DNA of 64,000 bases from Daedaleopsis sinensis (lineage: Eukaryota > Basidiomycota > Agaricomycetes > Polyporales > Polyporaceae): assembly GCA_033807695.1 (NCBI GenBank), contig CM066307.1, forward strand, positions 620,001 to 684,000, written 5' to 3'. Below the pieces are notes generated by a model that was not told where the DNA came from, searched no databases, and worked only from the letters and a program-made list of their open reading frames with translations. Below, in pieces: positions 1 through 64,000 of this stretch (its first letter is position 1; the number at the start of each line of letters is the position of its first letter). The translations under genes were made by a program, and so were the position numbers.

Positions 1-2333
1 CGGGGAGGGAGGATTGGCTCGTGAGAGTGAGCGGGAGACTTACGGATGGCCCTCGCCGCACAGGAGGATCAGCGCGTACGCCTGCAGCTTGAAATTGGGT
101 CCGACCTAGGGTAGCGGCACGACCAATGCAAAATGTTAGAAGGCAAACTCCGCCGAGGGCTCTCAGAAGGCCCGCGAAGACGAGTTGGGGGAAGCTCAAT
201 CTCACCCAGCTCTCCAACATTTGTCCGACTTGCTGCGCCCCGATCCGATGATCAGTCACGTATACTGCGGCCGCGAGCAGGAGTGTGTCTAGTTACCGTA
301 CTGGAAACACGTGTCAGCACCCGGGGTTATCCTGGAAGCAGGACAAACGTACTCATGATTGTCTACGAATGTCACAGCATCGCCCGGTCTGAACTTCAGG
401 ATAGAGCCATGTAATATCTGCCTAAGATCGTATGTCGAGCCGGCCTTGCTCGCGTTGTGCAGGTTGTGATGCAAGGGCACGTCGAAGAATGTTACCTATA
501 GGAGCACCCTGAGTCAGCCACACTGTGGTTGGTATGGCGCAGGCAGACCCACAAGTCCTTGGAGCACCCGAATATACGGCTTGATCTGCTCGAGACTTAG
601 GAGTCGTCAGCGATGTACCACCGAGTCGCACCGTACTCACTCGGCAGACCAATACTCTGCGACGGAAAAGAGGTCGCTTCTTCCGAGTGTTGTGCGGACA
701 TGCCTGATCTGTGTAGCGGAGTGGTGTCATATTGACGCAATGCGGAGAGCAATATCGAGACGTACGAATGCCAGGAGGAACCGGCGATCCATGTGCTTGA
801 TGGCGTCGAAGCGAAATCCGGCCCCGCGAGTAGTCTGAGAGTGTGAGTTAAGTGTAGTCCATACCTTGCAAGGTTGTAATAATATTCCGGGCAATACCTG
901 CAAGACCCAGGTGCCCCAAGACATGAGATCTTCGCGCACGTCAGGATTCCGATGGTCTATCTGCAATACATGATTCGTGAGTTGTGCACACTTATTATGG
1001 TAGATCGACACTGACATCAATACCCAGGAGATAGTCATAGTTGCCGTTCTCAGAGTCGACCCACTTGGACCAGCCCTTGTGCTTGCTGCTCGTAATCCGA
1101 TATATGCCTTTGGTACGCGTTCTATGGTCCCAATCGAGCCCTACGCGCGGAATAGTTCTAAGATCAGCATGACTACCAGATCTCAAATTGAAGAAATACC
1201 GGTGAAATGTTCGTATGTCCATTTGAGACTACTATACTGGCAAACCCGTGATGTCAATAAATGGATCGCTACCAGAAGACCTTTCGCCTAACCTTGTCCG
1301 CTCGACCATTGAAATCGAATGCCGTCCAACCCTAGCAAGATTTATAAGCCCGCGTCCAACTACCGAAGTAGCCAGCTGTTTGCACAACGACAAGTCCTTT
1401 CTGGCCCATTATACAGGCAGTCGGATGTGGCGGGCATCGGGGTCCGCCTGCTTACACTCAACCTTTGCTGTGACCTCTAGCCTGAGGAGCGTGTTTGCAC
1501 GGTCCGACTGCCTGTATATTCTGGGGACGAGAAGGAGTCCAGCGTTGTGCAGACAGCTAGGATGCGCATAAGCACCTCTATTTCTCTGGTTGGACCGGCA
1601 TCCTTCAAACGATTGGTTGGTTCTACAGGTGTAGCCATAAACTTCTCCGGCCGGTCCGCTCCGAGTTTGTGCTGTACAAGTCAGTAGTTGAGCGGTATAT
1701 GCTGTCCTAGACGCCTCACATTCAAAACTGCATCAATGATGACATCTATGCCATGGGCCTTTGCGGCCGCAACCGCGCGAACGAGTTCCTCCTTGGTCCC
1801 CCATCTTGTGGGGATGGTGCCTTTCTGGTAGAACTCGCCCAGGTCCCACTGACAGAACACAGGGATGGTCAGTTGCTCATAACTCGACGTAGGGCATCGT
1901 TGACAGCATCACGAACCAAGTCGTATGCGTCATAACCTTGTCCTTGCTGGTAGGTGCCAATGCTGAATCAGACGTGTGGTGGTATGTGAAGTAGCAAGCT
2001 TGCAGCTCACCTTTCTCATGGCTTTGTTCGGGGGCGGAAGCCACACCTGGGTAGCACCCATGGCTGCAAGGTTAGGAACTTCCGCTTCGAAGTGTCGCCA
2101 CCAGCTCATCTGTGGATGACTCGCTTCCCACGTGAAGAACTGAACCTATGATTGCTACGTAGTCATTCATTCTGGACACGAGGTATATATTCACCGACAC
2201 CTACCATGAGCGCATTGTCGTCTGTGTTTCCTGGGCTAAGTCTCATGTTTGGGAGAGCAGGTTGGGGGTACCGCCAGAAAGTCAACAACTCCCAGAGCCG
2301 GATCAACGTGTCCGTGAAGTAGTCAGAGATCAT
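1..2333 (-). CDS. Alpha-amylase, GH13 subfamily 5 type (3' end outside window)
   Basis: Hydrolyses internal alpha-1,4-glucan bonds. No signal peptide is visible at the chosen start (2333, MISDYF), so it may act inside the cell. Exons read 2333-2205, 2145-2011, 1946-1917 (30 nt), 1848-1720, 1671-1576, 1331-1293 and onward. Joined, they give the family landmarks in order: [34 protein letters not shown] (region I), [23 protein letters not shown] (region II, nucleophile Asp), VAEYWSAE (region III, acid/base Glu), [13 protein letters not shown] and FVDNHE (region IV), then [15 protein letters not shown] before the window edge. Region IV normally ends in Asp and here reads Glu. The intron after REIE is about 244 nt and holds a fold-back repeat; the others examined here are mostly 40-90 nt. 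The assignment to GH13 is strong. Whether the enzyme is fully active is uncertain because of the region IV change. Confidence 0.9.
1375..1557. repeat. Imperfect fold-back repeat inside an alpha-amylase intron
   Basis: Two arms of about 50-55 bp (roughly 1376-1430 and 1503-1556) are imperfect reverse complements, sharing blocks such as GCACAACG and TATACAGGCAGTCGGA, around a 70-bp loop. The unit fills most of the unusually long intron between conserved GH13 segments. This is the structure of a small non-autonomous (MITE-like) insertion, but I see no clear target-site duplication. Confidence 0.7.
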
Positions 2334-3254
2334 GATTGTCGCAGCAAACCGTGTCACAAAACAACCGCAGAGGCGAGCGCAACTAGACGAACTCCTCGCA
2401 CCCTCGCAGTTTCGCTGGACGCGTCGTAAACGCGCGCTGACCGTCTGGCGTTTGACATCCGCGTGACGGCATCCGAGTCGCGCGGTCGTGTGCCTTTCAG
2501 ACGGAGTTGCGCACATTCGCTCTCCGTCAGGCGCCCACGTTTAAATAGCCTGTGTCGCGAAAAAGTTTGTTCACCATTGCGGCCACCACGCGTCCCTGCT
2601 CCTCCTGTCTGCGTTTTGTACGACGATGAGATGCGGCTCTGACGCGCTTCTTGAAGTTCTGTGGTGGTCCTGATTGAAAAGCCTTCTTAATCGCTTCGTT
2701 CACTCAGCATCCACGTCGAACGGAGTTTCATGATCAGGCGACAACACCTCTTCGGAGAGCTGTAATTGTACTTCTACCCTCTTCGCGTTCCACGGACTGC
2801 TTCCTCGCGCATACTAGAGTGCATCTCCCGGTCGAGGTGGGTTTTCGGTTCGATGGGACGCGATGCAATAGTTATCATACAAACCCGCATGTGTTGTATA
2901 CGTAGTACGTACCACACCGCAACTTTTACGCAGGACTGCCTGTTCCTCGTTTGCTTCGACTGTCCTCAATGCAGGAGTTGACGCAACAAATGTCGGTCTT
3001 ACAGACTCTACGCATGGTGTAACGATGACTTCAGGAGAACCCTTGATCATCAGAGCAATCTTACTGCTACAGTACGTACTAGTATAGGCCGCTCGGAAAA
3101 GAATCCCTAGCACTGCAAGTTGCACGTACCAGCAAGATGTCCGCAGGGAGCTTGAAAATGCGTAGCGGTGTGAGCTAGAAGATTCATGACATGTAGCACT
3201 ACATCAGAAGTACAGGAAGAGCAGCGAGATACGAGAGATAGAGCAGCGCACCAA
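2334..3254. other. Intergenic, upstream of alpha-amylase
   Basis: No reading frame here aligns with a family or shows convincing splice structure. It holds the amylase 5' region and the 3' flank of the next minus-strand gene. No clear TATA box was found. Confidence 0.5.
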
Positions 3255-4164
3255 TCAGCCATGCATGTTCCCGAACTCATCCAAACTCATCCCCCTCGTT
3301 ACCCGCCGCCGTACCTCCGGCGAGAGCGAACCATCCGCCGAGATGCCGCCCATGCTCAGCGCGGGGTTCATGCCCATCCCCGGCGCCATGCCCATTGCAG
3401 GGTTGCCCATCATCCCCGGCGGGGGCCCCCGCTGCATGGGGGAGCCAGGCATACCATCACCGCCGGGCCCGTAAAACTGGGCTGGAGGGATAGCAGCCAT
3501 GCTGCCGTATGGTCCGCCCATGCCCTGGTTGCCTCCCGGGAAGTGGCGTGGCGAAGCCATCCCCTGCGGAGTGCCGTAGAGCTGTGCTTGGGACACACCG
3601 GGTGTCATCGCACCCGGAGGCATGGAGCTGTTACGGAGGAGCCGTGGCGAGTTCGTGGCATCTGTGTGCAGCCGTTGCGATGGACCAGAGGAAGACGAGG
3701 GCTCGTCGTCCTTCTGTTGCGAGTCCTTGAGATAGCCACGCAAGGGGATAGGGTCATAGTACAGATTTGAGTATTCGTCCACGAGGAACCTGTTAAAAAG
3801 ACGAAGGCTTGAGCTGTAGTCGTGAAGGGTGATGGTGTTCGACGTACTGCTGTGTCCCAACGTCCCACTGCGGTCCTCGCTCTGCCCGTGCGGTCATCAG
3901 GAGGGAGTTCCATTCGGATGCGCTATCCTATGTTCGTTCACAGGCTTCAGGTGTTACGGTTTCTACGGTCTCTTGCTGAAAACATACTATTGCTTGCGCT
4001 AGGGCACTGGTAGGTTCTAGGGCGGTTTGGCGGATGTCCACGCGAACGCGCTGCTCACTGGCAACTCGTTCGACATTCGCCGTGAGCACGGGCCCGATGC
4101 GTTGGGAGTTATGTCGCGGCACATTAACTTTGAGGTCGCGCTGAGGCATTGTTGAAGGAGACAT
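3255..4164 (-). CDS. Uncharacterised protein with Pro/Gly/Met-rich C-terminus
   Basis: Three exons (4164-3988, 3927-3848, 3789-3255) join in frame with GTATGT and GTACGT donors to give 263 residues. The N-terminal half is a mixed, foldable sequence (for example VDIRQTALEPTSALAQAID and QFLVDEYSNLYYDPIPLRG). The C-terminal half is low complexity, rich in Pro, Gly and Met with repeated PGM and GMN steps, and ends MSLDEFGNMHG. I do not recognise a named domain. The frame continuity over two introns makes it a real gene. It is divergent from the SNF5-type gene (273 bp between start codons), so the two probably share a promoter region. The start could be the second Met (MPQRDL). Confidence 0.7.
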
Positions 4165-4436
4165 GTTCGAAGAAACGGATGTAATGGGTGCAGCAGGAGG
4201 TGAGAGCCACTGTCACTGAGCAGAGCAGGCAGTCCGCAACCCCGCCGGCAGACGGATCACATCTGGGCGCCTGTACTCGGTTGTTTGACGCGTCTCGGCG
4301 TCAGAGCACCTCGCGCTCGACCACTGCGACCGCGACCGCGCTCAGGCGTACACCAACCCTTGCTCTCGTCCACTTCACTTTCGAAACTCAAACCATTCAA
4401 GTCGAGACCTGCAAATTACTTGGCATAAAATCCGTC

Positions 4437-6287
4437 ATGTCCGGCGCGAACGCGGCTGCTGGACCATCGTCTTTCCTCCGTGGACACCAACCCATCGCGC
4501 CCGCTCCCCCTGAGGCAGCTCATTCCGGTGTGTAGCTCAATTTTGTCGTTGTGTGGCTCGCGCACTCAGCCGAAAAAGCATACTACAATAACATACGCCA
4601 CTGGTCGAACTCTGTCACGCCTCCGCCCACAAATGGCCGGATAAACCCCTCACGAAAGAGCACTCGCCCTTTGCGGAGCAGCACCCTCGCACCCGCTCCT
4701 CCGGCACAAACACCCATTACGAGCCGTCAAGCATCCATTCCCCCCACACAACCGCAGCAGATCGTCTATGCCTCTCACCACCAAACCGCTATGCCCCCTC
4801 AGCAATACGGCCCTCGGCCGCCGATCCCAACCACTCCGCAAGCACTCCATTCCACATATGCGTCGCGTCTGCGCACAGGCACGACGCTCCTCATGCAGCC
4901 CATTCTCGCGGCTTCGTCCGTCGCAGCCGTGGCCTCGCGCACCTCGCGGCGCGGCGGGGTCGTCAACTACGCAGATCCCGGCTCCGGCGACGAGTTCCAG
5001 GACGCGGGCGCCATCGACTCGGACGACTCGGACTTCGTGGCGAGTGGGGGAACACGCCAGGCGGTACGCGCCGCGAGGGTGTCCAGTCGGGCGCCCGCTG
5101 GGAGCTCGGTGTTTCACGCTGGCACGGGCAGTGGCTACGCAACCCCGGGTCCTTCGCAGGCCCCGCCGCAGAAGGCGGAGCTGGATCAGAGCTATCTGGG
5201 GCAGGTTCCTCCTTCTCGGTTCATCACTGCGAAGCCGGTATTCCCCACGAAGCATGAATACTAGTGAGTCTGTCCTGAACTGTCTCATAGCTGCGTTCTC
5301 AAGGATTGTCGCGTCCGTCTATTCAGCTCTCAGGCCGACTTGGAGACCCAAGCTGAAAAGCCCACGTCACTCATCCCTATCCGTGTAGAGTTCGAGACCG
5401 ACTCGCATAGGATACGTGACTGTTTTGTGTGGAACATCAACGAAGAGCTTATTACGCCTGAACAATTTGCCCGCACGTTCTGCTTGGATCTGGACATTAA
5501 CCAAAGCCCATACGTGGATATTGTCGCTAATCAAATTCGCGCGCAACTGGAGGAGCACGAGGGTGTCGCGTCAATAAATCTCGGAGTTGATGCAGACCTT
5601 TCCGGGGAAGAGGACGAGCACGCTGGGGAGGAGGTGAACGAGTGCCGGGTCATCCTAAGCGTGAGCTTCACGATTTTCACCCTCCACAAAGCAAAGTGAC
5701 TGAAACACACTCTCAGATCGACGTACAAATCGCGACCCATCATCTTTTAGACCATATCGAGTGGGATTTGCTCTCGCCGCTCACACCAGAAGAGTTCTCG
5801 ATAAAGCTCTGCTGCGAGCTCGGACTCACCGGCGAAGCAGCCCCCCTCATTGCGCACGCCATCCACGAAGAGATCGTCAAGCACAAGCGCGACGCGATTG
5901 AATGGGGTGTGATTGGAGGCGAGACGCGTGACGTCGCCGACGACTCTGCTGCCGATCGCCCGCGCGACAAGAGCGGCCTGAGCCTGATGAAGGACAAGAC
6001 GGGGCTCGGATTAGGGTGGGGACGCACCCCGAAGGACGGGAGGGGTCCGAAGCCGTTGAGGAGCGTCTGGCGCGACTGGGCGGAGGCTGAGGAGTTCCGC
6101 ACGCGGTTTGAGGTGCTGACGGCGGAGGAAGTCGAGCGGCGAGAGCTCGAGAGGGAGCGCGCGAGTCGGTGAGTCTGTTGCTGCATCTATATAAGACCTG
6201 TGCTGACGAGATCACAGCCGGCTTCGTCGCGAGACGTCGAAGTTCCAATCGACGGCACGGTCGAGGCTGCTCGCCGGAAGGAGGTAA
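4437..6287 (+). CDS. SNF5: SNF5/SFH1-type subunit of a SWI/SNF or RSC chromatin remodeller
   Basis: Core scaffold subunit of ATP-dependent nucleosome remodelling complexes in the nucleus. Exons 4437-4527, 4570-5263, 5327-5660, 5717-6168 and 6218-6287 give 546 residues with every phase matching. The N-terminal 260 residues are Pro/Gln-rich, followed by a basic and acidic stretch (TSRRGGVVNYADPG, then DSDDSDF) reminiscent of Sfh1. The SNF5 domain follows as two repeats, one starting LIPIRVEFETDSHRIRD and the second IDVQIATHHLLDHIEWD, each with the typical (I/L)TPEXF helix (LITPEQFA and LTPEEFSI). The C-terminus is basic (RRLRRETSKF). Length fits Sfh1 better than the longer Snf5 paralogue. I am sure of the family, less of which paralogue. 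Confidence 0.93.
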
Positions 6288-6570
6288 CGGCGACTGTCAT
6301 ATTGCGTGTCCGGTTTGGTGGACAGGTTGTAGCGTACCGTATATCGACCATGTTTTGATGTTGTCTACTTTAATACGCGCTTCACTGTCTCTGCGCACTG
6401 TCCTAAGTCCACTGCGGACTGAGTGTACTGCCGGAAGCATCGGGGACGACGCACATCGGAGTCGCAGTCATGTGACCGACGCGTTCGGCGCGACAACCAC
6501 GCGCCGTGAAGCAGCGGTTCATCTCCGCGGGACTTCGCCGCACACAACGCTTTCATCGCTCTCTTCGCCC

Positions 6571-9500
6571 ATGGATCCGACTGTCGCCAGCGAACTTGCA
6601 CAAACACGCGCGAAATACAGAGCTGAACTCGAGACCGCACTCACAGAAGACGCCGATCCGCTCGCGGCGTACGACTCGTTCGTCAAGTGGACCGTGGACA
6701 GCTACGGGCCGCATCTCGCACAGTCCGGCCTGCTCGAGCTCCTGGAGGAGGCGACGAGGCGGTTTGTGGACGACGATGGATACAAGAGCGACCTGCGATA
6801 TTTGAAGCTGTGGCTGCTGTATGCGAAGCACGTCGAGGATCCCACGCGGGTCTATGGCTTCGTCCAGTCGAAGGGCATCGGCAGGATTTACGCACAGCTG
6901 TATCAGGACTATGCGGATGAGCTTGAGAGACGCGGGAGGTGAGTAGTATGTCCTGATTTCTGGAGATTTCGCTCGTGCTACACTGCTGTGCCACTTCTGC
7001 CTACCCACATTGCAACACTGCTTTATCCATCTGCTGCGTCCGCCAACTATTTCCTGCGATAACTGCATGCCGCTATGGCTGACGAATGACTTTGGTTGCT
7101 AATTGTTCATGTAGGAGGGAACAGGCCGAGTCGATCTACACGAAAGGCATTGGCCGGCGCGCCAGACCTCTGGAACCTCTCAAGCGTAGATTTGAAGAGT
7201 TCAAGTCGCGAGCATCTACACCTCCTCCCAAATCCACCGTCTCGAACGCGGTCTCCTGGCAGAATGCACCGGATGAGGTCCGCGCTCTCCGACTCGCACC
7301 GTTCAAGAATCATCCAGTCGTGAATCCACCCGACAACATGCCACCCCCGCCGCCACCCCCACACGCTCATCTGTCACCCCCGATACAACACTCAAAGCAG
7401 GGTTGGAACCCATATGCTATGATGCTCGCCCCTCCCGCTCCAGGCAAGCGGAAAGAGAAACTCCGGTTCAACCTCTCGCTTCTGTTCACCGACGAGGGCG
7501 TGGAGTACAGCATGCAGGAGGCGCGCGCGCGTTCGATGGGTCTGCTCGGCAAGAAGTGGGGTCCGCCGCCCCAGCCCGAGCGCGAACGGCGCGTCGGCTT
7601 CTCGGGCGAGCCCGGCAAAGACACGAAGTCGACGAGGAAATTCGCGGTGGGCGCGGAGCCTACGGTCACGCTTGCCACCAAGGAGGCCCTCGCAGACGTG
7701 TTCGGGATGTACAACTCGCCGGAGAAGTCTATGCGCTTTGGGCCGGCAGCGGGCAGCAAACACGCCCCAGTGCGGAGAGTCGACCCGGTAACCCCGGTAC
7801 CTTTGGCACCGCTGCTGCGCACTATGACTGAGCAGAGTGCGGATTCGTCGAAAACACTCGTCGGTAAGTGCTACGGCGTGCGAACCTCAATGCGTATTGT
7901 ACGGACGGCTAATGCAGAACAGGGTTCAAACCGTTCGTCGACGAGAATGCTCAGAGACAGAGCAAGACACCGGCTGCGACCCCGAAGGTGAAAGGTTCAT
8001 GTACATGCTATTGAGACTGGAGCTCTGACAGGTGGATAGATTACACCCTTCGTCGATCCGGATGCTGCGAACACATCCATGGTCACACCAAATCCCAACA
8101 ACCGCCCCGCATTGTCCGTCAAAGATCCCTCAGCACTCGCGCTCAGCGCTAAACAAGACGATAATACTCTAGAACTCAAGAAGAAGCTCGCCGTGCACAT
8201 AGACTCCGACGCACCACCCAAACCACCCCCGGTATTCAGTCTTACGCCAGCGTCCGCGACGTTCCGCAATCGACCCGATCTTTTCTCAGACGACGCGAAG
8301 GGATCTGGGGAGAACATCTTCCGGCCCGCTTCGGCAGGCGCGACGAAGTTCATGCCATTCTCCGATGAGAATGCGCCGAAGGTGTTCAGTCGACCTCCGT
8401 CCAAGGGTGAGAACGCACCTGCACCGACGTTTACTCCATTTGTCGAGAAGCCTGCACAGAACCAACCCCTTGCATCGTCGACCTCCGGCCGTCCTGTCCT
8501 CGGAGAGCGTACGCCTCTGCGACCTGTCCTTGCTCCACTACAATCCGAACCAGAGCCGGAGTCGGAGCGGGAGGATCCCGGACCGGAGCCCGAGGTAGAG
8601 AAGGAAGAGGAGCCTGAACACGACCAGGAGCAAGAGCAGGACGAACAACCGGAGACCCCCACCACGGAGTCGGACGCAGATGCTCGCTCGCGATTCGAGC
8701 TGGAGCAATTGAACTCGCGCGATGCGCTTACAAGCGAAAGCTCCTCGGACGACTTTGACGGATACATCGGGTATGAGCAGCCCGCGGAAGAGGCTGGACA
8801 GGAAGTTGACGCAGAAGCCCCCTTGGATGACGACTCGGACACGAATGGGTACCGCGTCCCACTCGGCGGGCGGTTCGGCCAGTTCAACGTGATGACACCC
8901 ATCACAGAACGGACGTATGAGTTCACGATGAGCACACATGCTTCCGGGGGGACGCCCGGATTCAGCATTCACCGTGACGCCGCGGAGCTGCTGGCTGCAC
9001 AGTTGGAGGAGGACGAGGACGAGGACGAGGACGAGGCGGAGGAGGTAGTGAACATCGAGGAGAGGACAGGGACGCTCAGTCTCGCGGATGCACTGGACGT
9101 GGCCTCCTCGTTCAAGCCACCGAACCCGTGCAATCCCTTCGATCCGCCGATAGTCGCCACGCTCCTCAGACTCATCCCGCCCGACCCCGGGTTCCATGAC
9201 CTGCGGAGCGAAGAGTCTGGCCAGCTCGACGGGCTGCAAAAGTTTGCGAAGAGGAAGACGCGACGCGCGAGCGGTACCTCCTCGTCGGGCCGCTCGATGC
9301 AGGACGGCGAAACGCTCGAGCTCGCGCTGCACGACCGCCGCTTCGCGGTCGTCGACAAACTCGGGGAGGGCGGCTTTGGCGCCGTCTTCGAGGCGATCGA
9401 CCTGGACATGAAGGCCAAGCGTTCTCGCGACTCTGACAACGCCGACTCTGACGGAGACGAAGACGATGACGAAGACGGCGAGGAGGCGAACCGCGTCGCG

Positions 9501-10397
9501 CTCAAGGTCGTCAAGCCGCGGAACCTCTGGGAGTTCCACGTCCTCCGGCGGATCCACGCGAGGCTGCCCGCGCCGCTCCGGCGGTCGATCGTCACGCCGC
9601 AGGCGCTCTACGCGTTCCGCGACGAGTCCTTCCTCGTGCTCGAGCTGCGCAAGCAGGGCACGCTCCTAGACATCGTGAACCGCGCGCCCGCGGCGGGGCT
9701 CACGCAGCCGGGCGCGTGCCTCGACGAGCTGCTCGTCATGTTCTTCGCGGCGGAGCTCCTGCGCGTGCTCGATGGCCTGCACCGCGCAGGCTTCATCCAC
9801 GGGGACGTCAAGATCGACAACTGCCTGCTGCGGATCGAGGACGTGCCCGGGCCCGCGTCCGCCTGGGACGCGCGCTACGAGCCGTCTGGGGCGCGCGGCT
9901 GGGCGCACAAGGGCCTCACGCTCATCGACTTCGGGCGCACGGTCGACACGCGCCTCTTCCCCGCGGGGCAGCGCTACGTCGCGGAGTGGCCGACGGACGC
10001 GCGCGACTGCCTCGAGATGCGCGAGGGCCGCCCGTGGACGTTCCAGACGGACTACTTCGGGCTCGCGGGGATCATATACTGCATGCTCTACGGCAAGTAC
10101 ATCGAGGCCGCGTCCGTCGTGCCCGCCCCGGAGCAGGAGCCGGGCCCGGGCGGCCGCGTGCGCTACAGGCTCGCGACGCCGTTCAAGCGCTACTGGCAGG
10201 GCGAGCTGTGGACGCGGCTGTTCGACGTGCTCCTCAACCCGACGCTCGTCCGCCCGGACGGGGCGCTGCCCGTGACGGACGAGCTCGCGGCGCTGCGGGC
10301 GGAGATGGAGGCGTGGCTGCAGGCCAACTGCAACCGCGCGAGCAACAGCCTCAAGGGTCTGCTCAAGAAGGTGGGGCTCGCGATTCTCAAAGGCTGA
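6571..10397 (+). CDS. BUB1: Spindle-assembly checkpoint kinase Bub1
   Basis: Kinetochore Ser/Thr kinase that marks centromeric histone H2A and recruits checkpoint proteins. Exons 6571-6938, 7115-7863, 7923-7987 and 8040-10397 give 1179 residues. In order: the Bub1/Mad3 N-terminal TPR-like domain (residues about 1-170, with LKLWLLYAKHVEDP and FVQSKGIGR); a Bub3-binding GLEBS-like motif (GVEYSMQEARARSMG); a conserved TKEALADVFGMYNSP motif; a long acidic disordered region including an Asp/Glu run; then the kinase domain in the uninterrupted last exon. Kinase landmarks are GEGGFGAVFE (glycine loop), VALKVVKP (lysine), HGDVKIDNCLL (catalytic loop, Asp), LTLIDFGRTVD and FQTDYFGLAG. An acidic insert separates the glycine loop from the lysine. 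No KEN box was found by eye. Confidence 0.95.
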
Positions 10398-11181
10398 CCG
10401 CCCGGATACGTCGATGTCGCTGTGCGTCTTCCCTTCTCTCGCCCCTCTTTCGTAGACACGGTGCTCGACTTTCGATTCGCGGGCGAACCGTTTGACGAAC
10501 ATTCACGATATTACTTACCATGACGGCCTCACTGTTTCAATAATCACCCCGCACGCACGCACGCTTCTGTATCCTGCCGTCTGCCTTGATTCCGTGTACG
10601 TGTAGAGTACCGCCCGAATAACGCGCGTAGTCCGACTCCGACAAGATTCGTGTGCTCCATCCGCGGAGAAAGCGCCATGATTTTGCGAAACAATGCAGCA
10701 CAACAAAATGCAACTGACAACACGTGACAAACCAAAACACAACACTGGCGCGGAGCGTGAGTGGGGAGCGGGCGTGGGGAGAGGAGAGGGGCGCGGGCTG
10801 CGAGCGGACGGACAGGGCGGGGCGGGGCGGGGGCGGAGGGACCAAGCAACGGCAGGCAGGCAGGTACGGCAGCGCGCGGGCAGGCCTGGCTCACACCGAG
10901 GAGCGCACATGCGCACATCCTCGACTCCAGAGCGCAGGCAAGTCACGCGGAGCGTGCCCGCATACGTCGCAGCACGGGTGGCAAGAGAGGAGGTAGGTAG
11001 GCGTAGGGGAGATGAGCGAGAGACGACGGTGGTGGGGGGTAGGGGGTGGAGGGGTGGATTGCGTAGGGACGAACGGGGGACGATGCGGGGTGAGGTCAGA
11101 TGCAGTACTAGTCGCGATGCAACGGGACGAGACGGTAGAGAGGATGCGGGCGCAGGCGCAAGCTCACGCTGCCCCGCCGCC
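10398..11181. other. Intergenic between convergent BUB1 and PBP1
   Basis: Convergent 3' ends; purine-rich low complexity on the plus strand. I find no supported gene. Confidence 0.5.
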
Positions 11182-14100
11182 TCACGCGTGCCCACCCATG
11201 ACAGGCGGGGGCGGCTGCTGGTTGGGGTCGCCGTACGGATGCGGGCCGGGCGGGGGCATCATCATCGGGTACGGGACCGCGTGTTGCACTGCAGCAGAAG
11301 GACCGTCAGTCATCATGCGCTGGCCTGCGGGCACCAAGTGATAGAAGACGGGCGTACGTTGAGGGCTTTGGTGGTGGTAGTAGGGATGCGCGTGCGAGGG
11401 GATCGGGGTCGGCGGCATTGATGGACGGTGGCCCGCCCCGTTTGGTGGTGGAGGATAGCTGCCGGGCGGGGGCGGAGGGGGCATACCGTAGGCTTGAGGA
11501 GCTACAACGCAGGTTAGGCGTGTCCAAAACATGATCGTGCATACGGCGACGTACGAGGCATCTGACCCATGGGCGTAGGCGGGTACATCGCTAAGTGAGG
11601 GCCTGTATCGTGAGCGATGAAGGCAATGAAGGCAATGCAGAGAGGAAGACAACACGTACCATTTGGAGGAGGCATAGGGTAATGCATAGGCTGCATGTAC
11701 GGACTGGGCATATATCCAGCGGGCGGGGGACCCATTCCAGGCATCATCTGAGGGACCATCTGCGCCGTGCCATTAACAAACAACCTCCGCGTCTCGAGTT
11801 GGCGGAAGGCACGCACCTGACCAGGGTAACCATATGGAGGGTATGCGTAGACATAGCCTCCCCGAGCCGCCTGCGCAGCCGGATCCTCCTCGTACGTCGT
11901 CGGGGGCATCGGGGGCGGCGGCCCAGGAGGGGCCATGGGCGGCGACTGCTGCTGGGGTTGCGGGGCCGGGATAGGAGGGAACATCTGCATGTACCGCTTG
12001 CCGTTGTACGGCCACGTTGGGCCTGTATATATGCGGTCAATATGCGCATTACGTGTTGCTGCGGTAATCGACGCTGCAGCACGCACCGACTTGGGCGGCC
12101 TCGATGACCTTGTGATGCTTGAACGGGTTGAAGTCGTCTTTGACGTGGACAGGAGGCGCCTTCTTGATCACGCGCGTGCCGAAGAATGGGTTGGGCGGGC
12201 CTTGGGGCGACGCGTTCTCCGACTGCTTCCCGTTCGACGACGCCGAAGCAGACGGGGCGGCGGAACTGTTAGGGTTTGGAGAACCACCCTAACGTCAGGA
12301 AAGTCAGTCAATTGTCATCACGAAGAAGAAGCAACACAAACGGGGGAGAAGGCAGACGCCTTGACGTTTGGCCTGAAGGAAGACGCATTCACATTCAAGC
12401 GGTTCTGGGCGGTAGGCGACAGCGGGCTCGCCGCAGGCTTCGCAGTACCGTTCGCTGCGGCAGGGGCGGCAGCCTGGGATGCAGGGGCAGGCGAGGTACC
12501 AGTGGTAACGCGCTTGCCCTTGAAAGGAGGGATCGGCTGGATAAACATCGCAATCTTCTTTCCCGCGTCGCCGGGCTTGCTGGGGGCAGTCGTGGTCTTC
12601 TGCATGGCGCTACCTGTCCCAGACGCGGCCGCCGCCTTTGCGGCAGCAGCCCGAGTCGTCTCCGCACCCTTCGGCGCAGTAGGACGTGCGCCTGGAGCAG
12701 CGGCGATGGTGCTCGAGACACCAATCGAACGCGCGTGCGAATCTTCCGCGTCGCGCGTCGACTTCTCCTTGATCAAACGTTGCTTGTCCTCGTCTTTTGC
12801 GAGGATGGGTACGAGATCCTCCGGGATAGGCTTGTTGAGCTTGAACGACTTGGAGAAGCTGACCAAGTCCGAGAGGCGCTTGTCCATCTCGCTCTTCATG
12901 AGCGCCTGCTTCTTCTTCAGAAGCCGGTCCTTCTCAGTAGAGACAAAGTTCCTGAATGCCGGCACCGCATCGGCAGGTTGCTTGGCACCGCCAGAGTTGC
13001 TCGGAGCAGGCGACGGAACCTTGCTCGCCGAGGGCGTCGACGAGGTTGTCGCACTGGGGGCGACAGCAATCGCAGACCCGTCCGGACCATTCACGGCGAC
13101 TTTAGGAATGTCGGACTTGGCGGGAGGAGTAGTCACAGACCCCGGCTTGCGTGCGCCGGGAGGAACATACGCGTTTGCGCTACGTACGACAGCGCCGTAC
13201 CTATCCCAGCGATTAGCACAGCCACGGAGTACAACAGTTTTGTAACGCACTTGTCCTCCTCGTTCGTACCAGACGCATCAGTGGTCAAGTTCATGACACG
13301 CTCCTCCGCGATATGGACGTTAGTCGCCGTGGACTAACACATAGACAACACAGGATTGACATGATGCGCCGAGGACAGCATCATCAGAGGATGTGGCTTC
13401 GTAAGCTATTGTGGCTGAGGTCGACTGGATGGCACTCACGTTCATGATCTCGCTGGCAATCTGTGCAGCCTTCCGCTCCTTCTCCTTGAAGTCCGGAGCA
13501 TTCCTGTCCAGCTTGGTGGTGTACACATCCTCGTCGAAGTTCGCCTTGACACCAAAGAGCTGCTCGTTCGCAGCAAACTGATCCCACGAGCCGCCGGACG
13601 CGCCGGGGCCAAACGTCAGCTCGTCGACGTTGCGGGTGCCCGCCGCGCCGGTGGAGGGAGCGGAAGCGTTGGAATCAGACGCATCTGGCTTCCACGCCTG
13701 GAGCTCTCGCTCGCGACGGGCCGCGGTCTTGGAGATGTCGACGTCGGTCTTGAAGGCTGTGTAGATGCATTCCGACAGCGATTTTCGTCGCCAGAGGAAG
13801 GCCGCAACCGGTATGCGGTTTATCAAGAAGCACGTAGCACAGCCGTCAGCGTTCGCGCAAAAAGTGTGAGAAGGCAGAGGGGAGGGAAACGATACGCACA
13901 GTCAGCGCCGTTGGGGACCTTCGCGTCGGCGGGACCAGACGACCACTCGTGAATGTTGGTGGCTGCGATGAAGAACGTCTCGCGCAGGGGTGCACCGGGG
14001 TTAGTGACCTCCTTGACGTCCTTCAGCGTGACTCCGGTGGTGTCACCCTCTGCACTTGTTGACAGGACGACGCCCTCGAAGCGCACGTTAGTCTTGGTCG

Positions 14101-14578
14101 AAATCGTGACGGTCGTGCCCTGCGATGCACACATGCGAAGCCGTTAAGTCAGAAAATCGGCAAATCTATTGTCGCCCACCCGGGCCGTTGCGTCATAACT
14201 GCAGCCAAGGGATGGGCGGGGTGAGAGGGAAAGTAGGTTTACGCACTGTCAGACCGGAGATTTGGGAGAGGATGCGAGCGTGAGCGGGATCGGCTGCAGC
14301 AGAGCTGGGACGAGGAGCCCCATTGGCAAGAGGGGGGAAGGCGCCTGAGGGGCCTTGCTGGTTGCCGTTGGGAAGGCGTGCGTTGGCGGGGGCCGGGGAG
14401 AAAGTGGGGGACGCGCGCGGACCCGTCCAGGCAGGACGGCTGTTTGGGGGATGCAGAATACGTATGAGACGACACGGGGGATGTAGGAGGAGAGAGAATG
14501 AGAGGAAAGAGAGACGGACCGGGCAGCAGGGTCGGGGCCCTTCCTAGGCGGCTTTGACTGTCTGGCAGTGGTTGCCAT
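11182..14578 (-). CDS. PBP1: Ataxin-2 / Pbp1 homologue (Lsm, LsmAD, PAM2)
   Basis: Cytoplasmic RNA-binding regulator that interacts with poly(A)-binding protein and promotes stress-granule formation. Eleven exons (14578-14520, 14439-14247, 14119-13900, 13756-13440, 13333-13251, 13200-12342, 12288-12087, 12022-11817, 11759-11660, 11590-11555, 11501-11182) join with all phases matching to 864 residues. The Lsm fold follows ILSQISGLT and contains GTTVTISTKTNVRFEGVVL. The LsmAD region runs from SFKTDVDISKTAARRE to IMNSTATNVHIAEER. A PAM2 motif is present (RLNVNASSFRPN, matching L-N-x-x-A-x-x-F-x-P). The C-terminus is Pro/Gly/Met/Tyr-rich and ends PVMGGHA. Exon 10 is only 36 nt. The start ATG precedes ATTARQSKPPRKG. 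Confidence 0.93.
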
Positions 14579-15457
14579 GTGCAAGACTGAATGGTTGAGT
14601 TATAGATGAAAGAAAGAAGGAGAAAGCAGAGAAGCAGGAAGAAGCGGGCGTCGAAGAGGAGGGAGGGAGCTGGGCGATAACAGCGGCAGAGAAAGCCAAG
14701 GATGAAGTAGAGCTCGGGAGGGAAGACGGGCTGCTGGATGTGCAGGCGGCGTGCTCGGCGGCGTGCTCAGCGGCGCGTGTGCGTCGGACGGCGACGGGCT
14801 GTCGGGAGACAGTGAGGAGGGCGGAGGAGAGAGAGGAGAGAGACGGGAGCACAGGCGAGTCGAAAGTCGACCCTCGTCTCCGTCCACAATTCTAACGAAT
14901 GAACATGCCCGGACCCCGGAACCCCTCCCGGCCAATGCCCCCGCCGCGCCCTCCTCTCCTCCCGCCCCCGCTGCCTCTCCAGCTCTCCCAGACCGACTGC
15001 ACAGCACATGCACACACAGCTCGAGCCACGCCGCCCGTCGTCCGAGCCAGCTGCTCGACAGGGTGGTCCGTGCACCGCTGCCATCTCATAACACACCTGC
15101 TCCCGGGGTCCTCCCAGCGCGTGTTGCCATTCCAGACTTTGCCTCTTCCTCCCTCCAGCGCCCATATCCCCCGTGCTCTCCAGATTCTGCGCTCCTCTCA
15201 GCTCCCTGCAGCAGCACGCCGCGCACAGTGCAGCCACCGTCGTGGCCGACACGCGCAGGTCCGTGCGCAGCCATTAATCTGGGGGCTTTGTGGCGCCGGC
15301 CAACACGCCTGCCCCGCAGCGGCATCTTGCGATCGGTCGCCTCCGGAGTCCGCGCCTTGACTTTCCCAGCAAACATCCGTCTACCAGCTCTCATATCCCC
15401 GTGCGTCGCCAGTTGTGCGTTGTGAGAGTCAAAGTACGAGAGCCTTCTGATCCCCAG
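14579..15457. other. Intergenic, upstream of PBP1
   Basis: Low-complexity, GC-skewed sequence probably containing the PBP1 5' region. All open frames here look like compositional artefacts. Confidence 0.4.
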
Positions 15458-15907
15458 ATGTCGCAGTGCCCGACACCTCGCGATCCTAACAGTCAGGCAA
15501 TGTTGGCCTTCTTCCAACATGCACCGCAAGCACCGCTTTCTACGTGCGCGTCGCCCGCGACTTACAGTCTTGTCAAATCAAAACTCGTTGGGATACGTCG
15601 AGACCACCAACACCTTGTCTCTTCGCCTCACTCTCTCACCCACCTCGCCGCTCCGTGCACGGGCCAACAAGCAGCACAGGCAGCGCAGCCCGCGCGCAGA
15701 AACCGCCGGAAGACGGTGTTCCTCCAGGTGGCATTGGAAAGCGTGCGGAACTGTGTTACAGTAAGTATACACGCACGATCCCCCTCGAGCTTGATGGCCG
15801 CTTCTCGTGCCTCGCAGGGCCCGGTGATTGTACGCTTTCGAGCGCGCCTGAGAACCTCCAGCGCCTCACCGGCACCTCTCTCGACGAAGCGCAACTGGCA
15901 AGAAGGC
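15458..15907 (+). CDS. Possible small spliced gene, unrecognised; 3' end not resolved
   Basis: An ATG at 15458 opens a frame beginning MSQCPTPRDPNSQAM. With a GTCGAG donor near 15596 and an acceptor near 15681 it joins a frame reading KPPEDGVPPGGIGKRAE. After a good GTAAGT intron (about 15761-15817) it continues RPGDCTLSSAPENLQR and TGTSLDEAQLARRL. The joined frame has normal composition and no stops, which is why it is listed, but I recognise no domain. The first donor is weak. Downstream, to about 16400, several short Ser/Arg- and Gln-rich frames could be more exons, but I cannot order them. Treat as tentative. Confidence 0.35.
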
Positions 15908-16704
15908 TAGTACATATAGTTCGGACCGCATGCACGTTGGTCTCCTACGTGTCGTCGAGAAGATCCTCTTCTCGACGCGCCCCTGTGCACTATCGATACC
16001 GGTACCCTCCAACCTCCAACCTCGAGGCCGCAGGAGGAGCCAATAACTCAGCTGCAACATTTCCCGCATGGTCACGCAGTCGCAGTCGCAATCCCAAGGC
16101 GCTGCGCTCTTCTCCCGACAGAGCCGGTCGTCTGCGCATGCGTGTCCATGGACCCAGCACCGTTTCGTCGTCGTCTGCACAGTTGCGACAGGTTTGCAAA
16201 GGTTGTAACGTTGATTTCCGAGGAACCGACATACTACTTACGCCGCAAGAACGACCCCAAACGCACGAGCGCAATGCGAACACATAGGTCCGGCTCCTAT
16301 ACGTCAAACGGGAAAGTGCGATCCTCGTTTAGACGTTATGTAGATGACCGGACATCATCTACGGACTCTATCTCAATTACTCGTTTGGAGGCAAATAACG
16401 GCATAGTATAATGGGCTGCAACGCTCGTTACCCAGACTGTAGGCGATACACCATTCCCGTCACCAATATATCTTTCATGACGTCGAATAGCGTCGGTTTC
16501 AACAACATACATTGCACTAGAACACGATCTGCGACGTTAAACAACAATATCATAAAGAACTTAATGTAGTAGTCTGTTGTACGACACATTAATGCCAGTC
16601 ATGCATCATGTCCGAGACGACCACCAGAAGCAGTCGCCCTCGGAACTTTTCATTTCCCTCAGCCCCTACTAGTACTGTCTGACCGCCAACCCTCCCCAGC
16701 ACGG
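15908..16704. other. Unresolved stretch between tentative gene and the disordered protein gene
   Basis: Short open frames on the plus strand (for example one near 16148 beginning MDPAPFRRRL) might be exons of the preceding tentative gene. The last 300 bases are AT-richer and look like 3' flanks. No supported feature. Confidence 0.3.
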
Positions 16705-19413
16705 TCACCCAGCCTTCTCGAGCTCGCGCCCCATAGCGACGAGCACGCCCTGCTCGAGCGTCGTCTCCCACAGCGCGACCTTCGCGCGCTCCACCTCCGC
16801 CACGAGCCCCGCCCGCATCGCCCGCGCCCGCCCCAAGATCGCCTTCCTGTCCGGGGTCCCCGCAGACGCAGACGCGAACGCAGAAGCGACTCCCGCACCC
16901 ACGCAGGGAAGCGCCTTCGCTTTGCCCTTCGCACGTGCCGCGGGCGTGGATGCGGGTGCGGGTCCAGGTGCAAGTGCAAGTGCAAGTGCCGGCGCGAACG
17001 CCGGGGTGCCCGAGGCCAGGGCTTGAGCGGGCAGACCGACGTGCGCGGGTACAGCTTGTGGAAGCAGAGTGTCGCACGCCCTGGGACCGCCTAGCGGGGC
17101 CTCCATTGCGGACCCGTCTAGCGTCGCCTGCGGGGCGCCGGCAGAAGGAGAAGGAGGAGGAGAAGGAGCGGCCACATCCGCAGAGGCAATCTGCTGCAGG
17201 ACCACCTGTGTGTTCGCGTCCAGCATCGGCTGAGGCTGATCGTGCGCGGGAAGCGGCTGCAGATCAGGTCCAGGTTCGCACAGCGACAGCGTGGGGTCCG
17301 ATGGCGACGGTGTCCTTTCCGCATCCGCACCCGCACCGTCAACCCGAGCTACCGTGGCAGAGACGGAGCCGTCCGCTTTAGAGCCCGGAGGGGAAGAAGC
17401 GAGGCCAGCCGCAGCGGGAGCCGGTGCAGCGTCTGCGGGATGCGTCGCAGCGACATGTTCGCGGATGAGGGCGTCGACGTCGACGTCGATGTCCATCCCG
17501 GCCCACTGCTCCAGCAGCTTCATGTCCTGCTGCGACGGCACCTCCTGCGCGTCGGGGAACGCCCAGTCCCACGACGGAGTTGTGGGCCCGGCGTCCGCGG
17601 AGTCAGGGAGCGATGTGGCGGTAGCCGTGGGTGAGTCGACGAGCGAGGGCGTCGTCGACGACTCCTTGGCGGAGGAAGATGATGCGCCAACCGTAGGAGA
17701 CGTCGACGAGGGAGGGGTCGCATTGCCACCAGTGTTGACAGTGAGGTTGAGCAGAGAAGGGTCAACCAGATAGTCTGGGATTTGCGAATGATCCGGGTGG
17801 GCCATGAAGGACGTGTCAGTGGTGAATTCAGAGAAACTGGCTGGGGTAGTACACGAAACCGGCGAGTCGGCACTCGAGTCATTCGGACCTGGAGGTGGGA
17901 TTGCAGCGAGCATATCCAACCAGCTGTCGAACAGAGCCTGAGTGCTTTCTGGAGATGGTGTCGAAGTGAAACCCTTCGCCGTCGACGTCGCGTCTTCAGA
18001 CGCTGGATGATCCGAAGGCGTGGAGGGGTGTTGTTCCTGTTGCTGTTGTGCAGCGAGGAGAGATTCAACCAGGTGATCGAAGGCGGCAGAAGAAATTTGA
18101 GAGGGGTCTGAGTATGACTGGGGATCTCCAGAACATGGGGTATTGGACAGCGAAGCGGTTTGATTACTAGATGATGTGCTCGGACGCGGCGTGCTTGCTC
18201 CCGACGGCTGTCCTTCGCTAGTTCCGCCACGCGGCTGAACGGACTGAGCTCGCGATTGGGCAGCTGGGCCACGTTCCAACCCGTAGTACATCGTCTTGGG
18301 ACGGTAGTACTTGTTCACTGTAGGCTGTGGCCCATAATTGTACTGCTGATACCATGCTTTCGCCGCAGCCTTATGTGCCGCCCCTCGAACCAGTTGCACG
18401 AGATCAGCGAGAACCTGCTTCCCCCGTTCGCGTTCCCAAGTGGAACGATAGTTTTCCGGACCTTGACCCTCCTGGAAGGGATATGGCACATCCCAGTCTC
18501 CAGCGCCAGCAGGCACCTTATTCAGTCTGCGCCGCTTCAAGGGGGGTGCAGACATGCTCGTAGACGAGGAGCTGCCCGACGATTCGGGGCTCTGACTTCG
18601 ACTGTCGAACAACAAGGAGAGTGGAGCGAAGTTGGGAGGGGTAGGTGCAAGGGAAGGGGCTCCAGGGACGAGTAACCGGAGAAGAGAGACGACGACAGGA
18701 AAGACGTTCTTTTGCTGCAGAAGAGTACCGAGGATCTGCTCACTGGTCGGTCGCGGCAGCTGCGAGGACTCTGCCAACCCCGATCGCAAAGGCCGTTTGC
18801 CTATCGACGGCTGTTGCGGCTCGTCCTCCACGACGATGGGATTCTGGGCCGTAGTACCTCGGGTGTACCGTTGTTTGGAGAGATTGGCGGGGTTGACGCC
18901 ACCCACCATACCTGCAAGCCCAAGAAGAGCCTGCTGATTCCTGAAGAAGTTTGGGGGAGGAGGCTCGTCCAGGGGTGGAAGGGGAATGGGAGGTGGCGTT
19001 GGACGCGGCGTCGGGGACTTGGCCCTTGCCCTTTCCCTCTCTTTCCCTTTCCTTGACCTCTGCACGGGTTCTACACGAGACGGACCTGCGGAGTTCCTCC
19101 GGGCAGACGAACCGATAGATTGGAAGGGGATCCGAGATTGACTGGCGGGAGCAGTGGGCCGATGAGTCGGGAGGGAATGGTGGGATGAGGTGGATGCTCT
19201 TGCATTTAACGGCAAGGACGCTGGCGGGGTGACTGGTAGTTCAGCGACAAGGTGGGAACCAGGAAGTGCAAGAGTCCCCACGTTTTGTGCTGTACCGCTA
19301 GGGAAGGCTAGCGGCGATGGTGACCTACCTCTGGACGGCGATGGGGGAGGAGAGCCAAAGAGAGAGTCGTCATCGCCGTCGTGGTTGAGTCCTTCGTAGG
19401 GGGAATCCGACAT
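16705..19413 (-). CDS. Uncharacterised 902-residue Ser/Pro/Thr-rich protein, intronless
   Basis: A single uninterrupted frame of 902 residues starting MSDSPYEGLNHDGDDD. It is disordered over most of its length, with SP/TP steps, a basic patch PLKRRRLNK that could be a nuclear signal, a short more ordered block (PYPFQEGQGPENYRSTWERE, then LVQLVRGAAHKAAAKAWYQQ) and a predicted helix at the end (RARAMRAGLVAEVERAKVAL). No catalytic motif is visible. The lack of introns contrasts with nearly every neighbour. It is divergent from the Rho GEF (about 770 bp between starts). A nuclear or regulatory role is only a guess from composition. Confidence 0.75.
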   Translation of the reverse strand: MSDSPYEGLNHDGDDDSLFGSPPPSPSRGRSPSPLAFPSGTAQNVGTLALPGSHLVAELPVTPPASLPLNARASTSSHHSLPTHRPTAPASQSRIPFQSIGSSARRNSAGPSRVEPVQRSRKGKERERARAKSPTPRPTPPPIPLPPLDEPPPPNFFRNQQALLGLAGMVGGVNPANLSKQRYTRGTTAQNPIVVEDEPQQPSIGKRPLRSGLAESSQLPRPTSEQILGTLLQQKNVFPVVVSLLRLLVPGAPSLAPTPPNFAPLSLLFDSRSQSPESSGSSSSTSMSAPPLKRRRLNKVPAGAGDWDVPYPFQEGQGPENYRSTWERERGKQVLADLVQLVRGAAHKAAAKAWYQQYNYGPQPTVNKYYRPKTMYYGLERGPAAQSRAQSVQPRGGTSEGQPSGASTPRPSTSSSNQTASLSNTPCSGDPQSYSDPSQISSAAFDHLVESLLAAQQQQEQHPSTPSDHPASEDATSTAKGFTSTPSPESTQALFDSWLDMLAAIPPPGPNDSSADSPVSCTTPASFSEFTTDTSFMAHPDHSQIPDYLVDPSLLNLTVNTGGNATPPSSTSPTVGASSSSAKESSTTPSLVDSPTATATSLPDSADAGPTTPSWDWAFPDAQEVPSQQDMKLLEQWAGMDIDVDVDALIREHVAATHPADAAPAPAAAGLASSPPGSKADGSVSATVARVDGAGADAERTPSPSDPTLSLCEPGPDLQPLPAHDQPQPMLDANTQVVLQQIASADVAAPSPPPSPSAGAPQATLDGSAMEAPLGGPRACDTLLPQAVPAHVGLPAQALASGTPAFAPALALALAPGPAPASTPAARAKGKAKALPCVGAGVASAFASASAGTPDRKAILGRARAMRAGLVAEVERAKVALWETTLEQGVLVAMGRELEKAG

Positions 19414-20186
19414 AGCACTACGCGATTTTGCGAGTTAGAGATAAGTAGGAGAAGATGGGGATAATTGAGTGCAAGTACCTCGCTTGAGTGCTATCGATTT
19501 CTCAGGACCACGAGGAGAAGGGGAGGAGAGACGATCCAGTGTGAACCTACGAACTGAAACGCAAGCGACCGCTATTAGGCAAGCGTTGACAAAAAACTCG
19601 AGGTTGGAGGAGGAAGACTGGTGTAAAACTTGGGGAGTGATGGAACCAGGAAACAGCCGAAGCGGAGATAAGCGGAGTACGAAGAGCAGGGCTCGGCCGT
19701 GTCCTGCCGGGATACTCCGCCAGGACCATTCGATTCGACGCCGGACGGTGAACGCATCAACAACATGTATATATGTCCACGACACTTGCCTTTATTCACA
19801 TCTATTGCTCTTCCGAGTCTTCGGCGCAATAAACCTACCTATCCACCAGCTGGCGCGAGGTGCAGCCATGTTCTGAATCCGGAGAGCGTGTGATTGCCTT
19901 TTGAGAGGACCGGGGTTTCCATATTTGCGGCGTCGAGGCGAGGCGCAGGAGATTCGGTGAGTAGTCGTCGACGCCTTTTGAGTTTCTACCACCATCAAGC
20001 AGCATCAAGCTCGTTGGAAAGGTTGGGCGCACAGCTGCAGAATCAAGACAATCGTCATATTGTGCCTGAGTGGGATAGCCGGACCGAGGTGGGTTTTATG
20101 ACGTGCAAAGCAGGCGATGTGGGAGAGCTGAGGGCGAGAGGCGTCGGTCTCTCGTTTGCAGCGACATTCTCGTCTGTGGCTGATCC
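19414..20186. other. Divergent intergenic region (disordered protein / Rho GEF)
   Basis: Presumed bidirectional promoter region. No supported coding frame or obvious TATA box. Confidence 0.4.
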
Positions 20187-23100
20187 ATGGCACACCGTCC
20201 TCGTCCTCGACCGCACCTCCACATCCCCCCAGGCGCTGCCCCTCCCTCCAACCCGTCCCCCTCCGCCCACGACCCCCCACTGTCCCCCGTCAACCTCTGG
20301 GCAGATCGCCGACAACCAATATACTCCCCGTACACGCCATCCTCGCCCAGCTATCCCTCGTCTTCGCTCCCCGTCGCTCCCCAGCGGATCCACCTCGATG
20401 TGCCCGCTCGCCCCCCAAGCAGGGCTTCAAGCGCGTACGAGGTAGACACCGCTCGCCTCGCCTTCCCCGAGCCCCAGCTCTACCGCTCGTCCTCCCAGCG
20501 ATCCCAGCGATCCCCCTACCGCGCGACCAGCACCACCTTCAGCCACCGCACCAGCCGCAGCGAGTCCATCTTGTCCCCGGACAGCCTCCTCACCCCGACC
20601 CAGTTCTCCATAAGCGGCGAGTCGTCCAGGCCGCCGTCGTTCGAGAACACGCCAGAGGTGGGCACTTCCCTCTCCTTCTGCAGTCCTCCAGACCAACCCA
20701 TAGTGCTCAGTCAAGTATCAGGGATCTGTCGTCCGAGCTCTCTGACCTCACGTGTGTCCGCCTCTTCCTGCTCTGTGGCTGCGGCGCGCGTGCTGACTTC
20801 CGAATGTAGCATTGACTCAGAAGAAGGCCTCAGCAAGTTCCAGCGCGGTGAACTCGCCGATGCCGAGTCGGAGTGGCATCGTCTCGTGCCGCCAGAGGCC
20901 CGTGAAGTGCTCGAGAGAGGAGAAGTCCAACGACAATCCATTCTGTTCGAGATCATCAAGTCCGAGAAGGACTATGTCTCTGACTTGGAGTTGATTAGGG
21001 AGGTAAGTTTCCCATTCCATCATGTGTTCTGGGGCCTCAGAGCTTGGACGAAATCGGGAAAACGCGTATTCTGTATATCGAGCCGTATACACATGGGCTT
21101 GCAAGTAGGGAGTAGCACGGGTATACCCGTGACTACTTGAGGCATACCCGTACCCGTACCCGCGCAAACCCGTACCCGTGGACTACGGGTACGGGTTTGC
21201 GCGGGTACAGTCTCTCACGGGTACGGGTCTACACGGGTACGGGTATCCCGGCGGGTCTGTGTCGTACTACACGGTCGTAGTACATTCTATGTGGGCTCGT
21301 ACCATCTGTCGTGGCATCGCCCGCACCCCACCACCGCGGCTACCCAACAACAGATGGGTACGGTGCGGGCGATACCACGACAGAGGGGTACAAGACCAAC
21401 ATGATGGTGTAACTTGAGCGTATGGCTGGTGCCGACGATCGAGGTTACAGCCAGCACTGCATGTCGAGACTGTTTCGTTCGCCGAGGTCAACGTCGACGC
21501 TGCGTGAGCTGACGATGGGGTCCGTCAGCGGCGCATGCGGCCTGAGGTTCGATGCGCTTGAGCTTGATCCTGACGGCCGCTGTGTCTGTCTGTGTCTCCA
21601 TATAACCATCGTGTGGCCATGAGTGCTGGAGCCGGAGGTTTGCCAGTGAGTGAGAATAAGGATAAGGACAGTACGAGTGTATAAACGACTGACATCTTGG
21701 GGCCGACGGCGTTCAGTAAAACGTGTGGGTTTCCCGACGGGTCTACGGGTTTCCGCGGGTCGCCCACCTGCCAACCCGTACCCGTACCCGCGCGGGTTTG
21801 ACCCGTACCCCGCGTGGGTATACCCGTCCCGTGCTACTCCCTAAACGCAGCCGTTCTCCGAGTCCCCGCCGGCCGGCTCTCCTCACCGTCGACATCCTCC
21901 CTCTGTCCGCCACCTATCAGCACCTATCTCAGGCTCTGCTGTTTTTCCCTCTTCGCAAATCAGGCAAAGGCAGCAGATAAATGTGGCAGACAGGCGGCGG
22001 GCAGAGGCGGCGGGCAGAGTCTGCGCTCGGCAGATGCTCGTAGTGCGCCCGTCGTGTGCCTGGGGCTTGCAAGCCCATGTGTATACTCTACCTGTATCAT
22101 CGTCAAGCGTTTGACGGTCTCGAGGGTAGAGCACTGGCAGGCTACACAGGGCCTTTCTTACCCAAGCACATTCGAACACGGTTTGGTCGGGGAGGATAAA
22201 TGAATGGGTTAAGTGGCATCGCGACCGATTGCTACCGGCAGTTCAAGGCAGTATTTGCTGCAACATGAACTTAGATCGAGTTTCGAATCGCAAGACAGCG
22301 ATCCCGTCTCACAGAGTTTGCTCACAATCCCTTTGCCAGGTTTTCATCCTTCCCATGATGAACACCATGCCCATTCCACCAAACCGCGTCAAGGCCTTCA
22401 TCCGCGAAGTCTTCTATAATCTCGACGACATCCTGGCACACCACCAACGCATGTTAGCGGCGTTGTATTCTCGACAACGCGACCAATTCCCGCTAGTACA
22501 GAGCGTCGCTGACATCATCCTCGATAGTGCGCTCGCTCTCTTACCAACTCTCCCAAGGACCCGACATGCTCACATGCGCTCCAGACAGCCTGCTCTTCCG
22601 ACCGGACTACGAGGAGTATATCAAGCACTATCCAATATCGGAGATGCGCCACCGGTCCGAGATGCGTCGTAACTCCAAGTACCAGTACTTCGTGCAGCAG
22701 TGCTCACTCGACCCCCGCGTACGGAAACGCGACCTGATCACATTCATCTCGCGCCCCGTCACCCGGCTGCCGCGCTTGCAGCTCCTGCTAGAGAACGCGA
22801 AGAAGTACACGGAGCCGGATCACCCCGATATGGAGGCCATCCCGCTCATACTCGGCATTCTCAACGAGTTCATCAGGAGCACACAGCCGGGGATCGAGGC
22901 CGCGGAAGAGAAGGTGAAGTTCTGGAGCCTGTGCGAGACCCTGGTCTACCAGAAGGGCGAGATCATCGTGCGTCCGTCTTTAATGTGTTTACGGGCTTCT
23001 ATATGCTGACGGTGCGCAAGGATCTGGACCTGTACGACGACACACGGTCATTGCGGTACCAGGGTCCGCTTTCGCGGCGATATAGGTCGGATATGAACTT

Positions 23101-25269
23101 CCACTGGGCCGACTTGCACGTCGCGCTCCTCGACAACTACCGTGCGTAGACGTCCCAAACGCGTCCCAGCGAGTCGTTCATCCGTTCTCTAGTGCTCCTG
23201 TTGAAGCCAGAAGTGCGGCCAGGTGCCGACTGGCGCGCCAACCCAGTCACCAAACACCATGTCGTGTCACGCGTCAGTAGCATAATATGCTCAACTATCC
23301 ATTTCCTCGTCATCTCATCGCGTTCGCCATGAATCGTACAGCCGATACCCCTCGACTACCTCCGCCTCGGCATGTTCGACGCCGCGCCCGAGAACCGGAA
23401 GGAGAAGGCCGAAGAAGGGAGCCTCGGGCTGCTCGACCGCGTCCGGCCGCGGTACCGCCCGATGTACCCGTTCACCATATACCACGCCTCGGCGAAGATG
23501 ACGCGGCGGTACACCCTGTACGCCCCGAGCGAGGCCGCGCGCGACCAGTGGCTCGCGGCGTTCGACTACGCGATCGAGATGCGGCGCGTCAGGCAGGAGG
23601 GCAACATGGTGAGCACCACTGTGTGCCCGTGCGCGTGGACTCTTCAAGGTCTGAAGCTGAAGCTTTGGCCTGTGCGTAGTTCTTTGCCCCGCAGACACTC
23701 AACGACGGGTTCTTCAAGCATCCGACGTACACCCTGACCGGCGTCAACAACGACTCGAGGTCGCACTTCACCGGGCGGATCTATGCGGCGACGAAGTTCT
23801 GTGAGCAGGTCCAGGATGTGTGGCTGCGGCGTGCGGACTAACGCTCCTCCCGTCCAGACAGCAACTCGCACAAGTTCATCGCCGTAGCGTGCTCGTCGGG
23901 GGTGTTCATCGCGCAGAAGGGCGAACCAGGTTCGTCGCCTCGTCCCCCAGTCCCGCCCGAGACCGAAAGAAAGGGCAGCCTGACTCATTTCATTCATTGG
24001 ACTCACAGCCTTCCGCAAGGTGCTGAACGTGTACCACCCGACGTGTCTCGCCGCGCTCCCCTCTGTGAACAAGTTCTTCGTGCTGCACGAGGCGGGCCTC
24101 TCCTCGTACTCGCTCGACCTCGTCGGGCGCGCGGCGCTCGGCGTCACCAGCATGCAGAACCTGGAGGCGTCTAGGGAGAAGATAGCGGCGGACGTCCTAT
24201 TCTTCCGCGCAGGGCGCGTGGGGAACCGCGTAGTCGGTGCGTCGTGCCCTCCCTTCCCCGCGCCCGCGAGTCTGGTTGCTAAAGTTTGAGTTTGCCGTGG
24301 CAGTGCTGTACGCGGCGAAGAGCTTCCTGCAAGTGTATTTGTACGCGCTCGAGGTGGTGAGCAACGCCGAGATGAGCACGAACCCGCGGCGGAGCATGAA
24401 CGGGCTGTACTCGTTCCGCTCCTTTGGCGAGGTCGGTGTCGTCTCCTTGCTTGATTCCGTAGAACATTCACTCACATTCATGCAACCGTACACTTCACAG
24501 CCCGTCTCCATCTCGAAGGACACACATACCATAATTGCGCTCAAGCAGCGCATCGTCGTGTGCTCGGACAAGGGCCTCAGCGTCGTCGACCCGACGAAGT
24601 ATGTCCATACCCGCTCCGTTCGTAGCAGTAGCATCAGGCTCACATGCGGCTCGAATACCTAGCCTAAGCAGCTCAAAGTCCATGTCCATCCCCGACTTCA
24701 GCGACGCGGACCTCAGCAGCAACCTGCCCATGATGACGCTCAAGTCGCGGTGCGCGGCGTCGCGCCCCCTCGGGGTCGTCCGCTGCGACGCCACGGACGA
24801 GCTGCTGGTCATATACGACGGTACGTCGCCATGCCCCCTCCCAACTCCAACGCTCACCCCCTCCCCTCCCCTCCCCTCCCCTCTCCGTCCACGACATGCA
24901 GAGCTCGGCTGCTACACAGACAAGTACGGCGTGCCGAGCCGCTCGTCCGGGTACCTCCGGTGGGAGACGTCCGCGCGCGCGTACTCGTGGCGCGGCGAGC
25001 ACCTCCTGCTCTTCTCGCCCGAGTTCGTCGAGGTGCGCACGGTGCGCACGGGCAAGCTCGTGCAGGTCGTCGCGGGCGTGGACATCCGCCGTGTCGACAC
25101 GGGCCTCGTGGGCCCCGAGCGCGACGCGACGACGCTCGTCGCGATGGGCGGCGGGGAGGAGCAGGGCCTCACCGTCGACACGCTGCTCGAGCTCGTGGAG
25201 ACGACGGAGATCAGCGCGACGCGCCCGCATGAGGTGCCGGGGATGTGGGACGACTTTGAGGTGATGTGA
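20187..25269 (+). CDS. Rho guanine-nucleotide exchange factor, DH-PH-CNH type (Rom2-like)
   Basis: Activates Rho1-type GTPases for cell-wall integrity and polarity at the plasma membrane. Exons start 20187-20657, 20684-20751, 20810-21002, then 22340-22526 and 22585 onward, with later exons joining in phase to 25269. A Ser/Pro-rich N-terminus of about 180 residues is followed by the DH domain (ILFEIIKSEKDYVSDLELI, then NSKYQYFVQQCSL and ITFISRPVTRLPRLQLLLENA), the PH region (LYDDTRSLRYQGPLSRRY, RYTLYAPSEAARDQWLAAFD) and the C-terminal citron-homology (CNH) domain (SHKFIAVACSSGVFIA, VVCSDKGLSVVDP, ELGCYTDKYGVPSR, SWRGEHLLLFSPEFVEVRT). No DEP domain is evident, unlike yeast Rom2. The intron inside the DH domain (21003-22339) is 1.3 kb and contains a transposon-like insertion. 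Confidence 0.92.
21085..22087. mobile_element. Non-autonomous terminal-inverted-repeat element in a Rho GEF intron
   Basis: A perfect 21-bp inverted repeat (21085-21105 and 22067-22087, beginning GTATACACATGG) bounds about 1 kb. Nested inside is a second inverted pair, TAGGGAGTAGCACGGG at 21106-21121 and its complement at 21828-21843. No transposase frame is present. The hexamer CTGTAT occurs just outside both ends (21071-21076 and 22093-22098) and could be a remnant of a target duplication. The layout resembles hAT-type non-autonomous elements, but the superfamily is not proven. Confidence 0.7.
21106..21843. repeat. ACCCGT/ACGGGT repeat blocks and hairpin within the element
   Basis: Runs of degenerate ACCCGT on one side and ACGGGT on the other (about 21125-21250 and 21720-21830) can fold on each other and locally. 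A separate hairpin has 29-30-nt arms at 21299-21327 and 21362-21391. The repeats are not the fungal telomere repeat TTAGGG. Confidence 0.75.
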
Positions 25270-25743
25270 ACGCAGCTCTGCAGCGAGCTTAGCTCGCGCG
25301 GCGTACCGTATGTATCATGCGTCATAGTTGTTCGCACCCTGGGCGGCGCTGGGGTTATGGGTCCATGGACGCGGGTCGCGAATGAATATTGAATGCTGGG
25401 GGCGGGGTGTATCTTATGGTTACTTAGATAATGGTCTCGACGCCCGCTGTAATATTGTAGCCAATATTGGGCCATGATACTTCGCTGTTGTATTCTCATG
25501 CTCGCCGTCGCGGGGGAGCCTTGTGTTGGTGCAGGACGCACAGTTCGAAAACGTAGCGAACCCTTGATAACACCCCGAAGGAGATACACGACTGCCATCA
25601 TCCTATAACTTAGCTTTCTACGGATACACGAGACGATGCGAGATTCGACCATTAGCACGGCGGTGCGGGGGTATACGTACGTCGATGTTCGGAGGACTTT
25701 GGACTCTGGAGGGGTATAGCTGATCACCAAGTACCGCGGCGGC
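25270..25743. other. Intergenic between convergent Rho GEF and lactonase-like gene
   Basis: AT-richer 3' flanks of two convergent genes. No feature seen. Confidence 0.5.
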
Positions 25744-27397
25744 TCACGCAACAAACGTCGTCAGGCCCTGGAGGTTGTTCGCGTCTGTGAGGGGTGGTTA
25801 GCTCGGACGCACAGATGAACCTGATCATGAAAAGACACGCACTGATCGTGATGCCCGCAGCCTGTGTGGGGCCCGCGATGTTCAGCGCCGTCAGCCGCTC
25901 AGCAAGGCCGGTCGAGTCGATGGCGAGCGCGTCGATGGACGTCGTGTTGGCGGCGAGAACGTAGATGAAGCTGTGCGCGCAGAGGCACAATGTCAGCGCT
26001 GCCGTGCGTCGAGGAGAGGAGACTTGGTACTGTATGAACTACTCACTCCTTGCCGTTGATCGAGGCGATGTCGAGATCAATCAGCGCAGAACCTGGGGTC
26101 TGCGGGTATTGCTGCACGCGAATCGTGGATCGTCAGCCCGGATCTTCTAGCAGAGCCGCCCATACCCCGCGCGTGCGCGCGAGGGTACGCACCATGACGA
26201 GCGAGCCCTTCAACTTGTCGTCGACGCTGACCTCCGTGACGATCGACGTGCCGATGTCGGTCACGTAGAACGACTTCGTCGCGGGGCTGAACGCGGCCCA
26301 GCACGTCGCGATCTGGCCGTCGATCTTGTTCGCCGAGTTCTTGCTGTTGTCCGCGAGGTCGAGGATATCGAACCCGATGGCAGCGTCCGTGACGAGCACC
26401 GCGTTCTTCCCGGGAATGTTCGCCATCCCGAACGGCAGGGCGCCGCCCTTCGGCGCAGCGACGCGCTTAAAGTCCGCGGAGAGCGTGCCGTCCGCGCTCA
26501 CGTCCCAGATCGCGAAGAAGCCGGCCTTGTTCGCGCCGTCGCCCTTGACGGAAACGATCAGCTTCGTGCCGTCTTCGCTGAAAATGATGTGCGAGGCCGT
26601 GTTGGCGGGGCCCGAAGGCGGGGTCGTCGTCTTGAGCGCGGCGGTGAGCGGCCGGAGCGTGTTGTCGATCGCTACGGGCCCGAGCTTCTTGTCGACCTTG
26701 TAGCAGTTGACGCCGTTGACAGCCCCGCCGTTGAGCACGCAGAAGCGGTCGCCGTTACTGTTGAACGCGACGGAGATCGGGAACTCGCCCTCGGAGGACA
26801 CGACGTCGCCGAGCGGGGTGAGGTTCGTGGGCTCCTTGGGGTCGATGCTGAATAGCGCGACGGTGTTTGAGCCGGCCTGCGGGGAGCGTTCTTCACGTCA
26901 GTGTGTCGTCTTATACTGCATTAGTATGCGCGGTGGAACGGATACGCACATTGACAGCGGCGAGAAGCTTGCCCTTCTTGGACGCCTTGAGCGCACCCTG
27001 GGAGAACAGGGCGTCAGGTCCGCTGGCCTTGCCATGCGAACCACGGCCACCCGCCTCGACGGCACGGTCAAGGTTCTGTGCGCCATGACGGTTAGCATCT
27101 GTCCGCCCGGTGGTTGTGATCAAGGGAACCCACCAAGGTACCGTCTGCATTGATGCTTGCGGCGATGATCTGGTTCACATCCGGTTCGTTCGTCAAGACT
27201 ACGAACAGGGCCGGTCGGTGAGTGGATGCCAAGAAAACGGTGGGAATGCGCTCACAATAGACGGCACCGGCAGCATCCAGACGGGTGGTGCCCATGCTCT
27301 TCGTCGAGCCCATCCCCGCGCGGCGCTCAAGCGGCGCGGCGGAGACGAGGGACGACGCGGTGAAGACAGTGGCGAGGAACGCTGTAGAGAACTTCAT
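25744..27397 (-). CDS. Secreted seven-bladed beta-propeller protein, lactonase / carboxymuconate-cyclase-like
   Basis: Starts MKFSTAFLATVFTASSLVSA, a clear secretion signal, then a possible Kex2 site (LERR). Exon 1 is 27397-27256, exon 2 begins at 27198 (LTNEPDVNQIIAASINADGT), then AVEAGGRGSHGKASGPDAL, then the long exon with repeated blade-like segments (GEFPISVAFNSNGDRF, NTASHIIFSEDGTKLIVS, LPFGMANIPGKNAVLVTDA, CWAAFSPATKSFYVTDI). The last exons read INGKEF, IYVLAANTTSIDALAIDSTG and NNLQGLTTFVA. The blade pattern and GGRGSHG segment fit fungal 3-carboxy-cis,cis-muconate lactonizing enzyme-like secreted proteins. The true substrate of this secreted group is not established. About 390 residues. 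Confidence 0.85.
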
Positions 27398-30300
27398 CTT
27401 GTGTAGCAGTGTGTGCGGTAGGGAGAGCTAAGTCGTGAATGAGTGCGACAGCAGGCGGGCAGGCGTGGCGTGTAGAAAGAGAGTAGATAGACCAAGATGA
27501 AGCGAGCACAGCTCCTCCGGAGTACGCAAGAACGAGGAGACCTGAAGGTTAAAGAAAACCGCCGTGGAGACAACCAGCAGCTCCGCGCACCCAGGCGGCG
27601 AGAGGAGAAGGAGAAGAGAGAAGGGGTGAGCAATGAACGAAAGCTGGGACTTCATATTGAACAGGTTCCCGTCCTATTTATGGCCGACATATCGTTACGT
27701 CGGCGTCGAATGGATCTGATGCAGAGACACGATCAACCCCTGGCGCCCGCGCTCGCGCCTCTACATGGGACGCCAATATGCGGTGTTGCAATGGCTGCCG
27801 AAGGGGCGGTGCAAAGGGACGGACTGGCGGAGGAATCTATTGAATCTCGGTCCCCGCACATACGACCGATATTAGGGTATTTCGTCCCACCGTACGGACC
27901 CCGCCGCACGTATGATCTAGCTCGCCGGTCAGCGAGAACATGCTTGGAGATAACTCAGAAACCCACGTTACAACCTGAGTGACCAAGGAGCCGATGGCAA
28001 CAAGGCACTACAAGGCATGGCGGGTAATGACAGCACGAAGTGCACTTCTCTGCATATGCATTCCGGACTAATGCTATGGTCGTGGGGGTGAGTGCCTTGG
28101 ACGCTGACTGAGACGGAACCTTGTTGAGATGAAGGGAAACTCGGAGGACAGTGGCCAACAGCCATCATACCGCCCGGCAAGCCGCAAATGGCTATCGCCC
28201 GAGTGTCGAGGAAACAGGGCGGCGACACCGTTCGGCTGTTGAAGACGAGAGGCGGATCGATGTCATGTATGTATGCTGAGTAGGGGGCTTTGTGAGCGAC
28301 AGAAGGCTGTAACACGGTCAGTCTGACAAGCTCCAAGTCAATTGCTGTTCCTATGGGTTACAGACCGTCATGCATGCATGGGCGTACAGTCCCCACGTAC
28401 CCGTGACCGCCGTGGCAGCGCTCGTAATGGTGAAGGTGGACACATCGACATCCCACGCAGATGGAGGCCACATTCTGCTGAGTTCGGCAGACACCGTCAG
28501 CCGTATAATCCGACTCCGAGGCCGCGGATGCAAACGGCGCAAGCGGAGGTGTGCACGAGATCCCATCGAGCTGGTTGAATGCACATTATCTTGATACAGA
28601 CAGTGGTCAGTGCGACGCACAGCCGTTATCTCGCGCTCACCGACAGCATGATACATGTGTGACCGGCGTGTTGCCTATATGCGTCGTCCTCCAAGGCTTC
28701 AGCGTAAATCGGAGGCAGAGGGGCGTCTGGAAAATGGAGAAACTCTGGCCAAGTCATGGCAGCCTGGAAGTTCGAGCCTCGGGAGTCGGAGTCGGGGTCT
28801 GAGTATCCTGATGGCTAAGGTGTTGGTGATCAACCGGGGTTGAGGTGAATGCTGGAAATTGCAGGCTTCAGGCTGATAAAGGGCCCAGACGCATAATGTT
28901 ATGTGTGTTTCATCATTCATCGCGTGCAACAGATATCGTTGTCGGCGCAGATCGCGCGATGCGCCGTAGGCTGCCATGGGTTCGCGGTTGATGCGCACCT
29001 CCAGCGCGTCAGCGGGGGTAGGTTTGACGGTCGCCAGGGACGACCATGTACACGCACTGGATGGAGGTTTCTTGAGGTCGCAAGCGTTGAGAGGAGTAGC
29101 TCAGTTGATACGATGTGTCTGTATGCCTCTAAGTTCTCATCCATTGGCAAGCAGTTGGCAAGTGATAGAAATAGACTCCAGATGCATATGATGATGGTTT
29201 GGTTCAAAGTCGCAATGTAGGCGCCTGCATCCTGTTCATTGTACGTAATCAGTCAGGGCAGCCTAGATATTTAGAGTTCGTGGTAGAGCTGAACCAAGAA
29301 AATCTAGCAGAGCTAAACCAAGCTTACTATGAAACGAAAAACTGATCGCTGCTACCAGTAAACCACTGTGCTTAGCTTTAATTGCAACTCACTCTTCCAA
29401 CTCGATTCAGGCAGCGGTTAGAGTATGTGTTCAAGCCACCCCGGATCGAAAGCTTCAAGGTTTAACCCTATTCTATTAGCACACGGACGATCGCGACAGC
29501 AGCGTAAATCTCAAGCCTTGGTCAAATATTCTGGAAGGCTCGCATCTGCGCGCGGATGCGAAGTAACTACACTATATTGATCAGTGTTTTCGTTAGAAGC
29601 GGATGCGGCGGCAAAGACGAACTCGGGCGTGCGTTGGGTGCGGGAGGAAGGCGGACTCAACTGTGACATGACCGTCATTCTATTTGCATCACCCGCAATA
29701 TTTGCCCCGCATGCAGGTGCACTTGGCTCGCTGCACACTTGCGGGATATATCGCCACGGTGAGCTCGAGTGTCCAAATGCGCTGAGATAGCTGGAGGTGA
29801 CCGCCGCGATAATCATATGTGCCGACTGGTGCCGATCGCCACATGTTTAGCACTGGAGGTATAATAGATCTGGGGTGAGCTTGAACGTTTCAACACTGAA
29901 GTACTAAGGAAAGTATTACGGGATTCACGCTGTCCAATCGGTGGTGAATGTGGCTGAACGCTCCGCGCGGGTAGTGCACCTACGCAAGCGATACGCTAGT
30001 GCGCCAGACCGCGTTCCTAGGTGGGTCCGACGGCTGCTCCAATACAAGGTTGAATGGATTGAGGATGGACATTATACGTTGTAGTGACTGCGATAACTAT
30101 ACTAATGGGGAGGCATGTAGAAACTACTCACGATGAGTGCCGTAAACGTAAATTGGTGATTCAACACCTGAGGAAATGCGATTTTGAGCGACAGACCCAG
30201 GCTAGTTGGTAAAATGAGACTGGCCATTGGCCGGGACGGCCGGAGGTACTCGATCGACTAGCCGCTTTTGTAGGCGAATGATGTATGGTTTAACCCTTCT

Positions 30301-31170
30301 CCCGGAGTGCTTGAGTATTGCGCCGTTCGCGGCTTTCCTGGTGTTTGCTTCATGCTCGCCGCTCGGAGGAAAAGGAAAGGTGTTTGTAGGTTGAGTCAGA
30401 CCAACCGCAGTTTAACTCTGTATGATACTTAGAAAGACTCGATAGTCGATCTATCTTATCTGAGGCTTGCAACCGAGCACAGCAAGTACTTGAAAGGGCT
30501 CCACCTCAGCTCCACTATACAGTGGTTGATCTCGGTTACGTATACACTTACGCGGGAGTCGGCTATAGATGCACAAACCACATGGAGCTTGGAAAAAATA
30601 GAGACGAGAATTGCTCCTAGAAACAGATCCGACGCAGTGTAATCGCTGCGCATCATGCGGCTGAATGGGCCAAACTTGGGACACCTATAGATGACCTGCT
30701 ATGACGCACTTGGCTGATGATGCGCAGAATCGCATGAGAAAAAACATACCGTAACGCCTCAGCAGGCCGACATGTACCAGACGGTTGAAGTTGCTGGACA
30801 GGGTAGAAACCGCACAAAAAGTAAGAATTTACGGCGAGGAGAGGGGCGCACCCCGATGTCCGCGTCGTGCGGTGTGCGGCGGCGTAGAAAGGGGGAGCGC
30901 GGAGATTCGAGAAACATGGGGAGCGCATCCGGTGGAGGGGATGGCCAGATTGGGTAAAGAGGGTTTTGAGGAGCGTCACGCGCGGGGAGCACGCTGCTAG
31001 CCGCACGTCCAATAAAGGATTCACCCTCTTCCTCCTCTTCCCACCTCTGGTCCAGGTCCTCCATCTCCTCCTCGACTCCCAGGTCGACGGTCTCCGGCTA
31101 GCGCGACGCGCACGACGTGCTCTTCCTCCCCAGCCGTCCTTAGCCCTTCGTCCCGCTATCAGCCCACCCG
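27398..31170. other. Gene-poor stretch of 3.8 kb
   Basis: The first 300 bases are the lactonase-like 5' region (an ATAAATA sequence lies near 27674). Beyond that I find only short frames without family similarity or coherent splice sites. A short plus-strand frame near 29997-30085 (RWVRRLLQYKVEWIEDG) weakly recalls the RNase H/connector part of Ty3/Gypsy polyproteins, suggesting eroded transposon DNA. AT content rises between 29.2 and 30.7 kb. Confidence 0.45.
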
Positions 31171-32155
31171 ATGCCTACCGTCCCCTCGACTTGCGTTTCC
31201 GTGGATTCCCTCGACGTGCCCATCGACGAAACGGATTTCCTAGCATCAGATGCCGCAATCGCAGGGCCTACCCCGGATCCCGACACGGATGATCTCATCC
31301 TCGTGCCAGCAGACGATGGAAGTGCGGTCAACCAGGTGAGTCGCTGTCTGTTTTAGCGTGTTACATACCAACTCAAAAACAATCGCCGCTTAGGACTCCA
31401 TAGAGCATGCTCCTCCCCACACCGCGGTAAAGCCCCGCATCGAGTTGAGCTCTCTTAACCTCCATTCGCCATCGTCCATCGTCGGCACTCCTTTCGACCC
31501 CTCCCCCCGCTTCGAGTACCCGTTCCCGAATCCGTGCGCTCCTCCGGTAGCACAGGACGCCTCGGTCGAGGCCGTTCTCCCATCCATCTCCATGCTCACC
31601 TCCCCGTTGTCCGTCATGTCGCCGATTCTCAACTTCATGCCCGGCTCCATGCCGCTACCCATGCCATCACAATCGTACGCGTCCAAGAATAAGGGAGACT
31701 CCCGCAGCTTCTATCCGACCCACCCGAAGTTACATACTCGCGCTCCGCCCGTGCCACCTTCGCTGGTGAAGAAGCGCAAGCTCCTCAACAACGCCGCCGA
31801 TATTGTCTCTCCTCCGCCTCCGTATGCCCCACAGGCCCGAGGGCGGGGGGGAAGCTTGAGCATCGTGGCGGATAAGCTCGAGCTACAGGGCATGGAGCAC
31901 CGGTTCATCGACGGCGAGAGAAGCTGCCCCAGTGACAAGGGCCGTGCCCACTCGCTGGACATCAACCCGAAGCGGAACAGTCTGGCACTGTGCGATAACT
32001 ACCTTGGGGGCCTCAATCGAGCGACAGCCGTTGACAAGGCGAAGGCGCCGCTACCATACAGCTCTTCTTCCCCATCCCTCGCAGATGTCTTCCACCCCCC
32101 TCGACGAAGGCCATCACCACCTGCGATTCCTTCAACCGATTCCTATCCTCAGTAG
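31171..32155 (+). CDS. Uncharacterised Ser/Pro-rich protein
   Basis: Two exons (31171-31335 and 31394-32155) join at a GTGAGT donor and CTTAG acceptor in frame to give 308 residues. The first exon is acidic (DETDFLASDAAIAG, DPDTDDLILVPADDG). The second is Ser/Pro-rich with SPLSVMSPILNFMPG and a basic KKRKLLNNA patch that may be a nuclear signal, and ends FHPPRRRPSPPAIPSTDSYPQ region. No named domain is recognised. The splice agreement supports a real gene; the function is unknown. Confidence 0.65.
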
Positions 32156-33422
32156 GGATCACTTTCACGAACCCCCATGATTACTTCGCGGCCTTGGACA
32201 CATACACGCATCCTGCCGTAAAGGCGTCGTGGGGTGTTTCATTGGATAAAACTTCTAGACGTTCTCCCACCATCACTCCACTCCCATCCCGACAACCACG
32301 TTTGTGCCTTGTCGAAGATCCTCGTCATACCTGGCGTAGGAAAAGGACGGGCTGGGTACCGATGGTCAAGCCGGGCACTGTGTCGCGGCGACTAGCCCGT
32401 TGGCCTGTTCGACGCAATCGCTTGTTCCGTTCGACTTCCTCACCCATATGTTCACCTTCGGCCGATGTGTTGTTTTCTACTCCCGTACACGCACATCTCT
32501 ATTCCCTCTCTTCGCACCGTAGTTTTATAAGTGGCCTCGCCTTAACGTTTCTCGGTCTTCCATCATCCTCATCATCCTGGCCGCGTTGCCATGTGTATCA
32601 ATCATCCTCCTCCCAGGTTTTCCCCGAGTCCATACCCCCCTCCACCCCTCGGCATCGTCATCAGCACTCGTTCTCATCACTCACTCGCTCAGGCTATCTA
32701 TCGCTCTCCCTCGCATCACTCATTTTTATGGGCTCGCAAAACCCCCTCTCCATCCTCTTACTCGCGCCCTCCTCTCACGCATTCCGCGCCCCGCGCCATC
32801 CCGCCCCGTCCTGTACCCCATGCACGGTTTTACCCTGACTCGTTGCCCCACACTCACCCCCACGAACTGTATACGCCCCTATTATGCGCAACGCGAAATG
32901 CCCTGGGGCTATATATGATATACATACTCGTACTGTTGTTGTACTGCTATCCCGCCAGCGCCGCGCTGCTCTCTTCCGACGTACTATATACACGAAGTCC
33001 GTAGGACGACTACAGAACGCTGCTGTAACAATTGTAATAATCGCGCTGAAGTCAGGAGTCTCGACGTTGTGGGAGAACGATGGCAGGTCTGCGAACGTAT
33101 CCAGATTTCGGAGTCGGTGGCTATAGTACTAGTCACCATCAGTACAATGCCATATGCATTCTTCGGAGTCTTCTATAGCCAGATCACAGCAGTACTAATG
33201 AAAGTACTAATGAAAGTGCAGTGATGGCCACAAGTGCGAAGTAACGTCACCCGATTAATCATCACATGCATGCATTGACAGAGGTCGCAGTGGCTAGTGC
33301 TTCGAATTCAACCTGTGGCTATCCCAGGCCACTCGAGCAGGTCCTTCAAGTTGCGCGTCTCCGTGAATCTTTCCCTCCTCCCCCTTCCAGCCCCCTCCCC
33401 CTCCACCGCTGCACTCTCCAGC
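32156..33422. other. Intergenic, plus-strand genes on both sides
   Basis: Pyrimidine-rich 3' flank of the preceding gene followed by the MYND gene 5' region. Open frames here are Ser/Pro/Leu/His artefacts of pyrimidine composition. Confidence 0.45.
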
Positions 33423-35301
33423 ATGTACAAAAACACCAACGAGCTATTTAACAGCACGATCCACGCGGCCGATCAGATGTGGCGCACCCAGGCGCAGCGT
33501 GCGCCGCGTCGGCAAGAGAAGCAGCAAAAGCGATCTGTGTACCACCAGTGCAGCTACTGCGGCAAGAAGAACGAGGCGAGCCTCCGCGCGTGCGCGGTCT
33601 GCAAGTGAGTGCCAGTGCCCGCCGTGTACACACACACATGCACTTCGTGGTGGGGTGCCGTCGTGAACCGTGATGAGCACCAGTGACGGGTACGAACGCG
33701 CTGCGCTCCCACAGGGCGGTCCGGTACTGCAACAAGGAGTGCCAGGTCGCGGACTACAAGACGCGCCACCGGGACGAGTGCAGGAACTTCGCGCAGCCGC
33801 CGTTCACGACCGCGTTCATGACCGAGCCCGTCGGCACCGCGCAGCACCCCTCCGCGCCCATCTTCGCCGCCGGCCACAGGGAGGGCGTCGGCTGCTGGGT
33901 GTCCATCCACGGCGGCGCGGACATTCGGTGCGTGCTTCAGTGTACTCCTCTCCTCTCCTCTCCTCTCCTCCCGTCTGACCTGGCACGAACGCATACATGC
34001 ACGACGTATAATGTGAACCGCATCGACTGCAATCGCACACCGCACACCGCACATCGCACGGGCAGGCTGCAGTTCCCGCTCACGCCTGTGCTCTGGGCAG
34101 GGGGCTCGGAGGACGCCGTGCGGGAGCAGATCCTGACGAAGGGGAACCCGGCGGAGGCGCAGCGGTACGGGTCGTACACGCGCAGCCTGCTCACGCTCCG
34201 CATCCTCGTCCAGAACCGGCGCAAGGACAAGGCGACGGCGCTCGTGTTCGCGGGACAGGCGCAGGCGGTCAGCCACGCGGACGACTGCGTCGAGCTCGTG
34301 CAGATGGGCCGCACGGAGGGCGAGCGGTCCTTCACGTTCCAGTCGTACAGGTGCGTCTTGTCTTGTCCGGTTGTTTTTGCGTTTGTGCTGTGTGCACCCG
34401 GAGAGACGACGTCTCCCCGGCCCTCTGCCGCGTGGTGCTCAGTCGCTCACTATGCTTCTGCTGCCAGCGGGAAGTATGCTGCGATGCTCGTCCCTGAAGA
34501 CCCATGGGACAAGAAGCTGCGCCTAGCGGTTCTCAATTTCAACGGGACAGACGTGAGTACCGCTGCCGTCTTCTCTTTCGTCTTGGCTTGCACTCGTCCG
34601 CGACGATATACATACATATGTGTCCTTCGTCCCACACCCAAACCCAAACGGCCCGCTAACTCCGCACGCAGCTCTCGGACCCGACGAAGCCCGCGCCCGC
34701 CGGGGTCGTCGACCGCGAGCGCGGCATCCTCGCGCTCGGCGCTGGCGAGTACGCGATCGTCCAGCTCCAGTTCCGCGTCGGGAACGGGAAGAACATCCGC
34801 AAGGACTACGAGGCGCTCTTCTGCATCCAGGGCCTCTCCGTCCCGCTCTTCACGCCCTTCCCGCCCGCGTCCGGGCCCGGCTCCGAGCCCAACTCGGGGC
34901 TCACCCCCGCGGTGCTCGAGGAGAGCATCGTGGCTCTCTGGGACAGCCCAGAGCGCGCGCCGCTCGGCATCCACACGTTCCTCGACCAGGAGGCGGTGCA
35001 GGAGTACTACGCGGACGCGCTCGAGGCCGGGGACCGCGCGTTCATGGAGCGCCACCACGGGCGCGCGCGCGCGGAGGAGTGGGAGGGCCGCAGCCGGCTC
35101 ATGATCGAGCACGCGCAGAAGCTGCTGCAGTTCTCCGAGGGCTGCGGGGACGGCCCGCTCGCGCTCGCGGAGATCCTGCGCGAGTGCGAGAAGGCGGGCG
35201 TGCGGAACACGGCGCGCTCGATAGAGATCATCCGGAGCGGGAAGATGCCGGACGAGTGGCTCGGGGACATGTTTGGGGAGGCGGGCGCGCGGTCTTGGTA
35301 G
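33423..35301 (+). CDS. MYND-type zinc-finger protein
   Basis: Starts MYKNTNELFNSTIH. The MYND finger is split by the first intron (exon 1 33423-33604, exon 2 from 33715) and is complete: C-x2-C (CSYC), C-x2-C (CAVC), C-x3-C (CNKEC) and H-x3-C (HRDEC). MYND fingers mediate protein-protein contacts in transcription and signalling. Downstream exons encode a region conserved by its splice continuity: GCWVSIHGGADIRLQFPLT, QILTKGNPAEAQRYGS, YAAMLVPEDPWDKKLR, GAGEYAIVQLQFRVGNGK, EEWEGRSRLMIEHAQKLL and IEIIRSGKMPDEWLGDMF. No SET domain motifs were seen, so it does not look like a SMYD methyltransferase. About 440-460 residues. Confidence 0.85.
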
Positions 35302-35727
35302 GGTATGGATGGATGTGGATGTGGACGTGTGCGCTGGGCGGGAGAGATGCATCGGTGGACGTTGATGGTGTGTGTAGCCTTGTACGCCTGTTGTGTGTCC
35401 GAGAATTGTAGCACTTTTGTATCGGGTACCTCGAGGATAGACTGTACGCTTCGTGTAGCAACAGACCTGTTGTGCCATACCTCCAGTTCTCGCAGGGCGT
35501 TTTTGGGTGCCGCGATGAACATGCTCGTAATTCGAGTCACTGTCGGAAGAGGTAGGAAGAAATATGTGTGTACGCGAATCGTGTATTGTGCGATTGTGCT
35601 ACAGTGTTCAGAAGGGAGTAATACAAGCCGGGGCCTGTTCATATTCTCTTTCCAGTTCGAAGCACAGTAATACAAGCGGTAGTCTTCGCAGTCCGATCCA
35701 AATGCGGACAAGCTTTGCGGATGGCAA
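35302..35727. other. Intergenic between convergent MYND and tannase genes
   Basis: Convergent 3' flanks; no feature supported. Confidence 0.5.
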
Positions 35728-38255
35728 TCAGGCAGCGTTGAGCGAACAGTCGAAGCTGCGAGCGCTATTCGGGTTCCCGCCACGGTACCGTAGGTTCGCC
35801 GGGTACTGTAGGTGGTCAACGTTAACGTTCACATCGACGTCCGCATTAGCAACGCCTCGCAACCTTCGCATACTAGAAGCACGGACCTTGCACAGCGGGC
35901 GGGTGAAGCCGACGCCGTTCGCAGCGTCGTTGTCATTGTAGTTCGCGGCGGTGAGCGTCTCGGGGGCGACGCCCTCCTCGACCCAGCGGACGATCGCGGC
36001 GAGGATGTTGTGCTCGGGGTCGAGCGAGAGCGGCGGGTTATTGTTGGACGCCTGCTCGACGGCACCGAACGCGTTCGCGGCGAACCCTCCCTAGCGAGCA
36101 CGCGGCGGTGCGGTGAGCGGTCATGAGACGGGGAACGGAGACCGGACTACGGGACAAGGAATCTGTTTGAGCGGACTCACATGGCTAAACAAAGAAAACA
36201 CGGCGATGTCAGAGGCGGGCGGACGCTGGTGGATATGCATATCACGGAGCGTACCAGTGGTTCATACCCGGGACGGTGAAGAAGCGGTAGAAGTCGTCGA
36301 TGTCCATCTCCGTGTTCGCTTGCGTGAATTGGTGGACGGTCTCGTAATAGTGGATGGCATTGCCAGGGCTGATGAGCTGGTCTGCCCAGCCGACGTACTG
36401 GATGAGCTTCCCGTTGTGTTGCGGCCCTGCGAATGCAGTTAAGTTTGGGTTGATCGCCTAGGATGGAGTCATGAGTATGGTCCTGTGCACATGTGTGCAG
36501 AGCGGCACTCACGTTAGCCTGTCCGACGTCTAGCGCGTCGGTGAGAGCCAAGAGATCAGCGTCGTAATCGTGTATTTCCCAAGTAGTGTCACTGCGAGTG
36601 GGCACATCTCGTCAACGATCTTCGTGCGGACTTCTCATCACGTACTTGACGACCATGAATTGGAAGTACGCGCGTCCGATTTTGAATTGCGTCTGGCCGA
36701 CGAGCCCGTGGTAATACTCCGTCTCTCCTCCGGGATAATACCCACCAAACACGTAAGTCTGGTCGGCCTCGTAGTAATCTGCGTAGATGCGGTGGAGAGC
36801 GCTGATCTGGTCAGCGGTGAGGCAGGTTGAAGTGTCCTGACCAACACGACATGTTAGAGTTTCAGGGCGAAAACTGTAAGTATGTATAGTTTAGGTTTGT
36901 GGTCAGCTCGACAGGAGTTTGGATGGGCTTCCCACGTGCCTGCAGGTTCGAGGATCGTTGATGATGCCGTCCGTGAGCTGTGAGAAGGACGGGCGGAGTA
37001 ACTCAGAATTGCATCTCGAACCGTGAAGACGGGCCAGGTTACATACCCCGTCCTGCGCGTCGCACTGTCGCATGACCTCCGGCGCGAGCACGTTCTGCCA
37101 CATGTCCTCCGTCATGAAGTGCGGCGACGTCGACGGCTGCACGTTCAGGTTCTGATGGATCGACCACGCCTGCAAATGCGTCCACCAGTTCGCAGGGGAG
37201 CCGACCACCTGAGCGGATGGCCGTACGGGGTCAGTGTACTCCTTCTACGCTTCGCGATGTCCGTGTCGACGCACCACGCCGTCGAAGTCCTCCGGGAATT
37301 CCTGGACTTCCTTCAATCTGCGAACGCGCGTATAATTAGCACCCGGACGCCCGAGGCTTGTGCCCGTGACGTATTATGGTACGCACCCCTGCCGTCCGCC
37401 TGTTCGCATAGGCGCAGAAGAGCGCCAGGTGTGAGCTTAAACCGCAGTGCATCGAGGGTAGGCGTCTGCAAGCGGGGTGCGCACCGTTGGAACAGCCCAA
37501 ATAGTAGGACTTCGTCGCAGGAGCCTTGTAGTAAGCCTTAACGACCTCCTTCCCCGCTAGCACGCTCAGGTGCATCGCACGCCAGCTCCAGTCGACTATC
37601 GCATTCTGTGGACACGTGGGGGCAGGTGAGCAGGTAGAGAGGGTCTGCGAAGCAGTGGATCAGCCACCCACGTCGTCGTGTGGTCCCGCCCAGTCGCCGT
37701 CATTAGTCGTACCAGCGTGACCAGTGTCGGTCGAGATCCCGGCGACTACAACGCATCAGATAAGCAAACGCTGTCGCAGGCCACGATGCAGCGGGGGTTG
37801 GGCGCACTTACATCTTTGAGGGATCGCGACGTGCCCCAGCTCAGTCACAGTGACTGGGGTGGGGACCGAGTGTGAGCGGACATGCGTGCGGTATTGGCGC
37901 CGAAGGACACCTTTAACGTACCTCCGCCGGCCATTCCACCATTCCCGACAGTGAGCACGCGGCCGTTCCAGTCATCTGGGAGCCAGACCTCTGCGAGGGC
38001 CGACGAGCCCGCCGTTGCGTTCGTCGTGATGACAAGCTCGACGCGGCAGAAGGCAGGGAGGCTCGTCGTGTTGATGCTGGAATAGAGGTTCGAGATGTTG
38101 ACGAGGGATTGGTTGGGGAAGTGAGTCGCGCCAGTCAGGTTGACATTAGGGATGTCGAGAGTGAGGCTTGCGCAGGCCCTTTGGGACCCACGGGCTGACC
38201 CCGCGGCGGCGCCGAGGACGAGGCCTAGGAAAGTGAGAGATGAGGTAAAGTGCAT
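35728..38255 (-). CDS. Secreted tannase / feruloyl esterase family protein
   Basis: Cleaves ester bonds of gallate or hydroxycinnamate in plant material. Starts MHFTSSLTFLGLVLGAAAG (signal peptide; an upstream in-frame ATG at 38270 is possible). Family segments in order: LPDDWNGRVLTVGNGGMAGG, LGHVAIPQR, ISTDTGHAGTTNDGDWAG, AMHLSVLAGKEVVKAYY, SYYLGCSNGGRQGLKEVQEF (nucleophile Ser in GCSxGG), DFDGVVVGSPANWWTHL, IQYVGWADQLISPGN (Asp), FTVPGMNHC (His) and a C-terminal SFDCSLNAA. The pairing of Cys next to Ser and next to His is the CS-D-HC motif of the family. Two micro-exons are needed: 13 nt (37399-37387) completes GGRQG and 4 nt (36184-36181, CCAT) completes HCHGG. A TATA box lies about 60 nt upstream. 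Confidence 0.88.
36181..36184 (-). other. Four-nucleotide micro-exon of the tannase gene
   Basis: CCAT lies between a TTTAG acceptor and a GTGAGT donor. The upstream exon ends CAC TG at 36255 before GTACGC. Only insertion of CCAT restores His-Cys (TG plus C) and keeps phase with the next exon (36090, GGA GGG TTC). Inferred from family alignment; no transcript evidence. Confidence 0.65.
37387..37399 (-). other. Thirteen-nucleotide micro-exon of the tannase gene
   Basis: GCGGACGGCAGGG sits between an ACAG acceptor and a GTGCGT donor. It completes the GCSNGGRQG nucleophile motif between exons ending TCC AAC G and starting A TTG AAG. Confidence 0.8.
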
Positions 38256-38311
38256 CAGGGGGACAAGCATTGGGTGCAGCTCACGGACATAGGCAGCGCA
38301 GTAGCCGTCGG

Positions 38312-38319
38312 TTTATATA
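38312..38319 (-). promoter_or_regulatory. TATA box of the tannase gene
   Basis: TATATAAA on the minus strand, 57 nt upstream of the ATG at 38255 and 42 nt upstream of that at 38270. Strong TATA boxes are usual for inducible secreted-enzyme genes. Confidence 0.6.
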
Positions 38320-38576
38320 CGGATGCAACGACAGACCTTCCGTTGAGTAGAGGGCCGGATTTAGGATGCAGCCCTGCGATGCTGCGATGATTCCGCGCGC
38401 GGTAGGGTGTGGACAAAAATACCACTAGTGGACAACGGCTGCCGTGATGCACGCGTCCAGATTACTTCACGAGAAGAGCCGTGGACTGGCAATAGCTCGT
38501 TGAGGACATGGCCTCAACGTAGACTGCCATGTGATGGCCATATTGGGACACGTGTAGATGGCGCTGGACGGTTCGG

Positions 38577-38626
38577 ACAGCGAAGAGCGTTGGAAGAGCG
38601 CACAGCGAAGAGCGTTGGAAGAGCGC
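38577..38626. repeat. Tandem duplication of 25 bp
   Basis: Two identical adjacent copies of a 25-bp unit beginning ACAGCGAAGAGCG. Confidence 0.85.
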
Positions 38627-38708
38627 ACAATTTGACGGCGGGAATTGGCGGGGCGACGGCAAGCCTAATAGTGGCACGGGTTACGATGCCCCCTTACACT
38701 ATCGTTCT

Positions 38709-38754
38709 AGCAGCCGGTGCTTTTGGGTTCCAGCAGCCGGTGCTTTTGGATCCA
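38709..38754. repeat. Tandem duplication of about 23 bp
   Basis: Two near-identical adjacent units beginning AGCAGCCGGTGC. Confidence 0.8.
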
Positions 38755-39244
38755 CTGGCCGTGGAACATCGTGTGCATCGGTCTAAAAAGGTCACACTGG
38801 GCGATTGGCTCTCGGATGCACATATGCAAGTCCTGTGACTAGCAGATAAGATAACCGAATATCTAGAACAACAAGCAGGGAACACTAGTACTCACCGGCA
38901 CCCACCAGGCGACGGTGGAAATAGTAAACCACATGAGGCAGTCTCAGCTCCATAGGTCCTATAAAGACTTCACCGTCAGGCACATCGAAACGTAACGTAT
39001 GACACAGAAATGGTACTGACGAACTGACAGCACGCAAAAGGATATCGATGGTTCTCATGCGCATGAGGAAATAACTCATTCATAATATTACGGAGGAGCC
39101 TACATACAGTGGAGGAACATGATGACTACAGCGTCTACATACAACTCACCTTGCAACGATTCACCACAAGTCTTGCAAAATAGATACCGCTTGAACCTGG
39201 GATAGACGATGAGCAGATGCTTGCAACGGAGAGACAACAGATGA

Positions 39245-39330
39245 AGGTTCAGAAAAGCAGGTTATCAATCAATGCCGCAGCTCAGCAACAGCTTCTAGTT
39301 GATTATTTTATGAAGAGTACTCATCTACAA
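39245..39330 (-). ncRNA. Candidate box C/D snoRNA, target not identified
   Basis: In the intron after 39358. C box TAGATGA at 39327-39321, internal CTGA at 39285-39282 and terminal CTGA at 39252-39249. No target recognised. Confidence 0.5.
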
Positions 39331-39453
39331 GCGAACGCCAAGAGAGACGATGACTTACGACCAACCGACTGCAAGCTTCTTCACACAGCCTTCCCTGTGC
39401 GGTCATCCTGTCACAGTGAAGTCAGCGGATGTTCATGACGATACGAGAACATA

Positions 39454-39545
39454 TAATCAGAGGGGGTGCCCGAAATATTGAGCTGTGGCGGGCATTTTCG
39501 GCAGCGATGATACGAAGACCGTCGTGATAAAGACATCATGCGATG
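39454..39545 (-). ncRNA. Candidate box C/D snoRNA, target not identified
   Basis: In the intron after 39567. C box ATGATGT at about 39539-39533 and CTGA at 39461-39458 give the same 80-nt geometry as its neighbours. I could not match the guide next to D to an rRNA segment from memory. Confidence 0.5.
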
Positions 39546-39684
39546 TGGTATGGAATGAATAACTCACCTTGCTCAGAGATCTACAACCTGCGGCCCATGT
39601 TGGCAAGTCAATGCAGAGAGTCAATCGATGTCTAGAAGAAAGAATTGTTGTCAGCAAATAGGCCAGACATGATGATACGAGAAT

Positions 39685-39785
39685 AAGCTCAGAGTTTAAA
39701 AAAACAGCCTTGGAATTGTCGTCATAGACCCGCACATCCGTAGACATGCGGTCAGGCGGTAACTCCATTGTTACATCAGGGCGAC
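39685..39785 (-). ncRNA. Box C/D snoRNA, 18S U578 guide (yeast snR77-like)
   Basis: In the intron after 39806. C box CTGATGT at about 39778-39772, D' CTGA at 39755-39752, C'-like GGATG, D box CTGA at 39692-39689. The plus strand at 39756-39767 reads GCGGTAACTCCA, against 18S GCGGTAATTCCA (the 530-loop region), so the guide pairs over 12 positions with one G-U. The fifth nucleotide from D' pairs with the U of GCGGU, which is 18S Um578 in yeast, the snR77 site. Confidence 0.75.
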
Positions 39786-39912
39786 TTCAACAGGAAAAAT
39801 ACTCACCGACAGTTACCAGCTAAATCAAGCGTTCCAGAACCTTGCCGCTGCAGACAAATAACCGAAGTCAGCCAGGACTATCAACGGTGGCCAAGTCAAA
39901 CGATGAAGAGGT

Positions 39913-40003
39913 GGAGATCAGTGGATTGACAGATATAGTAAAGCATCGAGCTCGTTGGCTCTCAGATACTCTAGTTTGAATGGTTTAAAACTCATCGCGT
40001 CGC
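39913..40003 (-). ncRNA. Box C/D snoRNA, 18S U1269 guide (yeast snR55-like)
   Basis: In the intron after 40046. C-box-like CGATGA at about 39992-39998, D' CTGA about 25 nt later, C'-like CGATG, D box CTGA at 39921-39918. The plus strand at 39923-39934 reads GGATTGACAGAT, identical to conserved 18S rRNA. The fifth nucleotide from the D box pairs with the first U of GGAUUG, which is 18S Um1269 in yeast, the snR55 site. Perfect 12-bp guide duplex. Confidence 0.8.
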
Positions 40004-40165
40004 GACGTGTCGAAGATGAAAGAGGGAGCATTGACAAGCTACTCACCGATCCCCTGTCTATCCAATCCCTCACGGTCAGGCATCAGCAGATGAGACGATG
40101 CGCATGTAACGGCGTCATCTGAGGAGGAGGGTATGTTAGCTTATGTGCGAGTGCAAACACGCAGA

Positions 40166-40263
40166 ACCGATCAGTGTAACTATGACAAAAAATCCACAGC
40201 ATCGTGTATGCCACTTGGTAGAGCGACACCACTCGAGGTAAACGAATAGTATCATCGCGTCGA
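40166..40263 (-). ncRNA. Box C/D snoRNA, 25S A2256 guide (yeast snR63-like)
   Basis: In the intron after 40287. C-box-like CGATGA at about 40252-40258, D box CTGA at 40174-40171. The guide lies immediately 5' of the D box. The plus strand at 40176-40186 reads GTAACTATGAC, identical to the universally conserved 25S rRNA segment GTAACTATGACTCTC. The fifth nucleotide from the D box pairs with the A just before CUAUG, which is 25S Am2256 in yeast, guided there by snR63. The duplex is 11 bp and perfect. Confidence 0.78.
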
Positions 40264-40507
40264 AGGAAAGGATGAAGGCACACTCACCGATGTCAAGGAC
40301 TCGTCGCAGCGACTTGGTAGTGACGAGGAAGGTGGTTGGCCAAAATCTTCGTCGGAATTTTCAGCACCGATGTTCAGGGCAGGCTTGCTGGCGGCAACGC
40401 GTGACGCCCTGAGACGCCGGGCACATCTTATCAGATAACACCCACGTCAGACTGAGTCTGCCGCATGATTGTCAATGTAATGGCACAACATCTCTTGCAT
40501 CCCATCC

Positions 40508-41844
40508 ATGTCCACGACTGCAGGACTAGTTCGCACTTTGACCGCTTACGCACATCCTCTGCGCACTACTGCTGCGAGGACGTGTCGCTTGGGAGCACGC
40601 GCAGCTTCCACATCCTCGACGGGTCCGGTAGAGTTGCACTATGACAAGGCCCTGCCACCCGACGGTAACGAGACCGACAAGCCACTTGTGATACTACATG
40701 GCCTATTGTACGTCTCTTCATGGATTGTTATGAATTTTCGGTGGAGATCCAACGTGAACTCCAAAGTGGGACGAAGAGAAACTTTGGCTCGCTCTCAAAA
40801 GCGTTCGCGAAGGATCTGGGGCGACCGGTGTATACACTCGTACGTCCGACGTTCTGTCCTTCGACGTGTTCTACTACTGACTCGAGCAGGACCTGCGCAA
40901 CCACGGGACCTCGCCCCACGCCGAGCCACACACATATACCGCCATGGCGGCCGACGTCCTCCACTTCTGCCAGACTCACAACCTGTCTGACGTCTCCCTC
41001 CTCGGTCATTCCATGTAAGCATGGTAATCATACGTGCCTCCCTTCGCCTCGTTTTCTGACGCGGCGGCATGCGCCAAGGGGAGGAAAAGTCGCCATGTCC
41101 GTCGCGCTAGACCCCGAGCTCCCTCCTGACCTGCTCGCGCACCTCATCGTCGTAGACATCGCGCCCGCGCGCGGCGCACTTTCGAGCGAGTTCCGAGACT
41201 ACATCGTGGCCATGCAGCAGATCGAGGAAAGCCAGGTGAAGACGCGCCAGGAGGCTGATCGCATGCTCAAGCCGTACGAGAAGGTGCGTTCCCGCATGCC
41301 TTGGGCTCTGCCACAGACGCGGTGTGAATCAGTGTGCCCGTCCAGGACCCGATGACGCGCGCGTTTCTGCTCATGAACCTCGAGCACCCGACGGCGCACC
41401 ATCCGCATCCACTCAAGTTCCGCATACCCGTCGGGCTGCTTGGCGGTGCGATACAAGACATCGGAGACTTCCCCTGGTCGCCGGGCGAACGGACGTTTGA
41501 CGGCCCGACGCTCTTCATAAAAGGCTCCAAGAGCAAGTACGTACTCTGCCACTCGCCCGTCTCTTGCAAGGGTTGACTCATACGGCGCAGATACATCAAT
41601 AGGCATAATGTAGACACCGCAAAAGCGTTCTTTCCGAACATGGTGTTGGAGGAACTGGATACTAGTCACTGGGGTGCGTCTTCTCACTTCTGATCAACGG
41701 TCGTATTTAACATGCCGCGTGATGCAGTGCATTCGGAACGGTACGCGTCCATTACTTGTACCTTTCTGTCTATTTCGCGCTCACACGGATTGCAGGCCGA
41801 ACGAGTTCAAGGCGTTAGTCACGAATTTCATCAGATCCCACTGA
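40508..41844 (+). CDS. Mitochondrial alpha/beta hydrolase, ABHD11 / Imo32 type
   Basis: Starts MSTTAGLVRTLTAYAHPLRT, an Arg/Ser/Ala-rich presequence typical of mitochondrial import. Joined exons give LVILHGLFGTKRNFGSLSKA (oxyanion HG), GRPVYTLDLRNHGTSPHAE, DVSLLGHSMGGKVAMSVAL (nucleophile Ser in GHSMGG, split by an intron after GHSM), LIVVDIAPARGALSSEF (a segment typical of this family), GPTLFIKGSKSKY and DTSHWVHSERPNEF (catalytic His), ending VTNFIRSH. The first intron donor after CTA TT gives Phe-Gly at the junction as expected. Human ABHD11 and yeast Imo32 are mitochondrial. The yeast substrate is unknown. About 300 residues. Divergent from the snoRNA host. Confidence 0.9.
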
Positions 41845-41971
41845 GGATACCGTATAGACACATACATACTACACAGATAGAGCATACTACGTCAATCCAA
41901 CATAATGGGATAGCAACTAGAAACTCCACCACCAAGCACCGAGACGAGAGCCGAACGAGCCTTGAACCAGA

Positions 41972-43698
41972 TCACAATGCGTACGCACAAGCGTCTGTCT
42001 GCCTCAGACTCTCCGCAGATTTCAGACTAGTCACCGTACATGTCGGGTCGACCAAGAGCTCGAGGATGTCCTCCACCTCGCGGGACAAAGCCTCCAGCGT
42101 GTCGTCAAGAGGTTGCACAGTGCGCACAGAACAGGCACCCGCAGCGCTAGGCCTCATGAAGTCCGAGAGCGAGACGAGACTAGCAGCGCTCGAGAGGTCG
42201 TCGGGCGCCGAGCCAGAGGTCGCGATCATCGAGTCGTCAAGAGAGCCCTCCAGCACCCCAAACTCGCCCAGCAGAGAGATGATGCCGTCAAGCTGGGTGT
42301 CGGACGGGGGCCCGCTCTGCATCTCTTCGCGCAGCCGCCGGGAGAGCGACTCGGACTGTACCGGGCTTCCGTGGCGCGGATGCGGCCCGAGGGGGTACGT
42401 GAAGGAGCGCGACGGGGGGATCGGGCGGTGCGCGGGCCCTGCAGCGCGTTGGGCGACGAGCTGCGGGAGGAAGAGCGGCCGATGGTTTGGACTCGGCGGC
42501 GTGAGCACGCAGTCGCCCTGCGCCTGCGCAAGCCCTTGCCCTACTAGCTTCTGCGGTAGCTGGAGGGGACGGTATTGCGACTTGCCCTTGGTCGCCGCGT
42601 TGGTTTGGGGGGCTGCTTGACGGACGGTTCGGGCGCCCGTGCTTGCTGTCGGGACTTTCAGACTTTCATTTACAGAAGAGGGGTCTTCCGTGGGGGAGCT
42701 GGAGACCCCGATGTAGAGGCGCGCCTTGCCGTGCATCGGACACTTCTCCGTGTAGTAGTGCTTGGCGCCCATTGTCGGGAGCTCACGGTATATCGTGAAG
42801 TCTTCCAGCGTAGAATGTTTGATCAAGGGGACGTCGACGATGCGAAGGTCTTCGAAGTACGAGGTTGACGACCGTCCGAAGGGGTCCTCGAGGGGGAATG
42901 ATGGGAATGAATCGTCGAAAGGGTACTCTTTCGGAAACCTCTCAGCCATTGTACCGAAGTCTGGACTAGAGGAGAGCCGAATAAAGCCGACGACTCGCTG
43001 CTGAAACCCTGGGGTATCCAGGATAGAAGAAAGCGGGCTGATAGCGCCATCTCTGTCAGAGTCAGGGAGACTGGCATCGCTAGGGGAATCACTGGGCGTC
43101 CTAGCACATACAGGAGGAAGTCGCGTGATACCGCGCCGTTGAGCAAGGGAGCCCGTCATGAGGTCTGGTTCCAGAATGGGTGCCATTGAGGTGCCGCAGG
43201 TGTCAGCAATAACTTGCGATGGGGGAGAGTTAGACATGTCGTCGGAAGCAAGAGTCAGAACAGAAGGAGGAGAGAGAAAGAGAGAACTAGAGCTAGGAGG
43301 GGTGTAGACGAGGGCAGGAGGTGAGCGGCAGTGGCTGCAGTTTTGAGGGCAACAGATAGAGTTGTCGTTCCTGTACTGTTCGAGGTCGACGAAAAGGCCG
43401 ATGACATCGCCCTTGATCCCCGGCAGGCTCATACAGTTACGATGTTCAGTTGCATCTGACCAAACACGATCAATCATTGGCGGTGTCTCTTAGACACGGC
43501 CAAAGGAAGGAGAAGGTAGTCACCGAGAGTGTAGGTGTTTGGTTCGGTGGTGATTGAACGTGTCTGTGACGAAAGGCGTCGGCCATGTCTTCCGCGGATA
43601 TGGTCGGCCATCGGGGGAGCTACACAGATGTTCGCCTCCTGTTCAGGCGATGAATTGCGGGTGAACAGGTGTGCCATGGCGGCGAGAACACGAGTCAT
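41972..43698 (-). CDS. Uncharacterised protein, Ser/Pro-rich
   Basis: Two exons (43698-43524 and 43488-41972) join with a GTGACT donor and CTAAG acceptor to give 563 residues if the ATG of MTRVLAAMAHLF is used; an in-frame ATG at 43770 would add 24. The middle holds a compact block (FPLEDPFGRSSTSYFEDLRI, LIKHSTLEDFTIYRELPTM, KHYYTEKCPMHGKARLYIGV). Otherwise it is Ser/Pro-rich, ending in a predicted acidic helix (DDTLEALSREVEDILELL). The Cys/His residues (CCPQNCSHC, KCPMH) could bind metal but match no known finger. Tail-to-tail with the ABHD11-like gene (128 bp apart). No function assigned. Confidence 0.7.
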
Positions 43699-44221
43699 CT
43701 TGGAGTAGAGGAGGGGGAGAGCAGAGGCGAAAGCAAGAGGCAAACGGCCATAAACGAGGGCGAGCCTCACGTCCCTTATGGTTGCAGCAGGCCTAGGAGG
43801 CTGACGTGTGGCTGACTATGTACCAGAAGTGCTAGTGTTGACCAAGTCAAGACCGTAAGCAAGAAAGCCTTCTGACTTGAGCATTTTAGGGTGGATTTGT
43901 TGCCCAAGTCGAATAGCTACCAGATATGCCTCAGTCGACTATAGAGAGCTTGAGAGAACCGTCAATGTTCCGGGAAGGTTCGACACGAGTTGGAGTAGCT
44001 TAAAGCATCGACAGAAGGAGTGTGAGTACCCTCAGCAACCGTTGACACAGCTGCAGAGAGTGAAATGAGCCTTGAGGTTCTCGCAGATGGGAGATAATCT
44101 GTGGGACAAGGATGGGACAAGGAGGGGGGAGGGAGGCGCCGGACCTGAGCGTCCCCATGTCTGGGCGCCAACGTCGACATTGCGTTTCTCGTCGCCCTCG
44201 TCGTGCCAGCGATCGTTCACG

Positions 44222-44744
44222 ATGGTACGTGTATTGAGTGCATATACCCCGGTGGACACTCACCGCTACTACACAGCTGATCTTCTCAGTCTTCAAAACG
44301 CTCACAGACCAGAGGGTCACCGTCGAACTCAAGAACGATCTCTCGATTACCGGCACCCTCAAGTCTGTTGACCAGTGCGTCCCGTCCCCACTCGTTTATC
44401 CCCCATGCCCCGTGTGACTGAGGAGCTGAAGATTCTTGAACATCCGGCTGGACAACATCAAAGTGCTTGATGAGGCGAGGCACCCGCACATGGTACGCAC
44501 GACCCGTTCTCCTGCGCACGCGCATACTGTATTACTGACGTGCGTTCGCCGTTGGTAGATGGCGGTCAAAAACTGCTTCATCCGGGGCTCTGTCGTCCGG
44601 TACGTGCAGCTTCCTGCTGAGCATGTTGACACTCAGCTCCTGGAGGACGCCACACGACGAGGTGCGTGCATCGAGCTCACCGACCGCTCTAATGGCTTCA
44701 GTTCTGACTACTGCACAGAGTCTGCTGTAACGACCAAGCGGTGA
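44222..44744 (+). CDS. LSM2: U6 snRNA-associated Sm-like protein Lsm2
   Basis: Subunit of the Lsm2-8 ring (U6 snRNP, nucleus) and the Lsm1-7 ring (mRNA decay, cytoplasm). Five exons: 44222-44224 (ATG only), 44277-44374, 44432-44492, 44559-44661, 44719-44744, giving 96 residues, the normal length. Sequence landmarks are LIFSVFKTLTDQRVTVELKN (Sm1), FLNIRLDNIKVLDEARHPHM and NCFIRGSVVRYVQLP (Sm2), which are nearly identical to other eukaryotic Lsm2. The start is fixed because the second coding residue of Lsm2 is normally Leu (MLFF...) and CTG ATC follows the CACAG acceptor. The start codon is therefore alone in its coding exon, followed by GTACGT. Confidence 0.95.
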
Positions 44745-45103
44745 CGTCGAGGAACGTCGATACTGTCATATTCGGTGTTTGAGGAGTGTCGAGGCTGGCT
44801 GCAGGTGCGCATGTGTTCGACGTGTACTTTATTCCGCACCTACTTGTATTCTCTACGATCAACGGCTGTCGTTTCCTTCTCTATACCGTTCAAATTCTCT
44901 TTTACATTCCGCTCCAGATACAAGAGGAGATTACAACAACATGAGGTATACTGCTACTATACAGCGAAATGTGACTAATGTTATAGAGTGCAACAGATCC
45001 AAGCAGAGCTATACTAACGAGATAAATACGACAGATAATGTTATGCCGTCCGGCAGAGCGCAGCTCCCCGAACGTAGTTCCTCATCCTTCACGACGTCTT
45101 CAT
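44745..45103. other. Intergenic between convergent LSM2 and the basic protein gene
   Basis: AT-richer convergent 3' flanks; nothing else seen. Confidence 0.5.
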
Positions 45104-46700
45104 CTAGGCGCGGGTACCACTACCACCCGTCTTCCTCTGCCGGATCCTCGCGGACGTGCGCGCAGGGACCTTCGCAGCAGGGACGACGGCGATACCTTCG
45201 AGCTTGGCCGCGACAACTTCAGCCAGCTTAGTCTCTACCGGCTTGTTCGACGGCTCCATCGGCGTGCCCACCCGGGTTTCGATGTCGGCTGACTCCGGGG
45301 ACCCCACAACCGTAGGAGATGGCGCGTTCTCCGCGTCCCCGTCTCCAATAGTGAAAGGCGGGAGGATGGAGGTCGGCGTCGGAATGGAGGCAGTGGTCTG
45401 GGGCGAAACTGCTGGGCTCTCAGCCTCCTGCACCGTGTCCTTCGGGGTCGCCTTCGTCTTCCCCGCTGTTGACCTCTTGGTGCGTTTCTTCGGCGCCCAT
45501 GCTCGCTTCCTCCGAGCCGCCTTCTTCGTCGGCGGAACGACGTCCACTGGGGCCTTCGCCTGCGACGGCTCGTCCTCCATCATTTCGACATCCACATCTA
45601 CCTCAAGCTCGGCCTCGATGGGCTCTTCAGCCACTTCCGTCGCCTCCTTGACTGTCTCGACGGGCGGGACACCCGCAGACTTGCGAAGTCGTTGCGACGT
45701 CCTCAAAGGCACGGAGGCCTCGCCTTCCGTCTTGCGACGCTTGGTTGCCTGATCGGCGCCCTCGTCTTGTGCGACGCGTTTGCGACTCGCGTCCGTGTCC
45801 CGAGTCTCTTTTCTGACCGCAGCCCTCGTTGGCCTCTTGGTCGATGGATGGGGGGTTCGGGGACGTCGGTGATGCTGGTACGTGCTGACCATTGCGATTC
45901 CGGAGGACTTGCAGACCCAAAGGAACCGAAGCTTGCTACACCGGGACGGGTTCTTCCGTGTAGACTCTGGAGTTGGTGGGTGGCACTCGTCGGCTGCCGC
46001 TCATAACGCTGAAAGAGGAGGAATACTCACCGACTACCTCTTCGATCATCTGCGCCGTCACCTGCTTGGAGTTCCTGGACCACAGCGCCCAGTGCACGTC
46101 CTGGCTCGGCTTGTCCGCGACGGAGAGCGCGGCGACCGCGAACAGCTCCTTCGCGTCCCAGCCTCGCACGCCGTGGTGGGTCGCGATGTCGCTCAGGACG
46201 TCTCCCCAGCTCATCTCCAGCATCTTCTCCTCCCATGCCCGCTGCGCCAGGTCCTCGGCGACCGCTTCCTCGTCCTCATCCTCCGGCCAGCCGTTCGTCC
46301 AGCCCATGCGCGGCTGCTCCACCTCCTTCACGACCTTTTTCTTAGGCTTCTTGCGCTGCGGCCTCTTCATCTCCTGGGAGTAGTCGGTGATGCGCCCCGC
46401 CAGCTCGTGCCTCCACCACGGCATCATGTAGTCCAAGTCCTGGGCGTGCCATGCGGCGTTGGCAGGATCGGAACGGTGGGCTTCCTCGGCCTGCCGGAGC
46501 TCTTTCAACTTCCGCGCGAGGTATGCACGTACGAGGGGGTGGTCCGCGGTGAGCACCTCGTTGATCCTCACGTGTGGTTGCGCGGGGAGTCGTGAAGAGG
46601 AAGGGATGGGCTTCCGTGGATGCGATCGCGACGTGGTCTGTGCGGGGTATGGACGGGCAGGTGCGGTGGTTGCTGTGGTCGACGGTTGTGTGGCTGGCAT
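45104..46700 (-). CDS. Uncharacterised basic, probably nuclear protein
   Basis: Two exons (46700-46031 and 45966-45104) join GTC G with AG TCT in phase for 510 residues. The start is MPATQPSTTATTAPARP. Residues about 45-220 look folded (HVRINEVLTADHPLVRAYLA, NAAWHAQDLDYMMPWWRHEL, MLEMSWGDVLSDIATHHGVR, VHWALWSRNSKQVTAQMIEE). Strong basic clusters (KRPQRKKPKKKVV, KKAARRKRAWAPKKRTKRS) suggest nuclear or nucleolar targeting. The rest is Pro/Glu/Thr-rich and ends IRQRKTGGSGTRA. No named domain is recognised. Confidence 0.75.
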
Positions 46701-48325
46701 GGTTGTGTGGTGGATGATAGTTAGGTGAGTGCGCACGATGTCTGGCTGTATATGTGCAGTGAGGGGATGTCCAGAAGGACGAGGGCTGGGATGATAGTCG
46801 TGTGGTGTGGAAGGTGGTAGATGGGTGTGGTGTCAAGAGGTGAGAGGGCGCAGACCGACGCGTGGGTGCAGCTTAAGTAGAGCTGCAGTGGGTACCGGTG
46901 GCCTGGTCTGCTAAAGCGCAAGGCTAAGCGGGCGGCGCACAAAGCAAGTGTCATTGCCCTCCCCGGCCCGGCCCCCCGTTAGCGCGTTTTGGGACGCGTT
47001 ATTTGTCTCTGTTGTGCCACGCGTCTTTAAAACATTATGATTGTCTTTGGGCCACCGCGTGCGTGACGGGGGTACCGTTCTTTGCGTATAGATCTTTTGA
47101 TCCTCCTCCTCACTAGTCAACTAGTCACTGGTCACTTCCTGCATTGCGCACTATTGTGCCTCTGGAGACTGACCTGTGACTAATTGACTCCTCGGTGTCG
47201 TGTAACAATGGACCGTGCATGATTTGTTGACAAGACATTTATACGTTTAGTTGTGGCAGTACGTTTTACTCTCGATGATACTCTGTGTGAACAGGCTGCT
47301 AACTGTTCTGTGGACGTAAGTGTGGTTTATAGGAGCATATCCGGACCTATGCAAATGTGCATCGCAATCAGCACTTGCTCCATGGCCTCTGATTGTGTGC
47401 TATGGAAGTAGGAGGCGAGCGCGCTAGCACAAAGTTTGCGACATGAAGATGGTCATACCGATGTGCAAGCACACCTGCCTGATCCCATTCGCTACCGCAC
47501 AGAGAGGCTCGCGATGAGCAGTGGCGAGCGGTCCGTGACAGTGCTTCCCAGTGCTCCCGACCCTCTTGCAGAACAGCCCAGGCCTAGCCTTCCGTGCATC
47601 ACTCGTTGTGTTGCTATGAATATACGAAGTACTCTTCAAGCCACCCGGCGGTTCGCCATCCGACAAGTAACTCATCAATGACCTCTAAGTTCGTACACAG
47701 CCCGTTCTCTCAGCGGCCACGGTCCCGCTAACCTTGACTTTGTTCGCTTTGCGCTCCGAGAGTCGGCTCATTCATATTCATTGATGCGACTCACCTGAAA
47801 CTATCATGCGGATTTGCAGTGGACTCGAATAGAGGACGTCCACGAGTCATAATGCCTATGATGTCCGGCGATAGGACGAAGCGAGTTGGGTAGACGAAGA
47901 ACATGCACCTCCGCAAATGGGTCACGATGCCGCAAGTTCATGTACGTGCCAATTTGATGAACAAATGGTCCGTTGGATATTCATGACTTATTACAGTACC
48001 AATTCTTCAGGGACGCAAACAACACTCCAAGTTGTGCCACGATTTCTGCCGATACGGACTTGAAGAGGGTGTAAGCACTGTTAGCCCCCAGTCACCTCTG
48101 TCGTCACTCGATTAGCCTGTGCATTGCCCCTCTCTTTCAGACCGCCACTCCGAGAGCTGATGGAATGAGGAGGCGTAGGCTATGTCGACCAAACCTTGTC
48201 CTGAACTGCACAGAATATCGCACACCGCTCCAAATGGGTACATATCGACTTCCGTCCTCGTCCGTCCGCTATCCATAGTTCTCACCTTCGCTCCAGCCCA
48301 CTGGCAGCCGCACACCACTCCGGGC
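46701..48325. other. Intergenic, about 1.6 kb
   Basis: Divergent region between a minus- and a plus-strand gene. Sequence from about 47.1 kb is AT-richer and has no supported frame. Confidence 0.45.
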
Positions 48326-50569
48326 ATGTCCTCTATCAGCGATACGTGAGTCCTACTGCCAGCTTCGCGCCTTCCATGCCTCGCTGACAGCATCCGCTGA
48401 TGTGGTTCAGAATGGGAACCCTCTTGGTCGGGGTCATCGTGTGTGCCGCGTACGTCAGCTGCGGCTCCTGGACATGCTTGCTAGCCGTCTCTGGATGAGC
48501 TCACTTACTTACCTACCAAATTGTTTCTGCCCAGTCTATGGGGAGGTACGTAGCAGTACTGTCTATATATTATTCCTCGCGATGCTGACGACCGTCCCGA
48601 CAGTCGCTCTTCTGCAGACCTACAATTACTACAACGTGTATCGATCAGATCATTTGCTCTTGAAGTTATTGGTACGCGATCTTGCATGTTCGCCTTGACT
48701 GATGAATTCTACCCATCTCACTAACAACTTTGAGAAAATTAGGTGGCGGTTGTATTTGCTACCGACACTGCCCATCAGGTATGCGCCTCCTCGACGATAT
48801 GGAATATCGCTGATTCTGACACCGTCTAGATCCTGATATCGTACAGTAGTAAGTCACATATTCACCGTGATTGAAAACCTCCTCACAAGAAATCCCCGAA
48901 GTACACGGGTACCTAATCGGGTGTTTCGGCGATATCGAGGCACTACTTAGACTGTCAAGGTACGTTCTTCCCTCCCTCGAGATGGAGCAATCATTCCAAC
49001 ACCCAAGTTCTCCTGACCCCGCTACGTCTCTGGTAGACCAATGGTCATCGAGATATTCTTCCAGGTCAGCAACTCGAGAGAGGATCACATGCAGGGGAGT
49101 GGGACTAACCCTATCATGTGTGCAGGTTGTGACAAGCTTCCTAGTACAATGGTGCGTTCGTTGTTCTACTTTGCTCTGCACGGTGAGCTGACCGAATGCC
49201 ATGCTCTAGCTTCTTCGCATACAGGATATGGACAGGTAAGTTCTGACTCGATGCAGCTCTCGTTAACTCCAGTCATGATGAGCAACCGCGCAGTCAACCA
49301 AGCAGTTAACCGAAACTTGAAGAAGAGATCATATTTCATCGTGCCCATGGTGAGAGTATAGCTCACGAACTTCGCAGTCAACACGATATTGATGAGCTCG
49401 CAACGTCATAGGTGGTATCAATCTTAGTCTGCTTAGGGATGTTCATAGGTGAGGGCAGGTCTACATTGAATTTCTCAATGTTTCGCGCTGACCATGACCA
49501 TGTTGGACGAACGTACAGCATACGGCGTCATCGCGTACGAGATTCTTCCCTGTACAGTGAACTTATACATAGGATGATTTACCGAGCTTCGTATAGGATA
49601 AAGGTCAAGACATTCGCCGAACTCGCACACATCAGGGTCAGTCGATGCTCATAACCACGACAGCATCATTGATACTCACAGCTGGGCTAAGAGGATCCCG
49701 ATTGTCGGGAGCGCATTCGTGTTGACCACGGACCTTACGATGTCGATGATGTTGTGTATAACCCTGCATCGTTCGCGCACAGGGCTGCAAAGGTCCGCTT
49801 TTCCGAGCTCCGTCTCCTTCAGGAAGAGCCCCCCCCCCCCCCCCCCCCCCCCCCGTACTAACGCACATACTTCCAGATCCGATCTACTCATCAACAAACT
49901 GGTGAGCCATACACTTCCTCCGTCGTCGGGACACGCAGAAGGCAGGCTCTTAACTACAATATACTTATATCAAGATCGTGTACACGGTCAACACCGGGCT
50001 ATTAACCAGGCGAGTATCCCCCCTTCTACGCATGCGTGGACCCGCCATTTACCTCACCGAGCACATTCACAGTGCTTGCGCACTGGCGTGCCTCGTTACG
50101 TTCCTCGCCCTTCCGGAGACCGACGCGTACATCGCTCTGTTCTTCCTCATCGGACGACGTAAGTGCTCGGCCATTTACTGCGTGCACCTGGCATAGTATG
50201 GCCCATGGAAGCTTCGAGCTCACGTCTTCGAATTTCCCGGCATGCACGGCAGTGTACTCAAACTCCTTCCTCGCGTCGCTCAACGCGCGGCACGACCTTC
50301 GCTGCCTCATCGATGCAGACGAAAACACCGTGTCCGTGTCTCTCGGCGGCGTGCGCGTAGAGCATGCCCCCGCACCTCGAGCTCGGGTACGTGCCACACA
50401 CTCACATAACGGGCGCAGAATCGCTCAGGACGTAGTCTCGGATATATATGTAGGGATGTGTCGTGGTCTCCGTGGACGGTGCAGACTTCGAGCTGTCGCT
50501 GGCGCGCACTTCGCCGCTGCGGGTGAGTGCTCGGTGCGTTTGCGCTGCTGTTCCGCGTCTTTACGCTGA
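48326..50569 (+). CDS. DUF6534-type seven-helix membrane protein
   Basis: Agaricomycete-expanded integral membrane family of unknown function. Many tiny exons join in phase: MSSISDT at 48326, MGTLLVGVIVCAA, an 11-nt micro-exon (48535-48545), VALLQTYNYYNVYRSDHLLL, VAVVFATDTAHQILISYS, HGYLIGCFGDIEALLRLS, MVIEIFFQVVTSFLVQCFF, AYRIWTVNRNLKKRSYFIV, VVSILVCLGMFIASYRI, KVKTFAELAHIR, RIPIVGSAFVLTTDLTMSMM, HRSRTGLQRSDLLINKLIVY, TVNTGLLTSACALACLVTFL, AYIALFFLIGRLYSNSFLA and LNARHDLR. That order and the HRSRTG, NTGLLT and LYSNSFLASLNAR signatures are typical. One intron appears to be GC-AG. One contains a 26-C tract (49829-49854). The C-terminal end after about 50385 is uncertain and may include another intron. 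Confidence 0.82.
48535..48545 (+). other. Eleven-nucleotide micro-exon of the DUF6534 gene
   Basis: TCTATGGGGAG lies between a CCCAG acceptor and a GTACG donor and supplies the residues linking the first helix to VALLQTYNYY in phase. Confidence 0.7.
49829..49854 (+). repeat. Poly(C) tract of 26 nt in an intron
   Basis: An uninterrupted run of 26 C directly precedes GTACTAACGCAC, which contains a good branch-point sequence, and a CCAG acceptor. The exact length may be an assembly approximation. Confidence 0.9.
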
Positions 50570-50759
50570 ATGCTGGATCGTGGATCGCTAGTTTGCAAGA
50601 CAGACAGACCCCGAGCAAGACATCGAGGAGCGTACTCTGAGCCGATGACGGGCCCGGGCCGGTTTCTGACTGTTGTGGATGCCTCAGCGCAACACGAGAA
50701 GCTAGGGACGTTGGGCATGTTCGCGCTGTCGGACCATGGCTAGGCCATCATCATTAAAC

Positions 50760-52378
50760 GCTCAAAGACGTTTTGTAGAGATATACCATGCTTCCCGGGT
50801 CTTCGCGTATATCTTGCTCTGGACCAGCGAAGGCGATGCTTGTACCAGGTGAAGAGGACAGACCAAGTCGCCTAATTCGGGCGAGCGACTGCAAGAAGGG
50901 CTGTCGAGTGAAGGTGCTGCGGCAGCGCCCGCCGCGCGTCCCTAAACGACTGCGAAGGACCCTCGTTTCGCGTCGGTGGTCACTTGGCCGCAGAGCCCGG
51001 ACCGCATGTGCATGTGAACATCTGCCCGAGCGTATGGGCCTACAGTATGCATGAGCATTGAGCTCGCAGCAAGGGCTAGACGGTCGGTCCCCGAGAATCC
51101 GAAGGCGGAAGTCAGCGGCGCCTTCGAGCGTCGCGCTTCTTCGAACTTCTCGACAGCGATAATCAGCAGCTGTCCGGATAGATGGGAGGATAGGTGCAGG
51201 GTCGTGCGAGCCAGAGCTGCGCTGGAGAAAGCTTCAGCGATCTGTCGAATGTCAGCATGTGAAGCTGTTAGTTCAGGGTCTGGGACTCACCTGCCAAGTG
51301 CTCGTGCCGTAGACCCGCTGTGTTGACGGCGCCACTGGGTCATGCAAGATCCGGAGTTGCAATTGCGCAAGTAAGAGTAGTCGCTGGTGCTTCGCTGGTG
51401 TGGCCGCTTCTGCTGCAGCCTTGGGGCTCGGATCTCTACGTACGTGACGTGGTCGGGGGGCGCTGTAAGTGACATCAGAGTCTGGATATACGGCTAGATC
51501 AGCACAGGCTGGGACATGTGCATGATCCCTCCGAAGTGTGCGATTGCCATGAGGCTTCGGGGTCCAGGGTAGTAAAACACCATGGCTGTCGTGGCAAAGA
51601 CGCCCATTTCCGAGTTGGATGGGGCCATGAGACCCTGGGTTGAGGAGCTGGCGGTTCGAAAACGATAAGTGACATAGCCTAATTGAAGACGCGAAATGTG
51701 ACAGCGGTTGAGCTCTAGCGGTGCTGGTGGGAGGATGAACGAGTTGATTGAGCATGCAGCCACTCGTCGACGCCATAGAGAGCACGAGCCGTAGCAAGGG
51801 AGACGAGAGCGACGTCGGGCTTCAAGTCTGTCGAGGGGTCGTGTGTGTAAGAGCCGTAGAGGTACTTAGGGTCGTTTCGGCAGAAGAAGACATCAAGACC
51901 GGTGTCAACAGGACTACGAAGAGTCTCGGGTAGCGCCGTCTTCAAGCGAGAGAATACGAGGTTGGAAGCGTTTATGAGGAGTTCGTAGCGGTACTTCTCT
52001 GGAAACGCATACATACTGCCTGTCATGAGCGCAAACCATTGATCGGACTGGCTATGCTACGTACTACTCTTCAAGGTGTTTGTGCAGTGTATTATCGGTG
52101 CAGAACTCCGTGCGAGCGTAAGTCAGACACTGTTGAAGGAGTTTGTCCGAATACTGCGCTGGGTCCTTGGCAACCAGACGCAGTAGATGTCGCAGGAGCT
52201 TATCCACGCTTGCCGTCTGGTGTCGTTTGAGATCGTGAGTGAGCCTTGGTGATACTCTTCGTTGACTTGCACTGGTGGCGAACGTTGAAGAGCCCACTGG
52301 GGTGTCTACAGTCCTGTCTCGCGTCGATGGTTGGCCGCCTGTGACTTGTTCTCTAGTATCTGTCATCATGGCAAGCAC
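50760..52378 (-). pseudogene. Degenerate or unusual gene, possibly FunK1-kinase-like N-terminus
   Basis: From about 52378, a frame containing KLLRHLLRLVAKDPAQYSDK and LTYARTEFCTDNTLHKHLEE joins, by a GTACGT intron, YMYAFPEKYRYELLINASNL, SRLKTALPETLRSP and LKPDVALVSLATARALYGV. This faintly recalls the N-terminal region of fungal FunK1-type proteins. Coding continuity is then lost after DEWLHA. Further fragments follow (MGVFATTAMVFYYPG, HDPVAPSTQRVYGTSTWQ, then IAEAFSSAALARTTLHLSSH), but no kinase motifs (HRD, DFG) were found. I call it a relic. A multi-exon gene of an unknown family is possible. Confidence 0.4.
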
Positions 52379-52779
52379 ACAGGGGCAGCGACTCTGCGAG
52401 GGCGAGATAGTCGTGGATGCGCCGGTCGAGATGCCTCAACTCAGCGCAGTCCGACCCTTGGGCTAGATATTAGGGAGTGACGCGAGATCAGCACCATGTA
52501 GTTGAACGCGATAGATAGGACAGCAGCGGGGTAGTACTTACTTGAAGTACCCTTACTGCCGCACACTGCCGCCGGCGCTTCTTGGACTTGTGGTCGCAGA
52601 TCGAGACGGTGCCGTCGCTCGAAGCTTGCTCGAATTCGAAGCCCACGGCCCCACGGAGGCGAAGGTGTCGTAGCTGCGGTCGTCAGGCGTCAGTACTTCA
52701 GTCAATGGGCGGCCAGTACGTACAGTGACGTATACGTACTCGGGAGTCGGCGCATGTACAGTGAGTTCCCTCTGGGACG

Positions 52780-53160
52780 GTGTACAGCATAGATATTCAG
52801 ATAGAGCTCAGTCTAGCGTCGGGGGTACATGATCCCCCCTCCGTTCATTGGGAGGTGCGCGAATGCCATGAGGCATCGGGGTGTTGTGGCACAGACGCCC
52901 ATTTCGGATGCCATGAGACAGCATGAGACCCGGTGCTGATGCCTAGGGAGGAGCTAGCGATTCAAGAGCGATAGCGAACATGGCTTGACTGAAGATGCGA
53001 GTGGAATTCTGCGGTTGAGCTCGGTGGGGAGCGGGGACGAGTTGATCGAGCGTGCAACCACCGCTTGAGGTGAAGATCGAGTTGGTTCACGAGGCGCGAC
53101 GGGTACTGCAGCTCGTCCGCTTCACGTAACGAGCAAATTTCAGACTTTGCTCCGACCACG
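52780..53160 (-). pseudogene. Second, decayed copy of the 51.5-51.8 kb segment
   Basis: About 300 bp resemble 51,490-51,790 at many positions: shared GCCATGAGGC-TCGGGG, AGACGCCCATTTC, GAGGAGCTGGCG/GAGGAGCTAGCG and GAGTTGAT-GAGC blocks, with indels and a different frame. It is a diverged segmental duplicate of the neighbouring relic. Confidence 0.6.
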
Positions 53161-53976
53161 TCTCTATCTGCTTGTGATCCTCGCCATGCATCTCGTAGAC
53201 ACCACGCATGTCTACTGCCAAACTTGGTCTGCGAGAACGGCTTCTATCTGTCGCGCGATTGGCTTCAGAGTCCACCTTCGATGATCCTCGCCTGCTCGAA
53301 ACGGCCGACGGTCGCGGAGACGGACATCGAGCTCAACTGCACCTCAGCTCCTTGCGCACTCGAGTCGCCAGCTACGGATGCTGGGACGGGGGAGAGAGAA
53401 CATATGATTGGGAAGGCGATGGGGGAAGCTGATAAGAGGCGGGGCACTGCCGGGGAAGTTAGAGTTCATGGACAAAGGACCGCCTTGAGGTGCGAATGGA
53501 CGGTGCACCTTCTTGTCGAGAACATTAATGGGCCAGCTATAGTATCCCGCTGTTCTCATGCTGCAGCGTGTCCCTTCGGCGTGTCTCCCTCCCTCGCGCT
53601 CCAGCTGCGGTAGCGTGCCAGCCAGCTGCCCTTCATAACCTCCAGGCTTCCTCCCCGCCCCGGCCCCATCCCTGATCTCTCTTCCCTTCCCTTGATAACT
53701 CGCCCCCGACGCTGCAATCTAAGGTTGCAAGAGCTCTACATACAACGTGCGTTGTCCGCTTTCACTTATCAAGCTTTCTATTCCTCTGCGGCGCGCTAAT
53801 CCGTCGCGTTGAAGCCAATGAGCCTACTCTTCCTCTCCCGACCATCACCACACTCCGGCCCTTCACGGTCGTTGGCCGACCCCTCACGCTCCCCGACGCG
53901 TATAAGGTGTGTGGCTGTCCACGCGACGACGGCTCGTGCCCTAACAACCCACTATCTTAGCGTGTGGCCACCCACC
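53161..53976. other. Intergenic, upstream of the large low-complexity protein
   Basis: Presumed promoter region. No supported coding frame. Confidence 0.4.
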
Positions 53977-56002
53977 ATGTACCAGCCACCACCCCGCATT
54001 CAAACCCACTTCTCGCAGCGAGAGGAATTGCCAGTGCGTATACTCATTAATCGCATAACTTCCTTTCCGTAATCCATCAACTCGTCCTATCATACTCCAG
54101 AAAGACCCAACTTACTGGGTCGACCGCGATCTCCTCACCTACGTCCGACTGCAATATCATCCCTCCGAAACGCATGAGCTGCGCGAGCTCATCCGCACCA
54201 ACCGACTGACCCCTTGCGCCCTCTGGTATCTCCAGACGGACCATGACGCGCTCGCAAGGTACGCCAAGATCGCGCTTCTGTCTCATGATTCTCATCCCCG
54301 TCGATTCTCACACGACCTCCAGCCTCACTGCGGAGGCATCGCTCCGCGCATTCATCCTCACCCTCGCACAGAGCATACAGCCTTCCGTCTCACCCACCAC
54401 CCCCCGCGTGAAGCACGTCCGCAGACTGTCGAAAGACTTCGAGAGTCCACCACCCCCGCCCCCGCCTCCGCCGCCCTCGCCACCGCTGCCTGAAGAACCG
54501 GAGATCGAGGAGGACGATGACGTCGCGGAGAGCGTCGTGAGCGACTGGGCTCTGGACGAGGTCTCCGAGGACGCGTTCGAGACGCACGATGCGCACGGGG
54601 CCGCGGCTGTGGACCCAGCCACAGACCTAGATCCAGACACAGACACGGGTGCGGCCACCACTGCACCCGCAGCAGACGGCGCCGCGCAGAACTCTCTCGG
54701 GCTCCACATCGACGGCCACGGCGACGGCGACAGCGCGGGCGACTCCCACCAGCAGCCCGCGGCAGGATCCCATGCCCAGCCGGCGCCCGCCGCGGATACG
54801 AATGGCGAGGATCTCATCCGCTTCGAGGACGAGCAGCCGCAGCAGCACGCGCCACTTCAGCCCACATCGACATCAACAGTAGCGCCATCATCGACATCGA
54901 CATCGACACCGGCAGACGCAGACGCAGACGCTGCGGGAGCCTCGCCCGAGACGGACAGCGCGGCCGCAGATCCTGGCGCGCACGTCCCAGGCGCGGCAGA
55001 AGCTAGCTCACAGTCGCACGTGCAGGAAGCCCCCGAGGAGCCCCCGGCTGTCGCTGCGATTCCGAAGGGCGACACACATATACACACGCACAGGCCCAGG
55101 CCCACGCCGAAGAGCACTGACGCGGATCCCCCTGTCCCCCTCGATAACGTCAGTGGGGGTGGTGCGGGCGATGACGACTCGTCGTCGGAGTCGTTCGCGT
55201 CGTTCCTTGAGGGCGATGCCGGCGCAGGCGATCCGCGCTTGCATTCCGATTTGCATTCCGGCCCCACCTTCAACTTCCCTGGGGCATTCGATGCCTATAA
55301 TCCGAATCCTTGGGGACGATCGACAGAGGAGGTTGATGTCAATACTGCGCCCGAGGTTCCAGCGCGAGAGGAGGGGCAGACGAACGCCCGCGGTTCGGAG
55401 CCTGAGCCTCCTGCCGAGTCCAATGTCGAGACGACAGAGGGGACGGGGACGGAGACGGAGACGAGGACAGAGACAGAGACGGTGTCAGCTCCTTCAGTGC
55501 GTACGGATCCCGAGCCAACACAAGGATCGACGACGCCCCAGCCAGACAAGTCTGAGGACCCCGCCGATCTGGGTCAGAAGAACGCAAGTGGCGAGCAGCC
55601 TGTGTCTAGTGCTGCTCCTGACACGACCACGACCACGACCACGACCACTCCCTCTGAGCCTGCCGTTGTGACTGACGCTACGTCCGCAACGGCGACCGAC
55701 TCCGCGCCCAAGGCCAACGCAGCGCCAGAGTCGACCGAACCAGAGCGACCACCGCAACCCCAGCTCGCGACCGTCTCTGACACAGACAGCAAGGATCGGT
55801 CCGCGCCGATCGTCAACCCCCTGCCGACCCCGCCTGCAGAGCCGTGGAGGACCCTGCCGAACGACGAGCACGAATCGCGTCCACGTCGGCTCGCTCCTGA
55901 TATGCGCCAGCAGTCGCCACAGCGTGAGGAGACGCCCAAGCCCGAGAGTAAGACCGGATTGGAGTCGACCACGGAGTCGGGGACTAGCGCCGCCACCGCT
56001 GT

Positions 56003-56033
<31 letters not shown>

Positions 56034-58854
56034 TCGCAGGATGAAGGATCGTCTAACGCGGAAGAGACGGCGGAGAAGCGCACGCCGCCTGAGCATGTTG
56101 GCGAGTCGACCCCGCGGCCGACTCAACCCACTGAGCTCCCGACCTCGACCCCGACCACGGCGCCGGCGCCAAGCCCACCTTCCGTACAGCCAGAACAGAG
56201 TGGTGCGAACGACCCTCCCGCGCAGCATGCACCAAATACTGCAAGTACTGGGGACGGCGAGGCGGTCGCCACGGACACCTCACCAGCTCGGGAGAGCGAC
56301 ACCTCGGACCCTTCTGCATCTGTTGGGTCTGGGGCGAGCGCGCCCGAAAAGCTCGAGCCAGTCGCTACACCGCGGTCCACCGACATCGGCTTGCAGACAG
56401 CCTCGCTCTCTCCTGTCGGCGGCGAGTCTGTGCCGCCCACCCCGGCGACGGAAGGGGCTAGCGATGTCCCGTTGAGCAAGGAAGCCAAGAAGCTGGCGAA
56501 AAAGGCGAGGCAGGCGGCGAAAGCGAAGGCCGAGGCCGACGCGAAGGCTGAGGCGAAGGCTCAAGAGGACGCCAGGGCGCTAGCAGAGACGGAGGAGCGG
56601 GACAGGAAGCGGGCCGCCCGATTAGCCGAGAAGGAGAAGGAAGGGGAGATGGAGATGGACAAGAAGAAGAAGACTGGAGGGGACGCGCCGGCGGCGAAAA
56701 AGACGCAGACGACGAAAAGCAAGAGCAAGAGCAAGAGCAACAAGAAGAACGCGCTCCAGAAGAGCAGGGACGATGACGATGACAAGGGGCCGCAGCCGCA
56801 GGTGGACGTCGGGGACGACCCTGAGTCGTCGAGGGATGTGGAGGACAATGCCGCACAGGATGGCGAGGGTACACAGGCAACGGCGGGAGATGGCGAGGCC
56901 GAGGGCGACCTCGGAGCGAAGGCCGCCGAGGACTCCGGTGCGAAGGCGGTCGTTGAGGTTGCGGTCGTCGTCCCCGAGACGAACACGGTCGAAGAGGCGA
57001 CTATCCCCGAAGCCGTTGTTGAGTCGAAGGAGGATCAGGATGTTCCAGAGCCCGCTGTGAACCAGGAAGAGACTGTCTCCGAGACCACCGCGAACGTCAC
57101 CCCGAACGACGACAATGCGAATGAGAAGCCCGTTTCGGCGGTGACCACGGAGGGAGACGCTCTCGTACCAGAATCCTCTCGCGAGGGTGAGAAGGTCGCT
57201 TCCGTGGACGAATCGAGCACGGTGAACGAGAACGTCGGCGCATCTCACTCAACCGCTGACAATTCGATGTCCCCTACGAAAGCCGATGGCAAGACCGAGA
57301 CCCTGCCTACCCAGTCCACCGACCAGTCCGCCGAAGCTCAGCCTCGTTCCACAGAGGTGGACGCGACTGCGTCAGTCAGGTCCGAGGATTTATCTCTCAC
57401 TGGTGGTTCGGGAGATGGCCAGTCATCTACAGCTACGGCGAAGACAGGCGACTACGACAAGTCGTCGACCGAACAGTCTCCCGGCGAAGCGCAAGCTCCC
57501 CTAGTTCAGGAGACAGTGGAGTCGGTTGCTGCACCGTCGGCCGCGAGCCCGTCTAAGTCGACTACTCACGACTCGGCGTTCCCGGTATCGGCCTCCGCTG
57601 CGAGTGCGCACGCAGACCGTGCTGAACGAGGAGCTAATGTTGAGGAGTCCAAGCTGGATGCCGGTCGTGGCTCGAGCACAACGAAGGATTCGAACGTATG
57701 GTTCGGCTTGCCCGAGACTCCTTCGGGGGAATCGCCCCGTCCACGCTCGCTCGCTCCCCGCGCGACCACAGGAGTGCCCGACAGACCGACTACGGCGCCT
57801 CCCCCTATCAACACTACATTCCCGAATATGGCGGCACGAAGCGCTTTCGGTCCTCAGCGTCCAGTCTTTACGCAAGCGGCTCCTTCGCCATCTACCCCCA
57901 AGACCACCGCTTGGGGCGCTGCCACGCAGGCTAAGAGCTATATCTCGTCATTCTGGTCGTCATCAACCGCCGCGATCATGCCCAACTCGCCCTCTGGCTC
58001 GTTCCCGCGCACCTCCTCCCAGGAACGGGAAGTGACCAACATGCACACACCGTTTTCTCCCGCTGTCCGTACGCAGCAGAGGCCGGCTTGGGGTTCCGCC
58101 AACCAGAGGGCTTGGGCGTCCACCCCATCTTTACCCGCCCCAACGCCCCAGCTAGACCCTGCTCCCTCTGTTGTGGCAATCTCTCCTGTTGCACCACCTC
58201 ACCAACCTCTCGCCCTCGATCATCAGGCATCTTCAGAGAAAACCACCGCCAATGCACCCGTGGCTCCCGAGAAGGACATCGCCGACGCGCTGAAAGGGAG
58301 CATTCTTGTATCGATGGATGGCTCGTCCAGCATCCAGTCCACAGAACCGCAGAACGCCGCACTTCATGATCAGCAGCAGCAGCAGCAGCCTCCCACTCAG
58401 TTAGGTGGTGGAGATGTCGATGAAGAGGATACGGAGCTCGTGAGGGTGACAGCAGAAGACGCCGTCGGCCTGGAGGACAACGCGGACGAGGTGGAACCCT
58501 TGCAGGACTGGATGCAGGTGCAGCAAACCCGCCAGGCCGCGAAAGCCGCACATTCGAACGAGTCCGATGCGGAGGATTCGGCCGCCGAGAAGACGGTGGC
58601 ACCACCCTGGTCGCCGACGAGCAGGGGCACTCGTATCAATCTTCGCCTCGAACGGGTGGCGGCTGGCTCGGATGGCGACGCGAGCTCGCCGACGACTCCG
58701 ACGACGACCGATGGCCCCGAGGTACGTTTTTCTGACGCTTGCTCATGCATCACACTAGAGAATGCTGATTTCGTCGCAGGCGGGAAACACGACGTCTGGA
58801 TCTGGATCCTCCAGACGGCGGCGTAACAAGACGAAGAAGCCAATATTACTATGA
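53977..58854 (+). CDS. Very large low-complexity (intrinsically disordered) protein, unrecognised
   Basis: Exons 53977-54033, 54101-54258, 54323-58721 and 58780-58854 give 1562 residues with all phases matching. The N-terminal 100 residues are ordered (THFSQREELPKDPTYWVDRD, LTYVRLQYHPSETHELRELI, NRLTPCALWYLQTDHDALA). Then come a ten-proline run, an acidic patch (PEIEEDDDVAESVVSDW) and over 1000 residues rich in Ser, Thr, Glu, Pro and Ala. These include a nine-glutamine run and a charged coiled-coil segment (KEAKKLAKKARQAAKAKAEA onward). The last exon is basic (SGSSRRRRNKTKK). No enzyme motif is seen. A scaffold or cytoskeletal/membrane-traffic role would fit the composition, but nothing proves it. 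Confidence 0.85.
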
Positions 58855-59176
58855 TATCATCTATGCGACACTGTATCCATTGCCATCCCTGCTGTATATG
58901 TAGTGATACCTTGTTGTAGCTTGTTCGTAGCGACCATCTTGCGATACCCATATGAATCCGGACGCTTGTGTATGTACTTGTATGTAGTGCTTGATCTTGG
59001 GCTTCTTGGAAATCAGTATTTGGATTCGATTATGACCCAGTATCGCTTGGAGGTGCTTGTTATTGTGCTCGACGGAACTACGTAGTGTACATGGACTTTG
59101 TCGTACGTTTGCAAAGCAGTCGGTATAAGAATAAGATGGGGCAAGGTATGGATTACAAGTGTTGCATCGTGCGAGA
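58855..59176. other. Intergenic between convergent genes
   Basis: AT-rich convergent 3' flanks; no feature seen. Confidence 0.5.
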
Positions 59177-61678
59177 TCATTGGGGTCCAACAACAACAGC
59201 CTTCGTCTTGAACTTGCTGAGCTGGTTGAGGACGTCTTGGGGGAGCGCCAGATGCTGCTGGACAAGGGAAGGCGGTGTCAAGGCGAGCCACTGTGATGCG
59301 GAACAATCATCAGTGGGCGAATGCTAGGGCATGAAGGAGTGATATACCTGACTCAAGCTAACGTCCTGGGCAAGGCCTGGGGGAGAAAACATGGTCAGCG
59401 CACATTGTTAATTCGCCTACTGGAGGGCCGACCTGAGTTGAAGATCTCCAAGAAGTGAAGCGTCGTGTTCCCCGTATTTTCGACGTAGTGACCTAAAACC
59501 GTTCGTTAGAATCGAGGGGTGTTGGACGAAAAGAGCTACTTACCCCATGACCGAGGCACGAATCCGACATCCCCAGGCTGTAAAGGAAACAAACACGTCT
59601 CAGTTCCGACGGCTTGGATGAGATCCGTGATGAGATACGTGCCTCGTAATTGAAGGTCCGGGCGGTGCTGCTCGTCGCGAAGAGCGTAACACGGCCGGTG
59701 CCGTTGCTGTACCGGGGGGTGCCAATCAGCGAGATCGATCTGTGGACAGCCAGGGATGATACACACATGAAGTAGGTCCATTCATCGGCATTGGGGTGCC
59801 ACTGCGAGGCGTGAGTGAGTTATTTCCAGGTATATCTGCTGACTTACATGGAGTTCTCTGTGTGCGGTGTTAGAGCGGCGTTAGAGACAAGCATATATCT
59901 GACCCACTGCGCACCTTATTGCACCGGGCTCGACCGTCACCTCCAGCGCGGAGATGCCAGTGGCGGCCTTGAACATGGTCTCGTCGATGGTCTTGACGGT
60001 CCCTCCGGAGTGCTGTGTCGCCTTGACCTGCGAGAGGGGGAAAGTCAATGGGTTCGGCATCCTGCCTTGCGGGCTGGCCGGGGCTTGTGCGTTGTCGTCA
60101 GGTGGCACTAGAACGCAGGAGAGGAGATCGGCTCGCGGATCGTAAACAAGAAGTAAAATTAGCTGCCTACCGCCGGGGAATATGTATAGCTGCTGGTTGG
60201 GAACGTTATCGAATGCCGAGATGTCGGTCTGGAAGTTTTTAGCAATCACTTCCTTTGGAATGTGCGCCAACCAATCGGTGAGCTGTGCCGCGATGTATGG
60301 CGGTTAGCGGTAGGAACAGCAGTGTGACTTGCCAAACAGGGCGTACCAAGAAAGTGACGTCCTCATCGAATCCACCGTCATCGAAGACCTGCGGTAGAAC
60401 GTTATCAGGGTCGCTCCACGTGTCTGTGGTTAGTACAGGTACTCACAAGGATGAACTCCGCGCCATCGGGCGAGTCGGCGGTAGCTTGCAGACTGTGAGG
60501 TATGCCAGCGGGGAAGTACCACAAGTCTCCCGGGTTCTAGAAGAGACCTTGAGTGGCCTTCCCACTATTTTATGAATGAATCTCACATACCACATTGCCT
60601 AGGAAGTTACGACCGTCTGTGTCGATAGCGGTCACTTGAACGCTTCCCTGTACCAGGGCATCAGTCTCCCCTATGATACAGAGACACCCAGTGTCATACC
60701 TTGAGAATGAATGCCCACTGCCACCATCGCACGTCAGAGTTGTGTCAACGCCACCGCGAAATATCATACCTCAGAGGTGGAATGCCAATGGAGTTCCCTA
60801 AACGTGATGTGTGAGCACGATGATTAAAAAAGAGTAGACCAAGTACTAACCTGATTGCGCCAGGTTCGAGTCGCATATCCACACCCGCCAATGCTGCATG
60901 AATAAGTAATCAACACCAGTTCTATCCTCAGCTGCGACAGATGTGGCTCACATTGTGCGATAGGCATCTGGTCCTCTGCAGCGTGCTGTCAGTAATATCC
61001 GACAGCAAATACCATGACGGCTTACTGTTCTGCGTTCGTGCCCATCCGCCCGTCTGGAGACGGTTGTGGCTCAGAGAGAACGGCCACTTCGCGTTCATAC
61101 TGTGGTGCCGTCAGCGATGGCCCCCGTGGATGCTATATTGAGACAGATACAGGTACGTACACGCTGCCGTGGTCCGTAGTCGGGGGTGCAAGCAGGTCCG
61201 GGTTCTGGCGGTCGATGACGACGTTCTGTGGACCGATCACAGTCCCGCCAGTGGCGCCGCGCTGTGCGACGGGGATGATGTCCGCGTCGGGCGGGAAGGC
61301 GACACCATTCGGATCGTCGCTGGCCAAGGGCGCCGTCTCGCTAGGGGGGATCACACTGTTGACAGGGGAGGGCACATTTGAGGGTCGTGCTGCGGCGGGA
61401 GCACTGGACACTGCTGCTACGCTGCTTGCAGCAGCGGAAGCACTCGCAGCAGGGACGCCGGTGCTGGCTGCAGCAGAGGCGCTAGCAGCCGGTGCACCAC
61501 TGCTGGCGGCAGCCGAGGCAGAAGCGGCGGGAGCAGCGCTACTGGCGGCAGCAGACACGCTTGCGACGGGAGCTGGGGCGATATTGCTCGCTGCAGCGGA
61601 TGCACTGACGGCGGGTACCGCGAGCGCAAACCTGGAGAGCAGCAGCGATGCGACGAGGGGAAGAAGAGTGCGCGCCAT
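59177..61678 (-). CDS. Secreted bicupin oxalate decarboxylase
   Basis: Mn-dependent conversion of oxalate to formate and CO2, relevant in oxalate-secreting wood-decay fungi. Starts [20 protein letters not shown] (signal peptide), then an Ala/Ser-rich imperfect repeat (about residues 20-95, ASAAAS units), then [20 protein letters not shown]. Cupin 1: [58 protein letters not shown]. Cupin 2: [59 protein letters not shown]. Both cupins keep the H-x-H, Glu and His metal ligands. C-terminus [18 protein letters not shown]. The ELH of cupin 2 is encoded by a 10-nt micro-exon. A TATA box is 58 nt upstream. The Ala/Ser repeat is longer than I would expect. Confidence 0.92.
59848..59857 (-). other. Ten-nucleotide micro-exon of oxalate decarboxylase
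   Basis: AGAACTCCAT between a CACACAG acceptor and a GTAAGT donor. It completes Arg-Glu-Leu-His of the second cupin motif (ATA AG + A GAA CTC CAT + TGG CAC). Confidence 0.8.
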
Positions 61679-61735
61679 TGCGGTTGCGGTCTCGAGCAGG
61701 AGCTGACGAACAAAGTTCAGCGGTCGACCAAACCT

Positions 61736-61742
61736 CTTTATA
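61736..61742 (-). promoter_or_regulatory. TATA box of oxalate decarboxylase
   Basis: TATAAAG on the minus strand, 58 nt upstream of the ATG at 61678, a normal distance for a strongly induced fungal gene. Confidence 0.65.
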
Positions 61743-63416
61743 CCGCGTCCCGGCAGGGACACCCAAGTACCTCGAGCGACCCGGCGGCCACACGACGGCC
61801 CATGAAGGCCTCGGTTACAGTACTCGGGCTTCATGACCGGATGCACGGTGAGGGTTTGTGGCAGGCCGGTGCGTTAAACATGGACCTCGTAACATCGCAT
61901 GTCCGTTTTGGGACGAAGCTTCGTGGTTCGTCGCAGAATTGATCGGGATGGATCTTGCAAAACCGCTCCCCGTCGTAATCCCCTTGTTGTGATAGGTCAA
62001 AGGATTCGAGCGTGGGTCAAGAGTCGCGACTGTGAACGCTGTACAAAAAGCGCACGGCTGCGTGGGGCGGATGACTGAACGTGTAGCGCATCGAGCGTCT
62101 GCGGCAGCGACCCTTCCGGCTCCCGAGAGCATTCTATGGCGAGCACTGACTCCCGACCGTGGTTGTCGCGGTTGCAATATTACATTTATGTCGGCGCAAT
62201 CGCTGGGGAACTCAGGTCAGACATGGTTTTCGAGCAGACCTTGCGGGCATTATCAGTCAAACTAGCTTGTACGGCATGAGAAACTTCCGAGGTCACGCAC
62301 CTATCTGTCCATCGCTTCGGGCAGCGGAATGCGTCGAGGTTACTACTTGGGGCGTCGTGTACTGTATTGCTCCAGTGGTACCACAATGCCGAACGTAGGC
62401 AAGCCGAGATACAGGTCCTCGTACTCGGGCAATGGACATTAACGGCCCGGACCATGAGAGGGGCGTGGACGATGCTTATAACGACATGGTGCGCCCCGGA
62501 ACTCGAGTTCCAGCAGTTAGGAGCGACGCATTGCCCTCGTGTGAGGAATCGTTTCGATCCAGCGCCGCGGTACCGAAGTTCGACTGACAGTCACGGAGGC
62601 CGTAAGTGACCATGTTCACATCCCTCGCAGCCTGTTCGGAGAGGGAACCGGGAGGTTAACGGTCTATGGGATCGACCCTACATCTGTGTCAATCAACATC
62701 CCGACCACTGCATCAGTTGTGTCAGATAAGCGAATGCGTTGCACTCACCTTGCGCTGGAAGAGGAAGTAACGGAGCTACATCGCCAGTATAGAGAAGACC
62801 AGTCAGATTGCAATTCAATGCATTCAATCGATCTCTCCACCCTGCGTAGAATGTTTGTCGCTCTTTGCGCTACCAGAGCGTGAGGGAATTGAGCTATGGC
62901 GTGCCTTCTAACGGCTTCCCATGAAAGTTTGGACATCCGTGGACGCTATGTACGGATATAGGTCTCAAAGGCTTTCACTCACAGCGCAATCGCGCTAAAT
63001 ATAGCTCTTTCAGGGCAGGCTCCTGCTCAATTGGCGTGAGGATACTTTGCCTCGGACTCGGATTTGCTCTGCGTTTGCCAGCACTGAACGCACTATAGTT
63101 GGATTTGATGTTATCAAATATGTTTGAGAATCAGGGGATGTAAAGACGTATTGCCCGCTGTGACGTGCTCATTTTCGACAAGGCGCATATGCTCACTAAG
63201 TGAGAGTAATACCGAGAGGCAATGAGTCAACCGCACGACAACTCGCGAATGGTCGTACCACATGATGCGAGGCGCAGTTGCATGAGAAGTGCATCCACGG
63301 GTATGCAACTCATGCCGGTGTCGTGGGTCATGCAGCGTCGAAGAATGCGTCACAAATAGGTCATTATTAGGATACGGTATGCCGCGAGCATGCAGGGTCA
63401 AGGGCGTCTGTCGGCC
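61743..63416. other. Intergenic, about 1.7 kb
   Basis: Upstream region of oxalate decarboxylase and 3' flank of the HIT gene. No supported frame. Short frames near 62.7-62.9 kb show no splice or family support. Confidence 0.45.
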
Positions 63417-64000
63417 TTAACAGGGTAATATACGGACCTGTATGCCTTTCTCTAAGAGACGTACGGTCTGCTCGGCATCGGCGAACCAGCTGAGGCCCTT
63501 TTCATGCCCTTTCCGACCGACGGCGATTGGGTATTTGAGTCTTCGGAGGAAAGAACGATAAGGAAGTGCTTGCACGTGCATGTGGAGGTGAGGTACTGAG
63601 ATATACGGAGGGATATGGAAGCCGAGGCTATGAATGACAGTCAAGGCGGCGGACGTAGGGATAGAATGCAGGAACTCACCGACGTAGCTTCGGAGGAACG
63701 TCTAAACCGTCTAAGATCTTGTGGCCGATGTCTAACATTTCTTTCACTGGAACCAGCTTGAGCGACTGCACGAGAGCATAGACAATGAGAATGATACCAA
63801 TTTCTGCGTCGCCTGCATGAAGGGCCTTGATACTTTCTAAACGGCGAGCTCAACTACAGGATCACATAGCGGAATGGGCGAGCTTGCCTATATGCTTCTT
63901 GGGAATGATTTGAAGGTGGTGTTCAGCTGATGGATTAATGTCTGTGAAAACTGTGTAATGATCATCCTGCGTCGTTTGAGCACGATGTAGACCGCATATA
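63417..64000 (-). CDS. HIT-domain (histidine triad) protein, N-terminus outside window
   Basis: Nucleotide-binding hydrolase/transferase superfamily. The first exon visible starts at 63966 (DDHYTVFTDINPSAEHHLQI, then PKKHI), followed by ESIKALHAGDAEIGIILIVY, LVPVKEMLDIGHKILDGLDV, HSLGFHIPPYISVPHLHMHV and FADAEQTVRLLEKGIQVRIL with a TAA stop at 63417. The histidine triad HLHMHV is intact. The intron after HI uses a GC donor (G|GCAAGC) to restore phase. Upstream exon(s) lie beyond 64000. The fungal group with the long segment between PKKHI and HLHMHV is annotated only as HIT-like, so the substrate is unknown. Confidence 0.88.

Follow-up and report, generated by a model that had tools for sequence, protein, structure and literature searches.

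What kind of gene underlies the run of regularly recurring minus-strand splice sites in this 64-kb window, the whole stretch of DNA that was analyzed? We conclude with high confidence that it is a polypore snoRNA host gene, most likely from fungal cluster I and apparently non-coding, whose introns would yield rRNA-methylation guides. Descent from fungal snoRNA cluster I, taken by itself, is a probable reading that we hold with less assurance. The splice sites, the boxes, the fifth-nucleotide guide complementarity, and the absence of a long open frame are all legible in the sequence.

Seven minus-strand 5′ splice sites lie at 40287, 40046, 39806, 39567, 39358, 39149, and 38895. Their spacing—241, 240, 239, 209, 209, and 254 bases—is exactly that of the original prediction. 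Introns 1–6 end in CAG, CAG, TAG, CAG, CAG, and TAG, and exons 2–6 are each 41–72 nt long. The host's first exon and promoter region probably occupy 40288–40507 (−), between the 5′ splice site at 40287 and a plus-strand ORF that begins at 40508. Exon 7 (38896–38958, −), read by eye, is followed at 38895 by what may be a seventh 5′ splice site, after which a reading of the sequence gave no clear acceptor or snoRNA.

Spacing of about 240 and then 209 bases could also arise from a tandemly duplicated unit. Three of the 15 intron pairs resemble each other more than most shuffles do (introns 3–4, reached by 1/200 shuffles; 1–2, 5/200; 1–6, 11/200), and introns 3 and 4 have in common the 16-mer TTCTCGTATC(A/G)TCATG, at 39668–39683 and 39434–39449 (−), downstream of their D boxes. 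This 16-mer has no further place in the window within 3 mismatches; at least two matches occurred in 20/100 shuffles. The remaining 12 pairs were equalled by at least 42/200 shuffles, on which ground duplication was mostly rejected, and one snoRNA per short intron, flanked by short exons, would account for the spacing. We consider tandem duplication highly unlikely as its source.

Box C/D architecture was assessed by geometry: a C-like box 20–55 nt from the 5′ splice site, a CTGA 40–80 nt from the 3′ splice site, and a C–D distance of 50–115 nt. Five of introns 1–6 carry a RUGAUGA-type C box, agreeing with the consensus in 5–6 of 7 letters, and a CUGA D box at fitting distance, against 26–49 of 5,000 shuffles per intron; the ranges were chosen after the introns were seen, and the controls were single-base shuffles. 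Intron 6 (38959–39149, −) failed this test and was on that ground rejected as a C/D snoRNA carrier; it has no Rfam match, and no ACA trinucleotide was found by eye that would make it an H/ACA candidate. The expectation that C-box and CTGA positions recur across the introns, with one box C/D snoRNA in each, is borne out by geometry for introns 1–5, the fifth as a candidate, and fails for intron 6. Folding energies were unremarkable (z from −1.79 to 0.48).

Covariance-model searches gave a sub-threshold signal. With cmscan, no match in the whole 64-kb window reached the Rfam gathering score, and the top score in the region was 24.2 bits against a gathering score of 36. At E ≤ 10, six of the seven matches in 38000–41500 are minus-strand C/D snoRNA families (SNORD35, snoR442, Afu_300, snoR14, SNORD12, and snR78), whereas snoRNAs made up 0/2 and 0/4 matches in two control stretches of equal size. 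The Infernal check proposed for the locus therefore turned up C/D families without placing any intron in Rfam SNORD35, snR78, snoR14, Afu_300, or snoR442, all of which stayed below the gathering score. The SNORD12 match runs across the boundary between the end of intron 3 and the adjoining exon and is taken as chance; no Rfam match falls in 38890–39370.

In place of the species' own rRNA, guide complementarity was evaluated against eukaryote-like rRNA loci on contaminant contigs and against a typed yeast rRNA sequence. Fifteen rRNA loci were fetched from contigs filed under prokaryote assemblies; seven with archaeal titles were dropped and eight kept. All eight entered the locus-by-locus guide scan and the box-plus-guide test, and five of them the CTGA-box count. 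The eight loci (L002, L004, L005, L009, L010, L011, L013, and L015) carry eukaryote-like rRNA on contigs filed as prokaryote, which is probably contamination; eukaryotic rRNA was not found on viral contigs or plasmids. The yeast numbers A2256, U2421, and C2959 follow general background or the original prediction.

Intron 1 (40119–40287, −), identified as a C/D snoRNA by its splice sites, boxes, and guide, has a C box GCGATGA at 40258 and a D box CTGA at 40174. Its predicted guide (40186–40176) fits 25S A2256, the snR63/U46 site. It forms 11 pairs to GTAACTATGAC, its fifth nucleotide opposite the A of A2256, in 8/8 loci used, a presence partly built in by a retrieval pattern that overlaps this site. 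The corresponding Rfam match, snoR442 (E 0.79), is below cut-off.

Intron 2 (39848–40046, −) appears from its boxes and guides to hold a dual-guide C/D snoRNA, with a C box GCGATGA at 39998, a D′ box CTGA at 39965 (guide 39979–39967), and a D box CTGA at 39921 (guide 39934–39923). The putative D′ guide fits 25S U2421, the snR78/U52 site, pairing over 13 positions in L011 and, at the corresponding place in L010, over 11 plus a wobble; a third match, in L013, lies at a different place and is taken as chance. The base opposite the fifth nucleotide is 165 nt after A2256 in the typed yeast rRNA, and the Neurospora crassa counterparts of the two sites, Am2218 and Um2383, are spaced as in yeast (PMC2780460). 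The putative D guide fits the 18S snoR14/HBII-55 site, that of plant snoR14 and human HBII-55, at about yeast U1231: matches occur in three of eight loci (L009, L011, L015), and 12 pairs form with typed yeast 18S, the fifth nucleotide at 1231. The original prediction had assigned this guide to 18S U1269, the snR55 site; we rejected that target, as the real complementarity sits 38 nt upstream and the published sites are distinct. In N. crassa 18S, the snR55/U33 site Um1265 lies 38 nt downstream of the snoR14/HBII-55 site Um1227, for which Table 1 of PMC2780460 lists no Saccharomyces cerevisiae counterpart. AtsnoR14 Um1232 and HBII-55 Um1288 are likewise separate from U33 Um1270/Um1326 (PMC3511168), and the SNORD110 target is 18S U1288 (PMC5025248). 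Both Rfam matches in this intron, snR78 (E 9.3) and snoR14 (E 3.5), are below cut-off. Past the D box, at 39909–39896 (−), the ten letters that precede a TTGA are complementary to ACGATGAAGA in three of eight rRNA loci. That target presumably resembles 5.8S rRNA; the pairing lies outside the snoRNA and is probably chance.

Intron 3 (39632–39806, −), assigned as a C/D snoRNA by its boxes and guide, has a C box CTGATGT at 39779, a D′ box CTGA at 39755, a C′ box ATGACGA at 39725, and a D box CTGA at 39692, with a hairpin predicted between D′ and C′. The predicted D′ guide (39767–39756) fits 18S U578, the snR77 site, in 3/8 loci (L009 and L015 with 11 pairs and a wobble each, L002 with 10 and a wobble); its fifth nucleotide falls at typed yeast 18S position 578. 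The Rfam match is Afu_300 (E 3, below cut-off).

Intron 4 (39408–39567, −), a C/D snoRNA by its splice site, boxes, and guide, carries a C box ATGATGT at 39539, a degenerate D′ box CGTA at 39514, and a D box CTGA at 39460. Its predicted D′ guide (39527–39516) fits 25S C2959, the snR73/U35 site: 12 nt pair with AGACCGTCGTGA, a stretch present in four of eight loci (L005 and L010 stop short of it). Taking CGTA as D′ puts the fifth nucleotide on the first of two adjacent Cs; the second C is 704 nt after A2256 in the typed yeast rRNA, so the first, at 703, is C2959. SNORD35 is the Rfam match here (E 0.028, below cut-off). Two of the three guide sites originally claimed, 25S A2256 in intron 1 and 18S U578 in intron 3, thus stand, 18S U1269 does not, and the guides for 25S U2421 and 25S C2959 had been missed. 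All five guide sites are positions with a methylation guide listed for N. crassa (PMC2780460); three are also given in PMC3511168, where the snR78 site is printed as Um2414.

Could these introns be ordinary ones in which C-like and CTGA motifs arose by chance and the CTGA close to each 3′ end serves as the branch point? CTGAC sequences at 39871, 39654, 39425, and 38979 are possible branch points near 3′ ends, and 17 similar, chance-like box-plus-guide configurations occur elsewhere in the window. The D boxes, however, do not coincide with the CTGAC sites, being 49–70 nt away from the 3′ splice site, and five guides land on listed methylation sites. In introns 1–4, guides within the 10–21-pair range place the fifth nucleotide on the base predicted to be methylated, in contaminant or typed yeast rRNA. 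CTGA boxes with at least 11 Watson–Crick pairs to rRNA (five contaminant loci plus typed yeast) number 4/13 in introns 1–6 against 10/437 elsewhere in the window, the four adjoining guides having 11, 13, 12, and 11 pairs. The region has six box-plus-guide configurations, whereas 300 dinucleotide shuffles averaged 0.5 and peaked at 5 (observed count reached by 0/300), in a test that omits typed yeast rRNA and the D′ guides of introns 3 and 4. Three of the six (40079 in exon 2; 39692; 39252) are probably chance; the exon 2 match, 12 pairs to one contig only, was handled as such. A laxer guide scan, with eleven box spellings and larger offsets, gave extra intronic matches to one to three loci that were left uncounted. 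Overall, ordinary introns are an extremely improbable explanation.

Intron 5 (39197–39358, −) is an orphan C/D snoRNA candidate recognized by geometry alone, with a C-like box TAGATGA at 39327, a D′ box CTGA at 39285, and a D box CTGA at 39252. Its CTGA boxes gave 8 pairs plus a wobble and 9 pairs in the CTGA-box count, and the best pairing in wider scans was 10 pairs plus a wobble, to one contig. These pairings are not at conserved sites and were dropped as targets; no guide of 10–21 pairs was accepted, and the contaminant loci and typed yeast rRNA offered no convincing rRNA target.

The host transcript itself has little apparent coding capacity. In the joined exons, with the limits of the first and last exon set arbitrarily, the longest ATG-started ORF is 38 aa, below the 59 that is the median for single-base shuffles. 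Stops are frequent in all three frames, and stop-to-stop open stretches reach roughly 65 codons by eye. That the exons lack a shared reading frame, as originally proposed, agrees with this result: no ATG-started frame exceeds 38 codons, which fits a UHG-like host, a spliced RNA without a long reading frame. A protein-coding gene with snoRNAs in its introns, like fungal RPL7 or NOG2, would have precedent, as fungal snoRNAs do occur in protein-gene introns (PMC8476143); the short ATG-started ORF and the stops in all three frames make such a host very unlikely here, and the gene is probably non-coding.

The surroundings of the host were also surveyed. A plus-strand ORF (40508–40990) starts divergently from the presumed first exon, so the ORF and the snoRNA host may have a promoter in common. 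Part of this ORF resembles, as we take it, an alpha/beta-hydrolase; the pieces tried gave no Pfam match. Downstream of the host, at 36906–38270 (−), two ORF pieces match tannase/feruloyl esterase weakly, under the Pfam cut-off. Elsewhere in the window, an ORF of a BUB1-like gene has 66–72% identity to proteins of Cerioporus, Lentinus, Dichomitus, and Trametes in the leading rows of a list of 120 of 419 matches, which makes the source a polypore.

From these features we infer transcription, splicing, and trimming of the predicted snoRNAs and the methylation that they would direct. Splicing of an apparently non-coding host transcript would join its short exons, and trimming of each released intron would leave a single box C/D snoRNA guiding ribose methylation of rRNA. 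As box C/D snoRNAs, these would be stable small RNAs bound by fibrillarin, Nop56, Nop58, and Snu13. The predicted targets are 25S A2256 for intron 1, 25S U2421 and the 18S snoR14/HBII-55 site for intron 2, 18S U578 for intron 3, and 25S C2959 for intron 4; intron 5 would release a predicted C/D RNA with no assigned target.

How does such a host relate to described snoRNA clusters? In yeast and other fungi, snR78-77-76-75-74-73-72 form one cluster; its members are intronic in the basidiomycetes examined, and its spliced host RNAs show little conservation and no long ORFs (PMC3596301). The yeast counterparts had been described as separate genes; snR77, snR78, and snR73 belong to one yeast cluster (PMC3596301), so that description is wrong for snR77. 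The locus resembles cluster I of Luo et al. 2013 (PMC3596301) in the succession of its snR78-, snR77-, and snR73-type guides (introns 2, 3, and 4), one per intron, with no long exon frame. It differs in an snR63-type intron added upstream, in an snR78 guide located in one RNA with an HBII-55/snoR14 guide, and in the orphan candidate of intron 5. The complete seven-member cluster is not present in recognizable form: snR76, snR75, snR74, and snR72 have no Rfam match in the region. We therefore file the locus only as a reduced, rearranged form of fungal snoRNA cluster I. In some basidiomycetes the introns of snR78, snR75, and snR72 now lie elsewhere and those of snR73, 74, 76, and 77 are lost (PMC3596301).

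A more specific scenario is that the cluster was rebuilt in polypores, with an snR63 intron recruited upstream, the snR78 and snoR14/HBII-55 guides joined, and intron 5 encoding a lineage-specific C/D RNA. We offer this rebuilding tentatively, as somewhat doubtful. Were it true, one intron 2 RNA would mark both ribosomal subunits, and the intron 5 RNA might have a non-rRNA target.

Intronic snoRNA clusters in non-coding fungal hosts are already described (PMC2780460, PMC3596301); what is modestly new here is the snR63 intron and the snR78/HBII-55 dual guide. We found no earlier description of the snR78 and snoR14/HBII-55 coupling in the part of the literature covered. Cluster I has served to trace how fungal introns are gained, lost, and moved, and the locus contributes a polypore example. 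It also predicts rRNA methylation guides that Rfam models miss in the window at gathering score, and it combines a guide for the snoR14/HBII-55 site with an snR78-type guide in one RNA.

In N. crassa, the closest counterparts are CD5, CD24, and CD31, intronic C/D snoRNAs for 26S Um2383, 18S Um575, and 26S Cm2917 (Liu et al. 2009, PMC2780460), all listed on one chromosome, VI. N. crassa cluster hosts are UHG-like, with short ORFs only. The arrangement differs, however: there CD5 combines the snR78 guide with an snR72 guide, CD44 on chromosome IV serves the HBII-55 site, and chromosome III carries the snR63 homologue CD33 (PMC2780460). Animal hosts of the UHG/gas5 type, named as analogues in PMC2780460, with the U22 host named in PMC3596301, resemble the polypore locus as spliced RNAs of little coding potential with intronic snoRNAs.
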